Shown here: piece by piece, positions 1 to 64,000 of the stretch
How the letters are laid out: each line of letters opens with the position of its first letter
Numbering within the stretch: the first letter of the stretch is position 1
NCBI GenBank assembly: GCA_025462885.1
Contig: JAOAPN010000013.1
Span: forward strand, 124,001 to 188,000
Source of the DNA: Acidobacteriaceae bacterium
GTDB taxonomy: Bacteria > Acidobacteriota > Terriglobia > Terriglobales > Acidobacteriaceae
Direction of reading: 5' to 3'
DNA length: 64,000 bases
Translations under genes and position numbers: made by a program
The notes under the pieces: model-generated
What the model was told of the DNA's origin: nothing
What the model saw: only the letters and a program-made list of their open reading frames with translations
The model's database searches: none

Positions 1-1197
1 ACCACCGTATCGCTTGGTGCATCGACGTCCTCCACGACAGTTGGCACTGCTGTGACGTTGACAGCGATACTCTCTCCCTCCGCGGGCACCGGATCAGTCA
101 CCTTCTACAACGGGACGACGGTGCTGGGCAGCGCAACACTCAGTGCTGGCACGGCCACGCTCACAATCACCTTCAGCAGCGCACAGACAGCTTCGATCAC
201 CGTTGTCTATTCAGGCGATAGTACCTACGCAGGCAGCACATCGAGCGCCCTTGCCATTACCATCATTGCCGTAAGCGGAAGCACGTCGAGCACAACATCC
301 CTCAGCGTATCCACAACTGCAACGACCGTTGGAACATCTGTGACGCTCACCGCGCAGGTTACTTCCAGCGCGGCGACTGGAACGGTGACCTTCTACAACG
401 GAACCACGTCGCTAGGCACTGCAACGCTCAGCGCCGGCATAGCCACGCTCGCGACCAGCTTCAGCACCGCCCAGACAGCCGCCATCACCGCCGTCTATGC
501 AGGCGACAGTACCTACGCTTTCAGTACATCCAGCGTCGTCTCGATTGCTGTCACCACCGGCAGTTCGGCCTCATGCGGCACCTCGACCAATGCGGTTACC
601 GAAGGCCCTTTTTGGACCGACGACAGCGCTTCAGGGTACAACCGCAGCGATATCCGATCTGATATCGCTGGCACCAATACCCAGTCCGGCGTTTTGTTCA
701 ATCTGGTCCTTTTCGTCTACGACCGGAAGAACAGTTGTGTCGCAATGCAGAACGTCCAGGTGGACATCTGGCACTGCAACGCGGCCGGCATCTACTCCGG
801 GGTCAAGAACTCAACGAATGGCAAGGGCGCTGATTACACGAGCCAGAGCTGGCTGCGCGGCTACCAACTGACCGACTCCTCGGGTCGAGTCGCGTTCACG
901 ACGATCGTGCCTGGCTGGTATACGGGGCGAACCACACACATCCACATACGTTTCCGGTCCACTTATAACTCCTCCTCAACCGGAAGCACCAACACGGCAC
1001 AACTGTTCTTCGACCAGACCTTCGTCGATAGCCTGGATACGACGGTGGCACCCTATTCGAGCGAAGGCAGGAATTCTGTCACCAACGCAGGCGACTCCAT
1101 CTACGTCTCCGAAGGAGGTACGACGCTCTTAAGCCTCAGCGGATCGGCTTCCGCTGGCTACACCGCTACATTCAGCATCTATCTTCCCTTGTCCTAG
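1..1197 (+). CDS. Secreted Ig-like repeat protein with C-terminal intradiol dioxygenase-like domain (5' truncated)
   Basis: The frame is open from base 1, so the gene begins upstream of the window. At least two bacterial Ig-like (Big_3 type) repeats are visible, each carrying a G(S/T)VTFYNGTT strand and a Y(S/A)GDSTYA strand near its end. They are followed from about base 560 by a domain resembling intradiol ring-cleavage dioxygenases: VDIWHCNAAGIYS, then VPGWYTGRTTHIHIRF. In that family two Tyr and two His bind the catalytic ferric iron. The Tyr of GIYS, the Tyr of GWYTGR and the His pair of HIH fit these positions. The Ig repeats suggest an extracellular or surface-bound protein. Substrate is unknown; secreted catechol-type or lignin-like aromatics are a guess. 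No adjacent aromatic-degradation gene is seen. Confidence 0.8.
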   Translation, partial: TTVSLGASTSSTTVGTAVTLTAILSPSAGTGSVTFYNGTTVLGSATLSAGTATLTITFSSAQTASITVVYSGDSTYAGSTSSALAITIIAVSGSTSSTTSLSVSTTATTVGTSVTLTAQVTSSAATGTVTFYNGTTSLGTATLSAGIATLATSFSTAQTAAITAVYAGDSTYAFSTSSVVSIAVTTGSSASCGTSTNAVTEGPFWTDDSASGYNRSDIRSDIAGTNTQSGVLFNLVLFVYDRKNSCVAMQNVQVDIWHCNAAGIYSGVKNSTNGKGADYTSQSWLRGYQLTDSSGRVAFTTIVPGWYTGRTTHIHIRFRSTYNSSSTGSTNTAQLFFDQTFVDSLDTTVAPYSSEGRNSVTNAGDSIYVSEGGTTLLSLSGSASAGYTATFSIYLPLS

Positions 1198-1622
1198 GAT
1201 AAGGCAGTGGTCACTTGAGCCGAGAATTCCATAAGGCCACGGTCACTCACGGCCAAAGGACGAGGCCGTACTCCCTCAAGGCCAAAGGCCCGACCCATTC
1301 CTGCCACCACCTTCTGAATCAGGCACTGGAAAAAGACTGCTCCACGTGCCGCTTCGCTGAAAGGCCCTCCCCAGATCCTCCCTGCATCGATTTTGATGCA
1401 GGAGGGATCCAAAATATCTCCGAACACGAGTGGCAACCTCCTACCGCTGGTGCCTGAGTCCGGGGCCCGTCTCCCCATACACTCAGTCGAAACCCGGTAA
1501 TAGGCCCCCAAAAGCCTATTCAGGTCTATTGCACTTGTGTGAAACGGTGGTTTCAGTGAATACAAGATCATGCTGGAGCAACTCGAGCGCTCGTCTGCAC
1601 ACCATGAAAACAGTACCCACGC
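1198..1622. other. Gene-free stretch with one hairpin
   Basis: No convincing gene. Short open frames on both strands here have no recognisable domain and no ribosome binding site. A near-perfect inverted repeat (15-base arms, 13 matches, 6-base loop) lies at 1374-1409, in the gap between two genes that converge. It lacks a T-run on either side, so it is not a standard intrinsic terminator. Confidence 0.5.
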
Positions 1623-2168
1623 TCAATAGATTTCGTTTTTAGGGATGTCCATCTTCGCCAAATCAAAGGCCAGTATCAATCCCAACTCCCGAACGACGCC
1701 TTTGCTTGGCATCCATCGATCCACGACGTGATACCGTCCTGCTTTCACTCCTTCAATGATCCACTGGGAGCCGTCTGTACCCCTCTGATCGTTCACAGGA
1801 TTCGGAGAATCCCAGAAATGGAGCTCGCTGACGCGTTTGAGGAATGCTTGCGTCTGCTCTTTGTTGACCACTTGCGATCTTTGTTCACTGAGAACACTTG
1901 GACGAAAACCTGCTGCCCCGCTTGCTACTTTGACCAGGAGAGTGCTGGTGCCATCTGGGTTCGGGTCTAGTCGGATGACGATAGGGTGATGGAATGTTCT
2001 AAGCCAAAGGAATCTGTAGGACTCAGCGGAAGTGCCCTTGCTCGAGGAATAAAGCGATGGTTCTTCAAGCGCACGCAGCTGGGATGAGTACCACTGACTC
2101 TTGAGGCTACCTTTGAGTTCTAAGGAAGACTTGGGAAAGTCCTGACCTCGCGCACCTGTGAGACTCAA
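1623..2168 (-). CDS. Hypothetical secreted protein
   Basis: I do not recognise a named domain. The C-terminal half contains the string GTDGSQWIIEGV followed by YHVVDRW, which reads like a small beta-rich family. The first standard start codon is TTG at 2168. The same frame stays open to 2225 and the extra codons spell a signal peptide (KFFWAIPLAVALSLTGARGQ), so the true product probably starts near 2204. There the codon is ATC, not ATG. Either ATC is used, or the start codon has mutated. No partner gene is apparent; the neighbour on the left is a gene-free stretch. Confidence 0.55.
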   Translation of the reverse strand: MSLTGARGQDFPKSSLELKGSLKSQWYSSQLRALEEPSLYSSSKGTSAESYRFLWLRTFHHPIVIRLDPNPDGTSTLLVKVASGAAGFRPSVLSEQRSQVVNKEQTQAFLKRVSELHFWDSPNPVNDQRGTDGSQWIIEGVKAGRYHVVDRWMPSKGVVRELGLILAFDLAKMDIPKNEIY

Positions 2169-2451
2169 CGCAACCGCTAGCGGAATAGCCCAAAAGAATT
2201 TGATGGTTTGCCTACTCTCTATCCATCAGCTCAGATTTATATCTGTAGTGCCTCAATGTTTAGACACCTTCGATGGCACCAATGTTCCGCATCGCCCACG
2301 ACAACTCCGGTTGTCGGGGGTAACGCTGTTTCGGGAACTATTTACTTGCCGCTTGTGTCCATCGTCCTGAACGCAGGCCCTCCAATTGCATTTTGAAGAA
2401 CCCATCTATCTGCAGCAAATCTCACACGCCTCAAACCCCATCGTTACTTCT

Positions 2452-3168
2452 TCACTTCTTCACCAAAAACGCCCGCGCCACCAACGAAACCCCCAGCGAA
2501 ATAATCACGCCCTGCAACACCAACTGCGCGTTATACCTCCACCCAGCAACCGCAAACGAAATCGCAGCACCCCAAAAATAGAGCTCTCCAATAAAAGCAC
2601 TACCCCACATCGGCCGCACCGCAGAGGCCGCCACACGAGCCCTCAGCGCAGGCACTAACCGCGGCACCTTCCCCAGATAGGCAACATAGCTTTCCCCCAG
2701 CGTAGACGTCAGAAAAGGCTCCTCAGCTCCAATCAGCCGCAACTGCAGCACCACAACCGCCACCACGCAGAACACCGCTCCCGTCGGCGGCATCAGCAAC
2801 CCCAGCGCCAGCGTATGCAGCACCGTCCCCAGGTACAGCGGATTCCGCACATAACGGTACGGCCCCCCCGCAACCACCGCGCCGCCCACCAACCCACCCT
2901 CATGCACCACCCCGGTGCCCAGATACGCCGCGCCCCACGTCCGCACCGCGGCCGCCGCAAACGCCAGCACGATGCCGGCGCACAGCACCGAGATCGTCGC
3001 ACCGCTGAATCCCATCCAGCCATTCCGCGCCACCGTTGCCGCCAGCAACTGCCACGTCCGAATCGTGTCGTAGTGCAGGAAAAAATTCCACGGGGCAACA
3101 AACCCGATCAGGTAGATCAACCCGTGAAGAACAAAACGAAACCGGAACTCGAGTGCTGTAGCTTTCAT
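2452..3168 (-). CDS. Isoprenylcysteine carboxyl methyltransferase-like integral membrane protein
   Basis: A 238-residue multi-spanning membrane protein with the family hallmark GPYRYVRNPLYLG at about residues 100-115, the S-adenosylmethionine-binding signature shared by ICMT and phospholipid N-methyltransferase (PEMT) proteins. A second conserved patch, EEPFL, lies downstream. Bacterial members methylate lipids or small molecules in the inner membrane; the substrate cannot be read from sequence. Start is the ATG at 3168. It appears monocistronic, separated from parB by a gap holding one of the dispersed hairpin elements. Confidence 0.75.
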   Translation of the reverse strand: MKATALEFRFRFVLHGLIYLIGFVAPWNFFLHYDTIRTWQLLAATVARNGWMGFSGATISVLCAGIVLAFAAAAVRTWGAAYLGTGVVHEGGLVGGAVVAGGPYRYVRNPLYLGTVLHTLALGLLMPPTGAVFCVVAVVVLQLRLIGAEEPFLTSTLGESYVAYLGKVPRLVPALRARVAASAVRPMWGSAFIGELYFWGAAISFAVAGWRYNAQLVLQGVIISLGVSLVARAFLVKK

Positions 3169-3329
3169 GGCAGCGCCTGCGCGCGATCGACCTTTCTACT
3201 GCTGATGCATTTCATCCCTGGACATGACGCCCAACCTCATAACGAACGGCACGCGTTTGAACGATCAATTTCAATTTGTAACCAAATAAGTATCAAATAA
3301 GATTTCTTCACTATCTTGGCATCTCCTCC

Positions 3330-3393
3330 CACGCGAAGCGTCCAATACCCCACGAAGTGGCGCCCGCCCGGCGTCAGGGCGCATTGGCACTTA
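3330..3393 (-). repeat. REP-like hairpin element, family 1, copy 1
   Basis: Minus-oriented copy of a roughly 57-bp element. Read on its own strand it has three successive hairpins: AAGTG-CGCCC paired with GGGCG-(C)-CACTT, then CCAC-TTC-GTGG, then ACGC-TTC-GCGT. It lies just downstream of parB. This copy has a short interruption near its AAGTG end. Confidence 0.85.
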
Positions 3394-3413
3394 CTTGCTT
3401 CACAAATAAAACC

Positions 3414-4349
3414 CTAAGAAGCCGCCTTATCCCCCAAAGCCGTCAAAATCGCGTCGAAGTCTTCTAATCCCGAGTACTCAATAATCACCCGGCCCTTTCC
3501 CTTCGTATCTTCGATCCGAACCTTCAGCCCCAGCGTCCGCTGCAACTGGATCTGCGCCTCGCGAACGTTCGGATCCTGCTCGTCCAACTTGGCCGCCTCG
3601 GACTTCGCAATCTTCTTCTCAGGATTAAGCAGGTTCTGGACATAGCTCTCGGTCTGGCGTACGGAAAAAGAAAGCGCCAGCACCTTCTGCGCCGCAGCCG
3701 TAATGGCTTCGGGAGAGTCCAGCGCCAGCAGCGTCCTTGCGTGGCCAAAGGAAAGATCGCCTGCCTCCACGCGCTGTTGCACACCCTCAGGAAGCCGCAG
3801 CAGGCGCAGGAAGTTCGTGACCGAAGCCCGTTCCTTGCCGGTGCGGATGGCCATCTGCTCCTGGGTCATCTTGAACTCCTGGCTCAACCGCTGGTACGCC
3901 CGCGCCTGCTCCATCGGGTTCAGGTCGGCGCGCTGCAGGTTCTCGACGATGGTCATCTCCAGCGCCTGCTCGTTCGAGACCTCCCGGATGATGGCCGGAA
4001 TCGTCGCCTTCCCCGCGATTCTCGAAGCCAGCCAGCGCCGCTCCCCCGTAATCAGTTGATAGACGTTGTCGCTCAGCCGCTTCACCACAATCGGCTGCAC
4101 CACGCCGGACGCAGTAATCGACTGCGCCAGCTCCACAAGCTGCTCCTGGTTGAAGTTGGTGCGCGTCTGGAAAGGGTTCCGCTGAATCTTATCCAGCGGA
4201 ATCTCCAGCGGCTTGCCCGACGATTCAACTTCAGGGGCCGACGCGGCAATTGCAATCGGAGCAGCCGCACGTTGCGGCAGGAGAGACTCAAGCCCCCTGC
4301 CAAGGGCGCGACGCTTCGGATCGTGAGTGGAGGTATGCGATTGGGCCAT
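3414..4349 (-). CDS. parB: Chromosome partitioning protein ParB (CTPase, parS-binding)
   Basis: A 311-residue ParB/Spo0J. It loads on parS, spreads as a CTP-dependent clamp and works with ParA to segregate origins. Visible features: basic N-terminus with GRGLESLL (ParA-stimulating region, residues 17-25), the IPLDKIQRNPFQTR segment, the CTP-binding GERRW motif at 102-106, the ENLQRADLNP motif near 134, and a helix-turn-helix region around TQEQMAIRTGKERASVTNFLRLL. The C-terminal dimerisation domain ends in LEDFDAILTALG. It follows parA after a 54-base gap, consistent with a parAB operon, and two perfect parS sites lie about 1.3 kb upstream. Confidence 0.97.
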   Translation of the reverse strand: MAQSHTSTHDPKRRALGRGLESLLPQRAAAPIAIAASAPEVESSGKPLEIPLDKIQRNPFQTRTNFNQEQLVELAQSITASGVVQPIVVKRLSDNVYQLITGERRWLASRIAGKATIPAIIREVSNEQALEMTIVENLQRADLNPMEQARAYQRLSQEFKMTQEQMAIRTGKERASVTNFLRLLRLPEGVQQRVEAGDLSFGHARTLLALDSPEAITAAAQKVLALSFSVRQTESYVQNLLNPEKKIAKSEAAKLDEQDPNVREAQIQLQRTLGLKVRIEDTKGKGRVIIEYSGLEDFDAILTALGDKAAS

Positions 4350-4403
4350 GATATCGGTGTCTTTCCGTACTTTTCTTATGGATGAAGATGAATTGGGGGA
4401 GAG

Positions 4404-5474
4404 CTACTTCGTGTACGGCCAGAACCGTACCTTCCTCTTCTCGGGAACAGCTTTGGCCGCCTCTTCCGCTGCGGCGGCTTCGCGTTTCTTCTGTTCCGGG
4501 CTTTCGATCTTGTTGCGGGTCAGCAGTTCCAGCGCCAGGTCGCGGTACGCCTCCGCCCCACGGGAACGCGCGTCATACAACGCAACGGGCTTTCCGTGGC
4601 TGGGTGCCTCGGCGAGGCGGATATTGCGCGGAATGGTGGTTTTGAGCAGTTTGTCCGCGAAGAACCCCTTGAGATTTTCGGTCACCTGCTGGGAAAGGTT
4701 TGTTCGGTCGTCATACATCGTCAGCAGGACACCTTCCAGCGCAAGGTCGGAGTTGAAGGCCTGCGCAACACGATCCAGCGTCGACATCAGTTCTGAGATG
4801 CCTTCCAGCGCGAAGTACTCAGCCTGCATGGGCACCAGCAGCCGGTCCGCCGAGACGAGGGAGTTCAACGTCAAGAGGTCCAGCGCCGGGGGGCAATCCA
4901 GCAGGATGAACGGATAGTCGTTCCGTACGGCAGCGAGCGCGTCGCGCAAGCGGAACTCCCTGCGATCCTGGCCCACCAGCTCCAGATTCGCCCCAATCAG
5001 GTTCTTGCTGCCGGGAATCAGCGAAAGCAGCGGCACTTCGGTCGGAAGAGTCGCTTCTGCCGCCGTGGCGTGGCCCATCAGGACGTCATAGATAGAGAGG
5101 CGATGGTCGTCCCGTCCAAATCCAAGGCCGCCGGTGGTGTTGGCCTGCGGGTCGCAGTCGATCAGGAGCGTCGGAAGACCTTCCAGCGCAAGCGCAGCGG
5201 CCAGATTGATGGCAGTCGTGGTCTTTCCGACGCCGCCCTTCTGGTTGACGATCGCGATCACTTTGGCCGGATTGGGCTTAATCGGATCGGACTTAGCTGC
5301 ATTGGACTTAGCCGGGTCAGACTTGGCTGGATCGGACTTTGCGCCAGGAGTTGCGGCGGCGGGAATCGGGGTCGCCGAGGCGCTTTCAGCCGGGGTGGGA
5401 GTTGCTTTCGGCGACGCGGTTTCGGGCGTAGGCGGCTGAGGAGCGGATTTGTGTTTGGGGTGGATCGTAATCAT
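4404..5474 (-). CDS. parA: Chromosome partitioning ATPase ParA (Soj)
   Basis: A 356-residue ParA/MinD-family ATPase that forms nucleoid-bound gradients for ParB-parS movement. The deviant Walker A motif KGGVGKTT is at residues 79-86; the switch I-type DCDPQANTT and [12 protein letters not shown] motifs follow. The core is conserved, but the protein carries a roughly 70-residue Pro/Ala/Ser-rich N-terminal extension. This includes a tandem five-residue repeat ([25 protein letters not shown]; residues 46-70). It also has a charged C-terminal tail rich in Lys/Glu/Ala. Both extensions look disordered. The start ATG at 5474 is the only one that keeps the full extension. It lies immediately beside parS and DnaA-box-like repeats. 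Confidence 0.96.
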
Positions 5475-5526
5475 CGCAGTAGATGAAGCCTAGCTGCCCA
5501 GCGCTCTGACCGCAATGCGCCGTGCC

Positions 5527-5617
5527 TTGTGGAGAAGGCCCGGCATCTGTGGAGAACGTGTGGAAGTCGCTGATTTGGCCGGTTATGCCGGGTTTCCGGG
5601 GAAGGTTTTGTGGAAAT
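5527..5617 (-). promoter_or_regulatory. Cluster of four DnaA-box-like 9-mers
   Basis: Four same-oriented 9-mers related to TGTGGATAA, the reverse complement of the DnaA box TTATCCACA: TGTGGAGAA at 5528-5536 and 5548-5556, TGTGGAAGT at 5559-5567, TGTGGAAAT at 5609-5617. They lie in the gap between rsmG and parA, next to two parS sites. None is a perfect box. The cluster could be a replication-origin element or chance T/G-rich sequence. Confidence 0.4.
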
Positions 5618-5649
5618 CTTATTTGGGAATCGTACTGGGAGCGAGGTAG

Positions 5650-5665
5650 TGTTCCACGTGGAACA
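5650..5665. promoter_or_regulatory. parS: parS site 1
   Basis: TGTTCCACGTGGAACA, a perfect 16-bp palindrome matching the bacterial parS consensus TGTTNCACGTGAAACA apart from one position that makes it symmetrical. It lies right after the rsmG stop codon, upstream of parA. It should be the ParB nucleation and clamp-loading site. Confidence 0.93.
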
Positions 5666-6283
5666 TCATTGCAGGTTGGATTGTTCCACGTGGAACATCC
5701 TCAGACACAGCACCCCTGTGGCGGAGTTCGGCAACGCGATGACCTGACTTCCCTCTTGAATCGCGTCGGATGTCGTCAAAAGCACCAACTGCCCACCGTC
5801 AGCCACCCGCTTCTCGGCGGCAGGAAGCGCAACTTCCATGCGATCCACTGCCCTGAGGGCCACGGCTCCAAACTTGCACGATTCCGGCATCGTTTCCACC
5901 CGATCCGACCAGACTTCCGTCTTCAACCCCAGCGTTCGTACCACTTCCCGGAGAAACGTAGCCTTTTTGTTCTGCGACTCTGCGAGCGTAACCGAAATCT
6001 CCGGGCGCAGAAGCTGGATGGGCAGCCCGGGAAACCCTGCGCCGGACCCGAAATCCAGCAAAGTAGCGCTCGGAGCCATGTGACGCCCCGCAAACAAGCT
6101 CTCTCCGAAGTGCCGCCGCACCATCTCCTCGGGCTCGCGAATCGCCGTCAGGTTGGTCCGGGCGTTCCACTTCACCAGAAGATCGAGATAGATCGAAAGT
6201 TGCCCGTAAAGAGCAGGAGTGCCCTTTCCAGCGAGATAAGGCTCCAACAACGCAGCGATGGTCGATTCGGAGAGAGTTGCCAT
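5666..6283 (-). CDS. rsmG: 16S rRNA (guanine-N7)-methyltransferase RsmG (GidB)
   Basis: A 205-residue SAM-dependent methyltransferase of the GidB family, which methylates G527 of 16S rRNA. Visible: YLDLLVKWNARTNLTAIREP near the N-terminus, the SAM-binding LLDFGSGAGFPGLPI motif, and AVALRAVDRME. The ATG at 6283 gives the family length. A longer reading of the frame would add a non-family N-terminus overlapping the upstream gene. Its start codon overlaps the upstream stop by one base (TAATG), implying translational coupling. The last codons encode MFHVEQ because a parS palindrome is embedded in the coding sequence. Confidence 0.95.
   Translation of the reverse strand: MATLSESTIAALLEPYLAGKGTPALYGQLSIYLDLLVKWNARTNLTAIREPEEMVRRHFGESLFAGRHMAPSATLLDFGSGAGFPGLPIQLLRPEISVTLAESQNKKATFLREVVRTLGLKTEVWSDRVETMPESCKFGAVALRAVDRMEVALPAAEKRVADGGQLVLLTTSDAIQEGSQVIALPNSATGVLCLRMFHVEQSNLQ
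5682..5697. promoter_or_regulatory. parS: parS site 2, inside the rsmG 3' coding end
   Basis: A second identical TGTTCCACGTGGAACA, 32 bp from the first, lying within rsmG codons that read F-H-V-E-Q. The tandem identical sites next to parAB support a ParB loading zone at the origin-proximal chromosome end. Confidence 0.93.
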
Positions 6284-7065
6284 TACGAGGCCACGGAGGT
6301 GTGGATGGGCCGGGGAACCCAGGCGGCAGCCTCGGCGATCAGGCGCGCAAAGAGGGCTCGCGACGTGGCGCTGATATCGTAACTGCGCTCCGGGTGCCAT
6401 TGCACGCCCAGGACGAAGTGCGCCGTCGCTCCCTCGGTGGCTTGTCCGCCTTCAATCGCCTCGACGACAGCATCCTGCGGGCAGCGAGCGCTGACGCGCA
6501 GCGCGTCTCCCGCAATCCCTACCGCCTGATGGTGGCTGGAGTTGATGGGAAGGCGTAGAAAACCGTCTTGCTCCGGGGCTTCTTCTTTCACGACGATGCT
6601 TCCAAGCAGCGAATCCGAGGCAATCGAGATGGAATGGGCCACCGCAACCGCCCGTCCGGCGGGGTGATTCACGGGCAGAATGGCCAGATCCTGTACCAGC
6701 GTGCCGCCGCGCCACACATTGAGCGACTGGGTTCCGAAACAGATCCCCAGCAAGGGCTTATAGAGGTTATGGGCGTCCTGCAGGAGCAGTTCGTCGACTG
6801 CCTCCCGCGCCGGATCGGCTGGAGCGCACTCAGGAATCGCCTCCTGCCCGAACTTCTGGGGGTTCACGTCGGCTCCGCTGCCCGGCAGCAGCACTCCCTG
6901 GCAGGTATTGATGAGGTTGGCGACCTCGTTTTGCGTCAGATTCAGCGGAATTCGGACAGCCTCGCCACCGGCGCGCTCTACGGCTGCGGCGTACTGGGGC
7001 CAGGCGCGTTCACTGTATTCAAGATCGATGCTATGCGGCAGAGGAATGGCGATGCGCGGCTTCAT
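6283..7065 (-). CDS. Class-I glutamine amidotransferase-like hydrolase (peptidase C26, PuuD-like)
   Basis: A 260-residue protein of the gamma-glutamyl-gamma-aminobutyrate hydrolase family. The nucleophile elbow LLGICFGTQ carries the catalytic Cys, and GVQWHPE supplies the catalytic His and Glu. The early motif GVLLPGSGADVNPQKFG matches the family. PuuD cleaves gamma-Glu-GABA in putrescine breakdown; no other putrescine genes are near, so the substrate is uncertain. Its TAA stop overlaps the rsmG ATG, so the two are probably co-translated. The start ATG at 7065 has only a weak ribosome binding site. Confidence 0.87.
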   Translation of the reverse strand: MKPRIAIPLPHSIDLEYSERAWPQYAAAVERAGGEAVRIPLNLTQNEVANLINTCQGVLLPGSGADVNPQKFGQEAIPECAPADPAREAVDELLLQDAHNLYKPLLGICFGTQSLNVWRGGTLVQDLAILPVNHPAGRAVAVAHSISIASDSLLGSIVVKEEAPEQDGFLRLPINSSHHQAVGIAGDALRVSARCPQDAVVEAIEGGQATEGATAHFVLGVQWHPERSYDISATSRALFARLIAEAAAWVPRPIHTSVAS

Positions 7066-7085
7066 TCATCCATGATAAAGCTAGC

Positions 7086-7143
7086 AAGTGCGCCCTGACG
7101 CCGGGCGGGCGCCACTTCGTGGGGGTATTGGACGCTTCGCGTG
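7086..7143 (+). repeat. REP-like hairpin element, family 1, copy 2
   Basis: Plus-oriented, near-consensus copy with all three hairpins. It fills the gap between the C26-family hydrolase start and the plsC stop. Confidence 0.9.
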
Positions 7144-7156
7144 TAGGCTGCAGGAT

Positions 7157-7969
7157 CTACGAGTGGTATGCGAGGTAGGTTTTGGTGATTACGTCGTGGA
7201 GGCGCTGGGTCAATGCGTCTGCGTCGCGGGTGGTGAGGCCTTCGGTCGGGATCGGATCGCCGACGATGATCTTGAGCGGTCTGGGGGTCAGGTGATAGGT
7301 GTGGATCGGGAGCAATTCGTAGGTTCCTACCAGCGTCAGAGGAACCAGCGGAACTCCGGATTTGATCGCCATAAAGGCGCAGCCGGATAGAAATGTTTTT
7401 GTTTGTCCGTCGGCTGCTCGGCCACCCTCGGGGAAGATCACCAAGGGAACTCCGGATTTCAGCGCGGATACGCCGCGGCTCAGGCTGGCGACGGCTGCGC
7501 GGCCGCTGGACTGGTCCACTGGCACCTGACCGGACCGATGCAGGTACCAGCCGATGAACGGTACCTTCCAAAGCCCCTGTTTCGCGAGAATCCGAAACTG
7601 GAACGGCAATTTGGCGAACAGCACCGGAGTGTCGTAGTAACTCAGATGGTTCGAGGCATAGACGGCTACTTCATGGAGATGCAGCTTCTCGCGTCCCACC
7701 AGCTCCACCGGCGAAAGACTGATCAGGAGCAGGACCTTGGCCCAGGCCTGGGCGATGGCGTGCTGCTGCCGCCCGGACTTATCCCAAATGCCGCAGACCA
7801 GCGAGACGCAGCCGAACGCCGTGGTGGCAAAGGCAATGAGTGGAATGAGCAGTAGATAGGTGAGCCAGCGGATCGCCGGTTTGCGCCCATGCTGGTCTGG
7901 GGCGGGTTGGATCTGTGCGGGTTCCGATTGATCTACATTCTGTTCTGTATTCATTGGGCTGGTATTCAT
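7157..7969 (-). CDS. plsC: 1-acyl-sn-glycerol-3-phosphate acyltransferase family protein
   Basis: A 270-residue membrane acyltransferase that adds the second fatty acid to lysophosphatidate in phospholipid synthesis. The catalytic NHLSYYD (NHxxxxD) motif is near residue 115. The substrate-binding FPEGGR motif is near 180, followed by the SGVPLVPL strand. A hydrophobic N-terminal anchor (LTYLLLIPLIAFATTAFGCV) precedes the catalytic domain. The ATG at 7969 overlaps the folC stop by four bases (ATGA), so the two are translationally coupled. A second in-frame ATG lies five codons later. Confidence 0.9.
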   Translation of the reverse strand: MNTSPMNTEQNVDQSEPAQIQPAPDQHGRKPAIRWLTYLLLIPLIAFATTAFGCVSLVCGIWDKSGRQQHAIAQAWAKVLLLISLSPVELVGREKLHLHEVAVYASNHLSYYDTPVLFAKLPFQFRILAKQGLWKVPFIGWYLHRSGQVPVDQSSGRAAVASLSRGVSALKSGVPLVIFPEGGRAADGQTKTFLSGCAFMAIKSGVPLVPLTLVGTYELLPIHTYHLTPRPLKIIVGDPIPTEGLTTRDADALTQRLHDVITKTYLAYHS

Positions 7970-9474
7970 TGGGCCAATGCCAACTGCCGCAGTTCGCCGA
8001 TCAGATAGACCGATCCGGTCGCCAGAATAAGCCCTCCCGGCGGGGTGACGCGGCGGGCCTGGGCGAGCGCTCCTGCGACGTGGGGTGCTGCATGGGCGGG
8101 AATCCCCAGCGCGTGCGCTGCTGCGAGAAGGTCTTCTACAGACGCTGCGCGGGGGCTATCGATGGGAGCGAAGATGACGTGATCGAATGGGCGCGAAGGC
8201 GAGCCATCGGGAGAAGAGTCGAAGAGCGGCAGGAGAATGCGCGCCATCTCGGTGAGGTTCTTGTCGCGCAGGCAACTGAAGATCAGCGTTCGCGGCCTGT
8301 CTTCGGGCATCTGGGCGATGGCGGAGCGGAGCGTCCAGGCACCGGCGGGGTTGTGGGCTACATCCAGCAGAAGCTGCGGCGTCATTTCTGCAAAGAGTTC
8401 TAGCCGTCCCGGCCAGTTGGTCGCGCGAATCCCAGCTTCAATCGTGGCATTGCCGATATTGTAACCAATACTGTTACCTGAATGGGGTAAGTTGCTACCG
8501 GAAAGGTTACGTAATGCGACTGCGGCCGCGATTGCGAGCGCGATATTGCGCTGCTGATGCTGTCCGTGGAGCGGCGAGTCGACCGTCAGTTGCTCCCCTT
8601 CGACCGTTATTGCATAACGATTCTCCGGCAACATGGCACTCCCATTTGCTGCGGCCATGAAGGCCGGTGTCACTGGCGGGGTGTACTCGGCGGCGCTGAT
8701 GGCGCGGAGGTTCAGTGTAGCGGCCGCCTCGCCGATGGCCTGGTTGGCCTCGGGATGCTGGGGCAGTGTGATGAGTATGCCGTTCTGTCGCAGGATGCCG
8801 GCTTTTTCGCGGGTGATCTCCGCGATGGTGTTACCGAGGTAGTCCATGTGGTCGAGCGCGATGTCGGTGATGATCGAAAGCAGCGGCTCCACGATGTTGG
8901 TGGCGTCGAGGCGTCCGCCGAGGCCGACCTCGAGGATGGCGATATCTACCTTCTGCTCGGCGAAGTAGCAGAAGGCGAGGGCGGTGAGCATCTCGAAGTA
9001 GCTGGGCGCATGGGGGAGAGCGCCCTCTCCGACGAGTCGTTGCGCTGCCTCGTCGACCTGGAAGTACAGGCGGGCGAAAGCCTCGTCGTCGATGGGATGG
9101 AGTGCGCCGGGGCCGGCACTGGCGGGTACGTCGGTGGAAGCGTACTCGGTCGGCTCCAGGGCGATGGTCATCTGGATGCGTTCATTCACGCGCACGAGGT
9201 GCGGTGAGGTGTAGAGCGCGGTCCTGTAACCCGCCACCGCGAGGATGCTGGCAAGCGTGGCCGCCGTTGAGCCTTTGCCGTTTGTTCCGGCAATGAGTAC
9301 CGAGGGAAAGCTATTCTGCGGATCGCCCAGGGCTGCGGCCAGGGTGCGCATGTGAGCGAGATCGAATTTCCGCTGAACCCGTTTCGGCGCGTCCCCCGTC
9401 AATGCATCATAAGGAGGAGGAGCTAATTCAAGCCCGAGAGAGTTCAGGTGATCGACCGCAGAGGCGTAGGACAT
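7966..9474 (-). CDS. folC: Bifunctional dihydrofolate synthase / folylpolyglutamate synthase
   Basis: A 502-residue Mur-ligase-family enzyme that joins glutamate to dihydropteroate and extends folate polyglutamates, using ATP. It shows the P-loop VLIAGTNGKGSTAA at about residues 60-75, the TSPHLVRVNERI folate-family segment, the AILEVGLGGRLDATN Mur-ligase motif and the DVAHNPAG C-terminal motif. The length is somewhat above the 420-450 typical, mainly from loop insertions. It is first in a leftward pair with plsC. Confidence 0.95.
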   Translation of the reverse strand: MSYASAVDHLNSLGLELAPPPYDALTGDAPKRVQRKFDLAHMRTLAAALGDPQNSFPSVLIAGTNGKGSTAATLASILAVAGYRTALYTSPHLVRVNERIQMTIALEPTEYASTDVPASAGPGALHPIDDEAFARLYFQVDEAAQRLVGEGALPHAPSYFEMLTALAFCYFAEQKVDIAILEVGLGGRLDATNIVEPLLSIITDIALDHMDYLGNTIAEITREKAGILRQNGILITLPQHPEANQAIGEAAATLNLRAISAAEYTPPVTPAFMAAANGSAMLPENRYAITVEGEQLTVDSPLHGQHQQRNIALAIAAAVALRNLSGSNLPHSGNSIGYNIGNATIEAGIRATNWPGRLELFAEMTPQLLLDVAHNPAGAWTLRSAIAQMPEDRPRTLIFSCLRDKNLTEMARILLPLFDSSPDGSPSRPFDHVIFAPIDSPRAASVEDLLAAAHALGIPAHAAPHVAGALAQARRVTPPGGLILATGSVYLIGELRQLALAQ

Positions 9475-9722
9475 GCGGGTATTTTACGGCGGCGTAGCCC
9501 GATTTCCCGAATCACGTACCACCTTGGTGGGAGGAGCTATCCCCAAAAGGTGCTACGCGACACACGGAAGTGGGATGGAATCGGCATCCAGCCGGGCTGA
9601 TAGTGAAGATATTGCTGATGGAGATGGCGGGATGCTACCGACGAGACATCAGGCGAAACAAATCCCCAGTAGTGCTTTCCCGCTATCAACCGATAGACAT
9701 ATCAGGGAAAAAGGAGCTAACA

Positions 9723-9857
9723 ATGCACGTTGCCATGGCAGTAGCGTTTGGAATGATTGTGGTAGCCCCGTTCTTTGGTCGTTGGCGCGCAAACGTATGG
9801 CTCAAGGCGAATATGCCTGCTGAGCAGGTATCGAGAAGCGCAGCCGAGATCGCCTAA
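9723..9857 (+). CDS. 44-residue membrane mini-protein (hypothetical)
   Basis: I do not recognise the family. The frame ATG 9723 to TAA 9857 has a strong ribosome binding site (AAGGAG at 9711-9716, six bases before the ATG). The protein has one predicted membrane helix (AMAVAFGMIVVAPFF) followed by a short charged tail. An intrinsic terminator begins 30 bases after the stop. This RBS-ORF-terminator layout argues for a real short transcript. An upstream in-frame ATG at 9570 would give 95 residues but lacks a ribosome binding site and adds poorly structured sequence. Confidence 0.6.
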   Translation: MHVAMAVAFGMIVVAPFFGRWRANVWLKANMPAEQVSRSAAEIA

Positions 9858-9887
9858 GTTTTTTACTGAACCACCACCAAGCATCTT

Positions 9888-9924
9888 TGGACCGTTTGCC
9901 GGGCTGGCGCGGTCCATTTTTTTT
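9888..9924 (+). terminator. Intrinsic terminator after the mini-protein gene
   Basis: TGGACCG pairs with CGGTCCA (9888-9894 and 9910-9916), followed by eight T residues (9917-9924). A textbook Rho-independent terminator on the plus strand. Confidence 0.9.
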
Positions 9925-9960
9925 GCTTGAGGGCGGGTATTGATGAAGGCTTTGAGGACC

Positions 9961-10035
9961 AAGTGCGCCCTAGCTCCGGGCGGGCACCACGGGGCCTTCG
10001 GCAGGACCTTCGTGGTGTATTGGACGCTTCGCGTG
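9961..10035 (+). repeat. REP-like hairpin element, family 1, copy 3 (with insertion)
   Basis: Plus-oriented copy with about 18 extra bases inside the middle hairpin, which lengthens that stem-loop. The first and third hairpins are retained. Confidence 0.8.
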
Positions 10036-10093
10036 GAGACCTACTTCAACTACGGGATAGCCACCCAGCTATCCCGCAGGCCTCAGAGATGGA

Positions 10094-10369
10094 CTAGCGA
10101 GCCAGTCCGGGGAAGCCACCCAGCAGAGCCGCGCCCGAGAAATGTGCCGGTCCGCTCCAGCTTGGAATATTGAAGGCCTGGTCGGGATGCGGTGCGGCAT
10201 CGCTCCCGGTGGCTGCGGCGTGCTGGTCGATCAGTTCCTGCTCAATCTTGCCAAGCATCTGGCTACGCTCCGTCCGCGAAGTGCGCTCCCAGAACAACTG
10301 AAAGCCGTCTCCACATACGGGGCAACGAACATCGGGCGAGGTCTTTGAAGCATTACACAAAACTTGCAT
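10094..10369 (-). CDS. CxxC mini-protein, paralogue 1 (uncharacterised)
   Basis: A 91-residue protein with a single zinc-knuckle-like CPVCG motif at residues 16-20, then the conserved helix FQLFWERTSRTER and a glycine-rich tail FNIPSWSGPAHFSGAALLGG. A close relative lies 300 bases upstream (10660-10980). The two share C-x-VCG-x-GF, (F/Y)WERTS and the FSGAA(L/M)LGG tail. One CxxC pair is half a zinc site, so dimerisation or a partner would be needed if metal is bound. The start ATG at 10369 is preceded by GGAGAAT at good spacing. No function is assigned. Confidence 0.75.
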   Translation of the reverse strand: MQVLCNASKTSPDVRCPVCGDGFQLFWERTSRTERSQMLGKIEQELIDQHAAATGSDAAPHPDQAFNIPSWSGPAHFSGAALLGGFPGLAR

Positions 10370-10596
10370 GCGATTCTCCTGTCGTCTCTACATGGAGACG
10401 GCTTGATTTCCTGCGTTGATTATCCTGCTTTGTGATGAATAGATGCGCATCGCTCGTGCGAAGCTGCCCATATGCACACCAAGAGTGAAAACAATCGAAC
10501 TTACCAACACCTAATGGTCGCAGACTCCAGAGGTCAAATCAATAGCATAAACACCGATTTGGCGTGGAGTTGCCGACAGAAGAGTCCATACGGAAG

Positions 10597-10619
10597 GACC
10601 GGGCCCATCCCGCCCGGTC
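10597..10619. other. Perfect 8-bp hairpin between the paralogue genes
   Basis: GACCGGGC at 10597-10604 pairs with GCCCGGTC at 10612-10619 across a 7-base loop. There is no clear T-run in the minus direction, so its role as terminator of the upstream paralogue is uncertain. Confidence 0.5.
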
Positions 10620-10659
10620 GCTTTGTTACTGGCGCATTATTTTCTTACGGCTTCATTGG

Positions 10660-10980
10660 TTAAGCGTTGCGCTTGATCTCGTGTTCCGGACCCGCGGCAC
10701 GGTGCAGACCGGAGAGCCCTCCCAGCATGGCAGCGCCGGAGAACTGGGGTGATCCCGTCCACTTCGGCACGTTGAAGGGCGAAGGAGGATGCGCGGTAAT
10801 CGACTGATCGTTGGAATGGGCATGCTGTGCGCTGAGTTCGTCGAGGACGATCTGCCGCATCGCGGCGCGCTCTTCCATGGAGGTGCGTTCCCAATAGACG
10901 CGGAAGCCCTGGCCACAGACACTGCACTCGATATCTCTCTGATCGTTGGAGTCCGATTTGCGAAGTAGAACCTGCATCAT
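10660..10980 (-). CDS. CxxC mini-protein, paralogue 2 (uncharacterised)
   Basis: A 106-residue relative of the gene at 10094-10369, in the same orientation. It has CSVCG, FRVYWERTSMEER and FNVPKWTGSPQFSGAAMLGG, plus a slightly longer C-terminus. Two adjacent ATG codons (10980 and 10977) are possible. GGAG lies six bases before the first, while the paralogue's M-Q-V-L start aligns with the second. It is divergent from thrS with about 220 bases between starts. A duplicated, presumably lineage-specific regulator or metal-binding family is possible; no function can be named. Confidence 0.75.
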   Translation of the reverse strand: MMQVLLRKSDSNDQRDIECSVCGQGFRVYWERTSMEERAAMRQIVLDELSAQHAHSNDQSITAHPPSPFNVPKWTGSPQFSGAAMLGGLSGLHRAAGPEHEIKRNA

Positions 10981-11203
10981 GATTTGCTCCTTTGGTTTTC
11001 CGGTTTTCCGGTTCCGGTTTCCGGTCTCTCGAAGAGAGATGTTTTCTGTGAAATACCTTAATACTTTTGTTATCCCATTATGGGACGCACTCGGCTCTCT
11101 CCCTGGTCAAATGTGGCCTTACGGGCTGCAACGAATGTGGCAGTGTGAGTGGTGCGCTGGGTGCAAAGGAAATATGCTTATAGATCACGATAGGAGTTTT
11201 ACG

Positions 11204-13219
11204 TTGATCAGGATTCAGCTTCCCGACGGTTCAGTGCGCGAGGTTCCGCGCGGTACCACGCCCCTCGATATTGCTACCAGCATCTCGCCGCGTCTTGCAG
11301 CGGTTGTGGTTGTCGCGCGTATCCGCCCGCTTAGCGCGCAGGGTATCACTGCCATCTCCGATGAAGCCGCCTCGGAGGCGACGATGTATGGTGCTGCGCA
11401 GACGGGCGAACGGCTCGTCGATCTGAGTGCGCCGTTGACGGAGGATGTCGCGCTGGAGCTGCTGAAAGAGAACGACGAGGCAGCGCTGCGTGTGGTTCGG
11501 CACTCCGCCGCGCATGTGATGGCGACTGCGATCCTCGAACTTTTCCCTGAGACGAAACTCGGCCACGGCCCTGCTACCGATGCCGGCTTCTTCTACGACG
11601 TCTATCGCGAGACTCCTTTCAGCGATGAAGACCTCGCCGCCATCGAGAAGCGCATGGCGGAGGTGGTGGCTCGCGACGAGAAGTTCGTGCGTGAAGAAGA
11701 ACCGCGTGAAAAGGGTCTCAGCGACTATGAGTCGCAGGGCGAGTTTATGAAGGTCCACTTCATCGAGAAGTTCACCCAGCCCGGTGAAGAGATTTCGCTG
11801 TATCGGAATGGCACCTTTACGGATTTCTGCCGTGGACCGCATGTTCCTTCTACTGCTCGGGTCAAAGCCTTCAAGGTCATATCGGTCGCGGGTGCTTACT
11901 GGCTGGGCGATGAGAAGAACCAGCAGCTCCAACGCATTTACGGCACGGCCTTCTTCAATGCGAAGGATCTCGACGCACACTTCAAGCGCCTGGAAGAGAT
12001 AAAAGCTCGCGACCACCGTGTGCTTGGGAAACAACTCGACCTCTACTCCATCCAGGAGGTTGCCGGTTCGGGCCTCATCTTCTGGCATCCCCGGGGCGGG
12101 CTCATCCGCAAGACCATGGAAGACTGGATGCGCAATGAATGTATCCGTCGCGGTTACGAAATGGTTTATACCCCGCACATCATGCGGCGCGAGATGTGGA
12201 AGATCTCCGGCCATGAAGAGAACTACGGCGAAAACATGTATCCCGCGATGGAGCTCGACGACGCCGAGTACCGCTTGAAGCCGATGAACTGCCCGGGGCA
12301 CATACTTATCTATAGGAACTCTCCGAAGAGTTATCGGGATCTGCCGGTGCGGTATGCGGAGTTAGGGAATGTCTATCGGTACGAACGCTCCGGCACTATG
12401 CATGGACTGCTGCGGGTGCGCGGATTTACGCAGGATGACGCGCATATTTTCTGCACTCCTGAGCAGATTGAAGACGAGATTGCGGGCTGCATCGACTTCG
12501 CAGAGTCCGTCCTCAAGACCTTCGGCTTCGAAGAGTTCAAGGTGGAGCTTTCCACGTGGGACCCCGCGGATAAGAAGTTCATCGGCAGTGCGGAGAAGTG
12601 GGATGGCGCCGTCGGCTCGCTCACCAAGGTGCTCGACAGCAAGGGCATTCCGTACAAGACGATCCCGGGCGAAGCGGCCTTCTATGGCCCGAAGATCGAT
12701 ATCAAACTGGTCGACGTGCTGGGCCGCATGTGGCAGCTCTCCACGGTGCAGTTCGACTGGAACCTCCCTGCCCGCTTCGACCTGAGCTACAAGGGCGAGG
12801 ACGGCGAACTCCATCAGCCGGTGATGGTGCACCGCGCGCTGTTCGGCTCGGTGGAGCGCTTCTTTGGCGTGCTGATTGAGCACTACGCGGGTGCCTTCCC
12901 GCTGTGGCTCGCGCCGGTGCAGATCGGCCTCGTGCCCATCTCCGAGAAGCATCTGGAATATGCGGAGAAGGTTAAGGCGCAGCTCGAGGCAGCGGGTCTG
13001 CGCGTGGAGCTCGACGCGCGCAACGAGAAGATGAACGCCAAGATCCGCGAGTTCACGTTACAGAAGGTTCCCTTCGTGCTCATCATGGGCGACAAGGAAG
13101 CTAATACTGAGTCCGTCAGCGTCCGCACGCGGGGTAAAGGCGATGAGGGCAGCGTGACGCTTGGCGACTTTATTGCTCGCGCACAAGGGCTGCTCACTAC
13201 ACGAGCAGTCGGGTTGTAG
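11204..13219 (+). CDS. thrS: Threonyl-tRNA synthetase
   Basis: A 671-residue class-II aminoacyl-tRNA synthetase. It has an N-terminal TGS domain (IRIQLPDGSVREVPRGTTPL) and the editing domain with RHSAAHVMATAI. The catalytic core shows LKPMNCPGH, the YRYERSGTMHGLLRVRGFTQDD motif 2 region, and VMVHRALFGSVERF motif 3. The C-terminal anticodon-binding domain follows. I place the start at TTG 11204 because AGGAG lies seven bases upstream and the product then begins exactly at the TGS domain. The frame runs open back to 10946, but that part has no family match. I saw no T-box leader in the upstream gap. Confidence 0.96.
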   Translation: MIRIQLPDGSVREVPRGTTPLDIATSISPRLAAVVVVARIRPLSAQGITAISDEAASEATMYGAAQTGERLVDLSAPLTEDVALELLKENDEAALRVVRHSAAHVMATAILELFPETKLGHGPATDAGFFYDVYRETPFSDEDLAAIEKRMAEVVARDEKFVREEEPREKGLSDYESQGEFMKVHFIEKFTQPGEEISLYRNGTFTDFCRGPHVPSTARVKAFKVISVAGAYWLGDEKNQQLQRIYGTAFFNAKDLDAHFKRLEEIKARDHRVLGKQLDLYSIQEVAGSGLIFWHPRGGLIRKTMEDWMRNECIRRGYEMVYTPHIMRREMWKISGHEENYGENMYPAMELDDAEYRLKPMNCPGHILIYRNSPKSYRDLPVRYAELGNVYRYERSGTMHGLLRVRGFTQDDAHIFCTPEQIEDEIAGCIDFAESVLKTFGFEEFKVELSTWDPADKKFIGSAEKWDGAVGSLTKVLDSKGIPYKTIPGEAAFYGPKIDIKLVDVLGRMWQLSTVQFDWNLPARFDLSYKGEDGELHQPVMVHRALFGSVERFFGVLIEHYAGAFPLWLAPVQIGLVPISEKHLEYAEKVKAQLEAAGLRVELDARNEKMNAKIREFTLQKVPFVLIMGDKEANTESVSVRTRGKGDEGSVTLGDFIARAQGLLTTRAVGL

Positions 13220-13299
13220 AGATGGCTTTCACGGACGAGATTAGCTTGTTAGAAGTTGTTTCCTAACTGGTTCGCCTGATGCGCCTAATATTCCCGCAA

Positions 13300-13350
13300 G
13301 GGCCAAAGCCCGGATCTTCCTGATCCGTACGGCGCGGCTGAAGCAGCGCC
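13300..13350. repeat. Three tandem small hairpins after thrS
   Basis: GGGC-caaa-GCCC, GGATC-ttcct-GATCC and GGCGC-n10-GCGCC follow one another within 51 bases. This is the pattern of a short dispersed palindromic element or an RNA-stabilising 3' end. No second copy is evident in the window. Confidence 0.5.
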
Positions 13351-13364
13351 CTTTCAAAGCGTAG

Positions 13365-13451
13365 GACATGAAACATGTCTCTAAGCTTTGTGTATGAAAA
13401 ACATACATCAAAATATTTTGTGTATGATTTTGGGCTGCAAATCATACACAA
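13365..13451. promoter_or_regulatory. Three consecutive inverted repeats upstream of the HNH-like gene
   Basis: GACATG-aaa-CATGTC (13365-13379), TGTATG-aaaaa-CATACA (13391-13407), and a perfect 13-base-arm repeat TTGTGTATGATTT / AAATCATACACAA with an 8-base spacer (13418-13451). The second and third share the TGTATG half-site. The position just before an ATG at 13476 suggests operators or a 5'-UTR hairpin. Confidence 0.65.
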
Positions 13452-13475
13452 CGGTTTCTTGAATGTGAGGCTGGA

Positions 13476-13853
13476 ATGGCGACGCTATCCGAAAACGACC
13501 GGCAGAAGGCCATCCAGATCCTTGAGCAGACGCGTGCGCAGATTGAGTCGGCTGCGTTGAGCGATCCGGATCTGCGTTTTCAGTTGCGTCGCTACATCAT
13601 CAAGCGGCTGGAGTTCGATGAGCGCGGCACTCCGACCCAGCGGCGGAAGTTGAAGGACCTCAAACGCAAGTTTCAGCGGGGCCTCTGCTATGAGTGTGCT
13701 GAGCCTCTGCCGGAGAAGGGTGCGGAGTTGCATCGCCTTCTGGCCATTGAGGGATACACCGAAGCCAATACGCGTCTGCTCTGCCGCGCGTGCCACCAGA
13801 GAGCGGAGTTGGCCGCTTCGCAGCCGTCTGTGGTGCCTCCTTTATCGACCTGA
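13476..13853 (+). CDS. Small treble-clef (HNH-like) zinc-binding protein
   Basis: A 125-residue protein with a helical N-terminal half and a C-terminal zinc-binding core: CYEC, then a histidine in GAELHRL, then CRACH. The C-x2-C ... H ... C-x2-CH spacing resembles HNH/treble-clef domains, but a complete nuclease His-Asn-His set is not obvious, so catalysis is unproven. The basic stretch QRRKLKDLKRKFQRG could bind nucleic acid. The start ATG is preceded by GTGAGG five bases away. The upstream inverted repeats suggest dedicated regulation, possibly autoregulation. Confidence 0.65.
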   Translation: MATLSENDRQKAIQILEQTRAQIESAALSDPDLRFQLRRYIIKRLEFDERGTPTQRRKLKDLKRKFQRGLCYECAEPLPEKGAELHRLLAIEGYTEANTRLLCRACHQRAELAASQPSVVPPLST

Positions 13854-13937
13854 TGAAATACAACGTTACGGGTCATGCGAAAAGCGGATTGCTGTGCGAG
13901 ATTAGAGACAGCAGCTTGGGGAGGCTACGCGTTGGGC

Positions 13938-14414
13938 ATGTATACGATCAGCGATACCGTCCATATCGATGCGCCGCTCGACCGCTGCTTTCTGCTCTCT
14001 ACCAGCATCGACCTGGTGGCGCGGACGCTGGAGATGCGGCCTGTCTCGGGTAAGCTGACCGGTCTGGTTGAGGCGGGTGACCAGCTTGTGTGGCGCGGGT
14101 GGAAGTTCGGTCTCCCGCAACTCCACGAGAGCATTATTACCGCCTACGACCGCCCCAATTTCTTCCGGGATGCGCAGGGCCGCGGACGTTTCAAACGCTT
14201 CCAGCATGACCACAGCTTTTCGCGCGTCGGAAATTACACCCTGCTGCATGACAAGATTCGCTTCGTGCTGCCGTTCGGTTTCGCCGGCAGCCTGGTCGCG
14301 AAGTACATCCTTGTCCCGTATATCGCTGGCGTTCTGCAACGGCGCTTTCAGCTTCTGAAACGAGTGGCAGAGAGTGATGAGTGGCAAAAATACCTAGGCA
14401 AGGAATGTGTTTAG
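13938..14414 (+). CDS. SRPBCC-fold (START/polyketide cyclase-like) protein, copy 1
   Basis: A 158-residue SRPBCC protein. The opening strand VHIDAPLDRCFLLST is the family hallmark, and HDHSFSRVGNYTLLHDKIRF fits the later beta strands. Such proteins bind lipids or hydrophobic ligands in a deep cavity. An in-frame TTG at 13932 has a better-spaced ribosome binding site (GGGGAGG at 13918-13924) than the ATG at 13938, so the start could be two codons earlier. A second SRPBCC gene with the same (I/V)xAPx(D/E)RCF opening follows about 190 bases downstream. The pair probably arose by duplication, but the sequences have diverged strongly. Confidence 0.8.
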   Translation: MYTISDTVHIDAPLDRCFLLSTSIDLVARTLEMRPVSGKLTGLVEAGDQLVWRGWKFGLPQLHESIITAYDRPNFFRDAQGRGRFKRFQHDHSFSRVGNYTLLHDKIRFVLPFGFAGSLVAKYILVPYIAGVLQRRFQLLKRVAESDEWQKYLGKECV

Positions 14415-14605
14415 GGAATCTGCCTGAGCCGTCGTAACAAGCGGTGGGAAGCGACGTCAAACGAGATGGGCAGGGTTTTAATAATCTCGGCGATCGCTTC
14501 CGCAACAGAAGCGCGGGGCTTTGCATCCAATCCTGTGTTGATTGCGTAAAAATAACGGGTGGGTCGCAGTACGCTCCTTCAGCACGGATATAGAAGTTGG
14601 GCCTA

Positions 14606-15148
14606 ATGGTAAAGATTCGTTCCACGACATTCGTTCAAGCACCGATGGAGCGCTGCTTCCGCTTGACGCTCAGCACCGAGATTCATCGCGCTGCAACGGG
14701 TGACATCCCACTCAATGGAGTCGTCGCTGGGCTGCTTGGCCCGGGCCGCACTGTCACCTGGAAGACTCCTTACATGCGGATGACGTTTGAGCCTGAGATC
14801 CTCATCGACGCATGGCGGCCGTTTACCTACTACCGCGAGGTGATGGTCAGCGGTCCGCTGCAATCGTGGGAGCATGAGTATCACTTCGCCCCGATGAACG
14901 ATGGAACCCGCATCCGCGATGAGATTCGCTTCACCGCTCCGATGGGACGCATCGGCCGGCTTGCGGAGAGTCTTTTTCTGCGTCGTCGCCTCACCGCGCG
15001 GCTCATCCAGCGGAACGCCTTCATCAAGCTCGCCGCTGAATCGGACGACTGGCATCAGTATCTGGATGGTCAGCCTGAGATCGATCTGCGGGTTTATGAT
15101 GCAGCCATGACGGGAACGGGGCCGCAGGGTAGTGTCTACGCGAGGTAG
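14606..15148 (+). CDS. SRPBCC-fold protein, copy 2
   Basis: A 180-residue relative of the preceding gene: FVQAPMERCFRLTL at the N-terminus, then YREVMVSGPLQSWEHEYHF and GTRIRDEIRFTAPMG, typical of ligand-binding SRPBCC/COQ10-like folds. The ATG at 14606 is chosen. An in-frame TTG at 14597 mirrors the TTG-x-x-ATG arrangement seen in copy 1. Function is unknown; the two copies may handle different hydrophobic ligands. No enzyme gene is nearby to suggest one. Confidence 0.8.
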   Translation: MVKIRSTTFVQAPMERCFRLTLSTEIHRAATGDIPLNGVVAGLLGPGRTVTWKTPYMRMTFEPEILIDAWRPFTYYREVMVSGPLQSWEHEYHFAPMNDGTRIRDEIRFTAPMGRIGRLAESLFLRRRLTARLIQRNAFIKLAAESDDWHQYLDGQPEIDLRVYDAAMTGTGPQGSVYAR

Positions 15149-15282
15149 AGAGTACTATGGGTCGGGCTTTCAGCCCTTTGACCTCAAGCAATCTCTCGGA
15201 ACCTGGAGCTTTGCCCCAGGCTGGTATGGAACGGACCTTCGCCCTCGGCGACGAGCGACTTTATAGCATCGAACAATTTGCT

Positions 15283-15678
15283 CTAGTGTCTGGAGAATGC
15301 TGTCGATGGCGTTAGGTCTGAGCTTGTTTCGCTTTCCTTGAGGTCCATGCGTTCGATGAGACGGTTGGCGATGGTGTAAACGTGCCACACCTCACTCTCA
15401 GAGAGGACCTCGCCACCGAGACTTTTCACGAGCTGATGAACCTTGACGGCGGTCCTTCCGTCTTCCTGATCGATCATTTCGAGAGGTTCAACGTAAGGAT
15501 CGAACTCCTGCCATTGGCGGGTCCAGTAAGCCCGTATCTCTTCTTTCCCAATGACACGCCCACCTTCCGATGCCTTGGGCCAGCTCACGTTCTCACTCAT
15601 GAGCGCCAGAGCTCTGTCGATATCTCGAAGATTGAAAGCAGAGTAGGCTTCAGCTATCAGTGTCTGTGTATTCGCCAT
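15283..15678 (-). CDS. SnoaL/NTF2-like small protein
   Basis: A 131-residue cone-shaped NTF2-like domain: LIAEAYSAFNLRDIDRALALMSENVSW, GRVIGKEEIRAYWTRQWQ and the strand EVLSESEVWHVYTI. Members are ligand-binding proteins or small isomerases/hydrolases, and the substrate cannot be inferred. The ATG at 15678 has GGAGG four bases upstream. The longer frame to 15747 adds a hydrophobic stretch without a comparable ribosome binding site. Confidence 0.8.
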   Translation of the reverse strand: MANTQTLIAEAYSAFNLRDIDRALALMSENVSWPKASEGGRVIGKEEIRAYWTRQWQEFDPYVEPLEMIDQEDGRTAVKVHQLVKSLGGEVLSESEVWHVYTIANRLIERMDLKESETSSDLTPSTAFSRH

Positions 15679-15815
15679 AAGTCCTCCGGAAAGCATTATG
15701 CGTACTTTGCACATAAAGACACAAATGCTCTTGAGAGTCGCTAACACGGGGTGCGGAACAACTCCCCAAGAGCGTTAGCGGGATCTATGTGTGCACAACG
15801 TTATCGGGTGAGCTG

Positions 15816-16412
15816 TTAGCGGCGGCGGAACGAGCTTCGTATTGCATCCGCTCGGCCTGTGCGTGATCCGGTGGCGGCGTATGCGACTTCGGCTGCGCCC
15901 TGGCCTTCCGGGTAGAGGACGACGAATCGTCGTGGGCCGTCTCCGCTTGAAGCTGTAGGGAGTCCCGATTCACTCAGCACCAGGTGCAAGAGGCGCCGTT
16001 CTCGCGAGGTCATCGGAGGAAAGGAAAAGGGTCGGTTCGACTCGCGCACCGTTGCGATGGCTTTGGTCGCGGAGACGCGCAGATCGCGATCGCGGTTTGC
16101 CTTGAACGAGTCCGCGTCGAAGGAGATACGGTCATGCTCTTCCGGCTCCAGCCCCAGCACTTTGGCTGTGACATGCTCGAAGGCGTTCAGCAGCTCGCCG
16201 TTCCGCTCCGTCAGCATCGGCATATCCGGTCCGGCGAGTTCGACCCGCAATGCAGGCTCTTTGAAAGCAGCCTGCTCGGATGCGCCAGCCGTAACGCCAG
16301 GGACAAAATCTCCCTGGACCGTAAACGTGAGTTCCAGGCCCGACCTGCCAATTACCGTATGGAGAAATCCCTTAACCGTTTCAGCTGCACTCTGCGACGT
16401 GTCACGTTTCAC
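15816..16412 (-). CDS. khpB: RNA-binding protein KhpB (Jag), KH-R3H type
   Basis: A 198-residue protein directly after yidC, in the place Jag/KhpB occupies in many bacteria. A KH-like domain comes first, then the R3H-like segment ATVRESNRPFSFPPMTSRERRLLHL near the C-terminus. It lacks the separate N-terminal Jag_N domain found in Firmicutes. The likely start is GTG 16412, with GAGGA a few bases upstream. The frame continues back through yidC sequence, which is not part of the protein. KhpB binds many RNAs with KhpA and affects cell division and envelope in other bacteria. Confidence 0.82.
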   Translation of the reverse strand: MKRDTSQSAAETVKGFLHTVIGRSGLELTFTVQGDFVPGVTAGASEQAAFKEPALRVELAGPDMPMLTERNGELLNAFEHVTAKVLGLEPEEHDRISFDADSFKANRDRDLRVSATKAIATVRESNRPFSFPPMTSRERRLLHLVLSESGLPTASSGDGPRRFVVLYPEGQGAAEVAYAATGSRTGRADAIRSSFRRR

Positions 16413-16438
16413 GAATTCCTCTGGCGGGCGAGACGGGT

Positions 16439-18235
16439 TTAGCGGCGACCTTGGAGTGTGGGAGGTGATCCTGCCTTGCGGCGTGCACGTTTGGCGGCTA
16501 TCTCCCGCATCTCGCGTCCCAGGCTGGTGCGGTTCATCACCGCCTGCTGAATAATACCGATCAGATTGCCGACAGACCAGTAGAGCGCCAGGCCGGAGGC
16601 ATAATTCCACGTCATGTAGCCGGAGAATGCCGGCATCATGAAGGCCATCATCTTCTGCTGCTGCGGATCTACTCCCGGTGAGGGGGTGTAGAACTGCACC
16701 AGGAACTGGCTGATGACCATGACGATCGGCAGGATATGGTACGGGTCGGCCGAGGTCAGGTCGGGCAGCCAGAACCATGAAGCGTGGCGGAGCTCCACTA
16801 CCTTGGGCAGCATGCCGAAGAAGGCGAAGAGCAGCGGCAACTGGATGAGCGTCGGGATGCAGCCGCCGAACATATTGACGCCGTGGTCCTTCTGCAGCTT
16901 CACGATCTCGGCGTTCATCTCGTTGCGCTTCGGATCGGTGACCTTGTACTTCTTGTAGCGCTCCTTGATGGCGTCCATCTGCGGCTGGATGCGCTGCATC
17001 TTCAGGCCGCTCTGCATGGTCTTGACCCGCAGCGGAAGCAGCAGCAGGTTGATCAGGATCGTAAGGATCACGATCGACCAGCCCCAGTTGCTGGTGATGT
17101 GGGCGTGGATGAACTGCAGCGACAGGAAGAGGTATTTGCCGAAGAAGCCGAAGAAACCGAACTCCAGCAGCGGCTCGAGCGTGACTGCGGGATTGGCTCC
17201 GTGGATGGCCTTCAGGACACTGACGGCCTTCGGTCCGGCGTAGATGCGCGTTACGGTATGGCCGCTTACGTCGCCCACTGCGGTACCGAGCACCGGAACC
17301 ATCATGGCGCCCTTGGAGGGCACACCGGTTCCGAGGCCGGTCTTGCGGATGGTCTTGGCGACGTCGATCTGGGTGTGCAGGGTCGCGGCGGTTGCTGTGC
17401 TCGGTGCCTCGGGCAGGAAGACGGCGGCGAAGTACATGTCGCTCACGCCGATCCAGTCGATGGGCCCGTTGATGGTGTCGCCGCCCGCAACTTTCTTCGG
17501 AGCGATGTGATCGACCTTCTCGTCGCGCATCGTATCCAACTGCGCGCCGTTGTAGGCGTTTGCATTGTCCTGGTCGCCGAAGCCACCGGGCCAGCTCAGC
17601 AGCGCACGCACCGGAACGCCGTTGCGGGTTACCTCTACATCGGCCTTCAACACGTAGGTCTCGTCGAAGGTGAAGGTTTTCTTGACCTGCAACGAGCCGT
17701 CCGAGTAGGTGAACGAAAGCGTCGCGGGAGAGGCGAGCTTGCCCGTCGCCGAAGGGACATACAGGGCCTTCTTCAGGCCATCGGTAAGCGCGGCGTCATA
17801 GGTGTAGAGCGACATCGGATAGCCGACGACCTGCGCGGCCTGGGTGTGCACCAGGTTCAGAGGCTTGTTGTCGGAGTCCTGGAAGCGCTTTAACTGCCAG
17901 TCCACCACCTGCGCGCCGCGATTCGAGAACTCGATGCGGTAGAGTTCGTTCTCGACTACCGTGGTGGCCTCGGCTGTACCCTGGACTACGGGCAGAGCGG
18001 GGGTTCCTGCGGCTGGGGTGGCTACATTCGCAGCGGCATTCGCACCAGCGCCAGCCGTGGGAGTACCGGTCTGCGCCGGTGCTGTCTGGGCAGCATTCGG
18101 CAAAGCCGTCTGCGGGTTCTTCTTCGAGCGATAAAACTGCAACCCGAAAAACACGGTGACCATCACTAACATCATGACGAGAAGCGATTTATTGTCCTGC
18201 CCGCCTTGTTGACCGGGGTTCTTAAACTCTGCCAA
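16439..18235 (-). CDS. yidC: Membrane protein insertase YidC
   Basis: A 598-residue YidC/Oxa1 insertase. It inserts inner-membrane proteins alone or with SecYEG. It has an N-terminal anchor (residues about 18-35), an Ala/Pro/Thr-rich linker, a large periplasmic beta-sandwich domain (VENELYRIEFSNRGAQVVDW onward), and a C-terminal five-helix core including NWGWSIVILTILINLLLLPL and MFGGCIPTLIQLPLLFAFF. The C-terminal tail is basic (AKRARRKAG), as expected for ribosome contact. The order rpmH-rnpA-yidD-yidC-khpB is the ancestral one, although yidC is separated from yidD by a 420-base repeat-rich gap. Confidence 0.97.
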   Translation of the reverse strand: MAEFKNPGQQGGQDNKSLLVMMLVMVTVFFGLQFYRSKKNPQTALPNAAQTAPAQTGTPTAGAGANAAANVATPAAGTPALPVVQGTAEATTVVENELYRIEFSNRGAQVVDWQLKRFQDSDNKPLNLVHTQAAQVVGYPMSLYTYDAALTDGLKKALYVPSATGKLASPATLSFTYSDGSLQVKKTFTFDETYVLKADVEVTRNGVPVRALLSWPGGFGDQDNANAYNGAQLDTMRDEKVDHIAPKKVAGGDTINGPIDWIGVSDMYFAAVFLPEAPSTATAATLHTQIDVAKTIRKTGLGTGVPSKGAMMVPVLGTAVGDVSGHTVTRIYAGPKAVSVLKAIHGANPAVTLEPLLEFGFFGFFGKYLFLSLQFIHAHITSNWGWSIVILTILINLLLLPLRVKTMQSGLKMQRIQPQMDAIKERYKKYKVTDPKRNEMNAEIVKLQKDHGVNMFGGCIPTLIQLPLLFAFFGMLPKVVELRHASWFWLPDLTSADPYHILPIVMVISQFLVQFYTPSPGVDPQQQKMMAFMMPAFSGYMTWNYASGLALYWSVGNLIGIIQQAVMNRTSLGREMREIAAKRARRKAGSPPTLQGRR

Positions 18236-18459
18236 GAGACTTCCTATCTGCTATCGAATCGATGCATGACACGCTATTGCTAATGCTATTAAGGACGAGC
18301 GCCGGGTCGAAATAGACGAACCGTCGCGCCCAGTGGGCCAAACACCGCCACTCCTTATGATAAATGCGCTGCGTTCTTAGTGCGCAAACCTCTGCTGAGA
18401 CAGGGAGCCCTTTGTCGGCTGAGCTACTTAGCCGGGTAGGCTGTTGGTATTGCCATCCA

Positions 18460-18655
18460 GACCTTGGAAGGGCATACCTTTAGGTATGCCAAATGCTCCA
18501 CATTTTTGACTTGTTTCTTTTATCGGTTTGCCTATGGCAAACCGATAAAAGAAACAATGGGTGGAGGGGAGGCTTCTTTTGGCACACCTGAAGGTGTGCC
18601 CTTCCGCATCCTCTGAATTCAATTATGGCGGCAAAGATGGAACGCCGGGAGGGGT
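18460..18655. repeat. Hairpin-rich repeat, family 2, long copy
   Basis: Consists of a GGCATACC-type palindrome near 18467-18490, a perfect 20-bp stem with a 3-base loop (18513-18532 and 18536-18555), then GGCACACC-tgaa-GGTGTGCC and the conserved tail CTTCCGCATCCTCTGAATTC. Parts recur at 34236-34310 and 36897-36990. It fills most of the yidC-yidD gap, about 420 bases without a gene. Confidence 0.85.
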
Positions 18656-18658
18656 CGC

Positions 18659-18889
18659 TTAGCGTTCCGGTACCGGATCGTAGCCGCCTGCGGCCAGCGG
18701 GTGGCATCGGCCTAGCCGTCGCATCGCCATCGCTCCGCCTCGGAAGACGCCGAATCGGACCATCGCCACGTAGGCATACTCGGAGCAGGTGGGGAGATAG
18801 ATGCAGCGGGACATTCCAAAGCTATGCAGGATAGGAGAAACAGCCAGTCGATACCCGGCAAAGACCCATCGCAGCAGCAGGGCTTTCAT
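18659..18889 (-). CDS. yidD: Membrane protein insertion efficiency factor YidD
   Basis: A 76-residue YidD: a short amphipathic membrane-associated protein with the signature [13 protein letters not shown] and a conserved C-terminal [18 protein letters not shown]. It helps YidC-dependent insertion. Its ATG lies four bases after the rnpA stop, so the two are translationally linked. Length and motifs are normal. Confidence 0.95.
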
Positions 18890-18893
18890 GCGG

Positions 18894-19355
18894 CTACCGG
18901 CTCTCCGGAGCCGCAGGTGCTGCAGAGTTGGGAGCAGCAGTGGGAGACTTTGCTGGCTGGGCTACACCTTTGGTGATGGCGGCTTGAATGCCGCGGAAGA
19001 CCTGGGCGACCTCGCGGTCTAGTTTGGCCATCTCCATCTCGATCACTACCCGGCGCGGGTGGAGGATTACGTCCACGGGAGCGGTGATCAGCCCGGCGTT
19101 CTTCCGGATGCACTCCCGCAGTCTCCGCTTGATGCGGTTGCGGTCGACTGCCTTGCCCATCACCTTACCGACGGTCAACCCGATCCGGGGGCCTGAGGTG
19201 TCAGAGCGGCGCGCCTTTCCATCCGGGCCTTCTGAAGGCCGTAGGGAGTAGAAGAAGCTCATCTGCTTGGAGAACTGTTTCCGGCTGGAGGTGTAGACGC
19301 GCTGGTAGTCGGCGTGTTTCCGAAGACGAAGCGCCGCATTGGGGGAGAGAGTCAT
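18894..19355 (-). CDS. rnpA: Ribonuclease P protein component
   Basis: A 153-residue RnpA, the protein partner of RNase P RNA in tRNA 5' processing. The conserved RNR box [15 protein letters not shown] is present, and the N-terminal [17 protein letters not shown] is typical. The ATG at 19355 gives [18 protein letters not shown]. The frame continues open to 19496, but that extension only translates an intergenic REP-like element and is rejected. The C-terminus carries a low-complexity Ala/Pro/Ser tail. Separated from rpmH by 232 bases. Confidence 0.95.
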
Positions 19356-19363
19356 AGAGAACC

Positions 19364-19420
19364 AAGTGCGCCCTGACGCCGGGCGGGCGCCACTTCGTGG
19401 TGTATTGGACGCTTCGCGTG
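19364..19420 (+). repeat. REP-like hairpin element, family 1, copy 4
   Basis: Plus-oriented near-consensus copy, lying between rpmH and rnpA, nine bases upstream of the rnpA ATG. It therefore occupies the rnpA leader, where its hairpins could affect translation of rnpA. Confidence 0.9.
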
Positions 19421-19484
19421 TTGAGGCTACTTTACAGCAATGGGGAATCTGCTTTAACAGATCCCTTCTGATCGACGGCGCTAG

Positions 19485-19524
19485 CAAACACAACAAGGCG
19501 ACCGGTTGTTGAAAACCGGTCGCC
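19485..19524 (-). terminator. Likely intrinsic terminator after rpmH
   Basis: On the minus strand GGCGACCGGTT pairs with AACCGGTCGCC (11 bp, 19497-19524), followed by the T-rich sequence TTGTTGTGTTTG. It lies about 60 bases after the rpmH stop and would separate rpmH from rnpA transcription. Confidence 0.7.
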
Positions 19525-19587
19525 AGTTGAAGATCCAGAAATCTAAAAGGAGGCTTGTACTACTTATTTCAAGCTGTACCGCAAAGA

Positions 19588-19743
19588 CTAGTCGCGGAAA
19601 CCGGCGCTGACGGCGATCTTGTGACGGCCCTTGGCGCGGCGGCGGCTGAGCACGGCTGCGCCGGACTTAGTCTTCATGCGAGTCAAAAAGCCGTGGGTCT
19701 TCGCGCGGTGGCGACGGTTGGGTTGGAAAGTACGCTTCGGCAT
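19588..19743 (-). CDS. rpmH: 50S ribosomal protein L34
   Basis: A 51-residue L34 beginning [19 protein letters not shown] and continuing [19 protein letters not shown], which is diagnostic. AGGAG lies eight bases before the ATG. It is transcribed away from dnaA, as at most bacterial origins. It is slightly longer than the usual 44-47 residues because of a short C-terminal addition (IAVSAGFRD). Confidence 0.97.
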
Positions 19744-20301
19744 GGAACTACACTCCTGAACTTTTCGCTGACCGCGATCTCTGCCTGTGCTCTGTACTTA
19801 CTGTACCGATTCCGCAAGGGCATTCCGCTGGTCAATCTTTGGGCTGTTGCAACAATCTCTGAGTATACGCGAGCGGACCGGATCCGGCAAAGAAAACTGA
19901 TACGCAAGTTACGTGCCATGTTGGCTGTTCGACATATGTTTTTTGCTGTCCTGCCGGACTTCACAAGGAATGGTGCAACTATTTTTTTGTGCTCTGTTAG
20001 CTTGAAAAAGGGTTGGTTTTCCGTGCTACTATCAAACCCGTTTAGTAAGACGCTTTCTGTACGCCCAACTGATCCGCACTCTGCAGCAAATTGATTCGAC
20101 TCCTCACCGCAGCCCGCTGAAAAGAACCCTCAGCCCCCTGCGGTGAGATCTCTGGCATGAAGAGGATTCTCTCCACCCGCGAACGAACGCGGGCGTGGAA
20201 ATCCATTTGCTTTTCCCCGCGCTCCTTTTCGCCGCGGTTCTACAAAGTGCTCTCAGTCCGGGTTTTTTTGATTTAGGAAAAAAGACAAAGGAATATAAAG
20301 A
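19744..20301. other. Divergent rpmH-dnaA intergenic region
   Basis: 558 bases without a gene, holding the rpmH and dnaA promoters. A candidate dnaA promoter is TTGAAA (20002-20007) and TACTAT (20027-20032), with a rather long 19-base spacer. Long T-runs occur near 19980-19988 and 20268-20275. No perfect TTATCCACA box was found, so this is not an obvious origin. Confidence 0.45.
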
Positions 20302-21735
20302 ATGTCATTCGTTCCGACGGCAACCGCCGTATTGAATTATTGGGTGCGTATCCTCGCTGCTCTCGAGAAGAAGATCAACCGGCAGTCGTATGAAACATGG
20401 TTGAAGCCGACTCGCTTCTCGCATCTCTCCGGCAAGACTCTCTACGTGCGTATCCCCTCAGCCGACTTCCAGCACATCGGCGAGCGTTACTCCGACCTGA
20501 TCCAGGAGGCCATCGAAAACCTCGGCCTCGACGTTGAAACCGTTACGTTTACGACGCCCCAGCAGGATCCTGCGACTCCCAAGATCCGCGAGGATGGTGG
20601 GTTCGCCCCGCTTCCCAGCCACAGCCCGAACGCTCCCAATACGACGGCGCGCCGCGGCTTGAATACCGGCGCACCCTCCGGCCCCAGCCCCGAGCAGTCG
20701 CGCTTCGACTGGTCCGCAGCCTCGCAGCTCAATCCCAAGTACATGTTCGACGCCTTCGTGATCGGCAGCGGCAACCAGTTCGCCATGGCCGCCTCGCAGG
20801 CTGTCGCGGAGCGTCCCAGCAAGGCTTATAACCCACTCTTCCTCTACGGCGGCGTCGGCATGGGCAAGACCCACCTGATGCACGCCATCGGCCACGATGT
20901 AAAGCGTCGCCAGCCCCACTCCTCCATCTGCTACGTCTCGGGTGAGAAGTTCACCAACGAGATGATCAACTCGGTTCGCTACGACAAGATGACCAGCTTC
21001 CGCGACAAGTTCCGCAACGTGGACGTGCTGCTGATCGACGACATTCAGTTTCTGGCCGGCAAGGAGCGGACGCAGGAGGAGTTCTTCCATACCTTCAACG
21101 CGCTGCACGAGTCGATGAAGCAGATCGTCATCGCCAGCGACCGGCCTCCAAAAGAACTGGCCGACTTTGAAGACCGCCTGCGCTCGCGCTTCGAGTGGGG
21201 CCTGATCGCCGACATTCAGCCACCGGATCTCGAGACCAAGGTCGCCATCCTGCAGAAGAAGGCCGAGTCCGAACAGACCCAGCTTCCGACGGACGTCGCC
21301 CTGTTCATCGCGAGCAACGTTCGTACCAACGTGCGCGAACTGGAAGGCGCGCTGGTCCGGCTGATCGCCTGGTGCTCGATGCACGGCGTCGAGATTACCC
21401 TCGCCGTCACCCAGCAATGCCTGAAGCAGTTCATCGACACGCAGGTCCGCAAGATTACGATCGAGACTATCCAGCGCACCGTGGCCGAGCAGTTCGGTAT
21501 GCGCGTGGCGGAGCTGAAGCAGAAGAACAACTCCCGCCAGATCGTGGTCCCGCGTCAGATTGCGATGTACCTTGCCAAGCAGCTCACTGAGGCTTCCCTG
21601 CCCGAGATCGGACGCCAGTTCGGCGGCAAGCACCACACCACGGTGATGCACTCCATCTCGAAGATCGACGAGCAGCGCCGTAATGACAAGGACTTGAACC
21701 GCACGCTCAACAAGCTGATGGAGACACTTAGCTAA
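20302..21735 (+). CDS. dnaA: Chromosomal replication initiator protein DnaA
   Basis: A 477-residue AAA+ initiator. Domain I is residues 10-85 (KKINRQSYETWLKPT), followed by a Pro-rich linker. The AAA+ core has Walker A GGVGMGKT at 183-190 and Walker B LLIDDIQF at 243-250. Domain IV ends with the DnaA signature GGKHHTTVMHSI near residue 450, which reads DnaA boxes. AAAGGA lies nine bases before the ATG. A strong terminator follows directly, so dnaA is monocistronic here and not co-transcribed with dnaN. Confidence 0.98.
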   Translation: MSFVPTATAVLNYWVRILAALEKKINRQSYETWLKPTRFSHLSGKTLYVRIPSADFQHIGERYSDLIQEAIENLGLDVETVTFTTPQQDPATPKIREDGGFAPLPSHSPNAPNTTARRGLNTGAPSGPSPEQSRFDWSAASQLNPKYMFDAFVIGSGNQFAMAASQAVAERPSKAYNPLFLYGGVGMGKTHLMHAIGHDVKRRQPHSSICYVSGEKFTNEMINSVRYDKMTSFRDKFRNVDVLLIDDIQFLAGKERTQEEFFHTFNALHESMKQIVIASDRPPKELADFEDRLRSRFEWGLIADIQPPDLETKVAILQKKAESEQTQLPTDVALFIASNVRTNVRELEGALVRLIAWCSMHGVEITLAVTQQCLKQFIDTQVRKITIETIQRTVAEQFGMRVAELKQKNNSRQIVVPRQIAMYLAKQLTEASLPEIGRQFGGKHHTTVMHSISKIDEQRRNDKDLNRTLNKLMETLS

Positions 21736-21765
21736 AGCGGCTCCGCTGGCGATATAAATAAACAG

Positions 21766-21800
21766 ATGGCCCTCAAATTTGAGGGCCATTTTGTTCTTTT
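21766..21800 (+). terminator. Intrinsic terminator after dnaA
   Basis: A perfect 24-bp palindrome (21766-21789, half-site ATGGCCCTCAAA) followed by TTTTGTTCTTTT. It lies 30 bases after the dnaA stop. Confidence 0.93.
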
Positions 21801-21956
21801 GGAAATCGTTGAGCCGTGCCCGGAACTGCGATTCGCGTCTCTCTGGCTGAGGCTTTTGCCGAACTGGATGATCTGCTTAAATAGATCTAGTGCCGTTTCA
21901 GAAGTTCGGCCCATATTTCCGCTGCCAGCGTGATTTGCCGACCCGAAGAAAAAGCA

Positions 21957-21981
21957 GGTCCTTCGCTGCGCTCAGGATGAC
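21957..21981 (+). repeat. GGTCCTTC...CAGGATGAC repeat, family 3, copy 1
   Basis: GGTCCTTCGCTGCGCTCAGG plus ATGAC. The same core with a variable centre recurs at 24543-24567 (minus), 56858-56882 and 60685-60709. Confidence 0.75.
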
Positions 21982-22014
21982 AATTTCGGGGGAACTTGGC
22001 AGGTTGCGGCACCT

Positions 22015-22653
22015 CTACCAGGCAACATACACACCCTTGCCGACCCACTCCGGATTCCCGATCTGGGCCATCATGAAGTCCGCTACATCGCACCTCGCGA
22101 TGCGGCTGGCATCTCGCGGCAGCGCGTCACCGTCCACCCGCAGATTGCCCCGCGCGGGAGCGTTCAGCAGCATGGGCGGCATCACCATCGTCCAGTCGAG
22201 ACCGCTGCCGGAGAGCGCCGCGTACTGCGCCCGCTGCGAGGCCACCGGCCACTTCAGGAAGGTGTTGTAGACGATGTGCTGGACGATCCAGCGGCGCAAG
22301 CCGGACTGCTTGTCGAGCGAGGAATCCAATGCGCCGGCGGAGCCGAGGGCGATGATGCGGCGGATGCCCTGCTCCTGCATAGCCGAGACGATAAGGGGTA
22401 CCGCCACCTCCAGCACTTCTTCACGTTTCAGCGATCGCGCGCCCAGCGCATTCAGCACCAGGTCGGCCCCTTCGACCGTCTTGCGGACGGCGTTTTGGTC
22501 CTTGGCATCGCCCTGCACGGCCTCGACTCGATCCGCAAAAGGGAAGGTTCCGGGCTCCCGTGCCAGCACTTTTACCTTGTAGCCGGCCTTCAGGCATCGT
22601 TCGGTCAGCAGTTTTCCGGTGGCGCCTGTCGCGCCAAAGATCGAGACGTTCAT
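22015..22653 (-). CDS. NAD(P)-binding atypical short-chain dehydrogenase-like protein
   Basis: A 212-residue single-domain Rossmann protein beginning VSIFGATGATGKLL, the GxxGxxG dinucleotide-binding motif of NmrA/flavin-reductase-like atypical SDRs. It has ADLVLNALGA and IIALGSAGA strands, but the usual YxxxK catalytic pair is not evident, which is common in this subgroup. The ATG at 22653 has GAGG five bases upstream. It is inserted in reverse orientation between dnaA and dnaN. Function could be an oxidoreductase or a redox-sensing regulator. Confidence 0.82.
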   Translation of the reverse strand: MNVSIFGATGATGKLLTERCLKAGYKVKVLAREPGTFPFADRVEAVQGDAKDQNAVRKTVEGADLVLNALGARSLKREEVLEVAVPLIVSAMQEQGIRRIIALGSAGALDSSLDKQSGLRRWIVQHIVYNTFLKWPVASQRAQYAALSGSGLDWTMVMPPMLLNAPARGNLRVDGDALPRDASRIARCDVADFMMAQIGNPEWVGKGVYVAW

Positions 22654-23202
22654 AGGGGCCTCTCGCAATTCAACCCGATTATCCTCTGCCCCTGCTGGAA
22701 TGTGTGAAAAAAGAGACGCCGCTAAGCGCTTATGTTCGTGTCACTTCAACGACCTTTGCACGAATCGCACGGGGTCTTCTCAGCAACCGGCTCTGCTGCC
22801 TGTGCAGAAGTGGGAGAAGCGGGGCGCTATCTTGAGTCTTCCGTCCCATCTTCCTAGCCTTGCCTTTCTTCGCATCCTGTTTTCTAAAACGGGACAGAGG
22901 CGTAACTGAGGCAATGATTCGGGATCGGCATGTTTTCCACTTTTCAAGCGACAACGAGTACTACGACTGGTATTTAGCCTTATTTCACTTAGTTTTTAGC
23001 AGCAGTAAGCAACCGTTTCGCATTTGGCATCGCTGCTGCGCGTCACACACAAGCACCCGTCTTTCCCACAAAGAAATCTGTCGCGCTCCCAGGCCTTTCA
23101 CCCCTAGAATCAAGCAGACGGCCATCCACGACGTGCAGAACCGATCCGATTCGGTGTACAGTTTGGCCAGTAACCCACAGCAGACCAGACGGAGAGAACC
23201 CA
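22654..23202. other. Gene-free region upstream of dnaN
   Basis: 549 bases with no supportable gene; short frames here have no recognisable domain. Loose DnaA-box-like strings (TTTTCCACT near 22932, TTTCCCACA near 23062) are too degenerate to call. It must contain the dnaN promoter. Confidence 0.4.
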
Positions 23203-24390
23203 GTGACGATTGCGACCACCAGCGATGTTCAGGAGACCGAGATGACCGCCGTACCGCCAACCGGAAACCTTGAGATCACCGTCTCCCGTGCCGAGCTGCT
23301 CCGCGAGCTGACCGCCGCGCAGTCGGTCGTCGAGCGCAAGACGACGATTCCGATCCTGTCGAACTTCCTCTTCGAGGCGGCAGACGACAAGCTGACCATC
23401 ACCGCCACCGATCTCGACCAGAGCCTGCGCACCAGTTGCGCAGCCAAGGTCAAGAAGCCCGGTGCCTGCACCATCCCGGCCCGCAAGCTGTACGACTACA
23501 TCAAGCTGCTGCCCGAAGGCGACATCTCCATCAAGCTGATGGACAACCATTGGGTCCAGATCCGCGCCGGCCGCTCCAACACCAAGATGGTCGGCATGGC
23601 CCGGGCCAACTTTCCCCAGGTGGCCGAGTTCCCCGCCAGCGGCGCCTTCAAAATTTCCGTTCCCTCGCTGAAGAACATGGTCTCAAAGACCATCTTCTCC
23701 ATCTCGAACGAAGAGTCCCGCTACACGCTCAACGGCGCGCTGCTGGTGCTCAAGGCGGAGAGCATGGCCATGGTCGCCACCGACGGCCACCGTCTCGCGC
23801 ACATCGAGAAGACGGGCGAGGTCCACGAAGGCATCTCCGGCGAGAAGAAGACCCTGATCCCGCGCAAGGCGCTCGCGGAGCTCTCCGGCCTGCTCAGCAA
23901 CACCGACTCCGACACCCTGGAGTTTGCCGATGACGATCAGACGCTGTTCTTTAAGATCGGCGGCCGCGTGTTGACCAGCCGCAAGCTGACCGGCCAGTTC
24001 CCCAACTATGAGGCCGTGTTGCCCCGCGACAATACGAAGTTCGTCATCGTCCGCAGCGAAGACCTGATGGGCTGCATCCAGCGCGTCGCGCAGTTCGCCG
24101 ACGAACGTTCCGGCGCCATCAAGATCCGGCTGGAGCAGAATGAACTCAAACTCTCCTCCTCCTCGACCGACGCCGGCGAGTCGGAAGACACCATCGAGAC
24201 GCCCTACAACTACGACCCGCTGGTCGTCGGCTTCAACAGCCAGTATCTGATCGACTTCCTGAAGGCCATCGGCAACACGGGCGAAGTTCGGCTGGAGTTC
24301 AAGGACGCCCAGTCCGCAGGCCAGATGCGCCCCGAAGATGCCAACGAAGACGTCAAATACCGCTACATCCTAATGCCCATGCGCATCTGA
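23203..24390 (+). CDS. dnaN: DNA polymerase III sliding clamp (beta subunit)
   Basis: A DnaN clamp that encircles DNA and tethers polymerase III. The first domain begins ITVSRAELLRELTAAQSVVERK. TTIPILSNFL and the ATDLDQSLRTSC strand follow. The C-terminal YRYILMPMRI matches the family's terminal (Y/M)x(L)MP(M/V)R(L/I) strand. GTG 23203 gives 395 residues. ATG 23242 has a better-spaced AGGAG (23231-23235) and would remove 13 non-conserved residues, so the start is uncertain. It is followed by its own terminator. Confidence 0.97.
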   Translation: MTIATTSDVQETEMTAVPPTGNLEITVSRAELLRELTAAQSVVERKTTIPILSNFLFEAADDKLTITATDLDQSLRTSCAAKVKKPGACTIPARKLYDYIKLLPEGDISIKLMDNHWVQIRAGRSNTKMVGMARANFPQVAEFPASGAFKISVPSLKNMVSKTIFSISNEESRYTLNGALLVLKAESMAMVATDGHRLAHIEKTGEVHEGISGEKKTLIPRKALAELSGLLSNTDSDTLEFADDDQTLFFKIGGRVLTSRKLTGQFPNYEAVLPRDNTKFVIVRSEDLMGCIQRVAQFADERSGAIKIRLEQNELKLSSSSTDAGESEDTIETPYNYDPLVVGFNSQYLIDFLKAIGNTGEVRLEFKDAQSAGQMRPEDANEDVKYRYILMPMRI

Positions 24391-24439
24391 CTGCTGCGCG
24401 CAGGGCGATAGGCGTCTTCGACGCAGAGGCAAGTGCAAG

Positions 24440-24470
24440 GCCCGGTGTTATGCCGGGCTTTTGTGTGTTT
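24440..24470 (+). terminator. Intrinsic terminator after dnaN
   Basis: GCCCGG (24440-24445) pairs with CCGGGC (24453-24458), then TTTTGTGTGTTTG. Located 50 bases after the dnaN stop. Confidence 0.85.
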
Positions 24471-24542
24471 GTTGGGTGATAGCTGAACTCATGCTTTTGT
24501 GCTGGAATCGTCTGCGTTGCTATAGGGGCAGCAAAAATTCCC

Positions 24543-24567
24543 GTCATCCTGAAGGCAGTGAAGGACC
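24543..24567 (-). repeat. GGTCCTTC...CAGGATGAC repeat, family 3, copy 2
   Basis: Minus-oriented core of family 3. It extends on its left end into sequence also seen near the plus copies (GAAATACAGGGGTCC). It lies in the 437-base gap between dnaN and the phosphotransferase gene, which otherwise holds only the dnaN terminator. Confidence 0.75.
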
Positions 24568-24827
24568 CCTGTATTTCGCTTTTGCCGGCTCTTAAGAACT
24601 CCACCATTTCGAAGCTCGCCAAATCCCACCGATCAGCCTCTTCTCTTTAAGAATATCAAATCCAAATCCCCGAAACGAGACTGTTTTTCTAGCCTTGTTT
24701 CCGGTTATATCAACGAACGAACCATCATCGAGAACTATCGATTCCAAGGCCCGGATGCGCCCCGCCGCTCCCCGGAGAGGCGGGCTTGAGGGTATGGGTA
24801 ACGTGCGTTCGATCCAAGGAGGAAATC

Positions 24828-25862
24828 ATGATTCTGGAAGCCACGATTCCGCAAGAAAAGAGTGCAGCCGTAATACGTGCTTTGCGCGACGCGTTCGGTG
24901 TAACAGCGTTCGAAGACATCCGCGCGATGGCCGGCGGACATACCTCATCCCTGGTCTTTCGCATTGTCGTGCAGGGAAGTCCGTACCTGCTGAAGATCAT
25001 CCTGCGTTCCGACGATCCCACGCGCCACTACGCCTGCCTGAAGACCGCGGCAACGGCAGGTGTGGCACCCCGCGTCTGGTACACCAACGTCGAAGATCAC
25101 ATCTCCATCACCGACTTTGTGCGTGCTGTACCCTTTCCGGCACGGGACGCTCTTGTCCGGATGCCCACCCTCCTCCGCACCCTGCACAGTCTGCCGCCAT
25201 TTCCCAGGGTCGAGGATTCTATGAACTCCACGTGCATCTTCCTGATGCACCGGAACCCTATTGTGGACGCCTTCCTGCGCCGATTTCGCGCGGCGGAAAT
25301 TCTCACCCCTTCCGAGTTCGAAGAGCTGTTCGCTCGGTACGAGCAGATAGCTGCTGTCTACCCGCGTCACGACTCCGACATGGTCTCGAGTCATAACGAC
25401 CTGTTCAAGCCGGACAATATCCTCTTTGATGGAGAGCACGTCTGGCTGGCGGATTGGGAGACAGCCTTCCTGAACGATCGGTACGCCGATCTCGCGGTCG
25501 TTGCCAATCTTCTTGTCACCAACGAAGAGGACGAAGCTGGCTATCTTGAACAGTATTTTGGACAGCCACCGGATCCGTACCAGCGAGCCCGATTCTTCCT
25601 CATGCGGCAGGCCACCCACATGTTCTACGCCATGGTCTTTCTCTTGCAGGGCTCCTCTGGCGAACCGCTTAACCGGAGCGAAGAAGTGAGTGATTTCCGA
25701 GACCTCCAACATCGGTTCTGGACCGGCACGCTCACCCTGGACGACCGCCAGACCAAGGCGGCCTACGGAAAATTCCATTGGGAACAACTCCTGCACAACA
25801 CGCGGCAAGGACGATGGAACGATGCTTTGAGGATCGTCTCGACGGGGCGCCCAGTCTCGTAG
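24828..25862 (+). CDS. Aminoglycoside/choline phosphotransferase-family protein
   Basis: A 344-residue protein-kinase-like small-molecule phosphotransferase. The catalytic loop SSHNDLFKPDNILF (Brenner motif HxDxxxxN) and the metal-binding WLADWETA lie around residues 195-225. PYLLKIILR holds the ATP-binding lysine. Family members phosphorylate choline, sugars or antibiotics, or are orphan kinases. An AAGGAGG seven-mer lies five bases before the ATG at 24828, so that start is preferred over 24786. No resistance-gene context or mobile element is near, so a metabolic role is more likely than antibiotic resistance. Confidence 0.82.
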   Translation: MILEATIPQEKSAAVIRALRDAFGVTAFEDIRAMAGGHTSSLVFRIVVQGSPYLLKIILRSDDPTRHYACLKTAATAGVAPRVWYTNVEDHISITDFVRAVPFPARDALVRMPTLLRTLHSLPPFPRVEDSMNSTCIFLMHRNPIVDAFLRRFRAAEILTPSEFEELFARYEQIAAVYPRHDSDMVSSHNDLFKPDNILFDGEHVWLADWETAFLNDRYADLAVVANLLVTNEEDEAGYLEQYFGQPPDPYQRARFFLMRQATHMFYAMVFLLQGSSGEPLNRSEEVSDFRDLQHRFWTGTLTLDDRQTKAAYGKFHWEQLLHNTRQGRWNDALRIVSTGRPVS

Positions 25863-25956
25863 GACATTTCATTACCGCGTCAGTTGAATTTCGGAACAAT
25901 CCTGATCCCGGTGCGTAGAAGAACATAGCTTTAGCGCCGGGAAGGGAGTTCTTCGC

Positions 25957-26439
25957 TTGAAAAAATGGTTACAGTTCTGCTCGGTTGTTATGGTCGCTCT
26001 TTTGAGTGGAACTCTCGCTGCGCAATCCAAACCGCAGCCCGATCCTCTCTTCAAAACTGTACAAAGTCTCGATGCTCGTCTCTTCGACGCCTATAACCAT
26101 TGCGATCTAACCGTGCTTGGCGCCATGGTGTCGGATGACCTGGAGTTCTATCACGATCAAACCGGGCTGACGGTCGGGAAGGCACCCTTCCTCGCCTCCA
26201 TCAAGCAGAACATCTGCGGGAAGGTGGAACGGTCGCTGCTTCCCGACACGCTGGAGGTGTACCCATTGAAGGGATACGGAGCGGTAGAGATCGGGATCCA
26301 TCGTTTCCACCACCCAGGGCATCCCGAGGAGGGCATGGGGGACGCCAAATTCGTGCATCTCTGGCAGGAAAAGGATGGCGTGTGGAAGGTAACGCGCGTC
26401 ATCAGCTACGAGCACAACCACGGACTGCTGGTGAAGTAG
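25957..26439 (+). CDS. Secreted NTF2-like protein (DUF4440 type)
   Basis: A 160-residue protein: a signal peptide (KKWLQFCSVVMVALLSGTLAAQ), then an NTF2-like cone fold with LDARLFDAYNHCDLTVLGAMVSDD and the final strand WKVTRVISYEH. These domains occur widely in Acidobacteriota as periplasmic proteins of unknown activity. It starts at TTG 25957 with GGGAG eight bases upstream. It appears monocistronic. Confidence 0.8.
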   Translation: MKKWLQFCSVVMVALLSGTLAAQSKPQPDPLFKTVQSLDARLFDAYNHCDLTVLGAMVSDDLEFYHDQTGLTVGKAPFLASIKQNICGKVERSLLPDTLEVYPLKGYGAVEIGIHRFHHPGHPEEGMGDAKFVHLWQEKDGVWKVTRVISYEHNHGLLVK

Positions 26440-26538
26440 AAGCGCAGGCGCGTGAGTCCCACAACATGCCTTCAAACTGGTAGCGTGGACCTGCTCGGCG
26501 AAGCGCGAGAAAGGCGTGTGTTACTCCCACGCTCTTCC

Positions 26539-27171
26539 CTACTCTTCCTGCTTCGCGGGCGGTAGCGGGCCAACCGTAAAGTGGTCGAAGGTTACCTCGA
26601 ACTCCTGCTTCCCTGGGGCAGCCGCCACCATGCCGATCTGCACGGGTACATTCGGCGGGAAGTATGCCAGGCGCAGCATCGACCAGGAGGTGTCGTCGAG
26701 GGAGTACTCGATCTGCACGGCGTCGCCTCTGCGCTGCAGACGGAGCCAGATGAAGTTCGGGCTATCGGTTCTGGGGATGACCGACCAGTCGGAGTAGTCG
26801 CGGGTGACCACGGCGCTGATGTTCTGCTTGCCATCCACGAATTCAATGCCGGTCTTGATCCAGTTCTTCGCATCGATACGAATCATGAGGCCGGCCTGGT
26901 GGTACAGCTCGTGGTAGTGCCCGCTCACCCGGACCTTCGCCTCAAAGTCTCCGGTCTGCTCCTGAAACCGGAAGGGGCCGTTGTCGCGGATGAAGCCGTA
27001 GTGTGCGATCCGCCAATAGTCGGTTCCGGCAGGCACCGTCTCGGTCAGGGTGTTTCCTGATTCTTTCCACTTGGCCGGTTCATGCTGCCAGGCGCGGCGC
27101 ACGCTTTGGCAGTACAGATTCGAAGACAGAGTAACCAGCAAAACCAGAAAAAGTAGAGATCGGATCATCAT
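26539..27171 (-). CDS. Secreted DUF1349 (concanavalin-like) protein
   Basis: A 210-residue protein with a signal peptide (IRSLLFLVLLVTLSSNLYCQ) and a DUF1349 domain: DYWRIAHYGFIRDNGPF, YHQAGLMIRIDAKNWIKTG and WLRLQRRGDAVQIEYSLDD. The fold is a lectin/glucanase-like jelly roll related to YesU, so carbohydrate binding is a reasonable guess. Two adjacent ATG codons (27171, 27168) are possible starts. The second has better spacing from the GAGG motif. Confidence 0.82.
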   Translation of the reverse strand: MMIRSLLFLVLLVTLSSNLYCQSVRRAWQHEPAKWKESGNTLTETVPAGTDYWRIAHYGFIRDNGPFRFQEQTGDFEAKVRVSGHYHELYHQAGLMIRIDAKNWIKTGIEFVDGKQNISAVVTRDYSDWSVIPRTDSPNFIWLRLQRRGDAVQIEYSLDDTSWSMLRLAYFPPNVPVQIGMVAAAPGKQEFEVTFDHFTVGPLPPAKQEE

Positions 27172-27345
27172 TCCCTCAAGGCCGTGTATCCAAGACCGTT
27201 CCTAGTCTGGATCAACGGGCTCATGAATGTATAGAGCGGTTTCTTCGCTGGAGATGGACGCAATGGCGGAGAACATTCCTCGCGCGCCACGAAGTGCAGC
27301 CAAAATGACACAATACTTCTATCTCACCCGGAGGAACTTCAACTC

Positions 27346-27777
27346 ATGACCAAACATCTTATTCGTGCCGCACTGGCTTTTCTGCTGACCGCGCCCCTTG
27401 CCACTCACGCTCAAAACAAGGCCATCGACTTCAATCCCAAGATGCCTTTTTCTAACGGCGTCGTCGCAGGCAACACGCTCTATGTGGCGGGCCAGCAGGG
27501 TCCCGATGACAACGGCAAGGTCACCGGAACTACTATCGAGTTCCAGACCGAGCGCACCATCGCAGTCATCCAGCGTGTCGTCGAAAAGGCAGGCTTCAAG
27601 ATGACCGACCTGGTCAACGTCACCGTGTATGTCACCGACCTCAACGACGTCCCGAAGATGAATGAGGTCTACAAACGCCTCATGCCGAATCCCAAGCCAG
27701 CCCGGGCCACGGTCAAGGTCGCCGGTCTGATCGGTGACGCGAAGATTGAAATCTCGGCCATCGCAGTCAAGCAGTAA
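27346..27777 (+). CDS. RidA-family protein with export signal
   Basis: A 143-residue YjgF/RidA homologue with a clear N-terminal signal peptide (HLIRAALAFLLTAPLATHAQ), so it should be periplasmic. Cytosolic RidA deaminates reactive enamine/imine intermediates. The key arginine of that reaction lies in PARATVKVAGL, and the closing IEISAIAV strand is present. Export is unusual for the classic role. GGAGG lies ten bases before the ATG. No operon partner is seen. Confidence 0.87.
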   Translation: MTKHLIRAALAFLLTAPLATHAQNKAIDFNPKMPFSNGVVAGNTLYVAGQQGPDDNGKVTGTTIEFQTERTIAVIQRVVEKAGFKMTDLVNVTVYVTDLNDVPKMNEVYKRLMPNPKPARATVKVAGLIGDAKIEISAIAVKQ

Positions 27778-28019
27778 TCCCTATCGCTGGCCCCATCCGT
27801 TGCGACGCAAAGGGTGGGGCGCTCAGGGCTTTTGGTATGTCGCTGGCAGATTTCAAGTTCTGGCTGGATCGCCCCGTGCATCCGTAAATCTACGGTATAC
27901 ATCGATAGCACTCTAAGAGCAGAATGTTTCATACGAGTGATGCCGTGTCGTGTCACTCTCTCGGGCCCCCTTTCGATCTTTCGAAGTCCCTTTTCTCCAT
28001 GCTTCTGAGGTGAAAATCC

Positions 28020-28508
28020 ATGTCCTTCCAACTGAACATCAATCGGAAACCTCAAACGGTCGACGCCGCGGAAGATACGCCTCTGCTGTGGGTGCTGCGC
28101 GACACCCTCGACATGAAAGGCACCAAGTACGGCTGCGGAATCGGCGCGTGTGGTGCCTGCACGGTCCTGATGGATGGACGCCCCATCCGATCCTGCCTCA
28201 CGCCGGTATCGCAGGCGAAGGGCAACATCACGACGATCGAGGGACTCGCGGAAAACGGCAAACTGCACGTGCTCCAGCAGACCTGGATCGATCTGGACGT
28301 TGCCCAGTGCGGCTACTGCCAGGGCGGCCAGATTCTGAGCGCTGCTGCGCTGCTGGCGGAGCATCCCAAGCCTACCGACGACGACATTCTGGCGGCGATG
28401 ACGGGCAATATCTGCCGCTGCGCCACGTATAACCGCATCAAGGCGGCGATTCATCAGGCTGCCGGCTCTCATGCCGATACGAAGGGAGACACCCATGCCG
28501 GTAGCTAA
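28020..28508 (+). CDS. iorA: Two-[2Fe-2S] subunit of a molybdenum hydroxylase (IorA-like)
   Basis: A 162-residue small subunit of the xanthine-oxidase family. A plant-type ferredoxin cluster motif CGIGACGACTVLMDG comes first, then the helical [2Fe-2S] domain with CGYCQGG and NICRCATY. It passes electrons from the molybdopterin subunit encoded next. The 28495 start of the next gene overlaps its end by 14 bases, confirming an operon. Assignment as isoquinoline 1-oxidoreductase alpha type rests on the fused two-subunit layout without an FAD subunit. The real substrate may be an aldehyde. Confidence 0.9.
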   Translation: MSFQLNINRKPQTVDAAEDTPLLWVLRDTLDMKGTKYGCGIGACGACTVLMDGRPIRSCLTPVSQAKGNITTIEGLAENGKLHVLQQTWIDLDVAQCGYCQGGQILSAAALLAEHPKPTDDDILAAMTGNICRCATYNRIKAAIHQAAGSHADTKGDTHAGS

Positions 28509-30822
28509 TTCATTCGCGCAATATGATGTGGACCTGCAGGCGATGATCGCGGAGGTCGAGACGTTCCAGATGATTGCTCCGCCGGTTGCGGCGATGGGCC
28601 GTCGATCCTTCATCAAGTTAGCGGGCTATGCCGGCGGTGGGCTGGTGCTGGCCTTCAATCTCGACCTGCGTGCTGCCCGGGCGGAGGGCCTGCCTGCGGT
28701 TACGAAATCCCACGCAGGGGAATCTCACCCTGCGGAGACCACCACACTTAATTCTTTCGTCCGGATCGCACCGGATAATACCGTCACGCTCTACTCCAAG
28801 GGGCCGGAGATCGGCCAGGGCATCAAGACGGCGTTCGGCCTGATCATCGCCGAAGAGCTGGATGCGGATTGGAAGACGGTTAAGGTCGATCAGGCACCGA
28901 TCAATCCCAAGGTCTATGGCTATCAGGGGGCCGGCGGGTCCACCTCGATCCCACGCGGCTGGGACCAGTTGCGCCAGGCTGGAGCCACCGCGCGCGCCAT
29001 GCTGATCGCTGCCGCTGCCGCGCAATGGAAGGTGCCTGCGAGTGAGTGCACTGCCGCCGCCAGCGTCGTCAGCCATACGCCTTCGGGCCGCAAGCTGACC
29101 TATGGAGCACTGGCCAAGGCCGCTGCTGCGCAGCCGGTTCCGGATGTGGCCAAGGTGCCGCTCAAGGCGCGGGCCGACTACAAGTTGCTGGGCAAGCGCT
29201 ACACCGGGGTCGACAACGCAAAGGTCGTCACCGGCAAACCGCTGTTCGGTATCGATGTGCAGATGCCGGGCATGTTGTATGCCAACTACGTGAAGTGTCC
29301 TGCGGTCGGCGGCAAGGTCAAGAGCGCCAATCTGGACGAGATCAAGAAGATGCCGGGTGTGGTCGATGCGTTCGTGCTCGATGGCACTGGCAATCCACTT
29401 GAGGTGATGCCGGGCGTTGCGATCATCGCCAAATCCACCTGGGAGGCGTTCAAAGCGAAGGCGGCTTTGAAGGTCGATTGGGATGAGAGCGCCGCGTCGA
29501 AGGATTCGCTCACCCAGGCGGCGGCGAAAGCGAAAGAGATCGCGACCAAGATGCCTGCCCCGGCCAACACTGTAGGCGATGTGGATGCGGCGTTCGCCTC
29601 CGCAGGCAAGGTGGTCGAGGCCTCTTACGACTACGCCATGGTCTCGCACCAGCACCTGGAACCGCAGAACAGCACGGCCTGGTGGCATGACGGCACGATG
29701 GAGATCTGGACGCCCAGCCAGCAGGCGGATCGCGGCCTGGCCATGGTCATCGCCATGCTGAAGCTGCCGGAAGATAAGGTTGTCGTCCACCAGACCCGCG
29801 CCGGAGGCGGATTTGGCCGCAGGTTGATGAATGACTATATGTGCGAGGCTGCTGCCATCGCTCTGAAGGTCAACGCTCCAGTCAAACTGCAATGGAAGCG
29901 CGAAGACGATTTCTCCCACGACTTCTTCCGCGCCGGTGGCTATCACTTCCTGAAGGGCGCAGTGGATAAGGCGGGCAAGCTCACCGCGATTCAGAATCAT
30001 CTCGTCACCTTCTCGGTGGATGGCAGCCGTCCGGTGTCGGGCGGGGGGCGCAGCAACAACAGCTTCCCCACGGACATGGCTCCCAACGTCCGTTATGCCG
30101 TCAGCCTGATGCCACTGCAGATTCCGTGCGGGCCCTGGCGCGCGCCGACGGATAACGTACAGATGTTCGTGGCGGGCAGCTTCCTGCACGAGATGTCCAT
30201 TGCGGCGAACTGCGATCATGTGGAGTTCCTGCTGGATTGGTTTGCCCGTCCGCTGGCCGCGGCCGCAGTCGCGGCGCAGGGACCGCCCCCGGATCTCAGC
30301 CGCACCTACAATCCCACCCGCGCTGCCGGAGTTCTGAAGCTGGCAGCGGAGAAGTCGGGTTGGGGTAAGAAGCTTCCCCCGGGCAGAGGGCTGGGGATCG
30401 CCTTCGGCTTCTCCTACGGTGGCCATGTTGCAGAGGCTGTCGAACTGAGCGTCGACGCGAAGAAGCGCGTCACCGTCCACAAGATCACGGTGGTCGCGGA
30501 TATCGGCCCCATCATCAACCTGAGCGGGGCAGAGAACCAGGTGCAGGGCGGTGCGATTGACGGACTGTCCACTGCTATGGGGTTGGAGATCGGGGTGGAG
30601 CAGGGCCGGATCCAGCAAGCCAACTTCGGCGACTATCCGATTCTAAGAATGCGCAGTGCTCCGCCGGTGGAGGCCCACTTTATCCAGTCGGACTTTCGGC
30701 CTGCGGGTCTGGGCGAACCGTGTGTCCCGCCGCTGGCTGCGGCACTGGGGAATGCTATCTTTGCGGCTACTGGAGAGAGGGTTCGGACGATGCCGTTTAA
30801 GCGGGCGGGGTATTCGATTTAA
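28495..30822 (+). CDS. iorB: Molybdopterin-binding subunit of a molybdenum hydroxylase (IorB-like), Tat-exported
   Basis: A 775-residue large subunit. Residues about 40-60 hold a twin-arginine signal, MGRRSFIKLAGYAGGGLVLA. The catalytic part includes YSKGPEIGQGIKTA, QTRAGGGFGRRLMNDY, PCGPWRAPTD and the terminal GLGEPCVPPLAAALGNAI; the Glu in that last motif is the active-site base of the family. The complex probably hydroxylates an N-heterocycle or oxidises an aldehyde in the periplasm. ATG 28495 is chosen for its GGGAG six bases upstream. No molybdenum cofactor chaperone (XdhC-like) gene is in the window. Confidence 0.9.
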   Translation: MPVANSFAQYDVDLQAMIAEVETFQMIAPPVAAMGRRSFIKLAGYAGGGLVLAFNLDLRAARAEGLPAVTKSHAGESHPAETTTLNSFVRIAPDNTVTLYSKGPEIGQGIKTAFGLIIAEELDADWKTVKVDQAPINPKVYGYQGAGGSTSIPRGWDQLRQAGATARAMLIAAAAAQWKVPASECTAAASVVSHTPSGRKLTYGALAKAAAAQPVPDVAKVPLKARADYKLLGKRYTGVDNAKVVTGKPLFGIDVQMPGMLYANYVKCPAVGGKVKSANLDEIKKMPGVVDAFVLDGTGNPLEVMPGVAIIAKSTWEAFKAKAALKVDWDESAASKDSLTQAAAKAKEIATKMPAPANTVGDVDAAFASAGKVVEASYDYAMVSHQHLEPQNSTAWWHDGTMEIWTPSQQADRGLAMVIAMLKLPEDKVVVHQTRAGGGFGRRLMNDYMCEAAAIALKVNAPVKLQWKREDDFSHDFFRAGGYHFLKGAVDKAGKLTAIQNHLVTFSVDGSRPVSGGGRSNNSFPTDMAPNVRYAVSLMPLQIPCGPWRAPTDNVQMFVAGSFLHEMSIAANCDHVEFLLDWFARPLAAAAVAAQGPPPDLSRTYNPTRAAGVLKLAAEKSGWGKKLPPGRGLGIAFGFSYGGHVAEAVELSVDAKKRVTVHKITVVADIGPIINLSGAENQVQGGAIDGLSTAMGLEIGVEQGRIQQANFGDYPILRMRSAPPVEAHFIQSDFRPAGLGEPCVPPLAAALGNAIFAATGERVRTMPFKRAGYSI

Positions 30823-30829
30823 ATAATCT

Positions 30830-30977
30830 TGTCCTGCCGGACGGGCCCATTGCGCGTGGGGCGGGCACTTCGTGCCATGTGATCCCTTTGGGTGGCCCTC
30901 CCGATGGTCGGGGATAAAATTTCGTTGCGCAAATAAAAAGACCCGTCCCACGCGCAATGGGCCCGTCCGGCAGGACA
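30830..30977. repeat. Large inverted repeat between convergent genes
   Basis: Arms of 31 perfectly matched bases (30830-30860 and 30947-30977) extending to 35 of 36, around an 86-base centre that has its own hairpin GGCAC-ttc-GTGCC. It lies between convergent iorB and mutS2. It could act as a bidirectional terminator, or be a non-autonomous element; no flanking duplication was seen. Confidence 0.85.
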
Positions 30978-30990
30978 GTATCTCTCTATG

Positions 30991-33552
30991 TCACTGCCGT
31001 AGCTCCACCAGCGTCGCCCCCTGACCACCCTCGTTCTGACTAGCCTCAGTCACCTCCGACACATGCGGATGGCTGCGCAGATACTCGCGCAGCGTTCGTC
31101 GTAGCACTCCCATACCGGTGCCGTGGACGATGCGGACACGCGGCAGTCCGGCCAGAAACGCCTGGTCGAGGTACCGTTCCACTTCGCCCTGAGCCTCATC
31201 CGCAGTGCGTCCGATTACGTTGATCTCGGAGGAGAGATAGTCGGAGTTCTGCGAGGTTGAGACCGTTACGTTGCCGCGTCGCCGCGCGGCTTCGAGCGGC
31301 GTGGCTACCTTCACGGTTTCGACGTCGGCTATATCGTCGATCGACGCGCGCATCTTCATCGGCCCCATCGAGACCTCAAAATTTTTGGCATCGATGACGC
31401 GATCGACCCGCGCCTGTCTGCCCAGCGACTTCAGCTTCACCAGGTCGCCGACCTTGATGCCCTTGGGACGATGCGGCTGGGCCGCAGGATCGTTCTTATC
31501 CGCACGCGTCGTATGCGCCACCACGGTCGAGTTGAACTGCTCCGAAAACTCACGCCGCAGCCGCGACATACGCAGGTCCGAGTCGCGCTGAATTTTTTGC
31601 GCGATCGTCTTATTGTCGATCGCCTTCACCGTCTCGCGCAGTTGGTAGGCGAAGTCTTCCATCAGCGAGTTCAGCTTGCCTTCAAGTTCTTTCGTCCGCG
31701 CCTTCTGCTCCACGCGTCCTTCTACTTCAACACGCGCCTTCTCGCGGGAGAGCTCTTTCTCGCGCTCGCGCAGCGCCTCCCGCTCCGCCCCGGCAGCGGT
31801 AAGCTGATCGTGCAGCGAGTCGAGGAACGCCCCGATATCTGCTGTCTGGGTGGTCATCTGCGCGCGAGCCGCGGCGATGATATCCGCCCGCAGACCAAGC
31901 CGTGCGGCAATGTTCAAACCAGCCGAAGCTCCCGGCACACCCAGCCGCAGTTGATACGTCGGCGTCAGTGTCTGCTGATCGAATCCGACCGCGGCATTCA
32001 GCACCCCGGCATGGTTCGCCGCATAGACCTTCAGCGACGTAAGGTGCGTCGTGATGCAGCACCAGGCGTTCAGCGTGAGGAAATGTGAAGCGATCGCCAC
32101 GGCCAGCGCCGCGCCCTCCTCGGGGTCCGTCGCCGAGCCAAGCTCATCCAGCAGCACCAACGAATCCGCTGTCGCCTCGCGCGAGATGCGGTCCAGATTG
32201 ACGACGTGCGCCGAGAAGCTGGAGAGGTTGCGCTCGATCGACTGGGCATCGCCAATATCCGCATAGACACTGGTGAAGAGCGGCAGAGTCGCCTCGTCCG
32301 CCGGCACCGGAACACCAGCCTGCGCCATCAGCGCCAGCAGACCCAGCGTCTTCAGCGACACCGTTTTACCCCCGGTGTTCGGCCCACTGATGATCAACTG
32401 CTTCGCATCCGCAGGCATAACAATCGTAAGCGGAACCGGGGACTGCGCGTCCAGGGCCTGCGCGGCCGGCGGATCTTTTTCTTCGCCATCCTCATCCTTG
32501 TTGCGGGCTTCGCGGGCTGCAGCTCTCATGCGAAGTTCGAGCAGCGGGTGACGCGCACCGACGAGCGAGATTCCACCCACAGCACCGCCTCTTCCAGAGC
32601 CAACAAAAACAGGCCGCACACAATTCAGCATCTCTGCAAAACGAGCTCGCGCTGCATGAGCCTCGACCTCGGCAAGAATCGACGTCCCAACATGAATCGC
32701 CTTCGCGTTCTGGCCGAGCGCGCGCGTCATTGCCACGAGGATGCGATGGATCTCCGACTGCTCTTCATCCAGCAGCCGCACCAGTTCGTTGTTCTGCTCG
32801 ATCGTCTCCAGCGGCTCGACGAAGACCGTCTGGCCCGACGACGACGATCCATGAATCACACCGGGAACCTTGCGTTTGAACTCCGCCTTCACGGGAATGA
32901 CGAAGCGTTCGCCGCGCACCGTGATCAGTTCATCCTGGGTGCTGCCGCCGTCGGAGAGCGCACGCAGCGACTTTCGCAGACTCTCTTCAATGGCACGATG
33001 CTGCCGCTCCATCGCGCGCCGGATGCGGCGCAGTTCGGGAGAGGCATCGTCGTTGAGGCTTCCGTCGGGCTCGATCTTGCCGCGCAGCAACCGCAGCAGC
33101 GGGGCGAGATCGTAGTCCAGCAGCGGGGCCGAGAGTGCGGCGACCCCCGGCCACTCGTAGCGCGTCGCGCCCGGATCCGGATCGACGAGGTTGCGCCACG
33201 CGGCCACGCGCTCGACCACCTCCAGCAGATCGCGAATCTGGATGGATTCGAGCGCTGCGCCGTCGATGCCGCTCTTCTCCAGCAGCGTCGTCGGGTCGAA
33301 CAGTCCGCGAAAGTCGAAGCTGCCGCCCGCGACCATCATGCGGCGCAGCTCGGCGGTGCGTTGCTGCTGCCGCTCAATCCAGTCGAGATCGGAGGAGGGT
33401 TCGAGCGCGAGGATCCAGGCGTGGCCTAGCGGAGAGAAGGTCTTACCGGCGATCTGGTCGCGGAGCCGCGGCCACTCCAGCGCAGCAGCGCTCGATTCGT
33501 GCAGCAGGGAGGGAATATTCGGAAGTAAATCCAGCGAGTTCACGTCTATCAT
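30991..33552 (-). CDS. mutS2: MutS2-family endonuclease/ATPase
   Basis: An 853-residue MutS2. The ATPase shows Walker A SGPNTGGKTVSLKT and Walker B LVLLDELGSATDPEEG. A coiled-coil stretch rich in Glu/Arg/Lys follows, and a C-terminal Smr domain contains EINVIGRTADEA and RIVHGTGMGVLRR. MutS2 suppresses recombination and in some species acts on colliding ribosomes; it is not the mismatch-repair MutS. The ATG at 33552 removes a non-conserved 29-residue extension of the open frame. It appears monocistronic and converges with iorB. Confidence 0.95.
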   Translation of the reverse strand: MIDVNSLDLLPNIPSLLHESSAAALEWPRLRDQIAGKTFSPLGHAWILALEPSSDLDWIERQQQRTAELRRMMVAGGSFDFRGLFDPTTLLEKSGIDGAALESIQIRDLLEVVERVAAWRNLVDPDPGATRYEWPGVAALSAPLLDYDLAPLLRLLRGKIEPDGSLNDDASPELRRIRRAMERQHRAIEESLRKSLRALSDGGSTQDELITVRGERFVIPVKAEFKRKVPGVIHGSSSSGQTVFVEPLETIEQNNELVRLLDEEQSEIHRILVAMTRALGQNAKAIHVGTSILAEVEAHAARARFAEMLNCVRPVFVGSGRGGAVGGISLVGARHPLLELRMRAAAREARNKDEDGEEKDPPAAQALDAQSPVPLTIVMPADAKQLIISGPNTGGKTVSLKTLGLLALMAQAGVPVPADEATLPLFTSVYADIGDAQSIERNLSSFSAHVVNLDRISREATADSLVLLDELGSATDPEEGAALAVAIASHFLTLNAWCCITTHLTSLKVYAANHAGVLNAAVGFDQQTLTPTYQLRLGVPGASAGLNIAARLGLRADIIAAARAQMTTQTADIGAFLDSLHDQLTAAGAEREALREREKELSREKARVEVEGRVEQKARTKELEGKLNSLMEDFAYQLRETVKAIDNKTIAQKIQRDSDLRMSRLRREFSEQFNSTVVAHTTRADKNDPAAQPHRPKGIKVGDLVKLKSLGRQARVDRVIDAKNFEVSMGPMKMRASIDDIADVETVKVATPLEAARRRGNVTVSTSQNSDYLSSEINVIGRTADEAQGEVERYLDQAFLAGLPRVRIVHGTGMGVLRRTLREYLRSHPHVSEVTEASQNEGGQGATLVELRQ

Positions 33553-33685
33553 CGTACCCGTCTCGCGAAGATGGAATCGGCGAGATGGAACTCGCGGGGC
33601 CGCGACCGCGTACAGAACAAGGAGCGCCGCCGGTTGCATCTGCGGGTTGCATCCGCCTGTGGCTGGGAAACTCGGGAGGTAGACG

Positions 33686-34225
33686 ATGAACTGTCAGGCA
33701 TGTGGCACGCCAGTAGCAGCAGGGGTCCGGTTCTGTTCGCGGTGCGGGGCTCCAGTTCAACCGCCGGCAACTCCGCCGGGCTATCCGGCACCGGGAGCGC
33801 TCCAGCCGCGCGTCGGGCGCAACCTCCAGACGATGGGTCTGCTGTGGTGTCTCTTCGGAGCGTATCGGCTGATTGGCGGAATCATCGGTATCTTCTTCCT
33901 GCAAGTGGCGTCGATGCGCCGCTTCGCCTTCGACGGCTGGGGGTACGGACCCTTCAGTCACGGTTCTTTCAGCCACGGGCCTGCGTGGATGGCCGCGGTG
34001 ATTCCGTTCGTAGCCTTCTACACCACGCTGGTGGCAGGGCTGGCCCTGTTCGTCGGTTTCAGCCTGCTGACCCGCAAGCCCTGGGGCCGCACGCTGGCGA
34101 TCGTGGTGGCTATTCTCGCGCTCTTCAAGCCGATTCTGGGGACGGCGCTTGGGATCTACACGCTGTGGGTGCTGGCTCCGGCGCAGTCGGCAGTAGAGTT
34201 CGATGCGATTGCGGATCGCGACTAG
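33686..34225 (+). CDS. Zinc-ribbon membrane protein
   Basis: A 179-residue protein with an N-terminal zinc ribbon, CQACG and CSRCG at residues 3-22, a Pro-rich linker, and about four membrane helices (LLWCLFGAYRLIGGIIGIFF, MAAVIPFVAFYTTLVAGLAL, and so on). Such proteins are common and uncharacterised. GGGAGG lies six bases before the ATG. It is divergent from mutS2. Confidence 0.8.
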   Translation: MNCQACGTPVAAGVRFCSRCGAPVQPPATPPGYPAPGALQPRVGRNLQTMGLLWCLFGAYRLIGGIIGIFFLQVASMRRFAFDGWGYGPFSHGSFSHGPAWMAAVIPFVAFYTTLVAGLALFVGFSLLTRKPWGRTLAIVVAILALFKPILGTALGIYTLWVLAPAQSAVEFDAIADRD

Positions 34226-34235
34226 GCATCGACAT

Positions 34236-34310
34236 TGCCTTTGGAAGGTGTGCCCTTCCGCATCCTCTGAATTCAACCATAGCGGCGAAAATGGAACACC
34301 GGGATAGGTC
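34236..34310. repeat. Hairpin-rich repeat, family 2, short copy
   Basis: The right end of family 2: GGTGTGCCCTTCCGCATCCT, then CTGAATTCAA and GGCGAAAATGGAACACCGGGA. It closely matches the right end of the copy at 18460-18655. Located between the zinc-ribbon gene and hemB. Confidence 0.8.
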
Positions 34311-34368
34311 AATACCGCGTGGCCCCACCACGGTGTGCATTCGGCGGCGCTCGCCGTAGACTGGAAGT

Positions 34369-35364
34369 ATGAACTTTCCTGTCACCCGTCTGCGCCGTTT
34401 GCGCCGCACTGAGGCGATGCGTTCGCTCGTCCGCGAGACCCATCTTCGTCCCGATTCCTTTATCTATCCGCTCTTTATCTGCCCCGGCGAAGGCGTCCGT
34501 AAAGAGATCTCGTCGATGCCCGGCGTCTTCAATCTCTCCATCGACGAAGCCATGAAAGAGGCAGAGACCTGTGCCGCGCTGGGGATCGGCGGCCTGATGC
34601 TCTTCGGCGTTCCGGCCGAAAAAGATAAAGACGAGCAAGGCACTGGTGCATGGGCGGATGACGGCCTCGTCCAGACCGCACTGCGCGCCTTCAAGAAGAA
34701 CCGCACGCTCGATCCCCTGCTGCTGATGGCGGACGTCTGCCTGTGCGAGTACACCTCCCACGGCCACTGCGGCCTGGTCGCGCGTGACGGCGAACATTAC
34801 CAGATTCAAAATGACTCCAGCGTCGCGCTGCTGGCTAAGGCCGCTGCTTCGCTGGCCGCGGCGGGAGCGGATATCGTCGCACCCTCGGACATGATGGATG
34901 GGCGGATCGCCGCGATGCGCGATGCGCTGGATGCAGGCGGGCACGAGCAGATCCCGATCATGAGCTACGCGTCGAAGTTTGCCTCGGCGTTCTACGGGCC
35001 GTTCCGTGAGGCGGCGGGTTCGACACCGCAGTTCGGCGACCGGCGCAGCTACCAGATGGATGGGGCGAACCTGCGCGAAGCGATGCGCGAGATCGATCAG
35101 GACATCGTCGAGGGCGCGGACATGATCCTGATGAAGCCTGCGATGCCGTATCTGGATGTAATCTATGCCGCGCGGGAGCGGTGCGACGTGCCGCTGGGGG
35201 CGTACCAGGTGTCGGGCGAATACTCGATGCTGCACGCAGCGTTCCAGCGCGGCTGGCTCGAACAGGACCGCGCCATGATGGAGTCGCTGCTGTCGATCCG
35301 GCGGGCTGGAGCGGACTTTATCATCACCTACTTCGCAAAAGATGCCGCGCGATTACTGGCTTAG
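34369..35364 (+). CDS. hemB: Delta-aminolevulinic acid dehydratase (porphobilinogen synthase)
   Basis: A 331-residue enzyme joining two 5-aminolevulinates into porphobilinogen for haem synthesis. The zinc-site motif [14 protein letters not shown] is present, marking a Zn-dependent rather than Mg-only form. The Schiff-base lysines are in [15 protein letters not shown] and [10 protein letters not shown]. No other haem gene is adjacent. The ATG at 34369 has only a weak GGAAG upstream. Confidence 0.97.
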
Positions 35365-35451
35365 GTGTCCGGTTATCAGCCATACGAGGTGTCGCTTGAC
35401 GACTTCGATAACATAAGATGTTGGGCATAGAAACAGGATTGGAGAGTTCCC

Positions 35452-36870
35452 TTGGCAGATACGATCTACGACGTTGTGGTTCTTGGTGGCGGTCCGGCTG
35501 GATATACCTGCGCGATTCGCGCCTCGCAGTACGGCCTCAAGGCTGCGTTGATTGACGCAAACGACCGCCTCGGCGGCACCTGCCTCCTGTGGGGCTGCAT
35601 CCCGACCAAGGCGATGCTGTTCTCGGCTGAGCTCTGGGACCACCTGAAGCATGCCGACCGTTACGGCATCGAAGTTGCCGCACCCAAGCTGAACTGGAAG
35701 GGTGTTCTCGCCCGCAAGGACGACGTCATCACCCGCCACACCAAGGGTCTCGACTTCCTGATGAAGAAGAACAAGATCAATGCCATCAAGGGCTATGGCC
35801 GCCTCACCGGTGCAGCCAAGGACGGCATTCACACGGTCGAGGTGAAGCAGGCCGACGGCAAGATCGAGACCATCAAGGCGAAGAAGGTTGTGCTCGCGAC
35901 TGGCTCGGATGCGCGCATGCTCCCCGGCTACAAGGCTGACGACACCGTCCTCACCAACTACGAGATCCTCAAGATCGACGAGATGCCGAAGTCCCTTATC
36001 GTCATCGGCTCGGGCGCGGTCGGCGTTGAATTTGCTTCCATCTTCAAGAGCTTCGGCGCCGACGTCACCATCCTCGAGATGCTGCCTCGCGTCGTTCCCG
36101 TCGAAGACGAAGACATCAGCAAGGAGCTGCTGCGCCTTTATAAGAAGCGCGGCATCGATGTGAATCTTTCGATCAAGGACACCAAGATCGAGAAGAACAA
36201 GCAGGGCGCGCTGGTCTCCTGGACCGACTCGAACGGCAAGCCCCAGTCGAAGCAGGCGGAGAAGGTGCTCGTCGCCGTCGGCCGCGCGCCGCGCACGTAC
36301 GACATCGGTCTCGACAAGACCAACATCAAGACGGACCGCAACTTCATCATGACCAACGAGTGGATGGAGACGACCGAACCCGGCGTCTACGCGATCGGCG
36401 ACATCGTCGGCGGCCTGCCGCAGCTTGCGCACGTCGGCGGGATGGCCGGCCTGGTTGTAGCGGCAAAGATGGCCGGCAAGTACGCTCGTCCCATCAACCG
36501 CCTGCGCATCCCCGGCTGCACCTACACCGATCCGCAGATCGCCAGCGTCGGCCTTACCGAGGCGCAGGCCAAGGAGAAGGGCTTCCAGGTCAAGATCGGC
36601 AAGTTCCCGTTCGTCGGCAACTCCAAGGCCACGATTGTGGATGCGCACGACGGCTTCATCAAGGTCGTCAGCGACGCGAAGTACGGTGAAATCCTCGGCG
36701 TCCACATCATCGGCCCGTACGCCACGGAGATCATCGCTGAGGCCGTGACCGCCATCGAACTCGAAGCCACCGTCGAAGAGATGATGTTCACCATCCACGC
36801 CCACCCCACCGTCGCCGAAGCCCTGCTGGATGCGTTCAGCAGCGTCGAAGGTTTGGCCGTCAACGTCTAG
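35452..36870 (+). CDS. lpdA: Dihydrolipoyl dehydrogenase (E3)
   Basis: A 472-residue flavoprotein disulfide reductase that reoxidises lipoyl groups of 2-oxoacid dehydrogenase complexes. It has the FAD motif VVLGGGPAGYTCAI and the redox disulfide GGTCLLWGCIPTKA. The NAD motif is IVIGSGAVGVEF, YAIGDIVGG is present, and HAHPTVAEA holds the catalytic His. It starts at TTG 35452 with GGAG seven bases upstream. Its neighbours lipB and the two-lipoyl-domain E2 suggest a loose lipoate-metabolism cluster. E1 is not in the window. Confidence 0.96.
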   Translation: MADTIYDVVVLGGGPAGYTCAIRASQYGLKAALIDANDRLGGTCLLWGCIPTKAMLFSAELWDHLKHADRYGIEVAAPKLNWKGVLARKDDVITRHTKGLDFLMKKNKINAIKGYGRLTGAAKDGIHTVEVKQADGKIETIKAKKVVLATGSDARMLPGYKADDTVLTNYEILKIDEMPKSLIVIGSGAVGVEFASIFKSFGADVTILEMLPRVVPVEDEDISKELLRLYKKRGIDVNLSIKDTKIEKNKQGALVSWTDSNGKPQSKQAEKVLVAVGRAPRTYDIGLDKTNIKTDRNFIMTNEWMETTEPGVYAIGDIVGGLPQLAHVGGMAGLVVAAKMAGKYARPINRLRIPGCTYTDPQIASVGLTEAQAKEKGFQVKIGKFPFVGNSKATIVDAHDGFIKVVSDAKYGEILGVHIIGPYATEIIAEAVTAIELEATVEEMMFTIHAHPTVAEALLDAFSSVEGLAVNV

Positions 36871-36896
36871 GCAGTATCGACATAGAGGCTGTACCG

Positions 36897-36990
36897 GGGC
36901 TGGAAGGGCACACCTTCAGGTGTGCCAAAAGCTACTCGCTTTGATTTGTTTCTTTTGCCGGTTCGCGACAGACGAACCGGCAAAAGAACA
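36897..36990. repeat. Hairpin-rich repeat, family 2, copy 3
   Basis: GGCACACC-ttca-GGTGTGCC (36907-36926), then a stem TTCTTTTGCCGGTTCG with its complement (about 36950-36987). The design matches the 18460 copy, but the sequence of the second stem differs, with compensating changes on both arms. Lies between lpdA and lipB. Confidence 0.82.
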
Positions 36991-37042
36991 GATGGGGTAT
37001 GCCTCTTTCGACAGCGCTGAAGACGATCCCGGAAAGCAATAG

Positions 37043-37801
37043 ATGCACGTCAACCTCCTCCATCTCGGACGCATCCCCTACACCGAAGGCCTTGCCGTCC
37101 AACAGCAGGTCGTCGCTGCCCGCAAGGCGAACCTCATCGCCGACACGCTTCTCCTGCTCGAGCACCCTCCTGTCCTCACCCTTGGCCGCAATGCCCATCG
37201 CTCCAACATCCTCGCCAGCGATGAGTACCTGGCCAGCCGCGGCGTCGAGCTGCACGAGATCAATCGCGGCGGCGACGTCACGTACCACGGCCCCGGCCAG
37301 CTCGTCGGCTACCCTATTGTCGATTTGCGCGGCGATCTTCCCGGCAAGAAAGGCCCGCATCTGGGGCCGGTCGACTTCGTCAGGTTGCTGGAGGCCGTTC
37401 TGATCCACACCTGCAACGACTTCGGCATCATGGCGCAGCGCATCCCCAAGCTGACCGGCGTCTGGACGATCGGCGGGGGCAGCATCCCCGAAAAAAAAAT
37501 CGCCGCCCTTGGCGTCCACGTCTCGCAAGGCGTCACCTCCCACGGCTTCGCCCTTAACGTCGCCACGGACCTGCGCGATTTCGACTGGATTATCCCCTGT
37601 GGCCTCACGGATAAGCAGGTCACCAGCCTGGAACTCGAAGTCCCCACCGACGCCCCGGTTCCGACGCTCGAAGCCGCTGGCAACTCTGTCAGCCGCAACT
37701 TCGGCCGCGTCTTCAGCCGCCAGATGCTGTGGTGCGAGTCGCTGGAAGATCTGCTGCACGCTGAACGCGCTACGCCAGCTCTCTCAGACGTTCAACTGTG
37801 A
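37043..37801 (+). CDS. lipB: Octanoyltransferase LipB
   Basis: A 252-residue enzyme moving octanoyl from acyl carrier protein to lipoyl domains. It has the family core GGDVTYHGPGQLVGYPI and the thioester-forming Cys in WIIPCGL. Family motifs KIAALGVHVS and THGF-like SHGFALNV are present. LipA is not adjacent. A run of nine A residues within the coding sequence (near 37491-37499) is a potential slippage site. The start ATG at 37043 has a weak GGAAAG. Confidence 0.95.
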   Translation: MHVNLLHLGRIPYTEGLAVQQQVVAARKANLIADTLLLLEHPPVLTLGRNAHRSNILASDEYLASRGVELHEINRGGDVTYHGPGQLVGYPIVDLRGDLPGKKGPHLGPVDFVRLLEAVLIHTCNDFGIMAQRIPKLTGVWTIGGGSIPEKKIAALGVHVSQGVTSHGFALNVATDLRDFDWIIPCGLTDKQVTSLELEVPTDAPVPTLEAAGNSVSRNFGRVFSRQMLWCESLEDLLHAERATPALSDVQL

Positions 37802-37812
37802 TAGCTGCGAGG

Positions 37813-37986
37813 TCAACGACTATGCTTCGGAGTCAGCAGCATCTGGGCCGTTACGCCACACACTACCGCGCCCAGCAGCGACGCGAAAAAGGCATGACCC
37901 GGCCAGATCAGACGGCCGAGGCCCAACTGCCACAGGCAGATCGCTGTTACAGTCGAAACGATGAAAGTCAGGCCAAAGATCTTCAT
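37813..37986 (-). CDS. 57-residue two-helix membrane protein (hypothetical)
   Basis: A short gene, ATG 37986 to TGA 37813, with AGGAG five bases before the start. The product has two predicted membrane helices, FIVSTVTAICLWQLGLG and FFASLLGAVVCGVTAQMLL, joined by a short polar loop, and ends in a basic tail. It starts MKIFGLT. Family not recognised. It occupies the otherwise empty gap between lipB and the acetamidase pseudogene. Confidence 0.65.
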   Translation of the reverse strand: MKIFGLTFIVSTVTAICLWQLGLGRLIWPGHAFFASLLGAVVCGVTAQMLLTPKHSR

Positions 37987-38051
37987 TGGTACTCCTGAGT
38001 AAGAATACGAGCTCGAAGAGTAGGAAGTTCCCTCGGCCTGAAAACCGCTTT

Positions 38052-39382
38052 TTAACGAAGATTGTCCAGCGTGATCGATTTCCTCCCAGCCCTCTTTTTT
38101 TTCAGCTTTTCCAGCAAATCTTTTCTTAGCTTGAGAACAACTCCGGCGTTGCGATCAGCCACCTCGGCGATGCGATATTCCGCGCCGGAGCCGAGCACCT
38201 GCGCAATCTCCGACTGAGTCAGGTCATAGTCATGAGCCAGCCAGTCGGCCATGCTCTCCGTTGCAACCTGCAAAGCGCCGTCCACTGTTCCGTCGAAGCC
38301 TGTCGCAGCAATATGCGTTGCGGTCTCGATGCGTGGAGTCTTGATGCTCTTCTTCGGGATTACATCCACGGAGAACTCCACATCCATTGATGTTTCCAAC
38401 GCGGTCCCGTTGAGTTCCCCGTCGGCCTGCAATGCGTGGGCATCACCGAGATAAAGCAACGCGCCGGGCACATTGACCGGGAGATAGACTGTGGCGCCAG
38501 CTCCGATTTCGTTGAAATCCATATTGCCGCCCCAGTTCCCGTTATCGCTCGATGGAGGCGCAGGTGGTCCAGGGTCGGTGGCGGTTCCGATACAACCCAA
38601 CATCGGTGTAAGCGGAACCTCGAAGTTCGAAAGATGACCACTGCGACCCTCAGGCCAACCAACCATTCGCTCGCGGTCAAGATGCCAGATCACTTGCTTT
38701 CTGTTATCTCGTGTCGCGATGGCAAGCTCCCGGCTAAGAGCGCGGGTCGCAAACACATCGTCACTTACGGCGGTGTCACGGTTGAGCTTTAGCTTAGAAT
38801 GTGGACTACAAGCACATCGCCGGGCATCACCGAATCCACATAGAACGGCCCGGTTTGCGGATCTCCTCCTGCCGTGCGGCGGAAGTTTCTGGAGTCGCTA
38901 CCGCCATTGTCCACCGTCTCGGTCCGAACCGTATCGCCAGGAGCGAGATGGAGTGCAGGTGGATTCAGCGCCGAATAGCTGCGATAGAACGACACCGGTT
39001 TGAAAGCGTGTGTGACCGGAGACCTCGAAGGCCGCTTCGGAACCCGGGTGGCGACGAAAGGTAGCGTCAAAGGCTGCCTGTCCGCTGATCCGTTGGAGAG
39101 AAGATTCGTGCCGCGAATCTCTTCTCCGACGACCCTGGCCTCGACCTTACCGCTTCCAGCGTTTGGGGCAAACGCGATGACGTTGCCCGTCCGTCTGCCG
39201 ACGATCTGTTGCCCCATGAAAACACCCGACAGCGAACCGTTCTCTTCAACAAGTTCCGCTCGGTTGTACATCTTGCTTCCGAGAAAATCCAACTCGACGA
39301 CCCAGTCACCCGTAATCGGCTTCTGCTGACCGTAGGCGGCGGTGGAAATTAGCCAAAGCAAGGCGAGACGGCGAATGAACAT
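38052..39382 (-). pseudogene. Secreted acetamidase/formamidase, broken by a frameshift
   Basis: Two adjacent minus-strand frames encode one protein. The N-terminal part (39382 to 38789) has a signal peptide, a small beta domain and the start of an FmdA/AmdA domain ending GDVLVVHILS then stop. The C-terminal part continues in another frame with LKLNRDTAVSDDVFA and GDAHALQADGELNGT, the family's metal-site region. The break near 38789-38795 lies in CTAAGCTAAAG, where restoring one A (CTAAAGCTAAAG) rejoins the frames, so a single-base deletion is the simplest cause. A sequencing error gives the same picture. AGGAG precedes the first ATG. The family hydrolyses formamide or short amides to ammonia. 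Confidence 0.85.
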
Positions 39383-39520
39383 AGAACTCCTTTAGAAAGA
39401 GCCGAACAGTCACGCTGAAAGTATCTCAGTTCTAAAATAGCGGTAGCCTGAAAACAGTTCGCCAAAAGCGCTCGATCAGCATATCGCACACTTTGCCCGA
39501 TAATCGCCTAAACCTGCCAG

Positions 39521-39543
39521 TTATCCACACCGCGTCTTATAAT
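39521..39543. promoter_or_regulatory. Perfect DnaA box overlapping a candidate promoter
   Basis: TTATCCACA at 39521-39529 is an exact DnaA-box consensus, immediately upstream of a TATAAT at 39538-39543. The matching -35 region is poor. It lies 75-97 bases before the E2 gene start. Confidence 0.5.
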
Positions 39544-39617
39544 CCGAAGTTGCACGGCTAATCAAAGTTGCCCCGGCAGTGCCGCAAACAGCCCCAAGTG
39601 TCACGATAAGGACTCTC

Positions 39618-41264
39618 ATGCCGACTGACGTAGTAATGCCCCAGATGGGCGAATCCATCACCGAAGGCACCATCACCAAGTGGCTCAAGAAGCCAGGCGA
39701 CACCGTCCAGCGCGACGAGCCGCTGTTTGAAATTTCGACCGACAAGGTCGACGCTGAAATTCCCTCCCCTGCTGCCGGAACGCTCGAAGAGATCAAAGTA
39801 ACCGAAGGCACGACCGTTCAGGTCAACACCGTGGTCTGCACCATCGCAGAGTCCGGTGCTGCCGCCGCCACCCCGGCACCGGCGAAGGCCGAGACCGCCG
39901 CAGCTCCTGCTGCCGACACCGCTACCCCGGCAGCCGCCGCCGCACCAGCCGCAGCGCAGGGCAATCCCCCCGCAGCCGCCGGTCCCGGCACCGACGTCGT
40001 TATGCCTCAGATGGGCGAATCCATCACCGAGGGCACCATCACCAAGTGGCTCAAGAAGATCGGCGACACCGTCCAGCGCGACGAGCCCATCTTCGAAATT
40101 TCAACGGATAAAGTCGACGCCGAGATTCCCTCCCCCGTCGCCGGCGTCCTCACCGAGATCAAGGTGCCGGAAGGCACCACCGTCACCATCAACACGGTCG
40201 TCGCAGTCATCGGCGGCGGAGCCGGAGCACCCGCGGCAGCCCCCGCTGCCGCCGCTCCTGCAGCCTCTGCCGCTTCGGCTCCTGTGGCAGCAGCCCCGGC
40301 CGCTTCCGCCTCGGAAGGCGACAAGGTTCGCTCCTCGCCACTGGTCCGCAAGATGGCCAAGGACAACAACGTCGATCTTACTCAAGTCCCCGGAACCGGA
40401 TCCGCAGGCCGCGTCACCAAGACTGACATCGTCGGCCATCTCGAGGGCGGAGCCAAGCCCGCGGCGAGTACAGCAGCTCCGGCACCCGCTGCATCGGCTC
40501 CTGCAGCCGCAGCACCGAAGCCAGCGGCTGCCCAGCCTCTGCCCGGCGAGGTCGTTCCGATGACCAAGATGCGCAGCATCATCGCGCAGCGCATGGTCGA
40601 GTCCAAGCGCACCAGCCCGCACGTCCACACTGTCTTCAAGGTGGATATGACGCGCATCGTCAAGCTGCGTGAGAAAGAGAAGAACAAGTACGAGCAGCGC
40701 AACGGCGTCAAGCTCACGTACATGCCCTTCATCACTCGCGCCGCCATCCACGCGCTGAAGAAGCACCCGGTCGTCAACGCCGCGGTCCAGGCCTCGAAGG
40801 ACGGCGGACCCGATGCGATCCTCTACAACAAGAGCATCAACATCGGCATCGCGGTCGCACTCGACTGGGGCCTGATCGTTCCGGTCATCAAGGGGACTGA
40901 AGAGAAGAACTTCCTCGGCATCACCCGCTCCATCGTGGATCTCGCCGAACGCGCCCGCAACAAGAAGCTGGCGCCCGACGAAGTCTCCGGCGGTACGTTT
41001 ACGCTGACCAACTCCGGCATCTTCGGCGAGCAGTTCGGCACCCCGATCATCAACCAGCCGCAGGCCGCAATCCTCGGCATCGGCGGTCTGAACAAGGAAG
41101 CCGAAGTAATCACCGACAAGGACGGCCAGGAGTCGATTGCGATCCGCTCGATCCAGCGCTTTACGCTGGGCTTCGATCACCGCATCGTTGATGGAGCAGA
41201 CGCGGGCAAATTCATGAGCGACTTCAAAGCGTATTTGGAGAACTGGTCAGAGGATATCGGGTAA
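39618..41264 (+). CDS. Dihydrolipoamide acyltransferase (E2) with two lipoyl domains
   Basis: A 548-residue E2 of a 2-oxoacid dehydrogenase complex. Two nearly identical lipoyl domains each carry the lipoylated lysine in EISTDKVDAEIPSP, separated by Ala/Pro-rich linkers. Next is a peripheral-subunit-binding domain (SSPLVRKMAKDNNVDLTQVPGTG), then the catalytic domain with FDHRIVDGADAGKF, whose His is the transferase base. Sequence alone does not separate succinyl- from acetyl- or branched-chain types; the DKVDAEIPSP lipoyl sequence is most often seen in sucB/odhB or branched-chain E2. The ATG at 39618 has AAGGA upstream. Confidence 0.95.
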   Translation: MPTDVVMPQMGESITEGTITKWLKKPGDTVQRDEPLFEISTDKVDAEIPSPAAGTLEEIKVTEGTTVQVNTVVCTIAESGAAAATPAPAKAETAAAPAADTATPAAAAAPAAAQGNPPAAAGPGTDVVMPQMGESITEGTITKWLKKIGDTVQRDEPIFEISTDKVDAEIPSPVAGVLTEIKVPEGTTVTINTVVAVIGGGAGAPAAAPAAAAPAASAASAPVAAAPAASASEGDKVRSSPLVRKMAKDNNVDLTQVPGTGSAGRVTKTDIVGHLEGGAKPAASTAAPAPAASAPAAAAPKPAAAQPLPGEVVPMTKMRSIIAQRMVESKRTSPHVHTVFKVDMTRIVKLREKEKNKYEQRNGVKLTYMPFITRAAIHALKKHPVVNAAVQASKDGGPDAILYNKSINIGIAVALDWGLIVPVIKGTEEKNFLGITRSIVDLAERARNKKLAPDEVSGGTFTLTNSGIFGEQFGTPIINQPQAAILGIGGLNKEAEVITDKDGQESIAIRSIQRFTLGFDHRIVDGADAGKFMSDFKAYLENWSEDIG

Positions 41265-41282
41265 GACTTCGCAGCAGCATTT

Positions 41283-41336
41283 ACGCGAAGCGTCCAATAC
41301 CCCACGAAGTGGCGCCCGCCCGGCGTCAGGGCGCCT
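41283..41336 (-). repeat. REP-like hairpin element, family 1, copy 5
   Basis: Minus-oriented copy starting 18 bases after the E2 stop, ahead of the E2 terminator. Confidence 0.88.
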
Positions 41337-41355
41337 TTGTAATAATGCTTCAACA

Positions 41356-41393
41356 AAAGCGCGGCAAGCTCATCGAGCCTGCCGCGCTTTTTC
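41356..41393 (+). terminator. Intrinsic terminator after the E2 gene
   Basis: AGCGCGGCA (41358-41366) pairs with TGCCGCGCT (41380-41388), followed by TTTTTCTTC. Confidence 0.9.
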
Positions 41394-41470
41394 TTCATCG
41401 ACATAAAGATCACAGCGAGAATCCGCCGCGTGGCTGGGAAGGGACTACTCTAAGCAGTGTGGAGACCTAA

Positions 41471-41923
41471 ATGATCGAGCAACTGAAAGACAGTCACGGC
41501 GGCGCATTCGGTTTCAAAGTAACGGGCAAGATCAGTGCGGAAGACGTGGCGAGCATCACGCAGCAGATCGGTCGCGCCATTCAAGCTCATAAGAAACCTA
41601 TCGGCCTGCTGGTCGACCTCACCGAGATGGAAGGCGCAACCTGGGCCGCTCGTTGGGCTGAGATGCGTTTTCTTCAGCACCATAGCGATCACATCGCCCG
41701 GCTGGCGATCGTGAGCAATGACGGCTGGGAGGTCATCTCCGAGATGATCCTGGTCGCGACCGCAGCCTTGCAGGCTGAGACGCTTTACTTTCTTTCGTCC
41801 GAGATCCTTCATGCATGGCACTGGGTCAAGATGAACAAGATGGATGAATCTATTCCCGTCCGCGTGATGTATCCGGGCAAAGGTTTATTCCAGGACTACA
41901 CGCCTGAGTACACCGGCCTGTAG
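41471..41923 (+). CDS. SpoIIAA-like (STAS-related) protein
   Basis: A 150-residue protein of the SpoIIAA-like family (PF11964 type): HGGAFGFKVTGKISAEDV, IGLLVDLTEMEGATWAA and RLAIVSNDGWE are the repeated strand-helix units. Related proteins are small STAS-fold domains of unknown partner. The phosphorylatable Ser of true anti-anti-sigma factors is not evident. GGAGA lies five bases before the ATG. Confidence 0.8.
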   Translation: MIEQLKDSHGGAFGFKVTGKISAEDVASITQQIGRAIQAHKKPIGLLVDLTEMEGATWAARWAEMRFLQHHSDHIARLAIVSNDGWEVISEMILVATAALQAETLYFLSSEILHAWHWVKMNKMDESIPVRVMYPGKGLFQDYTPEYTGL

Positions 41924-42018
41924 TCGAAAACGATCCCGCACTAATTCCCACTCCGCCACCCCTGGCAGCAGGTTGGGGAGTTAGGGCAATTGCGTTAATA
42001 ATATTCGACTTACCTACT

Positions 42019-42798
42019 TTGGATAGACTTGCCCTTATGGAACGTTTTGACGGCGACAAGTTCGAATTCAAGGTCGAGAAACTTCCTGAGCAGATCCATT
42101 GGAAACTTTACAGAGCGAAACAGCACCTTATAGAGTTTGAGCGAGAAGCCTCTTCCTATATGAATGTGAGCCCTTCTGGGCCGGGCGAGATGATTCACGC
42201 TCCCGAAAGTACACCCGAAAAACCCATTTACATCTACGCCCCAGAGAAACCTGTACCCGCAATATTTGGCCTGATCGCTGGTGACTATCTTCACAATCTT
42301 CGGTCTGTTTTCGACTATTTAGTATGGCAGCTAATTCTTGTAAACGGGGGAACCCCACATGAGACATACACGGCTTTTCCGATCTGCAAGAGTGCTGGCT
42401 CCTTCGACAAAGCAAGAAAGAAGAGGCTGGTGGGAGTGTCGAAAGATGCGATAGACCTCATAGAAGCGTTGCAGCCCTTTCCTGAGAGAAATCCAGGCGG
42501 TAAGCGACCGCAAACGATCCACATACTGGATGAGTTGAACAATGCGAACAAGCATCGGCAAGTTCTATCCACTAAATTAGCCACCATCCTTAAGCCGGAT
42601 GGAAAGGTGCCTTTTCCTCATATCGAACTAGAGGTCATCCGGCATCGGGGTGAGAATTCGATACCGGGCGAGCGGCTGTTGGCCTATCTTGCATTTGAGA
42701 GCCGCATCGTAAGGAGCATAGAAGTTACGGCCACGCTTAGTGCCCTTATGGACTGGGTTGGGTTCGAGATTCTCCCCCAATTTGAGAAGTTCTTTTGA
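42019..42798 (+). CDS. Hypothetical HEPN-like protein
   Basis: A 259-residue protein I cannot name. GDYLHNLRSVFDYLVWQL and LDELNNANKHRQV resemble a helical family with conserved H-N-L-R and N-x-x-K-H patches, reminiscent of HEPN-fold proteins. A canonical HEPN RNase R-x4-6-H motif is not clear. Alternative ATG at 42037 gives 253 residues. AT content and codon use are higher in A/T than neighbours, a possible sign of transfer. No toxin-antitoxin partner is adjacent. Confidence 0.55.
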   Translation: MDRLALMERFDGDKFEFKVEKLPEQIHWKLYRAKQHLIEFEREASSYMNVSPSGPGEMIHAPESTPEKPIYIYAPEKPVPAIFGLIAGDYLHNLRSVFDYLVWQLILVNGGTPHETYTAFPICKSAGSFDKARKKRLVGVSKDAIDLIEALQPFPERNPGGKRPQTIHILDELNNANKHRQVLSTKLATILKPDGKVPFPHIELEVIRHRGENSIPGERLLAYLAFESRIVRSIEVTATLSALMDWVGFEILPQFEKFF

Positions 42799-42987
42799 TT
42801 GATCTTGGTAGAGATCGACTTATCCTCATTTTGAGGGAACGCTCCAAGTCTTCTTACTCCTCCGTCGCGGTCTCCGGTACGAGAAAGGGCCGGCCCATCG
42901 TTTGCCCGAATCCCCATGGATTCACAGCAGGAAGCGACTCGCAGATGAGGCCGCTTCAACGATCCCCGCCGGTCGAATCTCAAATCC

Positions 42988-43293
42988 CTACGGTAGCGTA
43001 AATTCGAATACCAGCCACGCCCTTAGCCGGACGTGATCTCGCAACACATCGCAAAGTTCCGACACGCTGTAGTCCCAAAATTCCTTACCGGACACATGGA
43101 GAACATCGTCGAGCGATCCGCGAATCGTATCTCCCTGCGGCAACGAAAATCCATCGCACCCCAGAAGACGAATCTCCTCTTCTTCGCAGTCGTGGAGAAA
43201 TTCCAACGCAGCATCCTTCGGGAGTAGCGTCATCTCGCGGAATACAACCGCCTTCGAACGATGCTTCGCGAGTAACTCAGAACCAGTCGCCAT
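42988..43293 (-). CDS. Small hypothetical protein coupled to purK
   Basis: A 101-residue acidic protein. FREMTLLPKDAALEFLHDCEEEEIRLLGCDGF and FWDYSVSELCDVLRDHV look like conserved regions, but no family comes to mind. Its ATG directly follows the purK stop (TAG-ATG), so it is translated from the pur message. A purine role is not implied by that alone. Confidence 0.65.
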   Translation of the reverse strand: MATGSELLAKHRSKAVVFREMTLLPKDAALEFLHDCEEEEIRLLGCDGFSLPQGDTIRGSLDDVLHVSGKEFWDYSVSELCDVLRDHVRLRAWLVFEFTLP

Positions 43294-44487
43294 CTACAGC
43301 GCCGCCTTGGCCCGCAGCACCAGATCCACAGCCTCTTCCGTTGTCTTACCCACCGCCGAAAGATGCCCCATCTTCCGCCCCTTGCGCGGCCGCAGCTTCT
43401 CATACAGATGCAGCCGAACCCCCGGCACTGCCAGCGCTGCATCGAAGTGCGGCTCTCGCGCCGCGCCGGCCTCATCCAGCCAGAGATCGCCCAGCAGATT
43501 CGCAATCGCCGCAGGCTGTACCACCTCGACCTCGCCGAGCGGCAGGCAGCAGACCGCCCGCACCAGTTGCTCGAACTGGCTCGTCGGGCAGGCCCGTTCG
43601 CTTGCGTGATAGCTGTTGTGCGGACGCGGCGCAAGCTCATTCACCAGCAGCTTGCCATCTTTCGTGCAGAACAACTCCACCGCCAGAATGCCTTCCAACT
43701 GGAAGGTGTCGGCAATTGACTCCGCGATCTCCCGCGCTTCGTCTGCCATCGCATCGGTCAGCGGAGCCGGCATTACGCTCCACGCCAGGATCTGCTCTTC
43801 GTGGTGGTTCCATGCCGCGGGATAGACCCGCACCTCGCCCGTCGGAGAGCGCGCCACCAGCACTGAAATCTCGCGCTCCAGCTCGACGGCCTTCTCGACG
43901 ACACCAGCGCCTTCGCCGAGCGCAGACCAGGCGTCCTTAACCTCATCCTCACGCGCGGCTCCGGTCTTGAAGCCGACCTTGCCCTGACCGCGTCCGTCGT
44001 ATCCACCCGTCGCGCTCTTGCAGAAGCAGCGTCCGCCCAGCGCTTCGACCGCGTCGCGGACCTCGTCGAGCGAGCGCACCGCGCGGTACTCCCCGATCGG
44101 AAAACCGTTGCGCTTCAGCCAGTCTTTCTGCTCAATGCGGTCCTGGATGATGGCCAGCATCGCACCGCCCGGACGTACCGGCGCAAAGTGCGCTGCCGCT
44201 TCCATACTGGCCTGCGAGATCTGCTCGATCTCCAGCGTAATCACGTCGCATCCGCGCGCCAGGTTCGCGGCCTCGCGGCTGTCGTCCCAACCGGCCTCGA
44301 TGCAGCCATCCACCACGAACCGCGCCGGGCATGCGGGGTCGGGGTCGAGCACCAGGATGCGGTAGCCCATGCCACGCGCCGCCATCGCCGTCATGCGGCC
44401 AAGCTGTCCGCCGCCAAAGATTCCGATCGTAGCGCCGGGCAAAATCGGCTGCGCCTTATGCATCTGCTTTGCTTCTGTATCCGCCAC
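43294..44487 (-). CDS. purK: 5-(carboxyamino)imidazole ribonucleotide synthase
   Basis: A 397-residue ATP-grasp enzyme of purine synthesis that carboxylates AIR to N5-CAIR. It shows TIGIFGGGQLGRMTAMAA, KSATGGYDGRGQ and the ATP-grasp catalytic strand VELFCTKDGKLLVNELAPRPHNS. The start is taken at GTG 44487, two bases after the purE stop, because the frame further upstream only overlaps purE. An ATG at 44463 is a possible later start. It works with PurE encoded just upstream. Confidence 0.95.
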   Translation of the reverse strand: MADTEAKQMHKAQPILPGATIGIFGGGQLGRMTAMAARGMGYRILVLDPDPACPARFVVDGCIEAGWDDSREAANLARGCDVITLEIEQISQASMEAAAHFAPVRPGGAMLAIIQDRIEQKDWLKRNGFPIGEYRAVRSLDEVRDAVEALGGRCFCKSATGGYDGRGQGKVGFKTGAAREDEVKDAWSALGEGAGVVEKAVELEREISVLVARSPTGEVRVYPAAWNHHEEQILAWSVMPAPLTDAMADEAREIAESIADTFQLEGILAVELFCTKDGKLLVNELAPRPHNSYHASERACPTSQFEQLVRAVCCLPLGEVEVVQPAAIANLLGDLWLDEAGAAREPHFDAALAVPGVRLHLYEKLRPRKGRKMGHLSAVGKTTEEAVDLVLRAKAAL

Positions 44488-44489
44488 GC

Positions 44490-45041
44490 TTAATTCCCAA
44501 CCTTCTTGGTTCCCAAATCTTTCGCAGCCAACTCCAGATCGTCCAAACCCTGCGCCAGCACTTCGTCGCGCCGTGACGCACGCCACGCGATCAGCTTGTC
44601 GCGGAGCGCAACATCGCCTGCCGCCGCCAGCATAGCGACCGCCATCAAACCGGCGTTGGCGGCACCCGGGGCACCAATCGCCATCGTCCCGACGGGTACG
44701 CCCTTGGGCATCTGCACGATGCTTAACAACGCATCCATGCCCTGCAGCGAGGTCACGGCAACCGGCACGCCGAGCACCGGAACGACCGTCTTCGCCGCCA
44801 GCATGCCGGGCAGATGCGCTGCGCCGCCGGCTCCGGCGATAATCACGCGCAGCCCGCGCCCGACGGCGCTTTCGGCGTACTGAAACAACAGGTCCGGTGT
44901 GCGATGCGCCGAGACAACGCGGGCCTCATGCGCCACGCCAAACTCCTGCAGGATCTCGACCGCAGCGCGCATTACGCTGTAATCGCTTCGACTTCCCATC
45001 ACTATTCCGACCAGCGGCTCTTCGATCTGCGGGGCGCTCAT
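44490..45041 (-). CDS. purE: N5-carboxyaminoimidazole ribonucleotide mutase
   Basis: A 183-residue class-I PurE that converts N5-CAIR to CAIR. It has [38 protein letters not shown] and [14 protein letters not shown], which form the active site of the family. It is first of a purE-purK-small-gene operon, with a TAA-GC-GTG junction to purK. Confidence 0.97.
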
Positions 45042-45091
45042 GGCATCGATTATACGGTCTCAACCATGAGCGTCTTTCCCCGCCGTGGCGC

Positions 45092-45307
45092 TCAGCGCCT
45101 GACGAAATCGATCCCCACATGCACCAGCGCCAGCAGTCCGCCGAACGCCCCGGCTAGTCCTTTCATTCGCTGAACCGTTCTCTCGTGCTGGCCGACGCGG
45201 TCCTCCAACTGCGTCAACCGCCCCGGCTGGCCCTCGCCCAGCAATTGCTTCATCTGGCTCTGCAGTACGCGCAGCTCTGCCAGTACCTGGCCTTCGAACT
45301 CTGTCAT
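45092..45307 (-). CDS. XhlA-like small membrane protein (phage-type)
   Basis: A 71-residue protein: a charged coiled-coil region (QLLGEGQPGRLTQLEDRV) and one C-terminal membrane helix (MKGLAGAFGGLLALVHVGI). This is the layout of haemolysin XhlA/holin-associated proteins of phages. It is the last gene of the leftward phage-derived cluster and lies just upstream of purE. Confidence 0.55.
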   Translation of the reverse strand: MTEFEGQVLAELRVLQSQMKQLLGEGQPGRLTQLEDRVGQHERTVQRMKGLAGAFGGLLALVHVGIDFVRR

Positions 45308-45363
45308 TGCTCTCTCCTTTTTATCTTTTGTGTTTAGGCGTATTGCTGGAAGATTTAAGTGCC

Positions 45364-45420
45364 AGGTGCGCCCTGACGCCGGGCGGGCGCCACTTCGTGG
45401 GGTATTGGACGCTTCGTGTA
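45364..45420 (+). repeat. REP-like hairpin element, family 1, copy 6
   Basis: Plus-oriented copy between two phage-type genes, with one base lost near its end (CTTCGTGTAGG instead of CTTCGCGTGTAGG), which weakens the third hairpin. Confidence 0.88.
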
Positions 45421-45436
45421 GGCAGGTGAAATCGTT

Positions 45437-46222
45437 TTAGCTGACCGCCAGTCGCGTGAACACCGCACTTGAAAATCGCGAGTAGACCGGTGGCGTCGAG
45501 CCGTCGTACATCCGCACGTAGTACCGCTCCACCTGGCTCTCGCGAGGAATCGAGAAGCTCCGCACCGGACTCCGCAGCACCAGGTCCTGATCGACCTGCG
45601 GGCCGAAGTCCCAGTCGCGCCGCCGCACCTCGAACCCGCCGCCCGCAGGCGGAGCCATTCCGGTGTCCACCTGTAGCGCGGTCTCGGTTGCGACGACCAC
45701 CTGCAACTGCTGCAGGTTCGCGAGCACGTTGCTGGGTGCAGTGGACGCGGTCTCGGGCAGCAGCGCGTCTGCGGCGATCGCCTCAGACAACGTCAGCCCC
45801 AGGCTCTCGGCCCAGTCGTTGGCGAACTCGATCCGGTAGGTCAGAACCTCGGGCGCAGCCATGCCGTCCACGATCGAGACCCGCCGCACCAGCACCATCG
45901 TCTCCTGGCCGCCGCGCGTCAGGGTCAGCAGATCCCCCGGCCAGACGTCTTCTTGACTCGCGGGATTCACCGCCTCATAGTGACCCGCAATCGCCGCCGC
46001 ACGGCTGGAGGCGAAGCTCAGGATCGCCAGCGCCGCGCTCTCGCAGTCCTCCGAGCAACGCGCCGGTGGCCGTAGCACCTTGCCCAGCCATGCCGCGCTT
46101 CCCGGAGCCCCGCCCTCAGCCTCCGCCGCCACGCTGGCGCTATCCTCCAGTCGCGCGACCGACCGCCTGGAACTGTAGTTCAGCGCGCCGTTGCCATCGA
46201 GGTTGTCGAACGTTACTCTCAC
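45437..46222 (-). CDS. Putative phage tail/baseplate-associated protein
   Basis: A 261-residue protein with no named domain. Its start GTG overlaps the portal stop (GTGA), so it belongs to the same translation unit. The segments TYRIEFANDWAESLGLTLSEA and the C-terminal RSFSIPRESQVERYYVRMYDG resemble beta-rich tail-associated proteins. That label is mainly from context and is not proven. It could be the remnant C-terminus of a larger host-specificity protein. Confidence 0.5.
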   Translation of the reverse strand: MRVTFDNLDGNGALNYSSRRSVARLEDSASVAAEAEGGAPGSAAWLGKVLRPPARCSEDCESAALAILSFASSRAAAIAGHYEAVNPASQEDVWPGDLLTLTRGGQETMVLVRRVSIVDGMAAPEVLTYRIEFANDWAESLGLTLSEAIAADALLPETASTAPSNVLANLQQLQVVVATETALQVDTGMAPPAGGGFEVRRRDWDFGPQVDQDLVLRSPVRSFSIPRESQVERYYVRMYDGSTPPVYSRFSSAVFTRLAVS

Positions 46223-47472
46223 GCCGTCACCCCCGCGAGGGGAGCCAATCCACGCATCGCCCGTACCTCATCGACCGTCAGGACGCCGGCGCGCAGCAGC
46301 TCGGTGTGGATCTGGACCTCCTGCATTTCGTCGCGACTCTCCAGATCGTTCCAGCAGAATTCGAACTCGCGCCAGCCCAGCTTCTTGGCGAAGAGGTCGC
46401 GGGTGATGTGCTCGGCCAGCAGCTTGGCCACCGGCACCACCGCGCTCTGGAAAGCTTGGTCGGCCATCTCGCCTGCGGTCGAGCGGTTCACATCGTGCTG
46501 CAGACCGAGCATCATCGGCGGCAGCTCGAAGGCATTTGCGATCATGCGGATCAGCGTATCCTGCCAGGCCAGCCGGAGATCGGCGTCGGTGCCACCGGCG
46601 AAACGCAGCACCTCGGGCTTCTGCTCGCAGCTCAGCAGCGGCACGCGGCCGGTGCCTTCGATCTCGTCCTGCCACCAGCGGATGAGGCGGTCATGCTGCT
46701 CGGGCGTCGCCTCGTTCAGCCACAGCGCGTACTGAACCACGGAGTTACTGGCCAGCCGCCCGGCGTAGCGGTTGGCGGAGAGAAACTGGTTGACCGTCTC
46801 GAACGCCACTTCGAGCCGCCCCAGTCCGAAGGCCGTGTGGGTGCGCGGATTCAGCCGCACATACATCAGCTCGTCGTCGCGCAGCGAGATCATCCCTTCG
46901 CCGCCCAGCCGGCCGGTCGCCTGCGCGTACCGCGGTTTTGCGGGGTCGCCGCTCCATGCGCCATCGATCTGGATGGTCGCGCCATCAACGGCCCACAGCC
47001 GGAAGGGCCGCGCCGCGTCGCCCGTGGCCTCCATTTCGATAGCACCGAAGCCGCCTACCAGCAGGTCTTCGAGTACCTGCTCCCACAGCACACGAAAGCT
47101 GTCCGCGGCGTTCGGCTCCTCCAGGCAATGCCGCAGCGCGGCAAGCTTCTGCGCCGCATCCGGGATCGACGCCGCGTCGAAGCCACGCCGCACCCGCACC
47201 TGCCAGTCCATGCTGGCGATCCGGTCCTTCACCACGTTGATGGCGCGGCGCACCACGGGCGTCTCGGCCAGCTTGCGCAGGTTCGCCGGAGTCGGCTTGG
47301 GCAGCGCATTCTGTCCCGACCTGCCCTGCGGGTTATACGGGGTGAAGATCGAAGGCAGCACCGCCGTCTTGCGGTCCCGCTCCGCTGAAGCGGCCGCATC
47401 TACATTTTCCATTGCAAGCTCCACGCCCGCGAACCGCTCCCAAACACCCTTGCCCCAATCCTGAATCCCCAT
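46219..47472 (-). CDS. Phage portal protein
   Basis: A 417-residue portal-type protein. RKLAETPVVRRAINVVKDRI, DLLVGGFGAIEME, WAVDGATIQIDG and FELPPMMLGLQHDVNRSTAGE are features of HK97-type portals, which form the ring through which DNA is packaged. The start ATG 47472 has GGAGG seven bases upstream. The start and family length look intact. No capsid, head protease or head-tail connector gene follows, which a working phage would need. Confidence 0.83.
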   Translation of the reverse strand: MGIQDWGKGVWERFAGVELAMENVDAAASAERDRKTAVLPSIFTPYNPQGRSGQNALPKPTPANLRKLAETPVVRRAINVVKDRIASMDWQVRVRRGFDAASIPDAAQKLAALRHCLEEPNAADSFRVLWEQVLEDLLVGGFGAIEMEATGDAARPFRLWAVDGATIQIDGAWSGDPAKPRYAQATGRLGGEGMISLRDDELMYVRLNPRTHTAFGLGRLEVAFETVNQFLSANRYAGRLASNSVVQYALWLNEATPEQHDRLIRWWQDEIEGTGRVPLLSCEQKPEVLRFAGGTDADLRLAWQDTLIRMIANAFELPPMMLGLQHDVNRSTAGEMADQAFQSAVVPVAKLLAEHITRDLFAKKLGWREFEFCWNDLESRDEMQEVQIHTELLRAGVLTVDEVRAMRGLAPLAGVTA

Positions 47473-47551
47473 CGCTCTACCTCCCTTTCGCGTCACCACC
47501 AATAAAAAAAGGCACAGCCCAAAAAGGACCATGCCAACGACATCCCAAACT

Positions 47552-47600
47552 CACAACTCACAACTCACAACTCACAACTCACAACTCACAACTCACAACT
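47552..47600. repeat. Seven-copy heptanucleotide tandem repeat
   Basis: Seven uninterrupted copies of CACAACT (GTTGTGA-type on the minus strand). The repeat overlaps the stop codon of the DUF3037 gene (47593-47595). Because every copy supplies an in-phase TGA, copy-number change leaves the protein unaltered but changes the 120-base spacer to the portal gene. Confidence 0.97.
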
Positions 47601-48444
47601 CCACCCGCGCCGTCTCCGCGATGCGTGCCAGGTCGCTTACGGTCATCACCCGAATCTCCTGGCGCTCCATGGCTTCGACTCCGAAGCGATATCGCTCGGT
47701 GGCTTCATCGTCCTCGCCCGAGACCGACCGCAGCGGCTCGACGATAGCCGTCAGCTCCAGCCTCGCCTGCTCGATGCGGGCGACCCCCTCGCGCAGTTGC
47801 GGAGCCGAATAAGCCAGCCCCTTGGCGGCTTCGACATCTCCTTCGAGCGACACCGCGTGAAACATCCGAATCATTCCTTCCGTAGCCGACTCGCTGCCGA
47901 CCCGGTAGCCGCAGTCGATGCGCATCGGATCGCCTGCGCGGGTGTAGGGTGCGGCGGCGATGCGTTTGCGCATCAACGCCCACGCGCCAGTGCGTTCGAA
48001 CTCCGTCCGCATCACTGCGGCGATGGCGGCGCGTCCGGTCCTTCTGCGCTCGACCTTCACCTTCAACGGCTCGACGTACATGCGCAGCAACTGCTCCATC
48101 TCGGCGGCCATGCTCTCCGCCAGGCAGGCGCGCGCGGGCGTCAGTTGCAGCGAGTTCGACAGCGTATCCTCCAACATCTCCATCACCGGCTTCAGGCCGT
48201 TCGCGCCTTCGTGCAGCCGCTCTGCGATCTCGCCTTCGAGTGCCTCCAGCAGGCCGATGTCTGCATCTGCGTCCATGCAGCGGACACGGCTCCAGTCACG
48301 CGTAAAACGGATTAGCGGCGCAGCCCCCCGGTCGGGTGCCAAACCCGCCTCCCGCAGGACTACGCCGATGTTCGTAAACTCGCCCTTCACTACATCCGGC
48401 ACATACCGGACCAGGAAGAACTCGCAAGCCAGCCGCTCCGCCAC
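47593..48444 (-). CDS. DUF3037-domain protein
   Basis: A 283-residue protein; the N-terminus ACEFFLVRYVPDVVKGEFTNIGVVLRE is the DUF3037 signature. The middle is helical and charged. DUF3037 proteins are frequently encoded beside HipA-like kinases, as here, where the gene starts 20 bases after the HipA-like stop. Start GTG 48444 has AAGGAGAAGG upstream. Its role is unknown; antitoxin-like binding or being a substrate of the kinase are possibilities. The tandem repeat at its 3' end is described separately. Confidence 0.8.
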   Translation of the reverse strand: MAERLACEFFLVRYVPDVVKGEFTNIGVVLREAGLAPDRGAAPLIRFTRDWSRVRCMDADADIGLLEALEGEIAERLHEGANGLKPVMEMLEDTLSNSLQLTPARACLAESMAAEMEQLLRMYVEPLKVKVERRRTGRAAIAAVMRTEFERTGAWALMRKRIAAAPYTRAGDPMRIDCGYRVGSESATEGMIRMFHAVSLEGDVEAAKGLAYSAPQLREGVARIEQARLELTAIVEPLRSVSGEDDEATERYRFGVEAMERQEIRVMTVSDLARIAETARVEL

Positions 48445-48464
48445 ACCTTCTCCTTAGCCGCACA

Positions 48465-49340
48465 CTACATTACAAATTTTGACACTCTATTCAGTCCATC
48501 CAACGTTACAAATTGCGATGGCACGACGATCGTTCCTTGCTTCGCCCACATCGGGAATGGCGCGCGGTCCGAGTCGCGAAAGCGCACGATCAACTCCCGC
48601 ACCCGCGACCTCCGCTCCAGCATCTGCTCCATCAGCCGTTCGAGGGTGGACATGTCGCCACCGTACCACTCGGGCGGCACGGCCTCGGCGATCGCCCACA
48701 GGGTCCCGGCCGGCATCGCCTCGATTCGGCTGAGCCACGGCTCGAAGCTTTGCCAGCCCGTCACCCGCGCGTAGACCGCGTTGCGCTGGTAGACGCCCCG
48801 CAGCGGGCTATCCGGAAAGGTCCACTCGCCCGCGTTGAAGCAGAAGCCCTGGTCGATAAAGCTGGCCCGGTACTTGCGCTCGCGGGGCCGCCGCTCGAAG
48901 ACCGCCTGCCGCCCGTTGCAGTTGCCCGCCCACTTGTCCAGGCAGAGCATTCCGGCGAACTCGTCCAGGTTGCGCACCTCGGAGAGCTGCGGCTCGGGCA
49001 GGTAGTCCACCACCTGTCCGGGCATCAGGCCGCCGACAAACTGGCTGCCGAACTGCAACCCGGCGACGTACCGCTCGCGGGCTCCACGCGCCCCTTCGAC
49101 GTGCATCTCGGGCGAGTTCGCGATCAGCCACTCGGTCACCTCGACCACGTCGCTGACCGGCACCGTCAACCCCACCACCGCCGCCAGCCGCGTGGCGATC
49201 AGCTCGTTCGCCAGCACCCGAAGATGCTGCGGATTGTTCTGGAACTTGACGACCCATAGGCGGCTGTCGGCGCCCAGCATGAGCTGGCTCTGCGCTCCAC
49301 CCCGCATCCGACGAATCGCCTGCACCGCCAGAACCGCCAC
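48465..49340 (-). CDS. HipA-like kinase-fold protein
   Basis: A 291-residue HipA-related protein (HipA_2 type). GADSRLWVVKFQNNPQHLR holds the nucleotide-binding Lys strand. CLDKWAGNCNGRQAVF matches the catalytic loop D-x3-GNxx, and SFIDQGFCF the metal-binding D-x-G. True HipA phosphorylates glutamyl-tRNA synthetase and causes persistence. This shorter type lacks the classic HipA N-domain and no HipB is adjacent. DUF3037 follows in the same operon. Start is GTG 49340 with GAGG upstream. The position between terminase and portal genes is notable. Confidence 0.78.
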   Translation of the reverse strand: MAVLAVQAIRRMRGGAQSQLMLGADSRLWVVKFQNNPQHLRVLANELIATRLAAVVGLTVPVSDVVEVTEWLIANSPEMHVEGARGARERYVAGLQFGSQFVGGLMPGQVVDYLPEPQLSEVRNLDEFAGMLCLDKWAGNCNGRQAVFERRPRERKYRASFIDQGFCFNAGEWTFPDSPLRGVYQRNAVYARVTGWQSFEPWLSRIEAMPAGTLWAIAEAVPPEWYGGDMSTLERLMEQMLERRSRVRELIVRFRDSDRAPFPMWAKQGTIVVPSQFVTLDGLNRVSKFVM

Positions 49341-49544
49341 CCAAGAGACCTCGTTTCAGCAGGATACGATACCTCCGCAGTCCGAAGCCACCGCGGTGGC
49401 CAATTGCCGGTTGATCGTCTCTCCTCTGCCTGGCGCAATTACATGTTCAGCAAGTAACCGGCGTGTCTATTGCAGCCCGGTCGACTTCGAAGTCGCCGCT
49501 AACGCCGTTTTCGAGGAACTTCTCCGTTCTGACTAGAACCGCTA

Positions 49545-50102
49545 TCAGCGACTAGACGCCATGTTTTGAAGCACGAGTTTGAAAGAATCGACGTCAGGAA
49601 CAGGTCCGTAGAGATTGGCTGACCAATAATTGTCGATTGAAAGGCAGGACACTTGCCAATCTCGAACTTGATCGAAGTGAGGAGCCATACACGAAAAACG
49701 CGGGTCAAGATTCATTGGCGTGCCTCGAAAGTCTTTATGACCCAATTTTTCCGCCAGAGCCTGAAGGCGCTCCGCCACAGTTTGTGGTCCCGGAGATGTG
49801 CTCTCGCCATCGCTGATGACGATTGACTCGAATTCAACAGGCTCACCCAAGCGTGCACGCACCAGTCTTAGCTGTCGCTGTCCTGCGGGCGTTTCTTCTT
49901 GTCGCCACATCCAGGGCACTTTCACACTGAGGCCTTGGTAGGTGGCGGTCGAATGATGTCCAAAAGCCCATAGCCAAGCTCGTAGAGTCGGCTCTAAATA
50001 GAAGTAAGTGACCCAAGCCGTCACCACTGTTACAAGAAGAACCCCAATCATCTTCATCGGCAGAGCACGATTCCACCATCGTAGTTTCGCTTCTCCTGAC
50101 AT
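49545..50102 (-). CDS. Hypothetical membrane-anchored protein
   Basis: A 185-residue protein with an N-terminal membrane helix (MIGVLLVTVVTAWVTYFYL) and an extracytoplasmic domain without recognised motif. The domain has two Cys, in FSCMAPHF and WQVSCLSI, that could form a disulfide. Start ATG 50102 is preceded by GGGGG five bases away; a TTG at 50114 would add four residues. It sits in the phage-derived segment but has no phage-like feature. Confidence 0.6.
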   Translation of the reverse strand: MSGEAKLRWWNRALPMKMIGVLLVTVVTAWVTYFYLEPTLRAWLWAFGHHSTATYQGLSVKVPWMWRQEETPAGQRQLRLVRARLGEPVEFESIVISDGESTSPGPQTVAERLQALAEKLGHKDFRGTPMNLDPRFSCMAPHFDQVRDWQVSCLSIDNYWSANLYGPVPDVDSFKLVLQNMASSR

Positions 50103-50150
50103 CGGTTCCCCCAAACACTGTGTGTGCAGTCATCTAAAGGTACCGTAGTC

Positions 50151-50210
50151 CTGCCGGGTGCCCCATTCATGCGACTTCATGCATGGGTGGGTATCGTGCG
50201 GAGCACGACC
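50151..50210 (+). repeat. GGGTGCCCCATTCATG repeat, family 4, copy 1
   Basis: Begins CTGCCGGGTGCCCCATTCAT, with an internal dyad CCCAttCATGC / GCATGggTGGG. An inverted, roughly 80%-similar copy lies at 56665-56724. Confidence 0.8.
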
Positions 50211-50236
50211 GCTCTCCTCTCCATAACTGCGCGGTC

Positions 50237-51763
50237 TTATCTGTGCGAGACAAGCCATTCTGCTCGTGCTGCTTGCGCTATGGCCATTGCCATCAGGCAG
50301 TCATCGTGCGCGCCGTTTGCTGCGCCGGTTCTGCTGCCGGGGTGGTTCACGAACGTCCGGCATTCCGCGAGCAGGCGTTTGCTGGAGAAGATCTGCGGCG
50401 TCTCCACTAGCAGTGCGCCCATGCGGCTTACCATTCCCGGCTTGTTGCCGGCGGTGGTCAGGAATCCGGCGTCGCCTCCCTGGGACCACACGTTGGTGTA
50501 GTGCTCGGTCGCGCTCAGATAGGCGAGCACGCCGGAGCCGTGGTTGTTGCGTTCGACGGCGATCCAGGCCTCTCCGCCCTTCATGTTGCAGCCGTACTCG
50601 CGGCCCAATGCAGCGGCGACTTTGGCCAGCTCCAGCACCGGAAGCCTTTGCTGCAGCTCCGCGCACTGGCGGCCGCCGCGCAGCTCGATCACCTGCACTG
50701 CGGCGAAGTCTCCGTCGACCCCGCCCCCGGCTGTGTCTACGGCTATGAGGTACTCCCGGTCCGGGACGGGCGGCAGCCAGATCTGCAATGAACCTCCGCG
50801 ACGGCGCTCGGTCGGCTCGTAGACCTCGGTCATGCGTTGCTCGATCGCCTCGACGTCGAAGCAGCATTCGCCGGTCGCTTTGAAGCAGCTCTCCGGGCTC
50901 TCGGCGAACTCCTGCGACCGCAGGCCCCGGTAGCTGGTCTCGAGGCCGCGCCGAAAGCCGATCTGCGCGGCGGACAAAGTGTGCCGCTGCATCAGTCCCA
51001 ACTCTTCCTCGGAGAAGTTTGTAACTGAGTTTGCTACATATGCCTCCTCCATCCACCACGGGAAGAAGTGCGGCACCACACCGCTGCAATCCGGCCCGGC
51101 CAGACCGGCGCGCATCCACTCCTCGTAGAAGCATCCATAGGCCCCGTTGGGCGTGGACTCCAGCACCATCTCGCCGCGGGGCGATAGGGCAGCGCGCAGC
51201 CCGGCCAGCGTCGCGGCTGCATCGCCGGGCCAGCGAGCTACCTCGCTGCAGTGCAGGTTCTGCATGGTCAGGCCGCGCCCGGCGCTTTCGTCTGCTGCGC
51301 TGACTACGCGAAACTCGCTGTCCAGCTCGGGAAAGCGCATCTGGCCGACGTTGGCCAGGCTGCGCCGCAGTGGCCCCTTGCGCATCTGCTCCGGCAGGCA
51401 CTCCCAGAAGCGCTGCACCATGCGGAAGATGCCCTCGGCTGCCTCGCGGGTGTGCGCCACCTGCACGGTCAGGACGCCCTGCGCCGTAATGGTGCGCAGA
51501 AAGAACCGTCCCGCCACCCAGGTCGTCATGCCCATCTGCCGGGCCTTCAGGACGATGTTCTGCCTGCCCCGCCCCGCCTCAAACGTTCGCTGCGCCTCGT
51601 TCGCGACCAACGGCCGTTCCACCCCGTCGCGGTCGCGTACGCGTAGCAGTTCTTCCGCCAGTGCTACGGCTACGGTCACACCGTTCAGCTTTGGCGGACG
51701 CTCTTCCAGCATCCTGCCGAGCCGCAGCAGGTCCTCCACCTTCCCAAAATCAAGATCAAGCAT
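50237..51763 (-). CDS. terL: Phage terminase large subunit
   Basis: A 508-residue terminase-like protein that would cut and pump DNA into procapsids. The ATPase Walker A-type motif KARQMGMTTWVAG is near residue 85. The nuclease domain shows AVDTAGGGVDGDFAAVQV and AVERNNHGSG, and ends NGAHDDCLMAMAIAQ, with the Asp residues expected for a two-metal RNase H-like nuclease. Start ATG 51763 has GGAGA upstream; the longer frame to 52063 translates the terminator and the tail gene and is rejected. No small terminase is visible. Confidence 0.85.
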   Translation of the reverse strand: MLDLDFGKVEDLLRLGRMLEERPPKLNGVTVAVALAEELLRVRDRDGVERPLVANEAQRTFEAGRGRQNIVLKARQMGMTTWVAGRFFLRTITAQGVLTVQVAHTREAAEGIFRMVQRFWECLPEQMRKGPLRRSLANVGQMRFPELDSEFRVVSAADESAGRGLTMQNLHCSEVARWPGDAAATLAGLRAALSPRGEMVLESTPNGAYGCFYEEWMRAGLAGPDCSGVVPHFFPWWMEEAYVANSVTNFSEEELGLMQRHTLSAAQIGFRRGLETSYRGLRSQEFAESPESCFKATGECCFDVEAIEQRMTEVYEPTERRRGGSLQIWLPPVPDREYLIAVDTAGGGVDGDFAAVQVIELRGGRQCAELQQRLPVLELAKVAAALGREYGCNMKGGEAWIAVERNNHGSGVLAYLSATEHYTNVWSQGGDAGFLTTAGNKPGMVSRMGALLVETPQIFSSKRLLAECRTFVNHPGSRTGAANGAHDDCLMAMAIAQAARAEWLVSHR

Positions 51764-51793
51764 TGCATTCTCCCCACCCGTTGCACCTCTTTG

Positions 51794-51832
51794 AAAAAAG
51801 CGTGGCCCCTCCCACCCAGGAAGGGGCCACGC
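51794..51832 (-). terminator. Intrinsic terminator between the tail/SGNH gene and terL
   Basis: On the minus strand GCGTGGCCCCT pairs with AGGGGCCACGC (51800-51832), followed by TTTTTTC. It ends the large tail gene's transcript and separates it from the terL operon. Confidence 0.93.
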
Positions 51833-51861
51833 ACTGTTGCTCTCTTTTTCTTCACCCGTCG

Positions 51862-54800
51862 CTACATCTCCCAGTGACATCCCGATACGGTCCTCGGATT
51901 TGGAACATCGCGCAGTGTTAGCGATCCGTTGGACGGCACGGTCACCGCCGTTGCCAGCGGAAGCCCGTTGATCAACTGGTTTCCGTTCAACGCCACGACG
52001 CCCACCGGGTATGCGGACTGCAGATTGGTGACGCGATACACCGCGCCGCTCTGCCCGGTGCAATCCGGTAGCGTCAAGGTTCCCGCCGCGGTGACGCCGG
52101 AGACGCTCACCACGTCATCGCCCGCCGCCATGGAGTACGGCAGCGACGTCACCCGGTGCGGATTCATATCGTTGTATCCGAAGGTGTAGTTCAGCGCGTT
52201 GCTGGCCGCGTTGGCCAGCAGCATCTGCCCCGCCGCCGTCGGGTGGGTCTGGTCTGCCTGGAAGTAGGTGGTGTTGGCGTTTGCCCCGTCCGCTCCCAGC
52301 AGTGGGTTCGCGCCGAAGTCGATCACGCCATCGGCCCCGTTGTTCTTCGCGTTCGAGAGGATCAGGATGTCCAGTGCGTTCTTGAAGGAGTCGAAGCTCG
52401 CCCCGCCCGCGCCGATTCCCGCCCGTGAGACCAGCGTTCCGACGAACACTCTGCAGCCTGCCTGCTTCATCGTCTGCACCGTTCCGGCGATCTCGCCGAA
52501 GACGCTCTGCGGTGTCGCGGTGGCGAAATTGGCAAAGTCGTTGTCCCCGCCCGAGATTACATAGACGGAAGGCCCCCCGCTGGTCCTGCACATCAACGCG
52601 GCCCGATTGGACTCCGACCCATCGATCGCCTCCACCAGGATCCCGGAGATGCCAAGGTTCACGATGTTGTAGGCCGGTTGATTGGTGAGGGTCATGTTCT
52701 GCAACCACGACTGCGAGGGTGACAACCCCAGCGCGGCGGTGATCGACGTGCCCGCCGCAAGCAACTGCGGAGCGGCCAGGTTGACCGGCACCGGCTGCAC
52801 CGGCACACCTCGCGAAGCTACCTCTGTCTGGATCGTCCGGCTTGCCGCGAGGATGGCCGCTGCTGGCAACTGCGTCGGGTAGCTCACCAGCCGATAGAAC
52901 GTGCCCATGAATCCCGAGCCCGTAAACGGCCCCGTATTGCTCGATCCCAGCATGTAGTTCCCCGCGCTCTGAAATCCGAACGAAGCCCCCTGCGCCGTGT
53001 AGCTGATCTCATTGCCATCGAGGTACACGTGGTCCACGTTGCCTCCGCCCGTTCCCAGCACGAAGCCGAGCACATGGAATCCGCTCATCAGGTTGGGCGA
53101 CTGCGTGAGGTGCTGCCCGTTGGCAAAGACATCCGGAGCGTACGCGTAGGTGCTGGGCGCGCCGTTCTTCGAATACATCAGGTTCACGCCGCTGCTTCCC
53201 AGGCTGCTGGAGATCAGCACCGGGTACAGATTGGCCGCGCCCGTCGAAGTGGTGAGCGGGTTAATGTAGATCGCCGCAAGAAACGTCTTCGCTCCGTTCA
53301 ACGCCGCCGGTAACTGCACGTTCTGCTGGTCGGTAAACACCATGCCGGTCTGCGTCCAGGTTGGACTCAACGTTCCAGAGCCAAGCGTCGCATGGTTGGC
53401 GTTGCCACTGTTGTCGCTCAACACGGTGCCCGAACCCTGCAGGAAGTTGTAGTCCGCCAAAGCGCCCGCGGGAAGTTGTGCTGTGGTGGATCCGCCGCTG
53501 ACGGCGTTCAAAGCAGCGGGAGGATTGACCCACACTCCGTCCTCACGCAGATAGCGGCTGGCACCTGCGGTCGCTCCGGGGTCCGGTACCGCGCCCGGGC
53601 TATGTCCACTGCCGGAGGCGCCGAACAGCGGGAGTTGCGATGCCCCGAACGTACCGTTGATAGTGGTGGCATTCACCGTGGTCGCGTTGATGGTCCCGGC
53701 GGTGAATGCCTGCGGCGTAAAGCTGTATCCCGCGCCGCGCATCTGAAGGGTGAGTGCGCTGGTCTGGGGCTTGTATTGCACCGTATCCACACCGGCGTTC
53801 GAATCCAGTTCGAAGAGGTTGTAGCCGGAGTTCCATTTGCCGCATCCGTGGGAGTTGCAGTGGACCGAGAAGACGCTCTGCTCGCCCGCCTGCATGTCGA
53901 AGGTGCGGTTCCAGATCCCCGTTGATTCGTAAGCTACGTCCGGCACGGTGTGGGTTCCGCCGCCGCCCAGGTAGCTCGAGGCGGGCACAGCGTTGGCGAT
54001 GCTCCAGCCGCGCATGCCGGGTCCGACGTTGCGCTGGTACTGCATGCCGGCCCGTGCAAAGACGGTTGGCCGCGGCGTCGTCTGGCCGACGAACTCCGTA
54101 TCGCCCTGCACGCTCTCCTGGTAGTAGTGCGGCTGCTCCACGGGATCGTTCGCGGCCCACTGGACAGAGTTTGGTGCCAGGGTCATCTGACCGTCGACCT
54201 TCTTTGTCGTTGCGTTGTAGACGCTCAGAACTTCCGCCATGGGATACAGCGCGTAGCCGCCGGTGAGGATTCCAACGGTGCCTCCGGAGCTGGTGCTGTC
54301 CGGCCCGGTCGCCGCGTAGGTCAAGGAGTTTGGCCCCGTGGTGATCACGACAAACTGACCGTTATAGCTGGCGTCCGAGACCCCCGCGACCGTCAGCGCG
54401 AGGGCGCTCACATCCGCCGGCAGATTGCCCGCCGTCGTCACTGTCACCACGTTCCCGCTGCGTGCGATCGAACTGATCGCCAGGTTCATGTTGAGGTACG
54501 CACTCGTCTTGCCACTGACGCCGACGACTGCCGTTACACCACCCGCGTAGTAGAGGCCCGTCGCGGAGTAAGAGCCGATGACGGGAAAGACCTGGCGAAT
54601 CCCATCGGCCGTGTCTACCGTCTGCTCCAGACCGTAGCCGCACAGCCCGCCGATGGCAATCGTAGCGTGCGTCGCATGCACCTTGTTCAAGGTCATCTGG
54701 AGGTGGGTGGCATCGATCACCGTGTAGGGAGCCATCTCATAGTTGTGGGGCTCGTATCCGCTCGGCCGGTCCGCCAGGCAGGCCAATCCACTGTGGTTGG

Positions 54801-55479
54801 TGATTGCTCCGGTGTTGGTTACAAAACCTGAGGGAACTCCGCTGGTATCGATAGCGACCGACGCAGTTCCGGGGGCAATATTGTTTGGCCGCGACCCGAT
54901 CAGACTTGCCGTCAAAAGAAAGACGCTCACCGGAAACGAAGTGCCACTGAAGGTCGCGGTAGGACCTGGGATGGCGGTGCCACCGCCAAGGATCGCTCCG
55001 GTGGACAGGAGACGTACCGGGTTGGTATCGATGAGATAGCGTCCATTGCCCTGCGTTCCAGCCGCCGAGGTCGGCGTCAGCGTCACCAGGGTGGAACCGG
55101 CGGTGCAGCCCGTGCTGCAGGTTCCGTGAAAGACCTCCGTATCTTCCTGGACCTGCAGGTCGAAGGGGTGCGTTCCCTCGTCCGCCTCGTCGCGGAATCC
55201 GCCCGAGGCCTTGAGGAACTGCGATCCGATAAGGCAGTCTCCGACGCCGTAACAGTTGATGGCGTTGGGCGTCAGGACGTGCTGCCCCGCAGTGTTATAC
55301 GTGCCTGTCACCGAGAGGGCGCTGTATCCGGTCTTGAAGTAAGGTACCTTTTCCAACTGCCCGGGAAAGAGGTTGGAGCCGCCGTCCAATCCTTCATGCG
55401 TTAGAACCAGCCCGAACGATCCGATGATCTCCGAGCCTGTCCGTTGCGAGGTAGCCGCCGTACTTTGGGTCGAGACCAC
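51862..55479 (-). CDS. Large tail-fibre-like protein with LamG-type and SGNH-hydrolase domains
   Basis: 1205 residues from GTG 55479, the first standard start codon. The same frame continues open and protein-like to 55920 (for example FASQYLTGNGDNGIANAV), so the real N-terminus is missing or starts unusually. The N-terminal 650 residues are beta-rich and Gly/Ser/Thr-rich, with a collagen-free, tail-fibre-like composition. Residues about 670-870 look like a concanavalin/LamG domain (YNFLQGSGTVLSDNSGNANHA). An SGNH hydrolase follows: block I GTSIT near 910, block III GGDNDF near 976, block V DQTHPT near 1074. It could be an esterase on a receptor-binding tail protein. No secretion signal was seen. 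Confidence 0.65.
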   Translation of the reverse strand: MVSTQSTAATSQRTGSEIIGSFGLVLTHEGLDGGSNLFPGQLEKVPYFKTGYSALSVTGTYNTAGQHVLTPNAINCYGVGDCLIGSQFLKASGGFRDEADEGTHPFDLQVQEDTEVFHGTCSTGCTAGSTLVTLTPTSAAGTQGNGRYLIDTNPVRLLSTGAILGGGTAIPGPTATFSGTSFPVSVFLLTASLIGSRPNNIAPGTASVAIDTSGVPSGFVTNTGAITNHSGLACLADRPSGYEPHNYEMAPYTVIDATHLQMTLNKVHATHATIAIGGLCGYGLEQTVDTADGIRQVFPVIGSYSATGLYYAGGVTAVVGVSGKTSAYLNMNLAISSIARSGNVVTVTTAGNLPADVSALALTVAGVSDASYNGQFVVITTGPNSLTYAATGPDSTSSGGTVGILTGGYALYPMAEVLSVYNATTKKVDGQMTLAPNSVQWAANDPVEQPHYYQESVQGDTEFVGQTTPRPTVFARAGMQYQRNVGPGMRGWSIANAVPASSYLGGGGTHTVPDVAYESTGIWNRTFDMQAGEQSVFSVHCNSHGCGKWNSGYNLFELDSNAGVDTVQYKPQTSALTLQMRGAGYSFTPQAFTAGTINATTVNATTINGTFGASQLPLFGASGSGHSPGAVPDPGATAGASRYLREDGVWVNPPAALNAVSGGSTTAQLPAGALADYNFLQGSGTVLSDNSGNANHATLGSGTLSPTWTQTGMVFTDQQNVQLPAALNGAKTFLAAIYINPLTTSTGAANLYPVLISSSLGSSGVNLMYSKNGAPSTYAYAPDVFANGQHLTQSPNLMSGFHVLGFVLGTGGGNVDHVYLDGNEISYTAQGASFGFQSAGNYMLGSSNTGPFTGSGFMGTFYRLVSYPTQLPAAAILAASRTIQTEVASRGVPVQPVPVNLAAPQLLAAGTSITAALGLSPSQSWLQNMTLTNQPAYNIVNLGISGILVEAIDGSESNRAALMCRTSGGPSVYVISGGDNDFANFATATPQSVFGEIAGTVQTMKQAGCRVFVGTLVSRAGIGAGGASFDSFKNALDILILSNAKNNGADGVIDFGANPLLGADGANANTTYFQADQTHPTAAGQMLLANAASNALNYTFGYNDMNPHRVTSLPYSMAAGDDVVSVSGVTAAGTLTLPDCTGQSGAVYRVTNLQSAYPVGVVALNGNQLINGLPLATAVTVPSNGSLTLRDVPNPRTVSGCHWEM

Positions 55480-55880
55480 ATCGATCCACTGGCCGGCATC
55501 GCCGCCAGGAGTAACGACATTGACCGGGTTCAGGTAGCTATCCAGACGCGCTCCACCGCGTGCGTCCTCGAGGTGCGTTCCTGCTGCTGCGCTGCTGTTC
55601 CAACTCTGGGGCTTGTAGTGTTCGCTCGATCCGTAGGTCGATTCGGCCTTGACCTCGCAGCCATTCGCGCAGCCTGGACTGGCGACGGCGTTTGCGATTC
55701 CATTGTCTCCATTGCCCGTGAGGTACTGGCTCGCAAATAGCGTGCCGTTCAGCTTGTTGACTTGTAACTGCGTGCCTTCGGGCTGCGCGATACTCTGCGT
55801 CGCCAGGGGCAGAGTCGAGACCTTCTGGGCAATCCCTCCGGCGATTGCGGTGATGTTATAAACCCGGAAAGCGAGCCCCC

Positions 55881-56588
55881 ATGAACTTTCAGGACCTCCA
55901 CGAACTGCTCCGTTTGGAACTCACTCGCCGTATCGACCAGGGCACGCTTACGGGCAGCCAGCTTGCCCGGCAGGCGGGGTTCCAGCAGGCGCATGTGTCG
56001 AATTTTCTCAATCGCAAACGCGCTCTTTCGCTGGAGGGGCTGGACCGGGTGCTCGCTTCGCAGGACCTCACTGTCGAGCAGGTGCTTCCGCTGGAGCTTA
56101 CGGCGGTGGCGGCGAAGGTGGCAGGCGATACGGTCGAAGTAGTGCCGATCGTCTCGCCGTCGGTGGCGATGGACGATGCGCGGATTCCGGCGTCGGCGGT
56201 GATTGAGACGCTGCAGGTCTCGGCGACGCGCCTGCGGGATAACCGGTCGCGGCCGTCGAAGAAGAATGCCAAGTGGCAGCGCTTCCTGGGAATTCGGACG
56301 GACGCCCAGCAGGCCGGGGCGATGGAGCCGCTGTTGACTCCCGGGGCGGTGGTGATTTTGGACCGGCACTACAACTCGCTGGCACCGTACCGGGCGCATC
56401 AGCCTACGTTGTATGCGGTTCGAGCGGGTGCTTCCCTGCTGATCCGGTTTGTGGAGTTCGATGAAGGGCGGCTGATTCTTCGGCCTTACTCGATGAATTT
56501 TCCGGTGCAGTTGCTGGCGCTGGGGGCGCATGAATCGCCGACGGATTACATCGTGGGGAGAGTTTGCATGGTGTTTTCGGAGTTTTAG
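55881..56588 (+). CDS. XRE-S24-type regulator with degenerate peptidase dyad
   Basis: A 235-residue CI/LexA-like protein. Residues 5-65 form an XRE helix-turn-helix (TLTGSQLARQAGFQQAHVSNFLN). The C-terminal 130 residues are S24-like. The S24 nucleophile sits in SMEPx(L/I)xPG in active members; here the string is GAMEPLLTPG (residues 146-155), so Ser is Ala147. The expected Lys is Arg189 in LLIRF. Self-cleavage is therefore unlikely. It is divergent from the tail gene, whose open frame overlaps its 5' end. Confidence 0.8.
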   Translation: MNFQDLHELLRLELTRRIDQGTLTGSQLARQAGFQQAHVSNFLNRKRALSLEGLDRVLASQDLTVEQVLPLELTAVAAKVAGDTVEVVPIVSPSVAMDDARIPASAVIETLQVSATRLRDNRSRPSKKNAKWQRFLGIRTDAQQAGAMEPLLTPGAVVILDRHYNSLAPYRAHQPTLYAVRAGASLLIRFVEFDEGRLILRPYSMNFPVQLLALGAHESPTDYIVGRVCMVFSEF

Positions 56589-56664
56589 GTCCTGCGCGGA
56601 CGGCGAACGTTTGTAGATAGACCGGTGTCGAAGCGGTGCGGTGCTTGTTGTCACGGTAAAGGTT

Positions 56665-56724
56665 GGTCCTGCTGCGCGGATGCCCACCCATGCGATAAAG
56701 CCGCATGAATGGGGCACCCGGCAG
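56665..56724 (-). repeat. GGGTGCCCCATTCATG repeat, family 4, copy 2 (inverted)
   Basis: Inverted copy of 50151-50210. The pair brackets terL, the tail gene and the regulator. It lies in the 381-base gap 56589-56969, which otherwise contains only the family 3 repeat. Confidence 0.8.
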
Positions 56725-56809
56725 AGAATCGGGACTTTGAGAAGACGCAGGTTGAATCGAGAATTGTGGCAGTTGAACCTGCTCCGGTTGTTCCGTAGCG
56801 AAGACGGCT

Positions 56810-56885
56810 GACGGGTTCCGGGGTTTTGACTGGTCCGCTACTAATACGAAATGCAAAGGTCCTTCACTTCGTTCAGGATGACGAG
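56810..56885 (+). repeat. Family 3 repeat, long copy
   Basis: Core GGTCC...GATGAC at 56858-56882, extended leftward by a shared segment (GACGGGTTCCGGGG then GGTCCGCT) that also precedes the copy at 60685. Confidence 0.78.
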
Positions 56886-56969
56886 CATATTTTGCTGCGG
56901 GAGAGTCTTGTCACGGCCCTGGTTTCACCTTCTTACCCTTTGTTTGAAGGACGCAGGTAAACTGAAGAA

Positions 56970-58157
56970 ATGCTTTCGAAGCTCTATGCGAAGTGGATGT
57001 ACGCCTGGGAGACGGCCCTTACCACCCGCGACACCAATCGCATCGTCCGCCCATTGGAATGGGGTTTTGACTGGCTGAGCGATTTGCATCTTGATGCGAA
57101 TCAGTTCGCCGGTCTGGATGGGTTGGAGCGGATGACCGCGATCAATCAGGCGATTGTGGCGCGGTCGGATGACTTTTTCGGGTATGAGACGCCTACGGAC
57201 TTCCGGCTGGAGAAGCGACACCCTCAGCTCTTCCCTACCAATGTGCGTCCCGAGACGTTGGCGCAGGATGCGGAGCTGAAGCTGCAGGCTGCGGTGGGAG
57301 ATCTGGAGGAGGCGGAGTTTCTGCGTTTTACTTCGCCGGTCCACAGTCAGTATCCGGAGAACGATATCGTGAACGCGCGGTGGTATCCGGCGTCGGTTGA
57401 GCAGCAAAAGGGCAAGCCGAAGCAGGCGATCATCGTGATGCCGCAGTGGAATGCGGACGCCTTCAGCCATAATGCGCTGTGTACGCTGTTCAATCGCTTT
57501 GGCATCTCGGCGCTGCGGCTTTCGAAGCCTTACCATGACATTCGCCGGCCGGCGGAGCTGGAGCGGTCGGACTATGCGATGAGCTCCAACATCGGGCGGA
57601 CGATCGGGGCGTGCCAGCAGGCGGTGGCGGATATTCGCAGCTCGCTGGACTGGCTGGAGACACAGGGCTACGAGCAGTTCGGCGTGCTGGGAACGAGCCT
57701 GGGGAGTTGCTACGCGTTTATCGCGGCGGCGCAGGATCCGCGGCTCAAGGTCTGTGCCTTCAACCATGCGTCGACGTGGTTCGGCGACGTGGTCTGGACG
57801 GGCCAGAGTACGCGCCACGTTCGCGCCGCTTTTGAGCAGGCCGGACTCACGCGGGACCAGGTACGGGATATCTTTACCGCCATCAGCCCGATGTCGTATA
57901 TGGAGCAGTTTGCCACCAATCCCAAGCGGGTGCTGGTGGTTCATGCGACCTACGACCTGACGTTTCTGCGGGAGTTTTCGCTGGATGTGCTGGCCAATTT
58001 CGAGAGCCATAACATCGATTACGTGTCGAAGGTGCTGCCGTGCGGGCACTACACGACCGGCGAGACCCCCTATAAGTACATCGACGGCTGGTATTTGGGG
58101 TCGTTTATTCATGATGCGTTCAAACGGTTGGCTCATCAAAGTGCTGCCAAGGTCTGA
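56970..58157 (+). CDS. Alpha/beta-hydrolase family protein
   Basis: A 395-residue protein with an alpha/beta-hydrolase core. The nucleophile elbow FGVLGTSLGSCYAF carries the Ser near residue 230, and RVLVVHATYDLTF holds a likely catalytic Asp. LPCGHYTTGE contains the candidate His. The N-terminal 130 residues are helical, with ARWYPASVEQ-type beta start of the hydrolase core afterwards. Substrate is unknown. It ends 15 bases before glyA, so the two are probably co-transcribed. Confidence 0.8.
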   Translation: MLSKLYAKWMYAWETALTTRDTNRIVRPLEWGFDWLSDLHLDANQFAGLDGLERMTAINQAIVARSDDFFGYETPTDFRLEKRHPQLFPTNVRPETLAQDAELKLQAAVGDLEEAEFLRFTSPVHSQYPENDIVNARWYPASVEQQKGKPKQAIIVMPQWNADAFSHNALCTLFNRFGISALRLSKPYHDIRRPAELERSDYAMSSNIGRTIGACQQAVADIRSSLDWLETQGYEQFGVLGTSLGSCYAFIAAAQDPRLKVCAFNHASTWFGDVVWTGQSTRHVRAAFEQAGLTRDQVRDIFTAISPMSYMEQFATNPKRVLVVHATYDLTFLREFSLDVLANFESHNIDYVSKVLPCGHYTTGETPYKYIDGWYLGSFIHDAFKRLAHQSAAKV

Positions 58158-58172
58158 GGCTAAAATAGAGGC

Positions 58173-59432
58173 ATGCCGATAGACCTGAACGCGACGCTCG
58201 CTGCCTCCGACCCTGAAACTGCCGCCCAGATTACCAACGAAATCGCCCGCCAACACGAGGGTCTCGAGATGATTGCATCTGAGAACTTTGTCAGCCGCGC
58301 CGTTCTGGAAGCTGCAGGAACCGTCTTCACTAATAAATATGCCGAAGGCTACCCCGGCAAGCGCTACTACGGTGGCTGCGAGTACGCCGACGTCGTCGAG
58401 AACCTGGCCCGCGACCGCGCCAAACGCCTCTTCGGCGCGGAATACGTCAACGTGCAGCCGCACTCCGGCTCGCAGGCCAATGCGGCCGCTTATATGACGC
58501 TGATCACTCCGGGCGACTGCATTCTTGGGCTGGATCTCGCCCACGGCGGTCACCTGACGCACGGTCATAAGCTCAACTTTTCTGGCAAGCTGTATCGCAT
58601 CGTCGGGTACCAGGTGCGCAAGGATACCGAGGTTGTGGACTACGACGAGCTTGAGGCTACCGCGCTGCGCGAGAAGCCCAAGATGATCATCGGCGGAGGC
58701 AGCGCGTATCCGCGACAGTTCGACTTCGAGCGGATGCGTGCCATCGCCGATAAGGTCGGAGCTTACTTCCTGGTGGACATGGCCCACTTTGCCGGGCTGG
58801 TCGCCGGTGGAGCGCACCCCTCGCCTGTACCGCACGCGCATATCGTTACGACCACCACGCACAAGACGTTGCGCGGACCCCGCAGCGGCATGATTCTGTG
58901 CAAGCAGGAGTTCGCCGCCGGCGTGGATCGCAGCGTGTTTCCCGGTCAGCAGGGTGGTCCGCTGATGCATGTCATCGCAGCCAAGGCAGTGGCGTTCAAG
59001 GAAGCGCTGGAGCCGGAGTTCGCGACCTATGCGGCACAGGTGGTGACCAATGCGAAGGTTCTGGCCGCGGCACTGGCAAATAAGGGCTACCGCATTATCT
59101 CCGGCGGTACCGATACGCATGTGATTCTCATCGATGTCTTTGAGAAGGGTATGCTTGGCTCGGAAGCGGAGAACGCACTGGGCGCTGCCGGCATCACAGT
59201 GAATAAGAATGCGATTCCTTACGATCAGAATCCGCCGATGAAGCCCAGCGGCATCCGCATTGGAACACCGGCCCTGACCACCCGCGGTATGAAGGAACCG
59301 GAGATGGAGCGCATCGCCGGATGGATTACGACGGCTCTGGAGAGCCGGACGGACGAAGGCAAGCTGGCAAAGATTCGCGGCGAAGTCTCCGAACTCGCAG
59401 AACAGTTTCCGCTTTATAGTTTTCTTCGGTAG
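58173..59432 (+). CDS. glyA: Serine hydroxymethyltransferase
   Basis: A 419-residue PLP enzyme converting serine and tetrahydrofolate to glycine and 5,10-methylene-THF. It has [10 protein letters not shown], the [10 protein letters not shown] region, HGGHLTHG, and the PLP lysine in [11 protein letters not shown]. The folate link fits with folC elsewhere in the window, though not in an operon. No glycine riboswitch is seen upstream. Length is normal. Confidence 0.97.
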
Positions 59433-59481
59433 AAGTACCAACAATGGGCCAGCCACGACGACACAAGCTTAGGAGAAGCAA

Positions 59482-59970
59482 ATGGTAATGGCTGTGTTGA
59501 CGTGGCTGATAGCGATCCCGCTGCTTGGTTTCGTCACGGGACTGAGGACTTTCACTGCGATGATGGTCCTGTGCTGGTTCGCCTACCGGGGTCATTTGCC
59601 ACTCGATGACACGTGGGCGTCCTGGGCCGGCCATCTCATCACAGCCATCATTTTCACGGTGCTGGCGAACGGCGAATACATCGGCGACAAGCTGCCTCAG
59701 ACTCCGAATCGCACCGCTCCGGGACCGCTGATCGCTCGGCTGGTCTTCGGGGGGCTGGTGGGAGCTATCCTTGCCACCGGACTGGATGGCTCGGTGGTGG
59801 AAGGGATTCTGCTGGGGGTCGGGGGAGCGGTTCTTGGGGCTTTCGGAGGCTACCTGGTGCGGCGGGAACTGGTGTATCGGTTCGCGTGCAAGGACTGGCA
59901 TATTGCGGTCGCCGAGGACATTCTTGCGGTTGGGTGCGCTGTGATCGCTATGGGCGTTGTGACTGGGTAG
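59482..59970 (+). CDS. DUF4126-domain membrane protein
   Basis: A 162-residue integral membrane protein with four or five helices. PLLGFVTGLRTFTAMMVLCW at the N-terminus is typical of the DUF4126 family. AGGAG six bases before the ATG supports the start. It follows glyA by 49 bases and may be in its operon. Function is unknown. Confidence 0.8.
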   Translation: MVMAVLTWLIAIPLLGFVTGLRTFTAMMVLCWFAYRGHLPLDDTWASWAGHLITAIIFTVLANGEYIGDKLPQTPNRTAPGPLIARLVFGGLVGAILATGLDGSVVEGILLGVGGAVLGAFGGYLVRRELVYRFACKDWHIAVAEDILAVGCAVIAMGVVTG

Positions 59971-60002
59971 TTGGGGTTTCTTTAAAGGCTATTGCAAGGG
60001 CC

Positions 60003-60059
60003 AAGTGCGCCCTGACGCCGGGCGGGCGCCACTCCGTGGGGCTCTGGACGCTTCGCGTG
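60003..60059 (+). repeat. REP-like hairpin element, family 1, copy 7
   Basis: Plus-oriented copy between convergent DUF4126 and thioredoxin genes. The central hairpin is altered (CACTCCGTGG). Confidence 0.87.
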
Positions 60060-60073
60060 TAGGGAATCGGCTT

Positions 60074-60520
60074 TTAGGTCTGTTGGGTTGTGGCGGCTGA
60101 CGTCAGCCAGTTTTCCATGACCTGGTGTCCGACCAGTCCGGCTTGTTGCTGGACGAGGTGTCCGCCGGAGAAGACGGCGAAGTTGGGGATGCCGCGTACG
60201 TTGTAGCGGGCGGATAGCTGGGGCTCGCGCTCGGTGTCGACTTTGACGACGATGGCCTTTCCGGCCATGTCGGTGGCGGTCTTTGCGACCTCGGGCGCGG
60301 CGGCGCGGCAGGGACCGCACCAGTCGGCCCAGAAGTCTACGAGGACAGGGACTTTGGCTTGCTGGACGATCTCGTCGAAGAGCTGGGTGTCGACTTGAAG
60401 GGGTTCGCCGAGGGGTGGGAGGGCGTTCTTGCAGGCTCCGCACCTGCCGGTGTCGGCAAGATGGGATGCGGTGACTCGGTTTTTCTGTCCACAGTGATTA
60501 CAGGTTCGAATGATCGGCAT
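60074..60520 (-). CDS. trxC: Thioredoxin 2 type (TrxC) with N-terminal zinc ribbon
   Basis: A 148-residue TrxC. A zinc ribbon with CNHCG and CGACK lies at residues 7-33, then a thioredoxin fold with the redox WCGPC motif in FWADWCGPCRAA and the cis-Pro in VRGIPNF. TrxC reduces disulfides and, in E. coli, responds to peroxide. An OxyR-type site is not obvious. It converges on DUF4126. Confidence 0.94.
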   Translation of the reverse strand: MPIIRTCNHCGQKNRVTASHLADTGRCGACKNALPPLGEPLQVDTQLFDEIVQQAKVPVLVDFWADWCGPCRAAAPEVAKTATDMAGKAIVVKVDTEREPQLSARYNVRGIPNFAVFSGGHLVQQQAGLVGHQVMENWLTSAATTQQT

Positions 60521-60632
60521 GGCAGCCTCTATGCGTTGGATGTTGTTTCAGGCTATGCGATGCATGTGTGCTGAGACGGGAGCATTTGTTGTGGGCGACT
60601 AAAACGGCAAGAGCAAAGACGAAATACGGGGT

Positions 60633-60712
60633 CTTGACGGGTACCGAGGTTTGGGCTGGTCCGCTTCCATTGGTGAAATACAGGGGTCCTTCACTTCGTT
60701 CAGGATGACGGG
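60633..60712 (+). repeat. Family 3 repeat, long copy 2
   Basis: Core GGTCC...GATGAC at 60685-60709, preceded by the segment GACGGGTACCGAGG then GGTCCGCT shared with 56810-56885. Sits in the 258-base trxC-hypothetical gap. Confidence 0.78.
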
Positions 60713-60778
60713 CGTTGTTTGTGATGGCGACTTTGTAATTGCCTGCGCGGGTACCGGATTTGGCAACCGCAAACCGCG

Positions 60779-61597
60779 CTACGCGCGGCGACGGTAGCGG
60801 ATGGCGAACTCGTAGGTGGAGTTGGGCGGGAAGAGTTTGGCTACGAGGCGGAGGCGCTCGGCCAGCGGCTGCGGGGCGAGCAGGGGATACTCGCGTTCGC
60901 GCAGCTCGGAATAGTCGAAGTCGACTGAGAGCGAGAGCTGGTAGATGGCGACGGCATCGGAGAAGGCGGATTCGAGGTACTCGGACTTGGCCTTCTCGTC
61001 GATGCGGGGCTTGGCGTCGATGGAGGCCTTGGGCAGGGCGAGGGCTCGGCTCTCCCAGGCATCCTGGCTGGTCTCGCCGCGGACGTCGGCGACGGCCTGG
61101 GCCCAGACGAGATCGGTGAAGAAAGAGGGAACTCCGACTGCATCGACGAAGGCGTGGCCGATGTTGATGAAGAACTCAAAGGCCAGGGCGAAGCGGTCGC
61201 TAAGCAGGCGGGTGGAGATGAAGACGCCCTCGCGTTCGCCCAGCGCGACATTGCGGTGGCAGATGGCGTTTTCGGCCAGTTCCGGGTTGTAGGCCGCGGC
61301 GATCATGGTCGGCTCGGCTGGTTTGGCCTCGGATTTTATCTCTGCCTTGGTCTCTGTCTCGGCTTTGGACTCGGGATTCAGCGCCGTCATGGCGAGCGGG
61401 ACGAAGAAGTACGCCTTGCGGTTGAGGGCGGCGGCGATGGTGGTTGGAACGGCCTGAACCATGCGGGCCAGGTCGATCGGGGTGATGTTGGTGTCGCCGT
61501 AAGCGGCATAGTGGATGCCGTTGGGGGACTGCTGCAGGAGGGCTTCCTGCGCCACCTGGGTCGCCTGCACAAGTCCGGTTTGAACGCTTTGAGCCAT
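60779..61597 (-). CDS. Hypothetical protein with a central charged tract
   Basis: A 272-residue protein I cannot name. Residues about 80-95 hold an alternating Lys/Glu/Ala tract (ESKAETETKAEIKSEAKPAE), which looks like a linker. The part after it contains LSDRFALAFEFFINIGHAF and DYSELREREYPLLAPQPL, which look conserved. No enzyme motif is visible. The ATG at 61597 is chosen; the open frame to 61717 adds no conserved sequence. It is divergent from the next gene with 20 bases between starts. Confidence 0.65.
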   Translation of the reverse strand: MAQSVQTGLVQATQVAQEALLQQSPNGIHYAAYGDTNITPIDLARMVQAVPTTIAAALNRKAYFFVPLAMTALNPESKAETETKAEIKSEAKPAEPTMIAAAYNPELAENAICHRNVALGEREGVFISTRLLSDRFALAFEFFINIGHAFVDAVGVPSFFTDLVWAQAVADVRGETSQDAWESRALALPKASIDAKPRIDEKAKSEYLESAFSDAVAIYQLSLSVDFDYSELREREYPLLAPQPLAERLRLVAKLFPPNSTYEFAIRYRRRA

Positions 61598-61617
61598 AAA
61601 GCAGTATTCTATCTGGT

Positions 61618-61935
61618 ATGGGACACGCTTCAGAGATGCAAACGCAGACAGGCCCGCGAACGGTTGGCGGTGGATACCTTTTTGGGGTTCCGGTGGGAGA
61701 CCTGGGCTGGTTCGCAAGCCTGCTGATGGGGCTGGCGTCGGGCTTCATGGCGTTCTTTGCAGGGACGTTTCTGGGGATCGTCGGGATCGGGATTTATAAC
61801 GGCGCGACGCATAAGAACGTCGATCTGGCGTTGAGTTACCGGTGGTTCGGGCTTTCGTTCGGAATCCTGGTGATGGTGGTGGCGCTGTCGTACCTGGGGA
61901 TGTTGTGGGTGAAGCGTAAGACTCGTAAGGCTTAG
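61618..61935 (+). CDS. Small membrane protein, hypothetical
   Basis: A 105-residue protein with two or three helices (ASLLMGLASGFMAFFAGTFLG, FGLSFGILVMVVALSYLGML) and a basic C-terminus (KRKTRKA). Start ATG 61618, or ATG 61633 for a shorter form. Family not recognised. It is divergent from the hypothetical gene on the left, which may share a promoter. Confidence 0.65.
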   Translation: MGHASEMQTQTGPRTVGGGYLFGVPVGDLGWFASLLMGLASGFMAFFAGTFLGIVGIGIYNGATHKNVDLALSYRWFGLSFGILVMVVALSYLGMLWVKRKTRKA

Positions 61936-61976
61936 GCTGGAGCGGATTCCTTCGGTGGATCGTTTAAGTAAGTGCC

Positions 61977-62033
61977 AAGTGCGCCCTGACGCCGGGCGGG
62001 CGCCACTTCGTGGTGTGTTGGACGCTTCGCGTG
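61977..62033 (+). repeat. REP-like hairpin element, family 1, copy 8
   Basis: Plus-oriented near-consensus copy in the gap between convergent genes. Confidence 0.9.
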
Positions 62034-62071
62034 AATGAAACTATTTTGCTGCTAGCAATTTGCTCTACGCG

Positions 62072-63424
62072 CTATAGGTTGCGGCCTGCTGCTGCTCCCG
62101 AGGCCCAGGCCCACTGGAAGTTGTAGCCGCCGAGCCAGCCGGTGACGTCGACCACCTCTCCGATGAAGTAGAGGCCGGGAACTCGCTTGGACTGCAGGGT
62201 GCGGGCGTCCAGTTCGTCGGTGTCGATGCCTCCGGCGGTGACTTCGGCTTTGGCGTAGCCTTCGGTTCCGGCAGGGGTGAAGGTCCATTGGTGGAGGTCG
62301 GCTTCAAAGGCGGCGATGCCGGCGTTGGTCCAGTCGCGGGGTGGGTAGAGCGTGAGCCAGCGTTCAGCCATGCGGGCGGGGAGAATCGTGCGGAGGAGGT
62401 CGTATGCGGCGTTGAGGTCGCGGCGGGGCAATGCTCTATTAGGCGCAAAGACCTGGGCGCGGGCAGCGGCCTGGGCATCCGGATAGGTGCGCGTGGACAC
62501 GCTGGTTACGAGCATGGGTTCCATGACGTTGATGCCGGGGGCGAGGTCGAGTTGGACCGGGGTGCCGGGCTGCCAGTAAGAGGAGGTCTGCAGAATCGCG
62601 GGGCCGCTCAGTCCGCGGTGCGTGATGAGGAACTTCTCGCGGAAGAGGGGCTTGAGGGCGGCCGGGGTGGCGCGGGCGCTGCCGGAGGTGCGCTTCTTTT
62701 CTACGTTGGCGGAGGCCGTCTTTGTGGGTGAGGGGGCGGGTGCGGAGGCGATGACTTCGGCGGAGAGGCCGCTGAGATCGCACCAGTCGGCGGTGTCCTC
62801 CGGAGAGAAGACGAGCGGCACGAGGGCGGCCCGCGTGGGGACGATGTTCAGGCCGAACTGGCGGGCGAGTTCGTAGCCGAAGCCGGTCGCGCCCATTTGG
62901 GGGATGGAGAGGCCGCCGGTGGCGGCGACGACCGAGTGCGCCAGGAAGCTGCCCGCAGAGGTCTCGACGCGGAAAGGGGCGGACGCACTCTCTCGGGTGA
63001 CGGAGAGGACCTTTGTGCCGAGCAGGGTGCGGACGTTGGCCTGCGCGCACTCCTTTTCCAGCATGGTGACGATGTCGTGGGCGGAGCGGTCGCAGAAGAG
63101 CTGGCCGAGGGTCTTCTCGTGGAAGGTGATGCTGTGCTGGGTGACGAGATCGATGAAGTCGGCGGGGGTGTAGCGGCTGAGGGCGGACTTGGCGAAGTGG
63201 GGGTTGCTGGAGAGGAAGTTCTCGGGGCGGGTGTTGAGGTTGGTGAAGTTGCAGCGGCCGCCGCCGGAGATGAGGATCTTCTTGCCGGCCTTTTCGGCGT
63301 GGTCGATGAGCAGGACGCGGCGGTCGCGGCGGCCGGCTTCGATGGCGCACATGAGGCCGGCGGCGCCTGCTCCGAGGATGATTGCGTCGAGTGTTTCGGT
63401 ATGGGGCACTTCGGTATGGGGCAT
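62072..63424 (-). CDS. FAD-dependent oxidoreductase, HI0933/BaiN family
   Basis: A 450-residue flavoprotein. It shows the FAD-binding AIILGAGAAGLMCAI, then KILISGGGRCNFTN, which is diagnostic for the HI0933-like family. ATGGLSIPQMGATGFGY and the C-terminal VVDVTGWLGGYNFQWA follow. Some relatives (BaiN) reduce bile-acid double bonds, others are uncharacterised. The N-terminus has a short sequence duplication (PHTEV-PHTET, encoded by a 15-base repeat). Confidence 0.9.
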   Translation of the reverse strand: MPHTEVPHTETLDAIILGAGAAGLMCAIEAGRRDRRVLLIDHAEKAGKKILISGGGRCNFTNLNTRPENFLSSNPHFAKSALSRYTPADFIDLVTQHSITFHEKTLGQLFCDRSAHDIVTMLEKECAQANVRTLLGTKVLSVTRESASAPFRVETSAGSFLAHSVVAATGGLSIPQMGATGFGYELARQFGLNIVPTRAALVPLVFSPEDTADWCDLSGLSAEVIASAPAPSPTKTASANVEKKRTSGSARATPAALKPLFREKFLITHRGLSGPAILQTSSYWQPGTPVQLDLAPGINVMEPMLVTSVSTRTYPDAQAAARAQVFAPNRALPRRDLNAAYDLLRTILPARMAERWLTLYPPRDWTNAGIAAFEADLHQWTFTPAGTEGYAKAEVTAGGIDTDELDARTLQSKRVPGLYFIGEVVDVTGWLGGYNFQWAWASGAAAGRNL

Positions 63425-63557
63425 GGGGTCTTCTTAAGTCCTGATGGGTCGGGTGATAGGTCGAGCGGGTGAGTTAAGAGGAGGAATTCGCTCTCTTCAG
63501 GGTCTCATGGGTGGGAGTTTTGAGGTGTGTCGAACGGGGCTGTGCGACCATAGGGGA

Positions 63558-64000
63558 ATGTGGACTGGCGGACCAGAACGAGGCGGGGCGGAACGAAACG
63601 GGCCGAGAGTGGGTGAGGCGCAGGCCTTTGGACCTGCAGCGGCCATTACGCGCCGGGCTGCGGACCGGCTGCGGGCTGGACATCTCTGGGTGTACCGGTC
63701 GGATGTCGAGGTGTTCGTGCCGTTTACGGGGTCGACGGGGATTGCGCCGGGCTCGCTGGTGACGGTGATGGACGGGCGCGGGATGCCGCTGGGGACCGCT
63801 ATCTACAGTGATGCCTCGCAGATTGCGCTGCGGGTGGTCTCGGCGAAGCCGGGCATTACGCGCGCCGAGTATCTTGCGGAGGCGCGGGTGCGGGTTTTGG
63901 CGGCGCTGGATCTTCGGGCGGAGCTTGCGCCGGAGTCTGCGACGGAGAATGCCTGCCGGTTGATCTTTTCAGAGGCGGACGGTCTGCCGGGGGTGGTGGC
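63558..64000 (+). CDS. RlmI-type rRNA (cytosine-C5) methyltransferase, N-terminal part
   Basis: The frame runs past the right edge. The opening PUA-like domain is seen: RRAADRLRAGHLWVYRSDVE, then a strand with GSLVTVMDGRGMPLGTAIYS. The beginning of the linker to the Rossmann methyltransferase (NACRLIFSEADGLPGVV) is also visible. This domain order matches RlmI/RlmK-like class-I methyltransferases of 23S rRNA. Start ATG 63558 or GTG 63609. The catalytic Cys and SAM motifs would lie beyond the window. Confidence 0.8.
   Translation, partial: MWTGGPERGGAERNGPRVGEAQAFGPAAAITRRAADRLRAGHLWVYRSDVEVFVPFTGSTGIAPGSLVTVMDGRGMPLGTAIYSDASQIALRVVSAKPGITRAEYLAEARVRVLAALDLRAELAPESATENACRLIFSEADGLPGVV

Follow-up and report, generated by a model that had tools for sequence, protein, structure and literature searches.

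Pairs of a HipA-like kinase and a DUF3037 protein are already published as anti-phage toxin-antitoxin systems, under the names PADLOC PDC-M66, DS-6/HipAD and Retron-Sda1. In the available text on Retron-Sda1, the HipA/DUF3037 unit of the operon protects against phage, deletion of the HipA kinase abolished defence (Bas51), and deletion of DUF3037 was toxic (PMC12548924). The E. coli system DS-6/HipAD (DefensePredictor) also gave phage protection in tests; DS-6A no longer defended once its catalytic site was mutated, one predicted catalytic residue being needed, and the available part of the paper gives work on prophage defences in E. coli as the source of HipAD (PMC13092281). As far as the available portions of these reports go, the statement in the original prediction that the biochemistry of such pairs is undescribed is outdated for the relatives Retron-Sda1 and DS-6. 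Its suggestion of a phage-defence role stands in so far as related pairs protect in these published tests; the part that made the pair the cargo of a phage does not, as described below.

Kinases of this family have also been reported among phage head genes. In five gut phages of the 'Gratiaviridae' the portal and capsid genes have a HipA-family kinase between them (PMC8008677); these phages share with the locus described here a kinase within a head-gene block, and thus probably late expression. They differ in that the kinase neighbours are an ATPase and a glycosyltransferase, with no DUF3037 mentioned in the available text, and in being a phage family and not a resident chromosomal block (PMC8008677). 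Acidobacterial 'prophage Cluster 153' is a set of predicted prophages (PMC5900883) whose KBS 89 member (scaffold00005, 60-90 kb) spans one of our loci, L167, by scaffold name and coordinates. For the Terriglobales provirus 'group (ii)', a relationship to acidobacterial proviruses reported previously is noted (PMC11924767). The terms 'HipA' and 'DUF3037' are absent from the main texts of both papers, which in their available parts present these elements as predicted prophages and do not discuss inheritance or loci with the pair alone (PMC5900883, PMC11924767).

Gene transfer agents (RcGTA and others) are like the block described here in having chromosomal head and tail genes that are single-copy and inherited and, in the block loci whose ORFs were read, no recognised replication or integration genes; they differ in that the block is known here from its genes alone, with no tape-measure gene recognised in it. 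We know of no gene transfer agent with a kinase/DUF3037 pair. Among the literature matches listed (subscription papers and preprints being outside the scope), neither a gene-transfer-agent-like particle nor an Asp-replaced HipA-family protein was described for Acidobacteriaceae.

The window is a stretch of 64,000 nucleotides from a member of the Acidobacteriaceae, and the features of its locus are listed in Table 1. The kinase and DUF3037 genes are separated by 20 bases and lie on the minus strand between the large terminase and portal genes, as originally predicted; coordinates and strand were confirmed. The motif AAGGAG precedes the start of the DUF3037 gene. The portal ORF matches Phage_portal with E 2.5e-52, and the terminase ORF matches phrog_2 with E 5.6e-24 and Pfam Terminase_6C with 20.3 bits, under the cut-off of 22.6; the listed TTG start of the latter ORF overlaps the preceding gene, and the real start is probably internal. 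Part of the remnant ORF (45443-46168) corresponds to residues 588-826 of an 828-aa hub/fibre-like ORF in the genus relative L035, where that ORF comes after the portal gene. The 1205-aa protein, whose GDSL-lipase match is below cut-off, is related to the large protein that other members encode upstream of their terminase; these related proteins open with a signal-peptide-like stretch. The XRE/Cro-C1-type protein, kept at the upstream block edge in relatives, is likely a regulator, judging from Pfam matches below cut-off. The 189-aa orphan ORF had no match in the loci of the 60 relatives searched, and its GC3 is 0.49, against 0.87 for the kinase.

Table 1. Features of the locus in the window.
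Feature	Position	Strand	Basis
Conserved small membrane-like protein, 71 aa, block end	45092..45307	-	Conservation
Remnant ORF	45437..46222	-	Match to hub/fibre-like ORF of genus relative L035
Phage portal protein	46219..47532	-	Pfam Phage_portal
DUF3037 protein, 283 aa, GTG start	47593..48444	-	ORF list and Pfam DUF3037
HipA_2-like atypical kinase, 291 aa, GTG start	48465..49340	-	ORF list and Pfam HipA_2
Orphan insert, 189 aa, terminase/kinase gap	49545..50114	-	Outside conserved block
Large terminase subunit	50237..52063	-	phrog_2 and sub-cut-off Pfam
Large protein, 1205 aa, tail-fibre-like or surface protein	51862..55479	-	Weak GDSL-lipase match and relatives
Divergent XRE/Cro-C1-type HTH protein, upstream block edge	55881..56588	+	Sub-cut-off Pfam and conservation
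purK and purE, host genes	43294..45041	-	Downstream of block in several genera

Our preferred reading, which we hold tentatively and at somewhat less than an even chance, is that the pair is a domesticated HipAD-like guard, probably transcribed in this family together with a resident head operon of gene-transfer-agent-like kind. The family assignments first proposed were borne out: the kinase matches Pfam HipA_2 at E 2.8e-6 and 27.2 bits (cut-off 27), in its N-terminal part only, and the partner matches DUF3037, its only Pfam family, at E 6.3e-19. Profile comparison of the kinase with canonical HipA_2 gave 97% probability, three of the canonical sequences (L001, L238 and L239) being trimmed in the alignment of that set. 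A kinase fold for the protein is supported by its predicted structure (pLDDT 83), for which the best Foldseek match was PI4KIIalpha (E 5.6e-6), with HipA at 9e-5; VIA-align gave Z scores of 14.8 for CtkA, 14.5 for PI4KII and 11.8 for HipA.

The window kinase keeps K32 (VVKF) and the metal Asp D163 (FIDQG), both invariant in 25 of 25 aligned sequences. Its catalytic residues are nevertheless not all intact, as N142 replaces the catalytic-loop Asp (DKWAGN-C-N142-G-R-Q), with no Asn at +5; we have therefore filed the pair as possibly HipAD-like in action and not as HipAD proper. Asn takes this position in 144 of 154 distinct kinase sequences and Asp in 10. This makes a plain kinase toxin doubtful and argues against a guard, given that DS-6 needs its predicted catalytic residue. 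We infer from the Asn that the kinase is weakly active, becomes active in some other way, or works through nucleotide and partner binding without ordinary phosphotransfer.

The same residue bears on an explanation that we consider doubtful, in which a pseudokinase and its partner have a host function unrelated to phage, stood beside the host gene c24 before the block settled, and were kept for the needs of the cell. In its favour, Asn is found in 126 of 137 kinase tree rows and in all eight loci read from the sister family f81, under purifying selection. The sequences with Asp, and the at least eight switches between Asn and Asp along the kinase tree, suggest that catalysis may matter at times and count against it.

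The DUF3037 partner has an N-terminal DUF3037 domain (residues 11-124) and a C-terminal domain (about 128-283). The C-terminal half has a predicted restriction-endonuclease-like fold (best Z 8.7), the N-terminal half having barely been tested. Foldseek found no match to the model in the PDB at E <= 0.001, the best being BstEII at 8.7e-3, and no (D/E)xK motif is visible by eye in the C-terminal domain. The protein has no Pfam match to DUF1829, the C-terminal domain of DS-6B, nor to an HTH, so that the HipB-like antitoxin feature of type II HipBA is absent by that measure. Of 133 loci from relatives (140 cut to 133 by identical kinase ends), 126 have an intact DUF3037.

As far as the available sources describe them, HipAD/DS-6 and PDC-M66 have in common with the window pair a HipA-like kinase and a two-domain partner with a C-terminal domain after DUF3037. 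Against HipAD/DS-6, the window pair is set apart by its Asn, by the lack of a Pfam DUF1829 match, and by a near-core, inherited locus inside head genes. Retron-Sda1 likewise has a two-gene kinase and DUF3037 unit, but in the available text this adjoins a type III retron and has a DUF3037 C-terminus that resembles the DNA-binding protein of that retron type (PMC12548924), whereas the window pair adjoins terminase and portal. Against PADLOC PDC-M66 the window pair scored 28 and 33 bits, a weak match and a further point against a guard; another pair in the same genome scored 74 and 36 bits.

Among 150 genomes of the Acidobacteriaceae searched at E 1e-5 or better, 108 had a match to the kinase, 102 to DUF3037, 91 to the portal (3 of them weak) and 87 to a putative capsid gene. 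Defence genes are usually patchy among genomes, and the near-core pair found here is in contrast to this, which argues against a guard. In 8 of the 108 genomes the kinase match occurred without a DUF3037 match; this speaks against a strict toxin-antitoxin requirement and in favour of a host function. The kinase is present in 80 of the 87 capsid-bearing genomes, the contig ending short of the kinase position in the other seven; in 70 of the 80 the two genes share a contig, and in 69 they lie within 12 kb.

The order terminase-kinase-DUF3037-portal on one strand was found in all 104 loci that have the four genes, out of 134 examined; these loci, like those for the tree and intactness counts, were all fetched via the kinase, and the share of intact kinases among them is uninformative. 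The arrangement is not chance, and a host function unrelated to phage leaves it unexplained. It also favours an account that we think unlikely, in which the pair regulates a resident phage-derived particle, being expressed with the packaging genes and timing or limiting head assembly, DNA packaging or release. The place of kinase and DUF3037 is kept in three genus relatives with the rest of the block rearranged. In the closed-type genome G032 the block is full, with other ORFs between terminase and portal, and the pair lies 3.7 Mb away, so the link between pair and block can break. That genome counts against both the guard and a regulator of particles, and for a couple with a host function.

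The block is inherited on the chromosomes of the family, and acts like a domesticated phage of gene-transfer-agent-like kind, not like a moving prophage. Kinase distances correlate at r 0.83-0.87 with those of three host genes in the neighbourhood (n 25-34, with none of 300 permutations as high), a parallel that would also be expected of a pair with a host function. The putative capsid diverges at about half the purK rate (slope 0.48, n 20), which suggests that particles still matter and so favours a regulatory role. Mantel correlations with cluster c13 were weak for the portal (r 0.26) and terminase (r 0.23), with values as high in 69 and 34 of the 300 permutations and n 8 each, and for the capsid (r 0.19, n 7). 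In the kinase tree, among genera with at least two rows and with the window genus excluded, g18, g28, g29, g50 and g54 each form their own clade, and g7, g32 and g64 do not, one g7 row being an extra copy.

A fixed chromosomal site was shown only for the half of the family comprising Edaphobacter, Granulicella, Terriglobus and Acidipila. A site fixed family-wide was considered and is unsupported, as the deeper half has different host neighbours. Conserved host genes were found in 11 of 12 phage-type loci with more than 12.5 kb read downstream, and in 15 of 58 with more than 9 kb read upstream. A hallmark of gene transfer agents, a single-copy block inherited on the chromosome, was found for that half of the family in which flanks are shared.

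By profile, the components of the block are portal, terminase and head-tail adaptor. The capsid is a putative assignment from position, size and conservation, and protease and tube are putative by position alone; searches of Pfam, PHROG and PDB profiles gave nothing convincing for capsid and protease. The putative capsid protein had no tblastn match in phage records, and its gene no match in the window's genome. That the capsid lacks a family, PDB-profile or phage-record match, and that the fixed site covers half of the family, count against an inherited block with a guard in it. No integrase, replication or lysis genes were recognised in L145 and L148, where the reading of ORFs ran between the flanking host genes and structural- or surface-type ORFs fill the stretch, nor were replication or integration genes in L151, read to its end; these absences were judged solely by eye from the ORFs.

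The original prediction, taken as a temperate phage that carries the pair as ordinary mobile cargo for defence or superinfection control, is very improbable and was rejected on copy number, inheritance and retention. In its favour, HipA/DUF3037 systems act in defence, and both proteins match PHROG viral families (phrog_3162 at 1.3e-9 and phrog_5137 at 7.5e-9). The block is also present on 9 distinct IMG/VR contigs, which are metagenomic predictions, and the available text on 'Gratiaviridae' offers the precedent of a kinase among head genes (PMC8008677). Against it, neither kinase nor DUF3037 had a tblastn match (E 0.01) in 50,697 phage records; the portal had distant matches in phage records, with 22-29% identity in the best rows. 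The putative capsid gene gave exactly one match in each of its 87 genomes, divergence follows host genes, no integrase was recognised in L145 and L148, and the pair persists where the phage genes are gone and also occurs in a sister family in which searches for portal and capsid gave no match. Mostly plain chromosomal contexts had been named as grounds for refutation; this is half the case, with 113 of 134 fetched rows in the phage block and the block itself a resident chromosomal locus.

The pair alone is retained under purifying selection in at least four lineages at the same host site. Pair-only loci lie between the same host genes in the Terriglobus albidus group, L046, two Granulicella and the L160 group. 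Thirteen rows were classed as pair-only, of which L087 (G032) and L094 (G006) are copies in genomes with the phage block elsewhere; the four lineages do not depend on these two. In five comparisons within pair-only groups, the kinase had dN/dS values of 0.03-0.12 and DUF3037 values of 0.06-0.10; between groups dN/dS was higher (0.18 and 0.13 for the kinase, 0.21 and 0.13 for DUF3037), with synonymous sites near saturation. In f81, DUF3037 adjoins the kinase in 5 of 8 genomes, which were chosen for kinase presence. The portal had no match in 11 genomes outside the family, in a search whose positive control worked, and the putative capsid had none in 11 such genomes, in a search without a positive control. 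The kinase adjoins c24 in both f2 loci and in 3 of 8 f81 loci, with no portal match in those genomes, which supports the explanation by a host function. The pair either antedates the phage genes or has outlasted them; for f81 and f2 this would mean that the pair came first or that a phage block was lost. Its persistence in the pair-only lineages, and its occurrence in f81 with no portal or capsid match, argue against a regulator of particles.

In the guard reading that we prefer, the pair would act as a two-protein system by analogy with HipAD. DUF3037 would sit on DNA through its C-terminal domain, if the predicted endonuclease fold is right, and keep the kinase in check until a phage attacked or the block was induced. 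The kinase thus released might then halt the cell or modify a protein, whether of the phage or of the host. The place between terminase and portal would couple the pair to the late head genes in the family. Asn-Gly is the residue pair most prone to deamidate, and Gly follows the Asn in all 144 Asn-type kinase sequences. On these grounds a more elaborate proposal can be made, improbable as we consider it: that the bacteria have a working, inherited gene-transfer-agent-like particle, with an order-wide HipA/DUF3037 pair in its packaging operon as a guard kept off by the Asn, and that slow deamidation to Asp, or a change induced by the partner, could switch the kinase on at a late stage in the lifetime of protein or cell.

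What was supposed to be phage cargo is instead a long-term resident, a defence-type kinase pair in an inherited head operon that is retained after loss of the phage genes. Two questions become testable: whether a gene-transfer-agent-like particle is formed by these bacteria, which are abundant in soil, and what role is played by a HipA-family protein whose catalytic Asp is replaced across most of the order while its gene is under purifying selection.

The two open reading frames, the 20-base gap between them and their placement between terminase and portal genes, all part of the original prediction, were confirmed (Table). Both proteins match PHROG viral protein families, and in this family the pair is probably co-transcribed with the head genes around it. 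The kinase barely reaches the Pfam HipA_2 threshold (27.2 bits, with a cut-off of 27), and its structural model (pLDDT 83), built from 25 family sequences, resembles CtkA, PI4KII and HipA. The 189-aa ORF is a foreign insert, with a GC3 of 0.49 against 0.76-0.87 for its neighbours; a family search with it gave nothing worth naming, and it had no hits in 60 relatives' loci. The AACTCAC repeat provides the stop codon and the end of the DUF3037 gene. Copies of the 71-base repeat are 80-87% like the reference copy, and one sits on the downstream margin of the phage block.

Table. Features in and around the phage-derived block of the window
Feature	Coordinates	Strand	Remarks
Portal	46219-47532	-	
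DUF3037 protein	47593-48444	-	
HipA_2-like kinase	48465-49340	-	
ORF, 189 aa	49545-50114	-	membrane-like start; between terminase and kinase
Large terminase	50237-52063	-	
Large GDSL/fibre-like protein	51862-55479	-	upstream of terminase; relatives L053:1254-6485, L035:2118-6647, L273:12580-15006
Tandem 7-base repeat AACTCAC	47548-47601		portal/DUF3037 interval
71-base dispersed repeat, three copies	45357-45427, 59996-60066, 61970-62040		

Terminase, kinase, DUF3037 and portal genes occur together in 49 of 60 regions, a set that takes about one locus from each genus plus a few additional copies. Across 133 distinct loci and the window, 104 loci hold all four, with identical order and strand in every one (104/104). 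The part of the block downstream of portal was charted from ten 57.5-kb regions, most of which encode proteins of ~200 aa (in the protease position), ~140 aa and ~323 aa (the putative capsid), a head-tail adaptor (phrog_442, 8e-15), three more genes and a hub-like protein of ~770 aa. A protein of 1000-1700 aa belongs to the upstream part, and a divergent XRE-type regulator and a sigma-region-4-like protein form the edge in most of the ten. Unlike most, three genus relatives have the capsid block upstream of terminase. The window's genome lacks the capsid block: the putative capsid protein finds no match in it, and what follows portal in the window is only a remnant of the gene for the hub-like protein. 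The block runs from host gene to host gene in two loci (L145, L148) and to the end of the stretch in a third (L151); the ORFs between, judged by reading them, are only of structural and surface types. Relatives of the GDSL/fibre-like protein start with an apparent Sec signal peptide, which is odd in a tail fibre. In four loci (L038, L039, L175 and L186), the host genes c26, Gfo/Idh and c24 separate the sigma-like gene c14 from the remainder of the block, as though phage and host genes had become intermingled through small rearrangements.

Earlier papers touch on the same elements. By scaffold name and coordinates, one of our loci (L167) falls within the KBS 89 representative of "prophage Cluster 153" (PMC5900883), and Terriglobales "group (ii)" proviruses are said to be related to previously reported acidobacterial proviruses, including the one in Koribacter (PMC11924767); the passages concerned term these elements prophages or proviruses. 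The word "HipA" is absent from the main texts of both papers, and a search for "DUF3037" across the paper library used returned neither. An Acidobacteriaceae-linked contig described in a Sphagnum virome (PMC12142844) may be a further sighting of the block. The "Gratiaviridae" gut phages are described as having a HipA-family kinase flanked by portal and capsid genes (PMC8008677).

Among 150 genomes of the window's family, matches were found to the kinase in 108 (a few of them short), to DUF3037 in 102, to portal in 91 (three only distant) and to the putative capsid in 87 (one capsid match in each). By subset, the kinase occurs in 90 of 110 good assemblies and 59 of 79 genera. It is present in 80 of the 87 capsid-bearing genomes, and in all seven others the contig stops short of the kinase's place. 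Kinase and capsid genes share a contig in 70 of these 80 and lie at most 12 kb apart in 69, the exception being genome G032. There the full block (L273:8356-12564) has other ORFs between terminase and portal, and the pair-type kinase, accompanied by a divergent DUF3037 gene (L087), is found at a distance of 3.7 Mb. The order survey found the kinase in 237 of 298 genomes, its listing leaving out 41 match-less genomes; the sister family f81 accounts for 13 among the matches listed. In the phylum, 46 of 297 genomes matched, those above 250 bits being confined to the window's family, two genomes of family f2 and one of family f43; the remaining matches were short and weak, and the 13 of these that were fetched all have the canonical loop. 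The best 80 of 421 kinase relatives in a named collection are nearly all Acidobacteriaceae (Edaphobacter, Granulicella, Terriglobus, Acidipila and Bryocella among them) or unnamed Acidobacteria, with a few other names, which points to Acidobacteriaceae as the family of the window's genome. The nearest tree neighbour is from Granulicella sp. dw_53 (L139).

Where flanks are readable, they often hold the same host genes, with a Gfo/Idh oxidoreductase and c24 upstream and, among others, purE, purK and 2-oxoacid dehydrogenase E2 downstream. Host neighbours are different in the deeper half of the family, and we therefore claim a fixed site only for the Edaphobacter/Granulicella/Terriglobus/Acidipila half. 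Kinase distances correlate with those of three flanking host genes (r 0.84, 0.83 and 0.87; n = 25, 34 and 34), as do portal, terminase and putative capsid distances (r 0.66-0.91); correlations with a fourth, resting on 7-13 rows, were weaker.

The pair stands alone at the same host site in L160, L163 (Granulicella sp. S156), L178 (G. mallensis), L173/L040 (Terriglobus albidus group) and L046, and likewise in L170, L156, L157 and L161 as far as their contigs run. Of 134 rows classed, 113 have phage genes, 13 are pair-only (including two extra copies, L087 and L094), two are kinase-only and six are unclassifiable. Pair-only loci form at least four lineages on a tree of 137 kinases; two of these branch within a single well-supported clade whose other members mostly have phage genes, and the phage genes were therefore lost there. 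The retained pair is under selection: five comparisons inside pair-only groups gave kinase dN/dS values of 0.07, 0.12, 0.09, 0.08 and 0.03 and DUF3037 values of 0.09, 0.08, 0.06, 0.10 and 0.07. Some relatives have stops in phage genes, L139 in portal and L172 in both portal and terminase, and none in their pair. In eight f81 genomes picked for having the kinase, DUF3037 adjoins it in five and c24 lies beside it in three; capsid and portal had no matches in 11 outside genomes. Thus the pair either is older than the phage block or outlived it there too. In genus g54, two loci (L070, L091) have a kinase with no adjoining DUF3037, and in genome G108 a DUF3037 gene lies ~42 kb from the kinase on the same contig.

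The HipA_2/DUF3037 pair is listed in PADLOC as candidate PDC-M66. The Retron-Sda1 operon reportedly no longer defends against Bas51 once its HipA kinase is deleted, and removing its DUF3037 is reported to be toxic (PMC12548924). In DS-6, which has been renamed HipAD and is attributed to a study of prophage defence in E. coli, changing one predicted catalytic residue reportedly led to loss of defence (PMC13092281). These results give as a reference model a kinase toxin held by DUF3037. The window's own genome has a second, canonical pair on contig C5 (111584-112709; L001:1399-2632), with a short DUF3037 and the intact catalytic loop NVDRTPRNAN; its PDC-M66A kinase score is 74 bits, against 28 for the window kinase. 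Many relatives have weaker matches of the contig C5 kind.

The usual HipA_2 loop is N-x-D-R-T-x-x-N and that of the window's clade N-x-N-G-R-Q, with profile comparison aligning N142 with the usual Asp. This absent catalytic Asp is the strongest point against a guard-pair function, and the main rival explanation is a pseudokinase pair serving a host task. Position 142 is Asn in 144 of 154 distinct sequences, always followed by Gly, and Asp in ten; all eight f81 loci have Asn, and both loci from f2 and the one from f43 have Asp. The Asn/Asp state requires at least eight changes on the kinase tree, and all 25 sequences compared keep K32 and D163, the metal Asp. Thus the Asp-to-Asn change is old, mostly retained and not the decay of a single gene.

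The DUF3037 protein model (pLDDT 90) has the DUF3037 domain at its N-terminus. Its C-terminal half resembles restriction endonucleases and their relatives (Z of 8.7 for PspGI and BstEII, 8.1 for Cdn1, ~7 for XPF and 6.8 for ERCC1), and Foldseek with the model gave no matches at E 0.001 or better. No (D/E)xK was seen on the third core strand when the alignment was read by eye. This domain probably binds DNA rather than cutting it.

The best-supported reading is that the window pair is a HipAD-like guard pair turned resident. The layout of the locus, the persistence of the pair, the selection on it and its changed loop are observed. Beyond these, we infer a toxic kinase with a target of its own, neutralised by its partner: DUF3037 would keep the kinase in check until either phage DNA or an induced block triggered its release.
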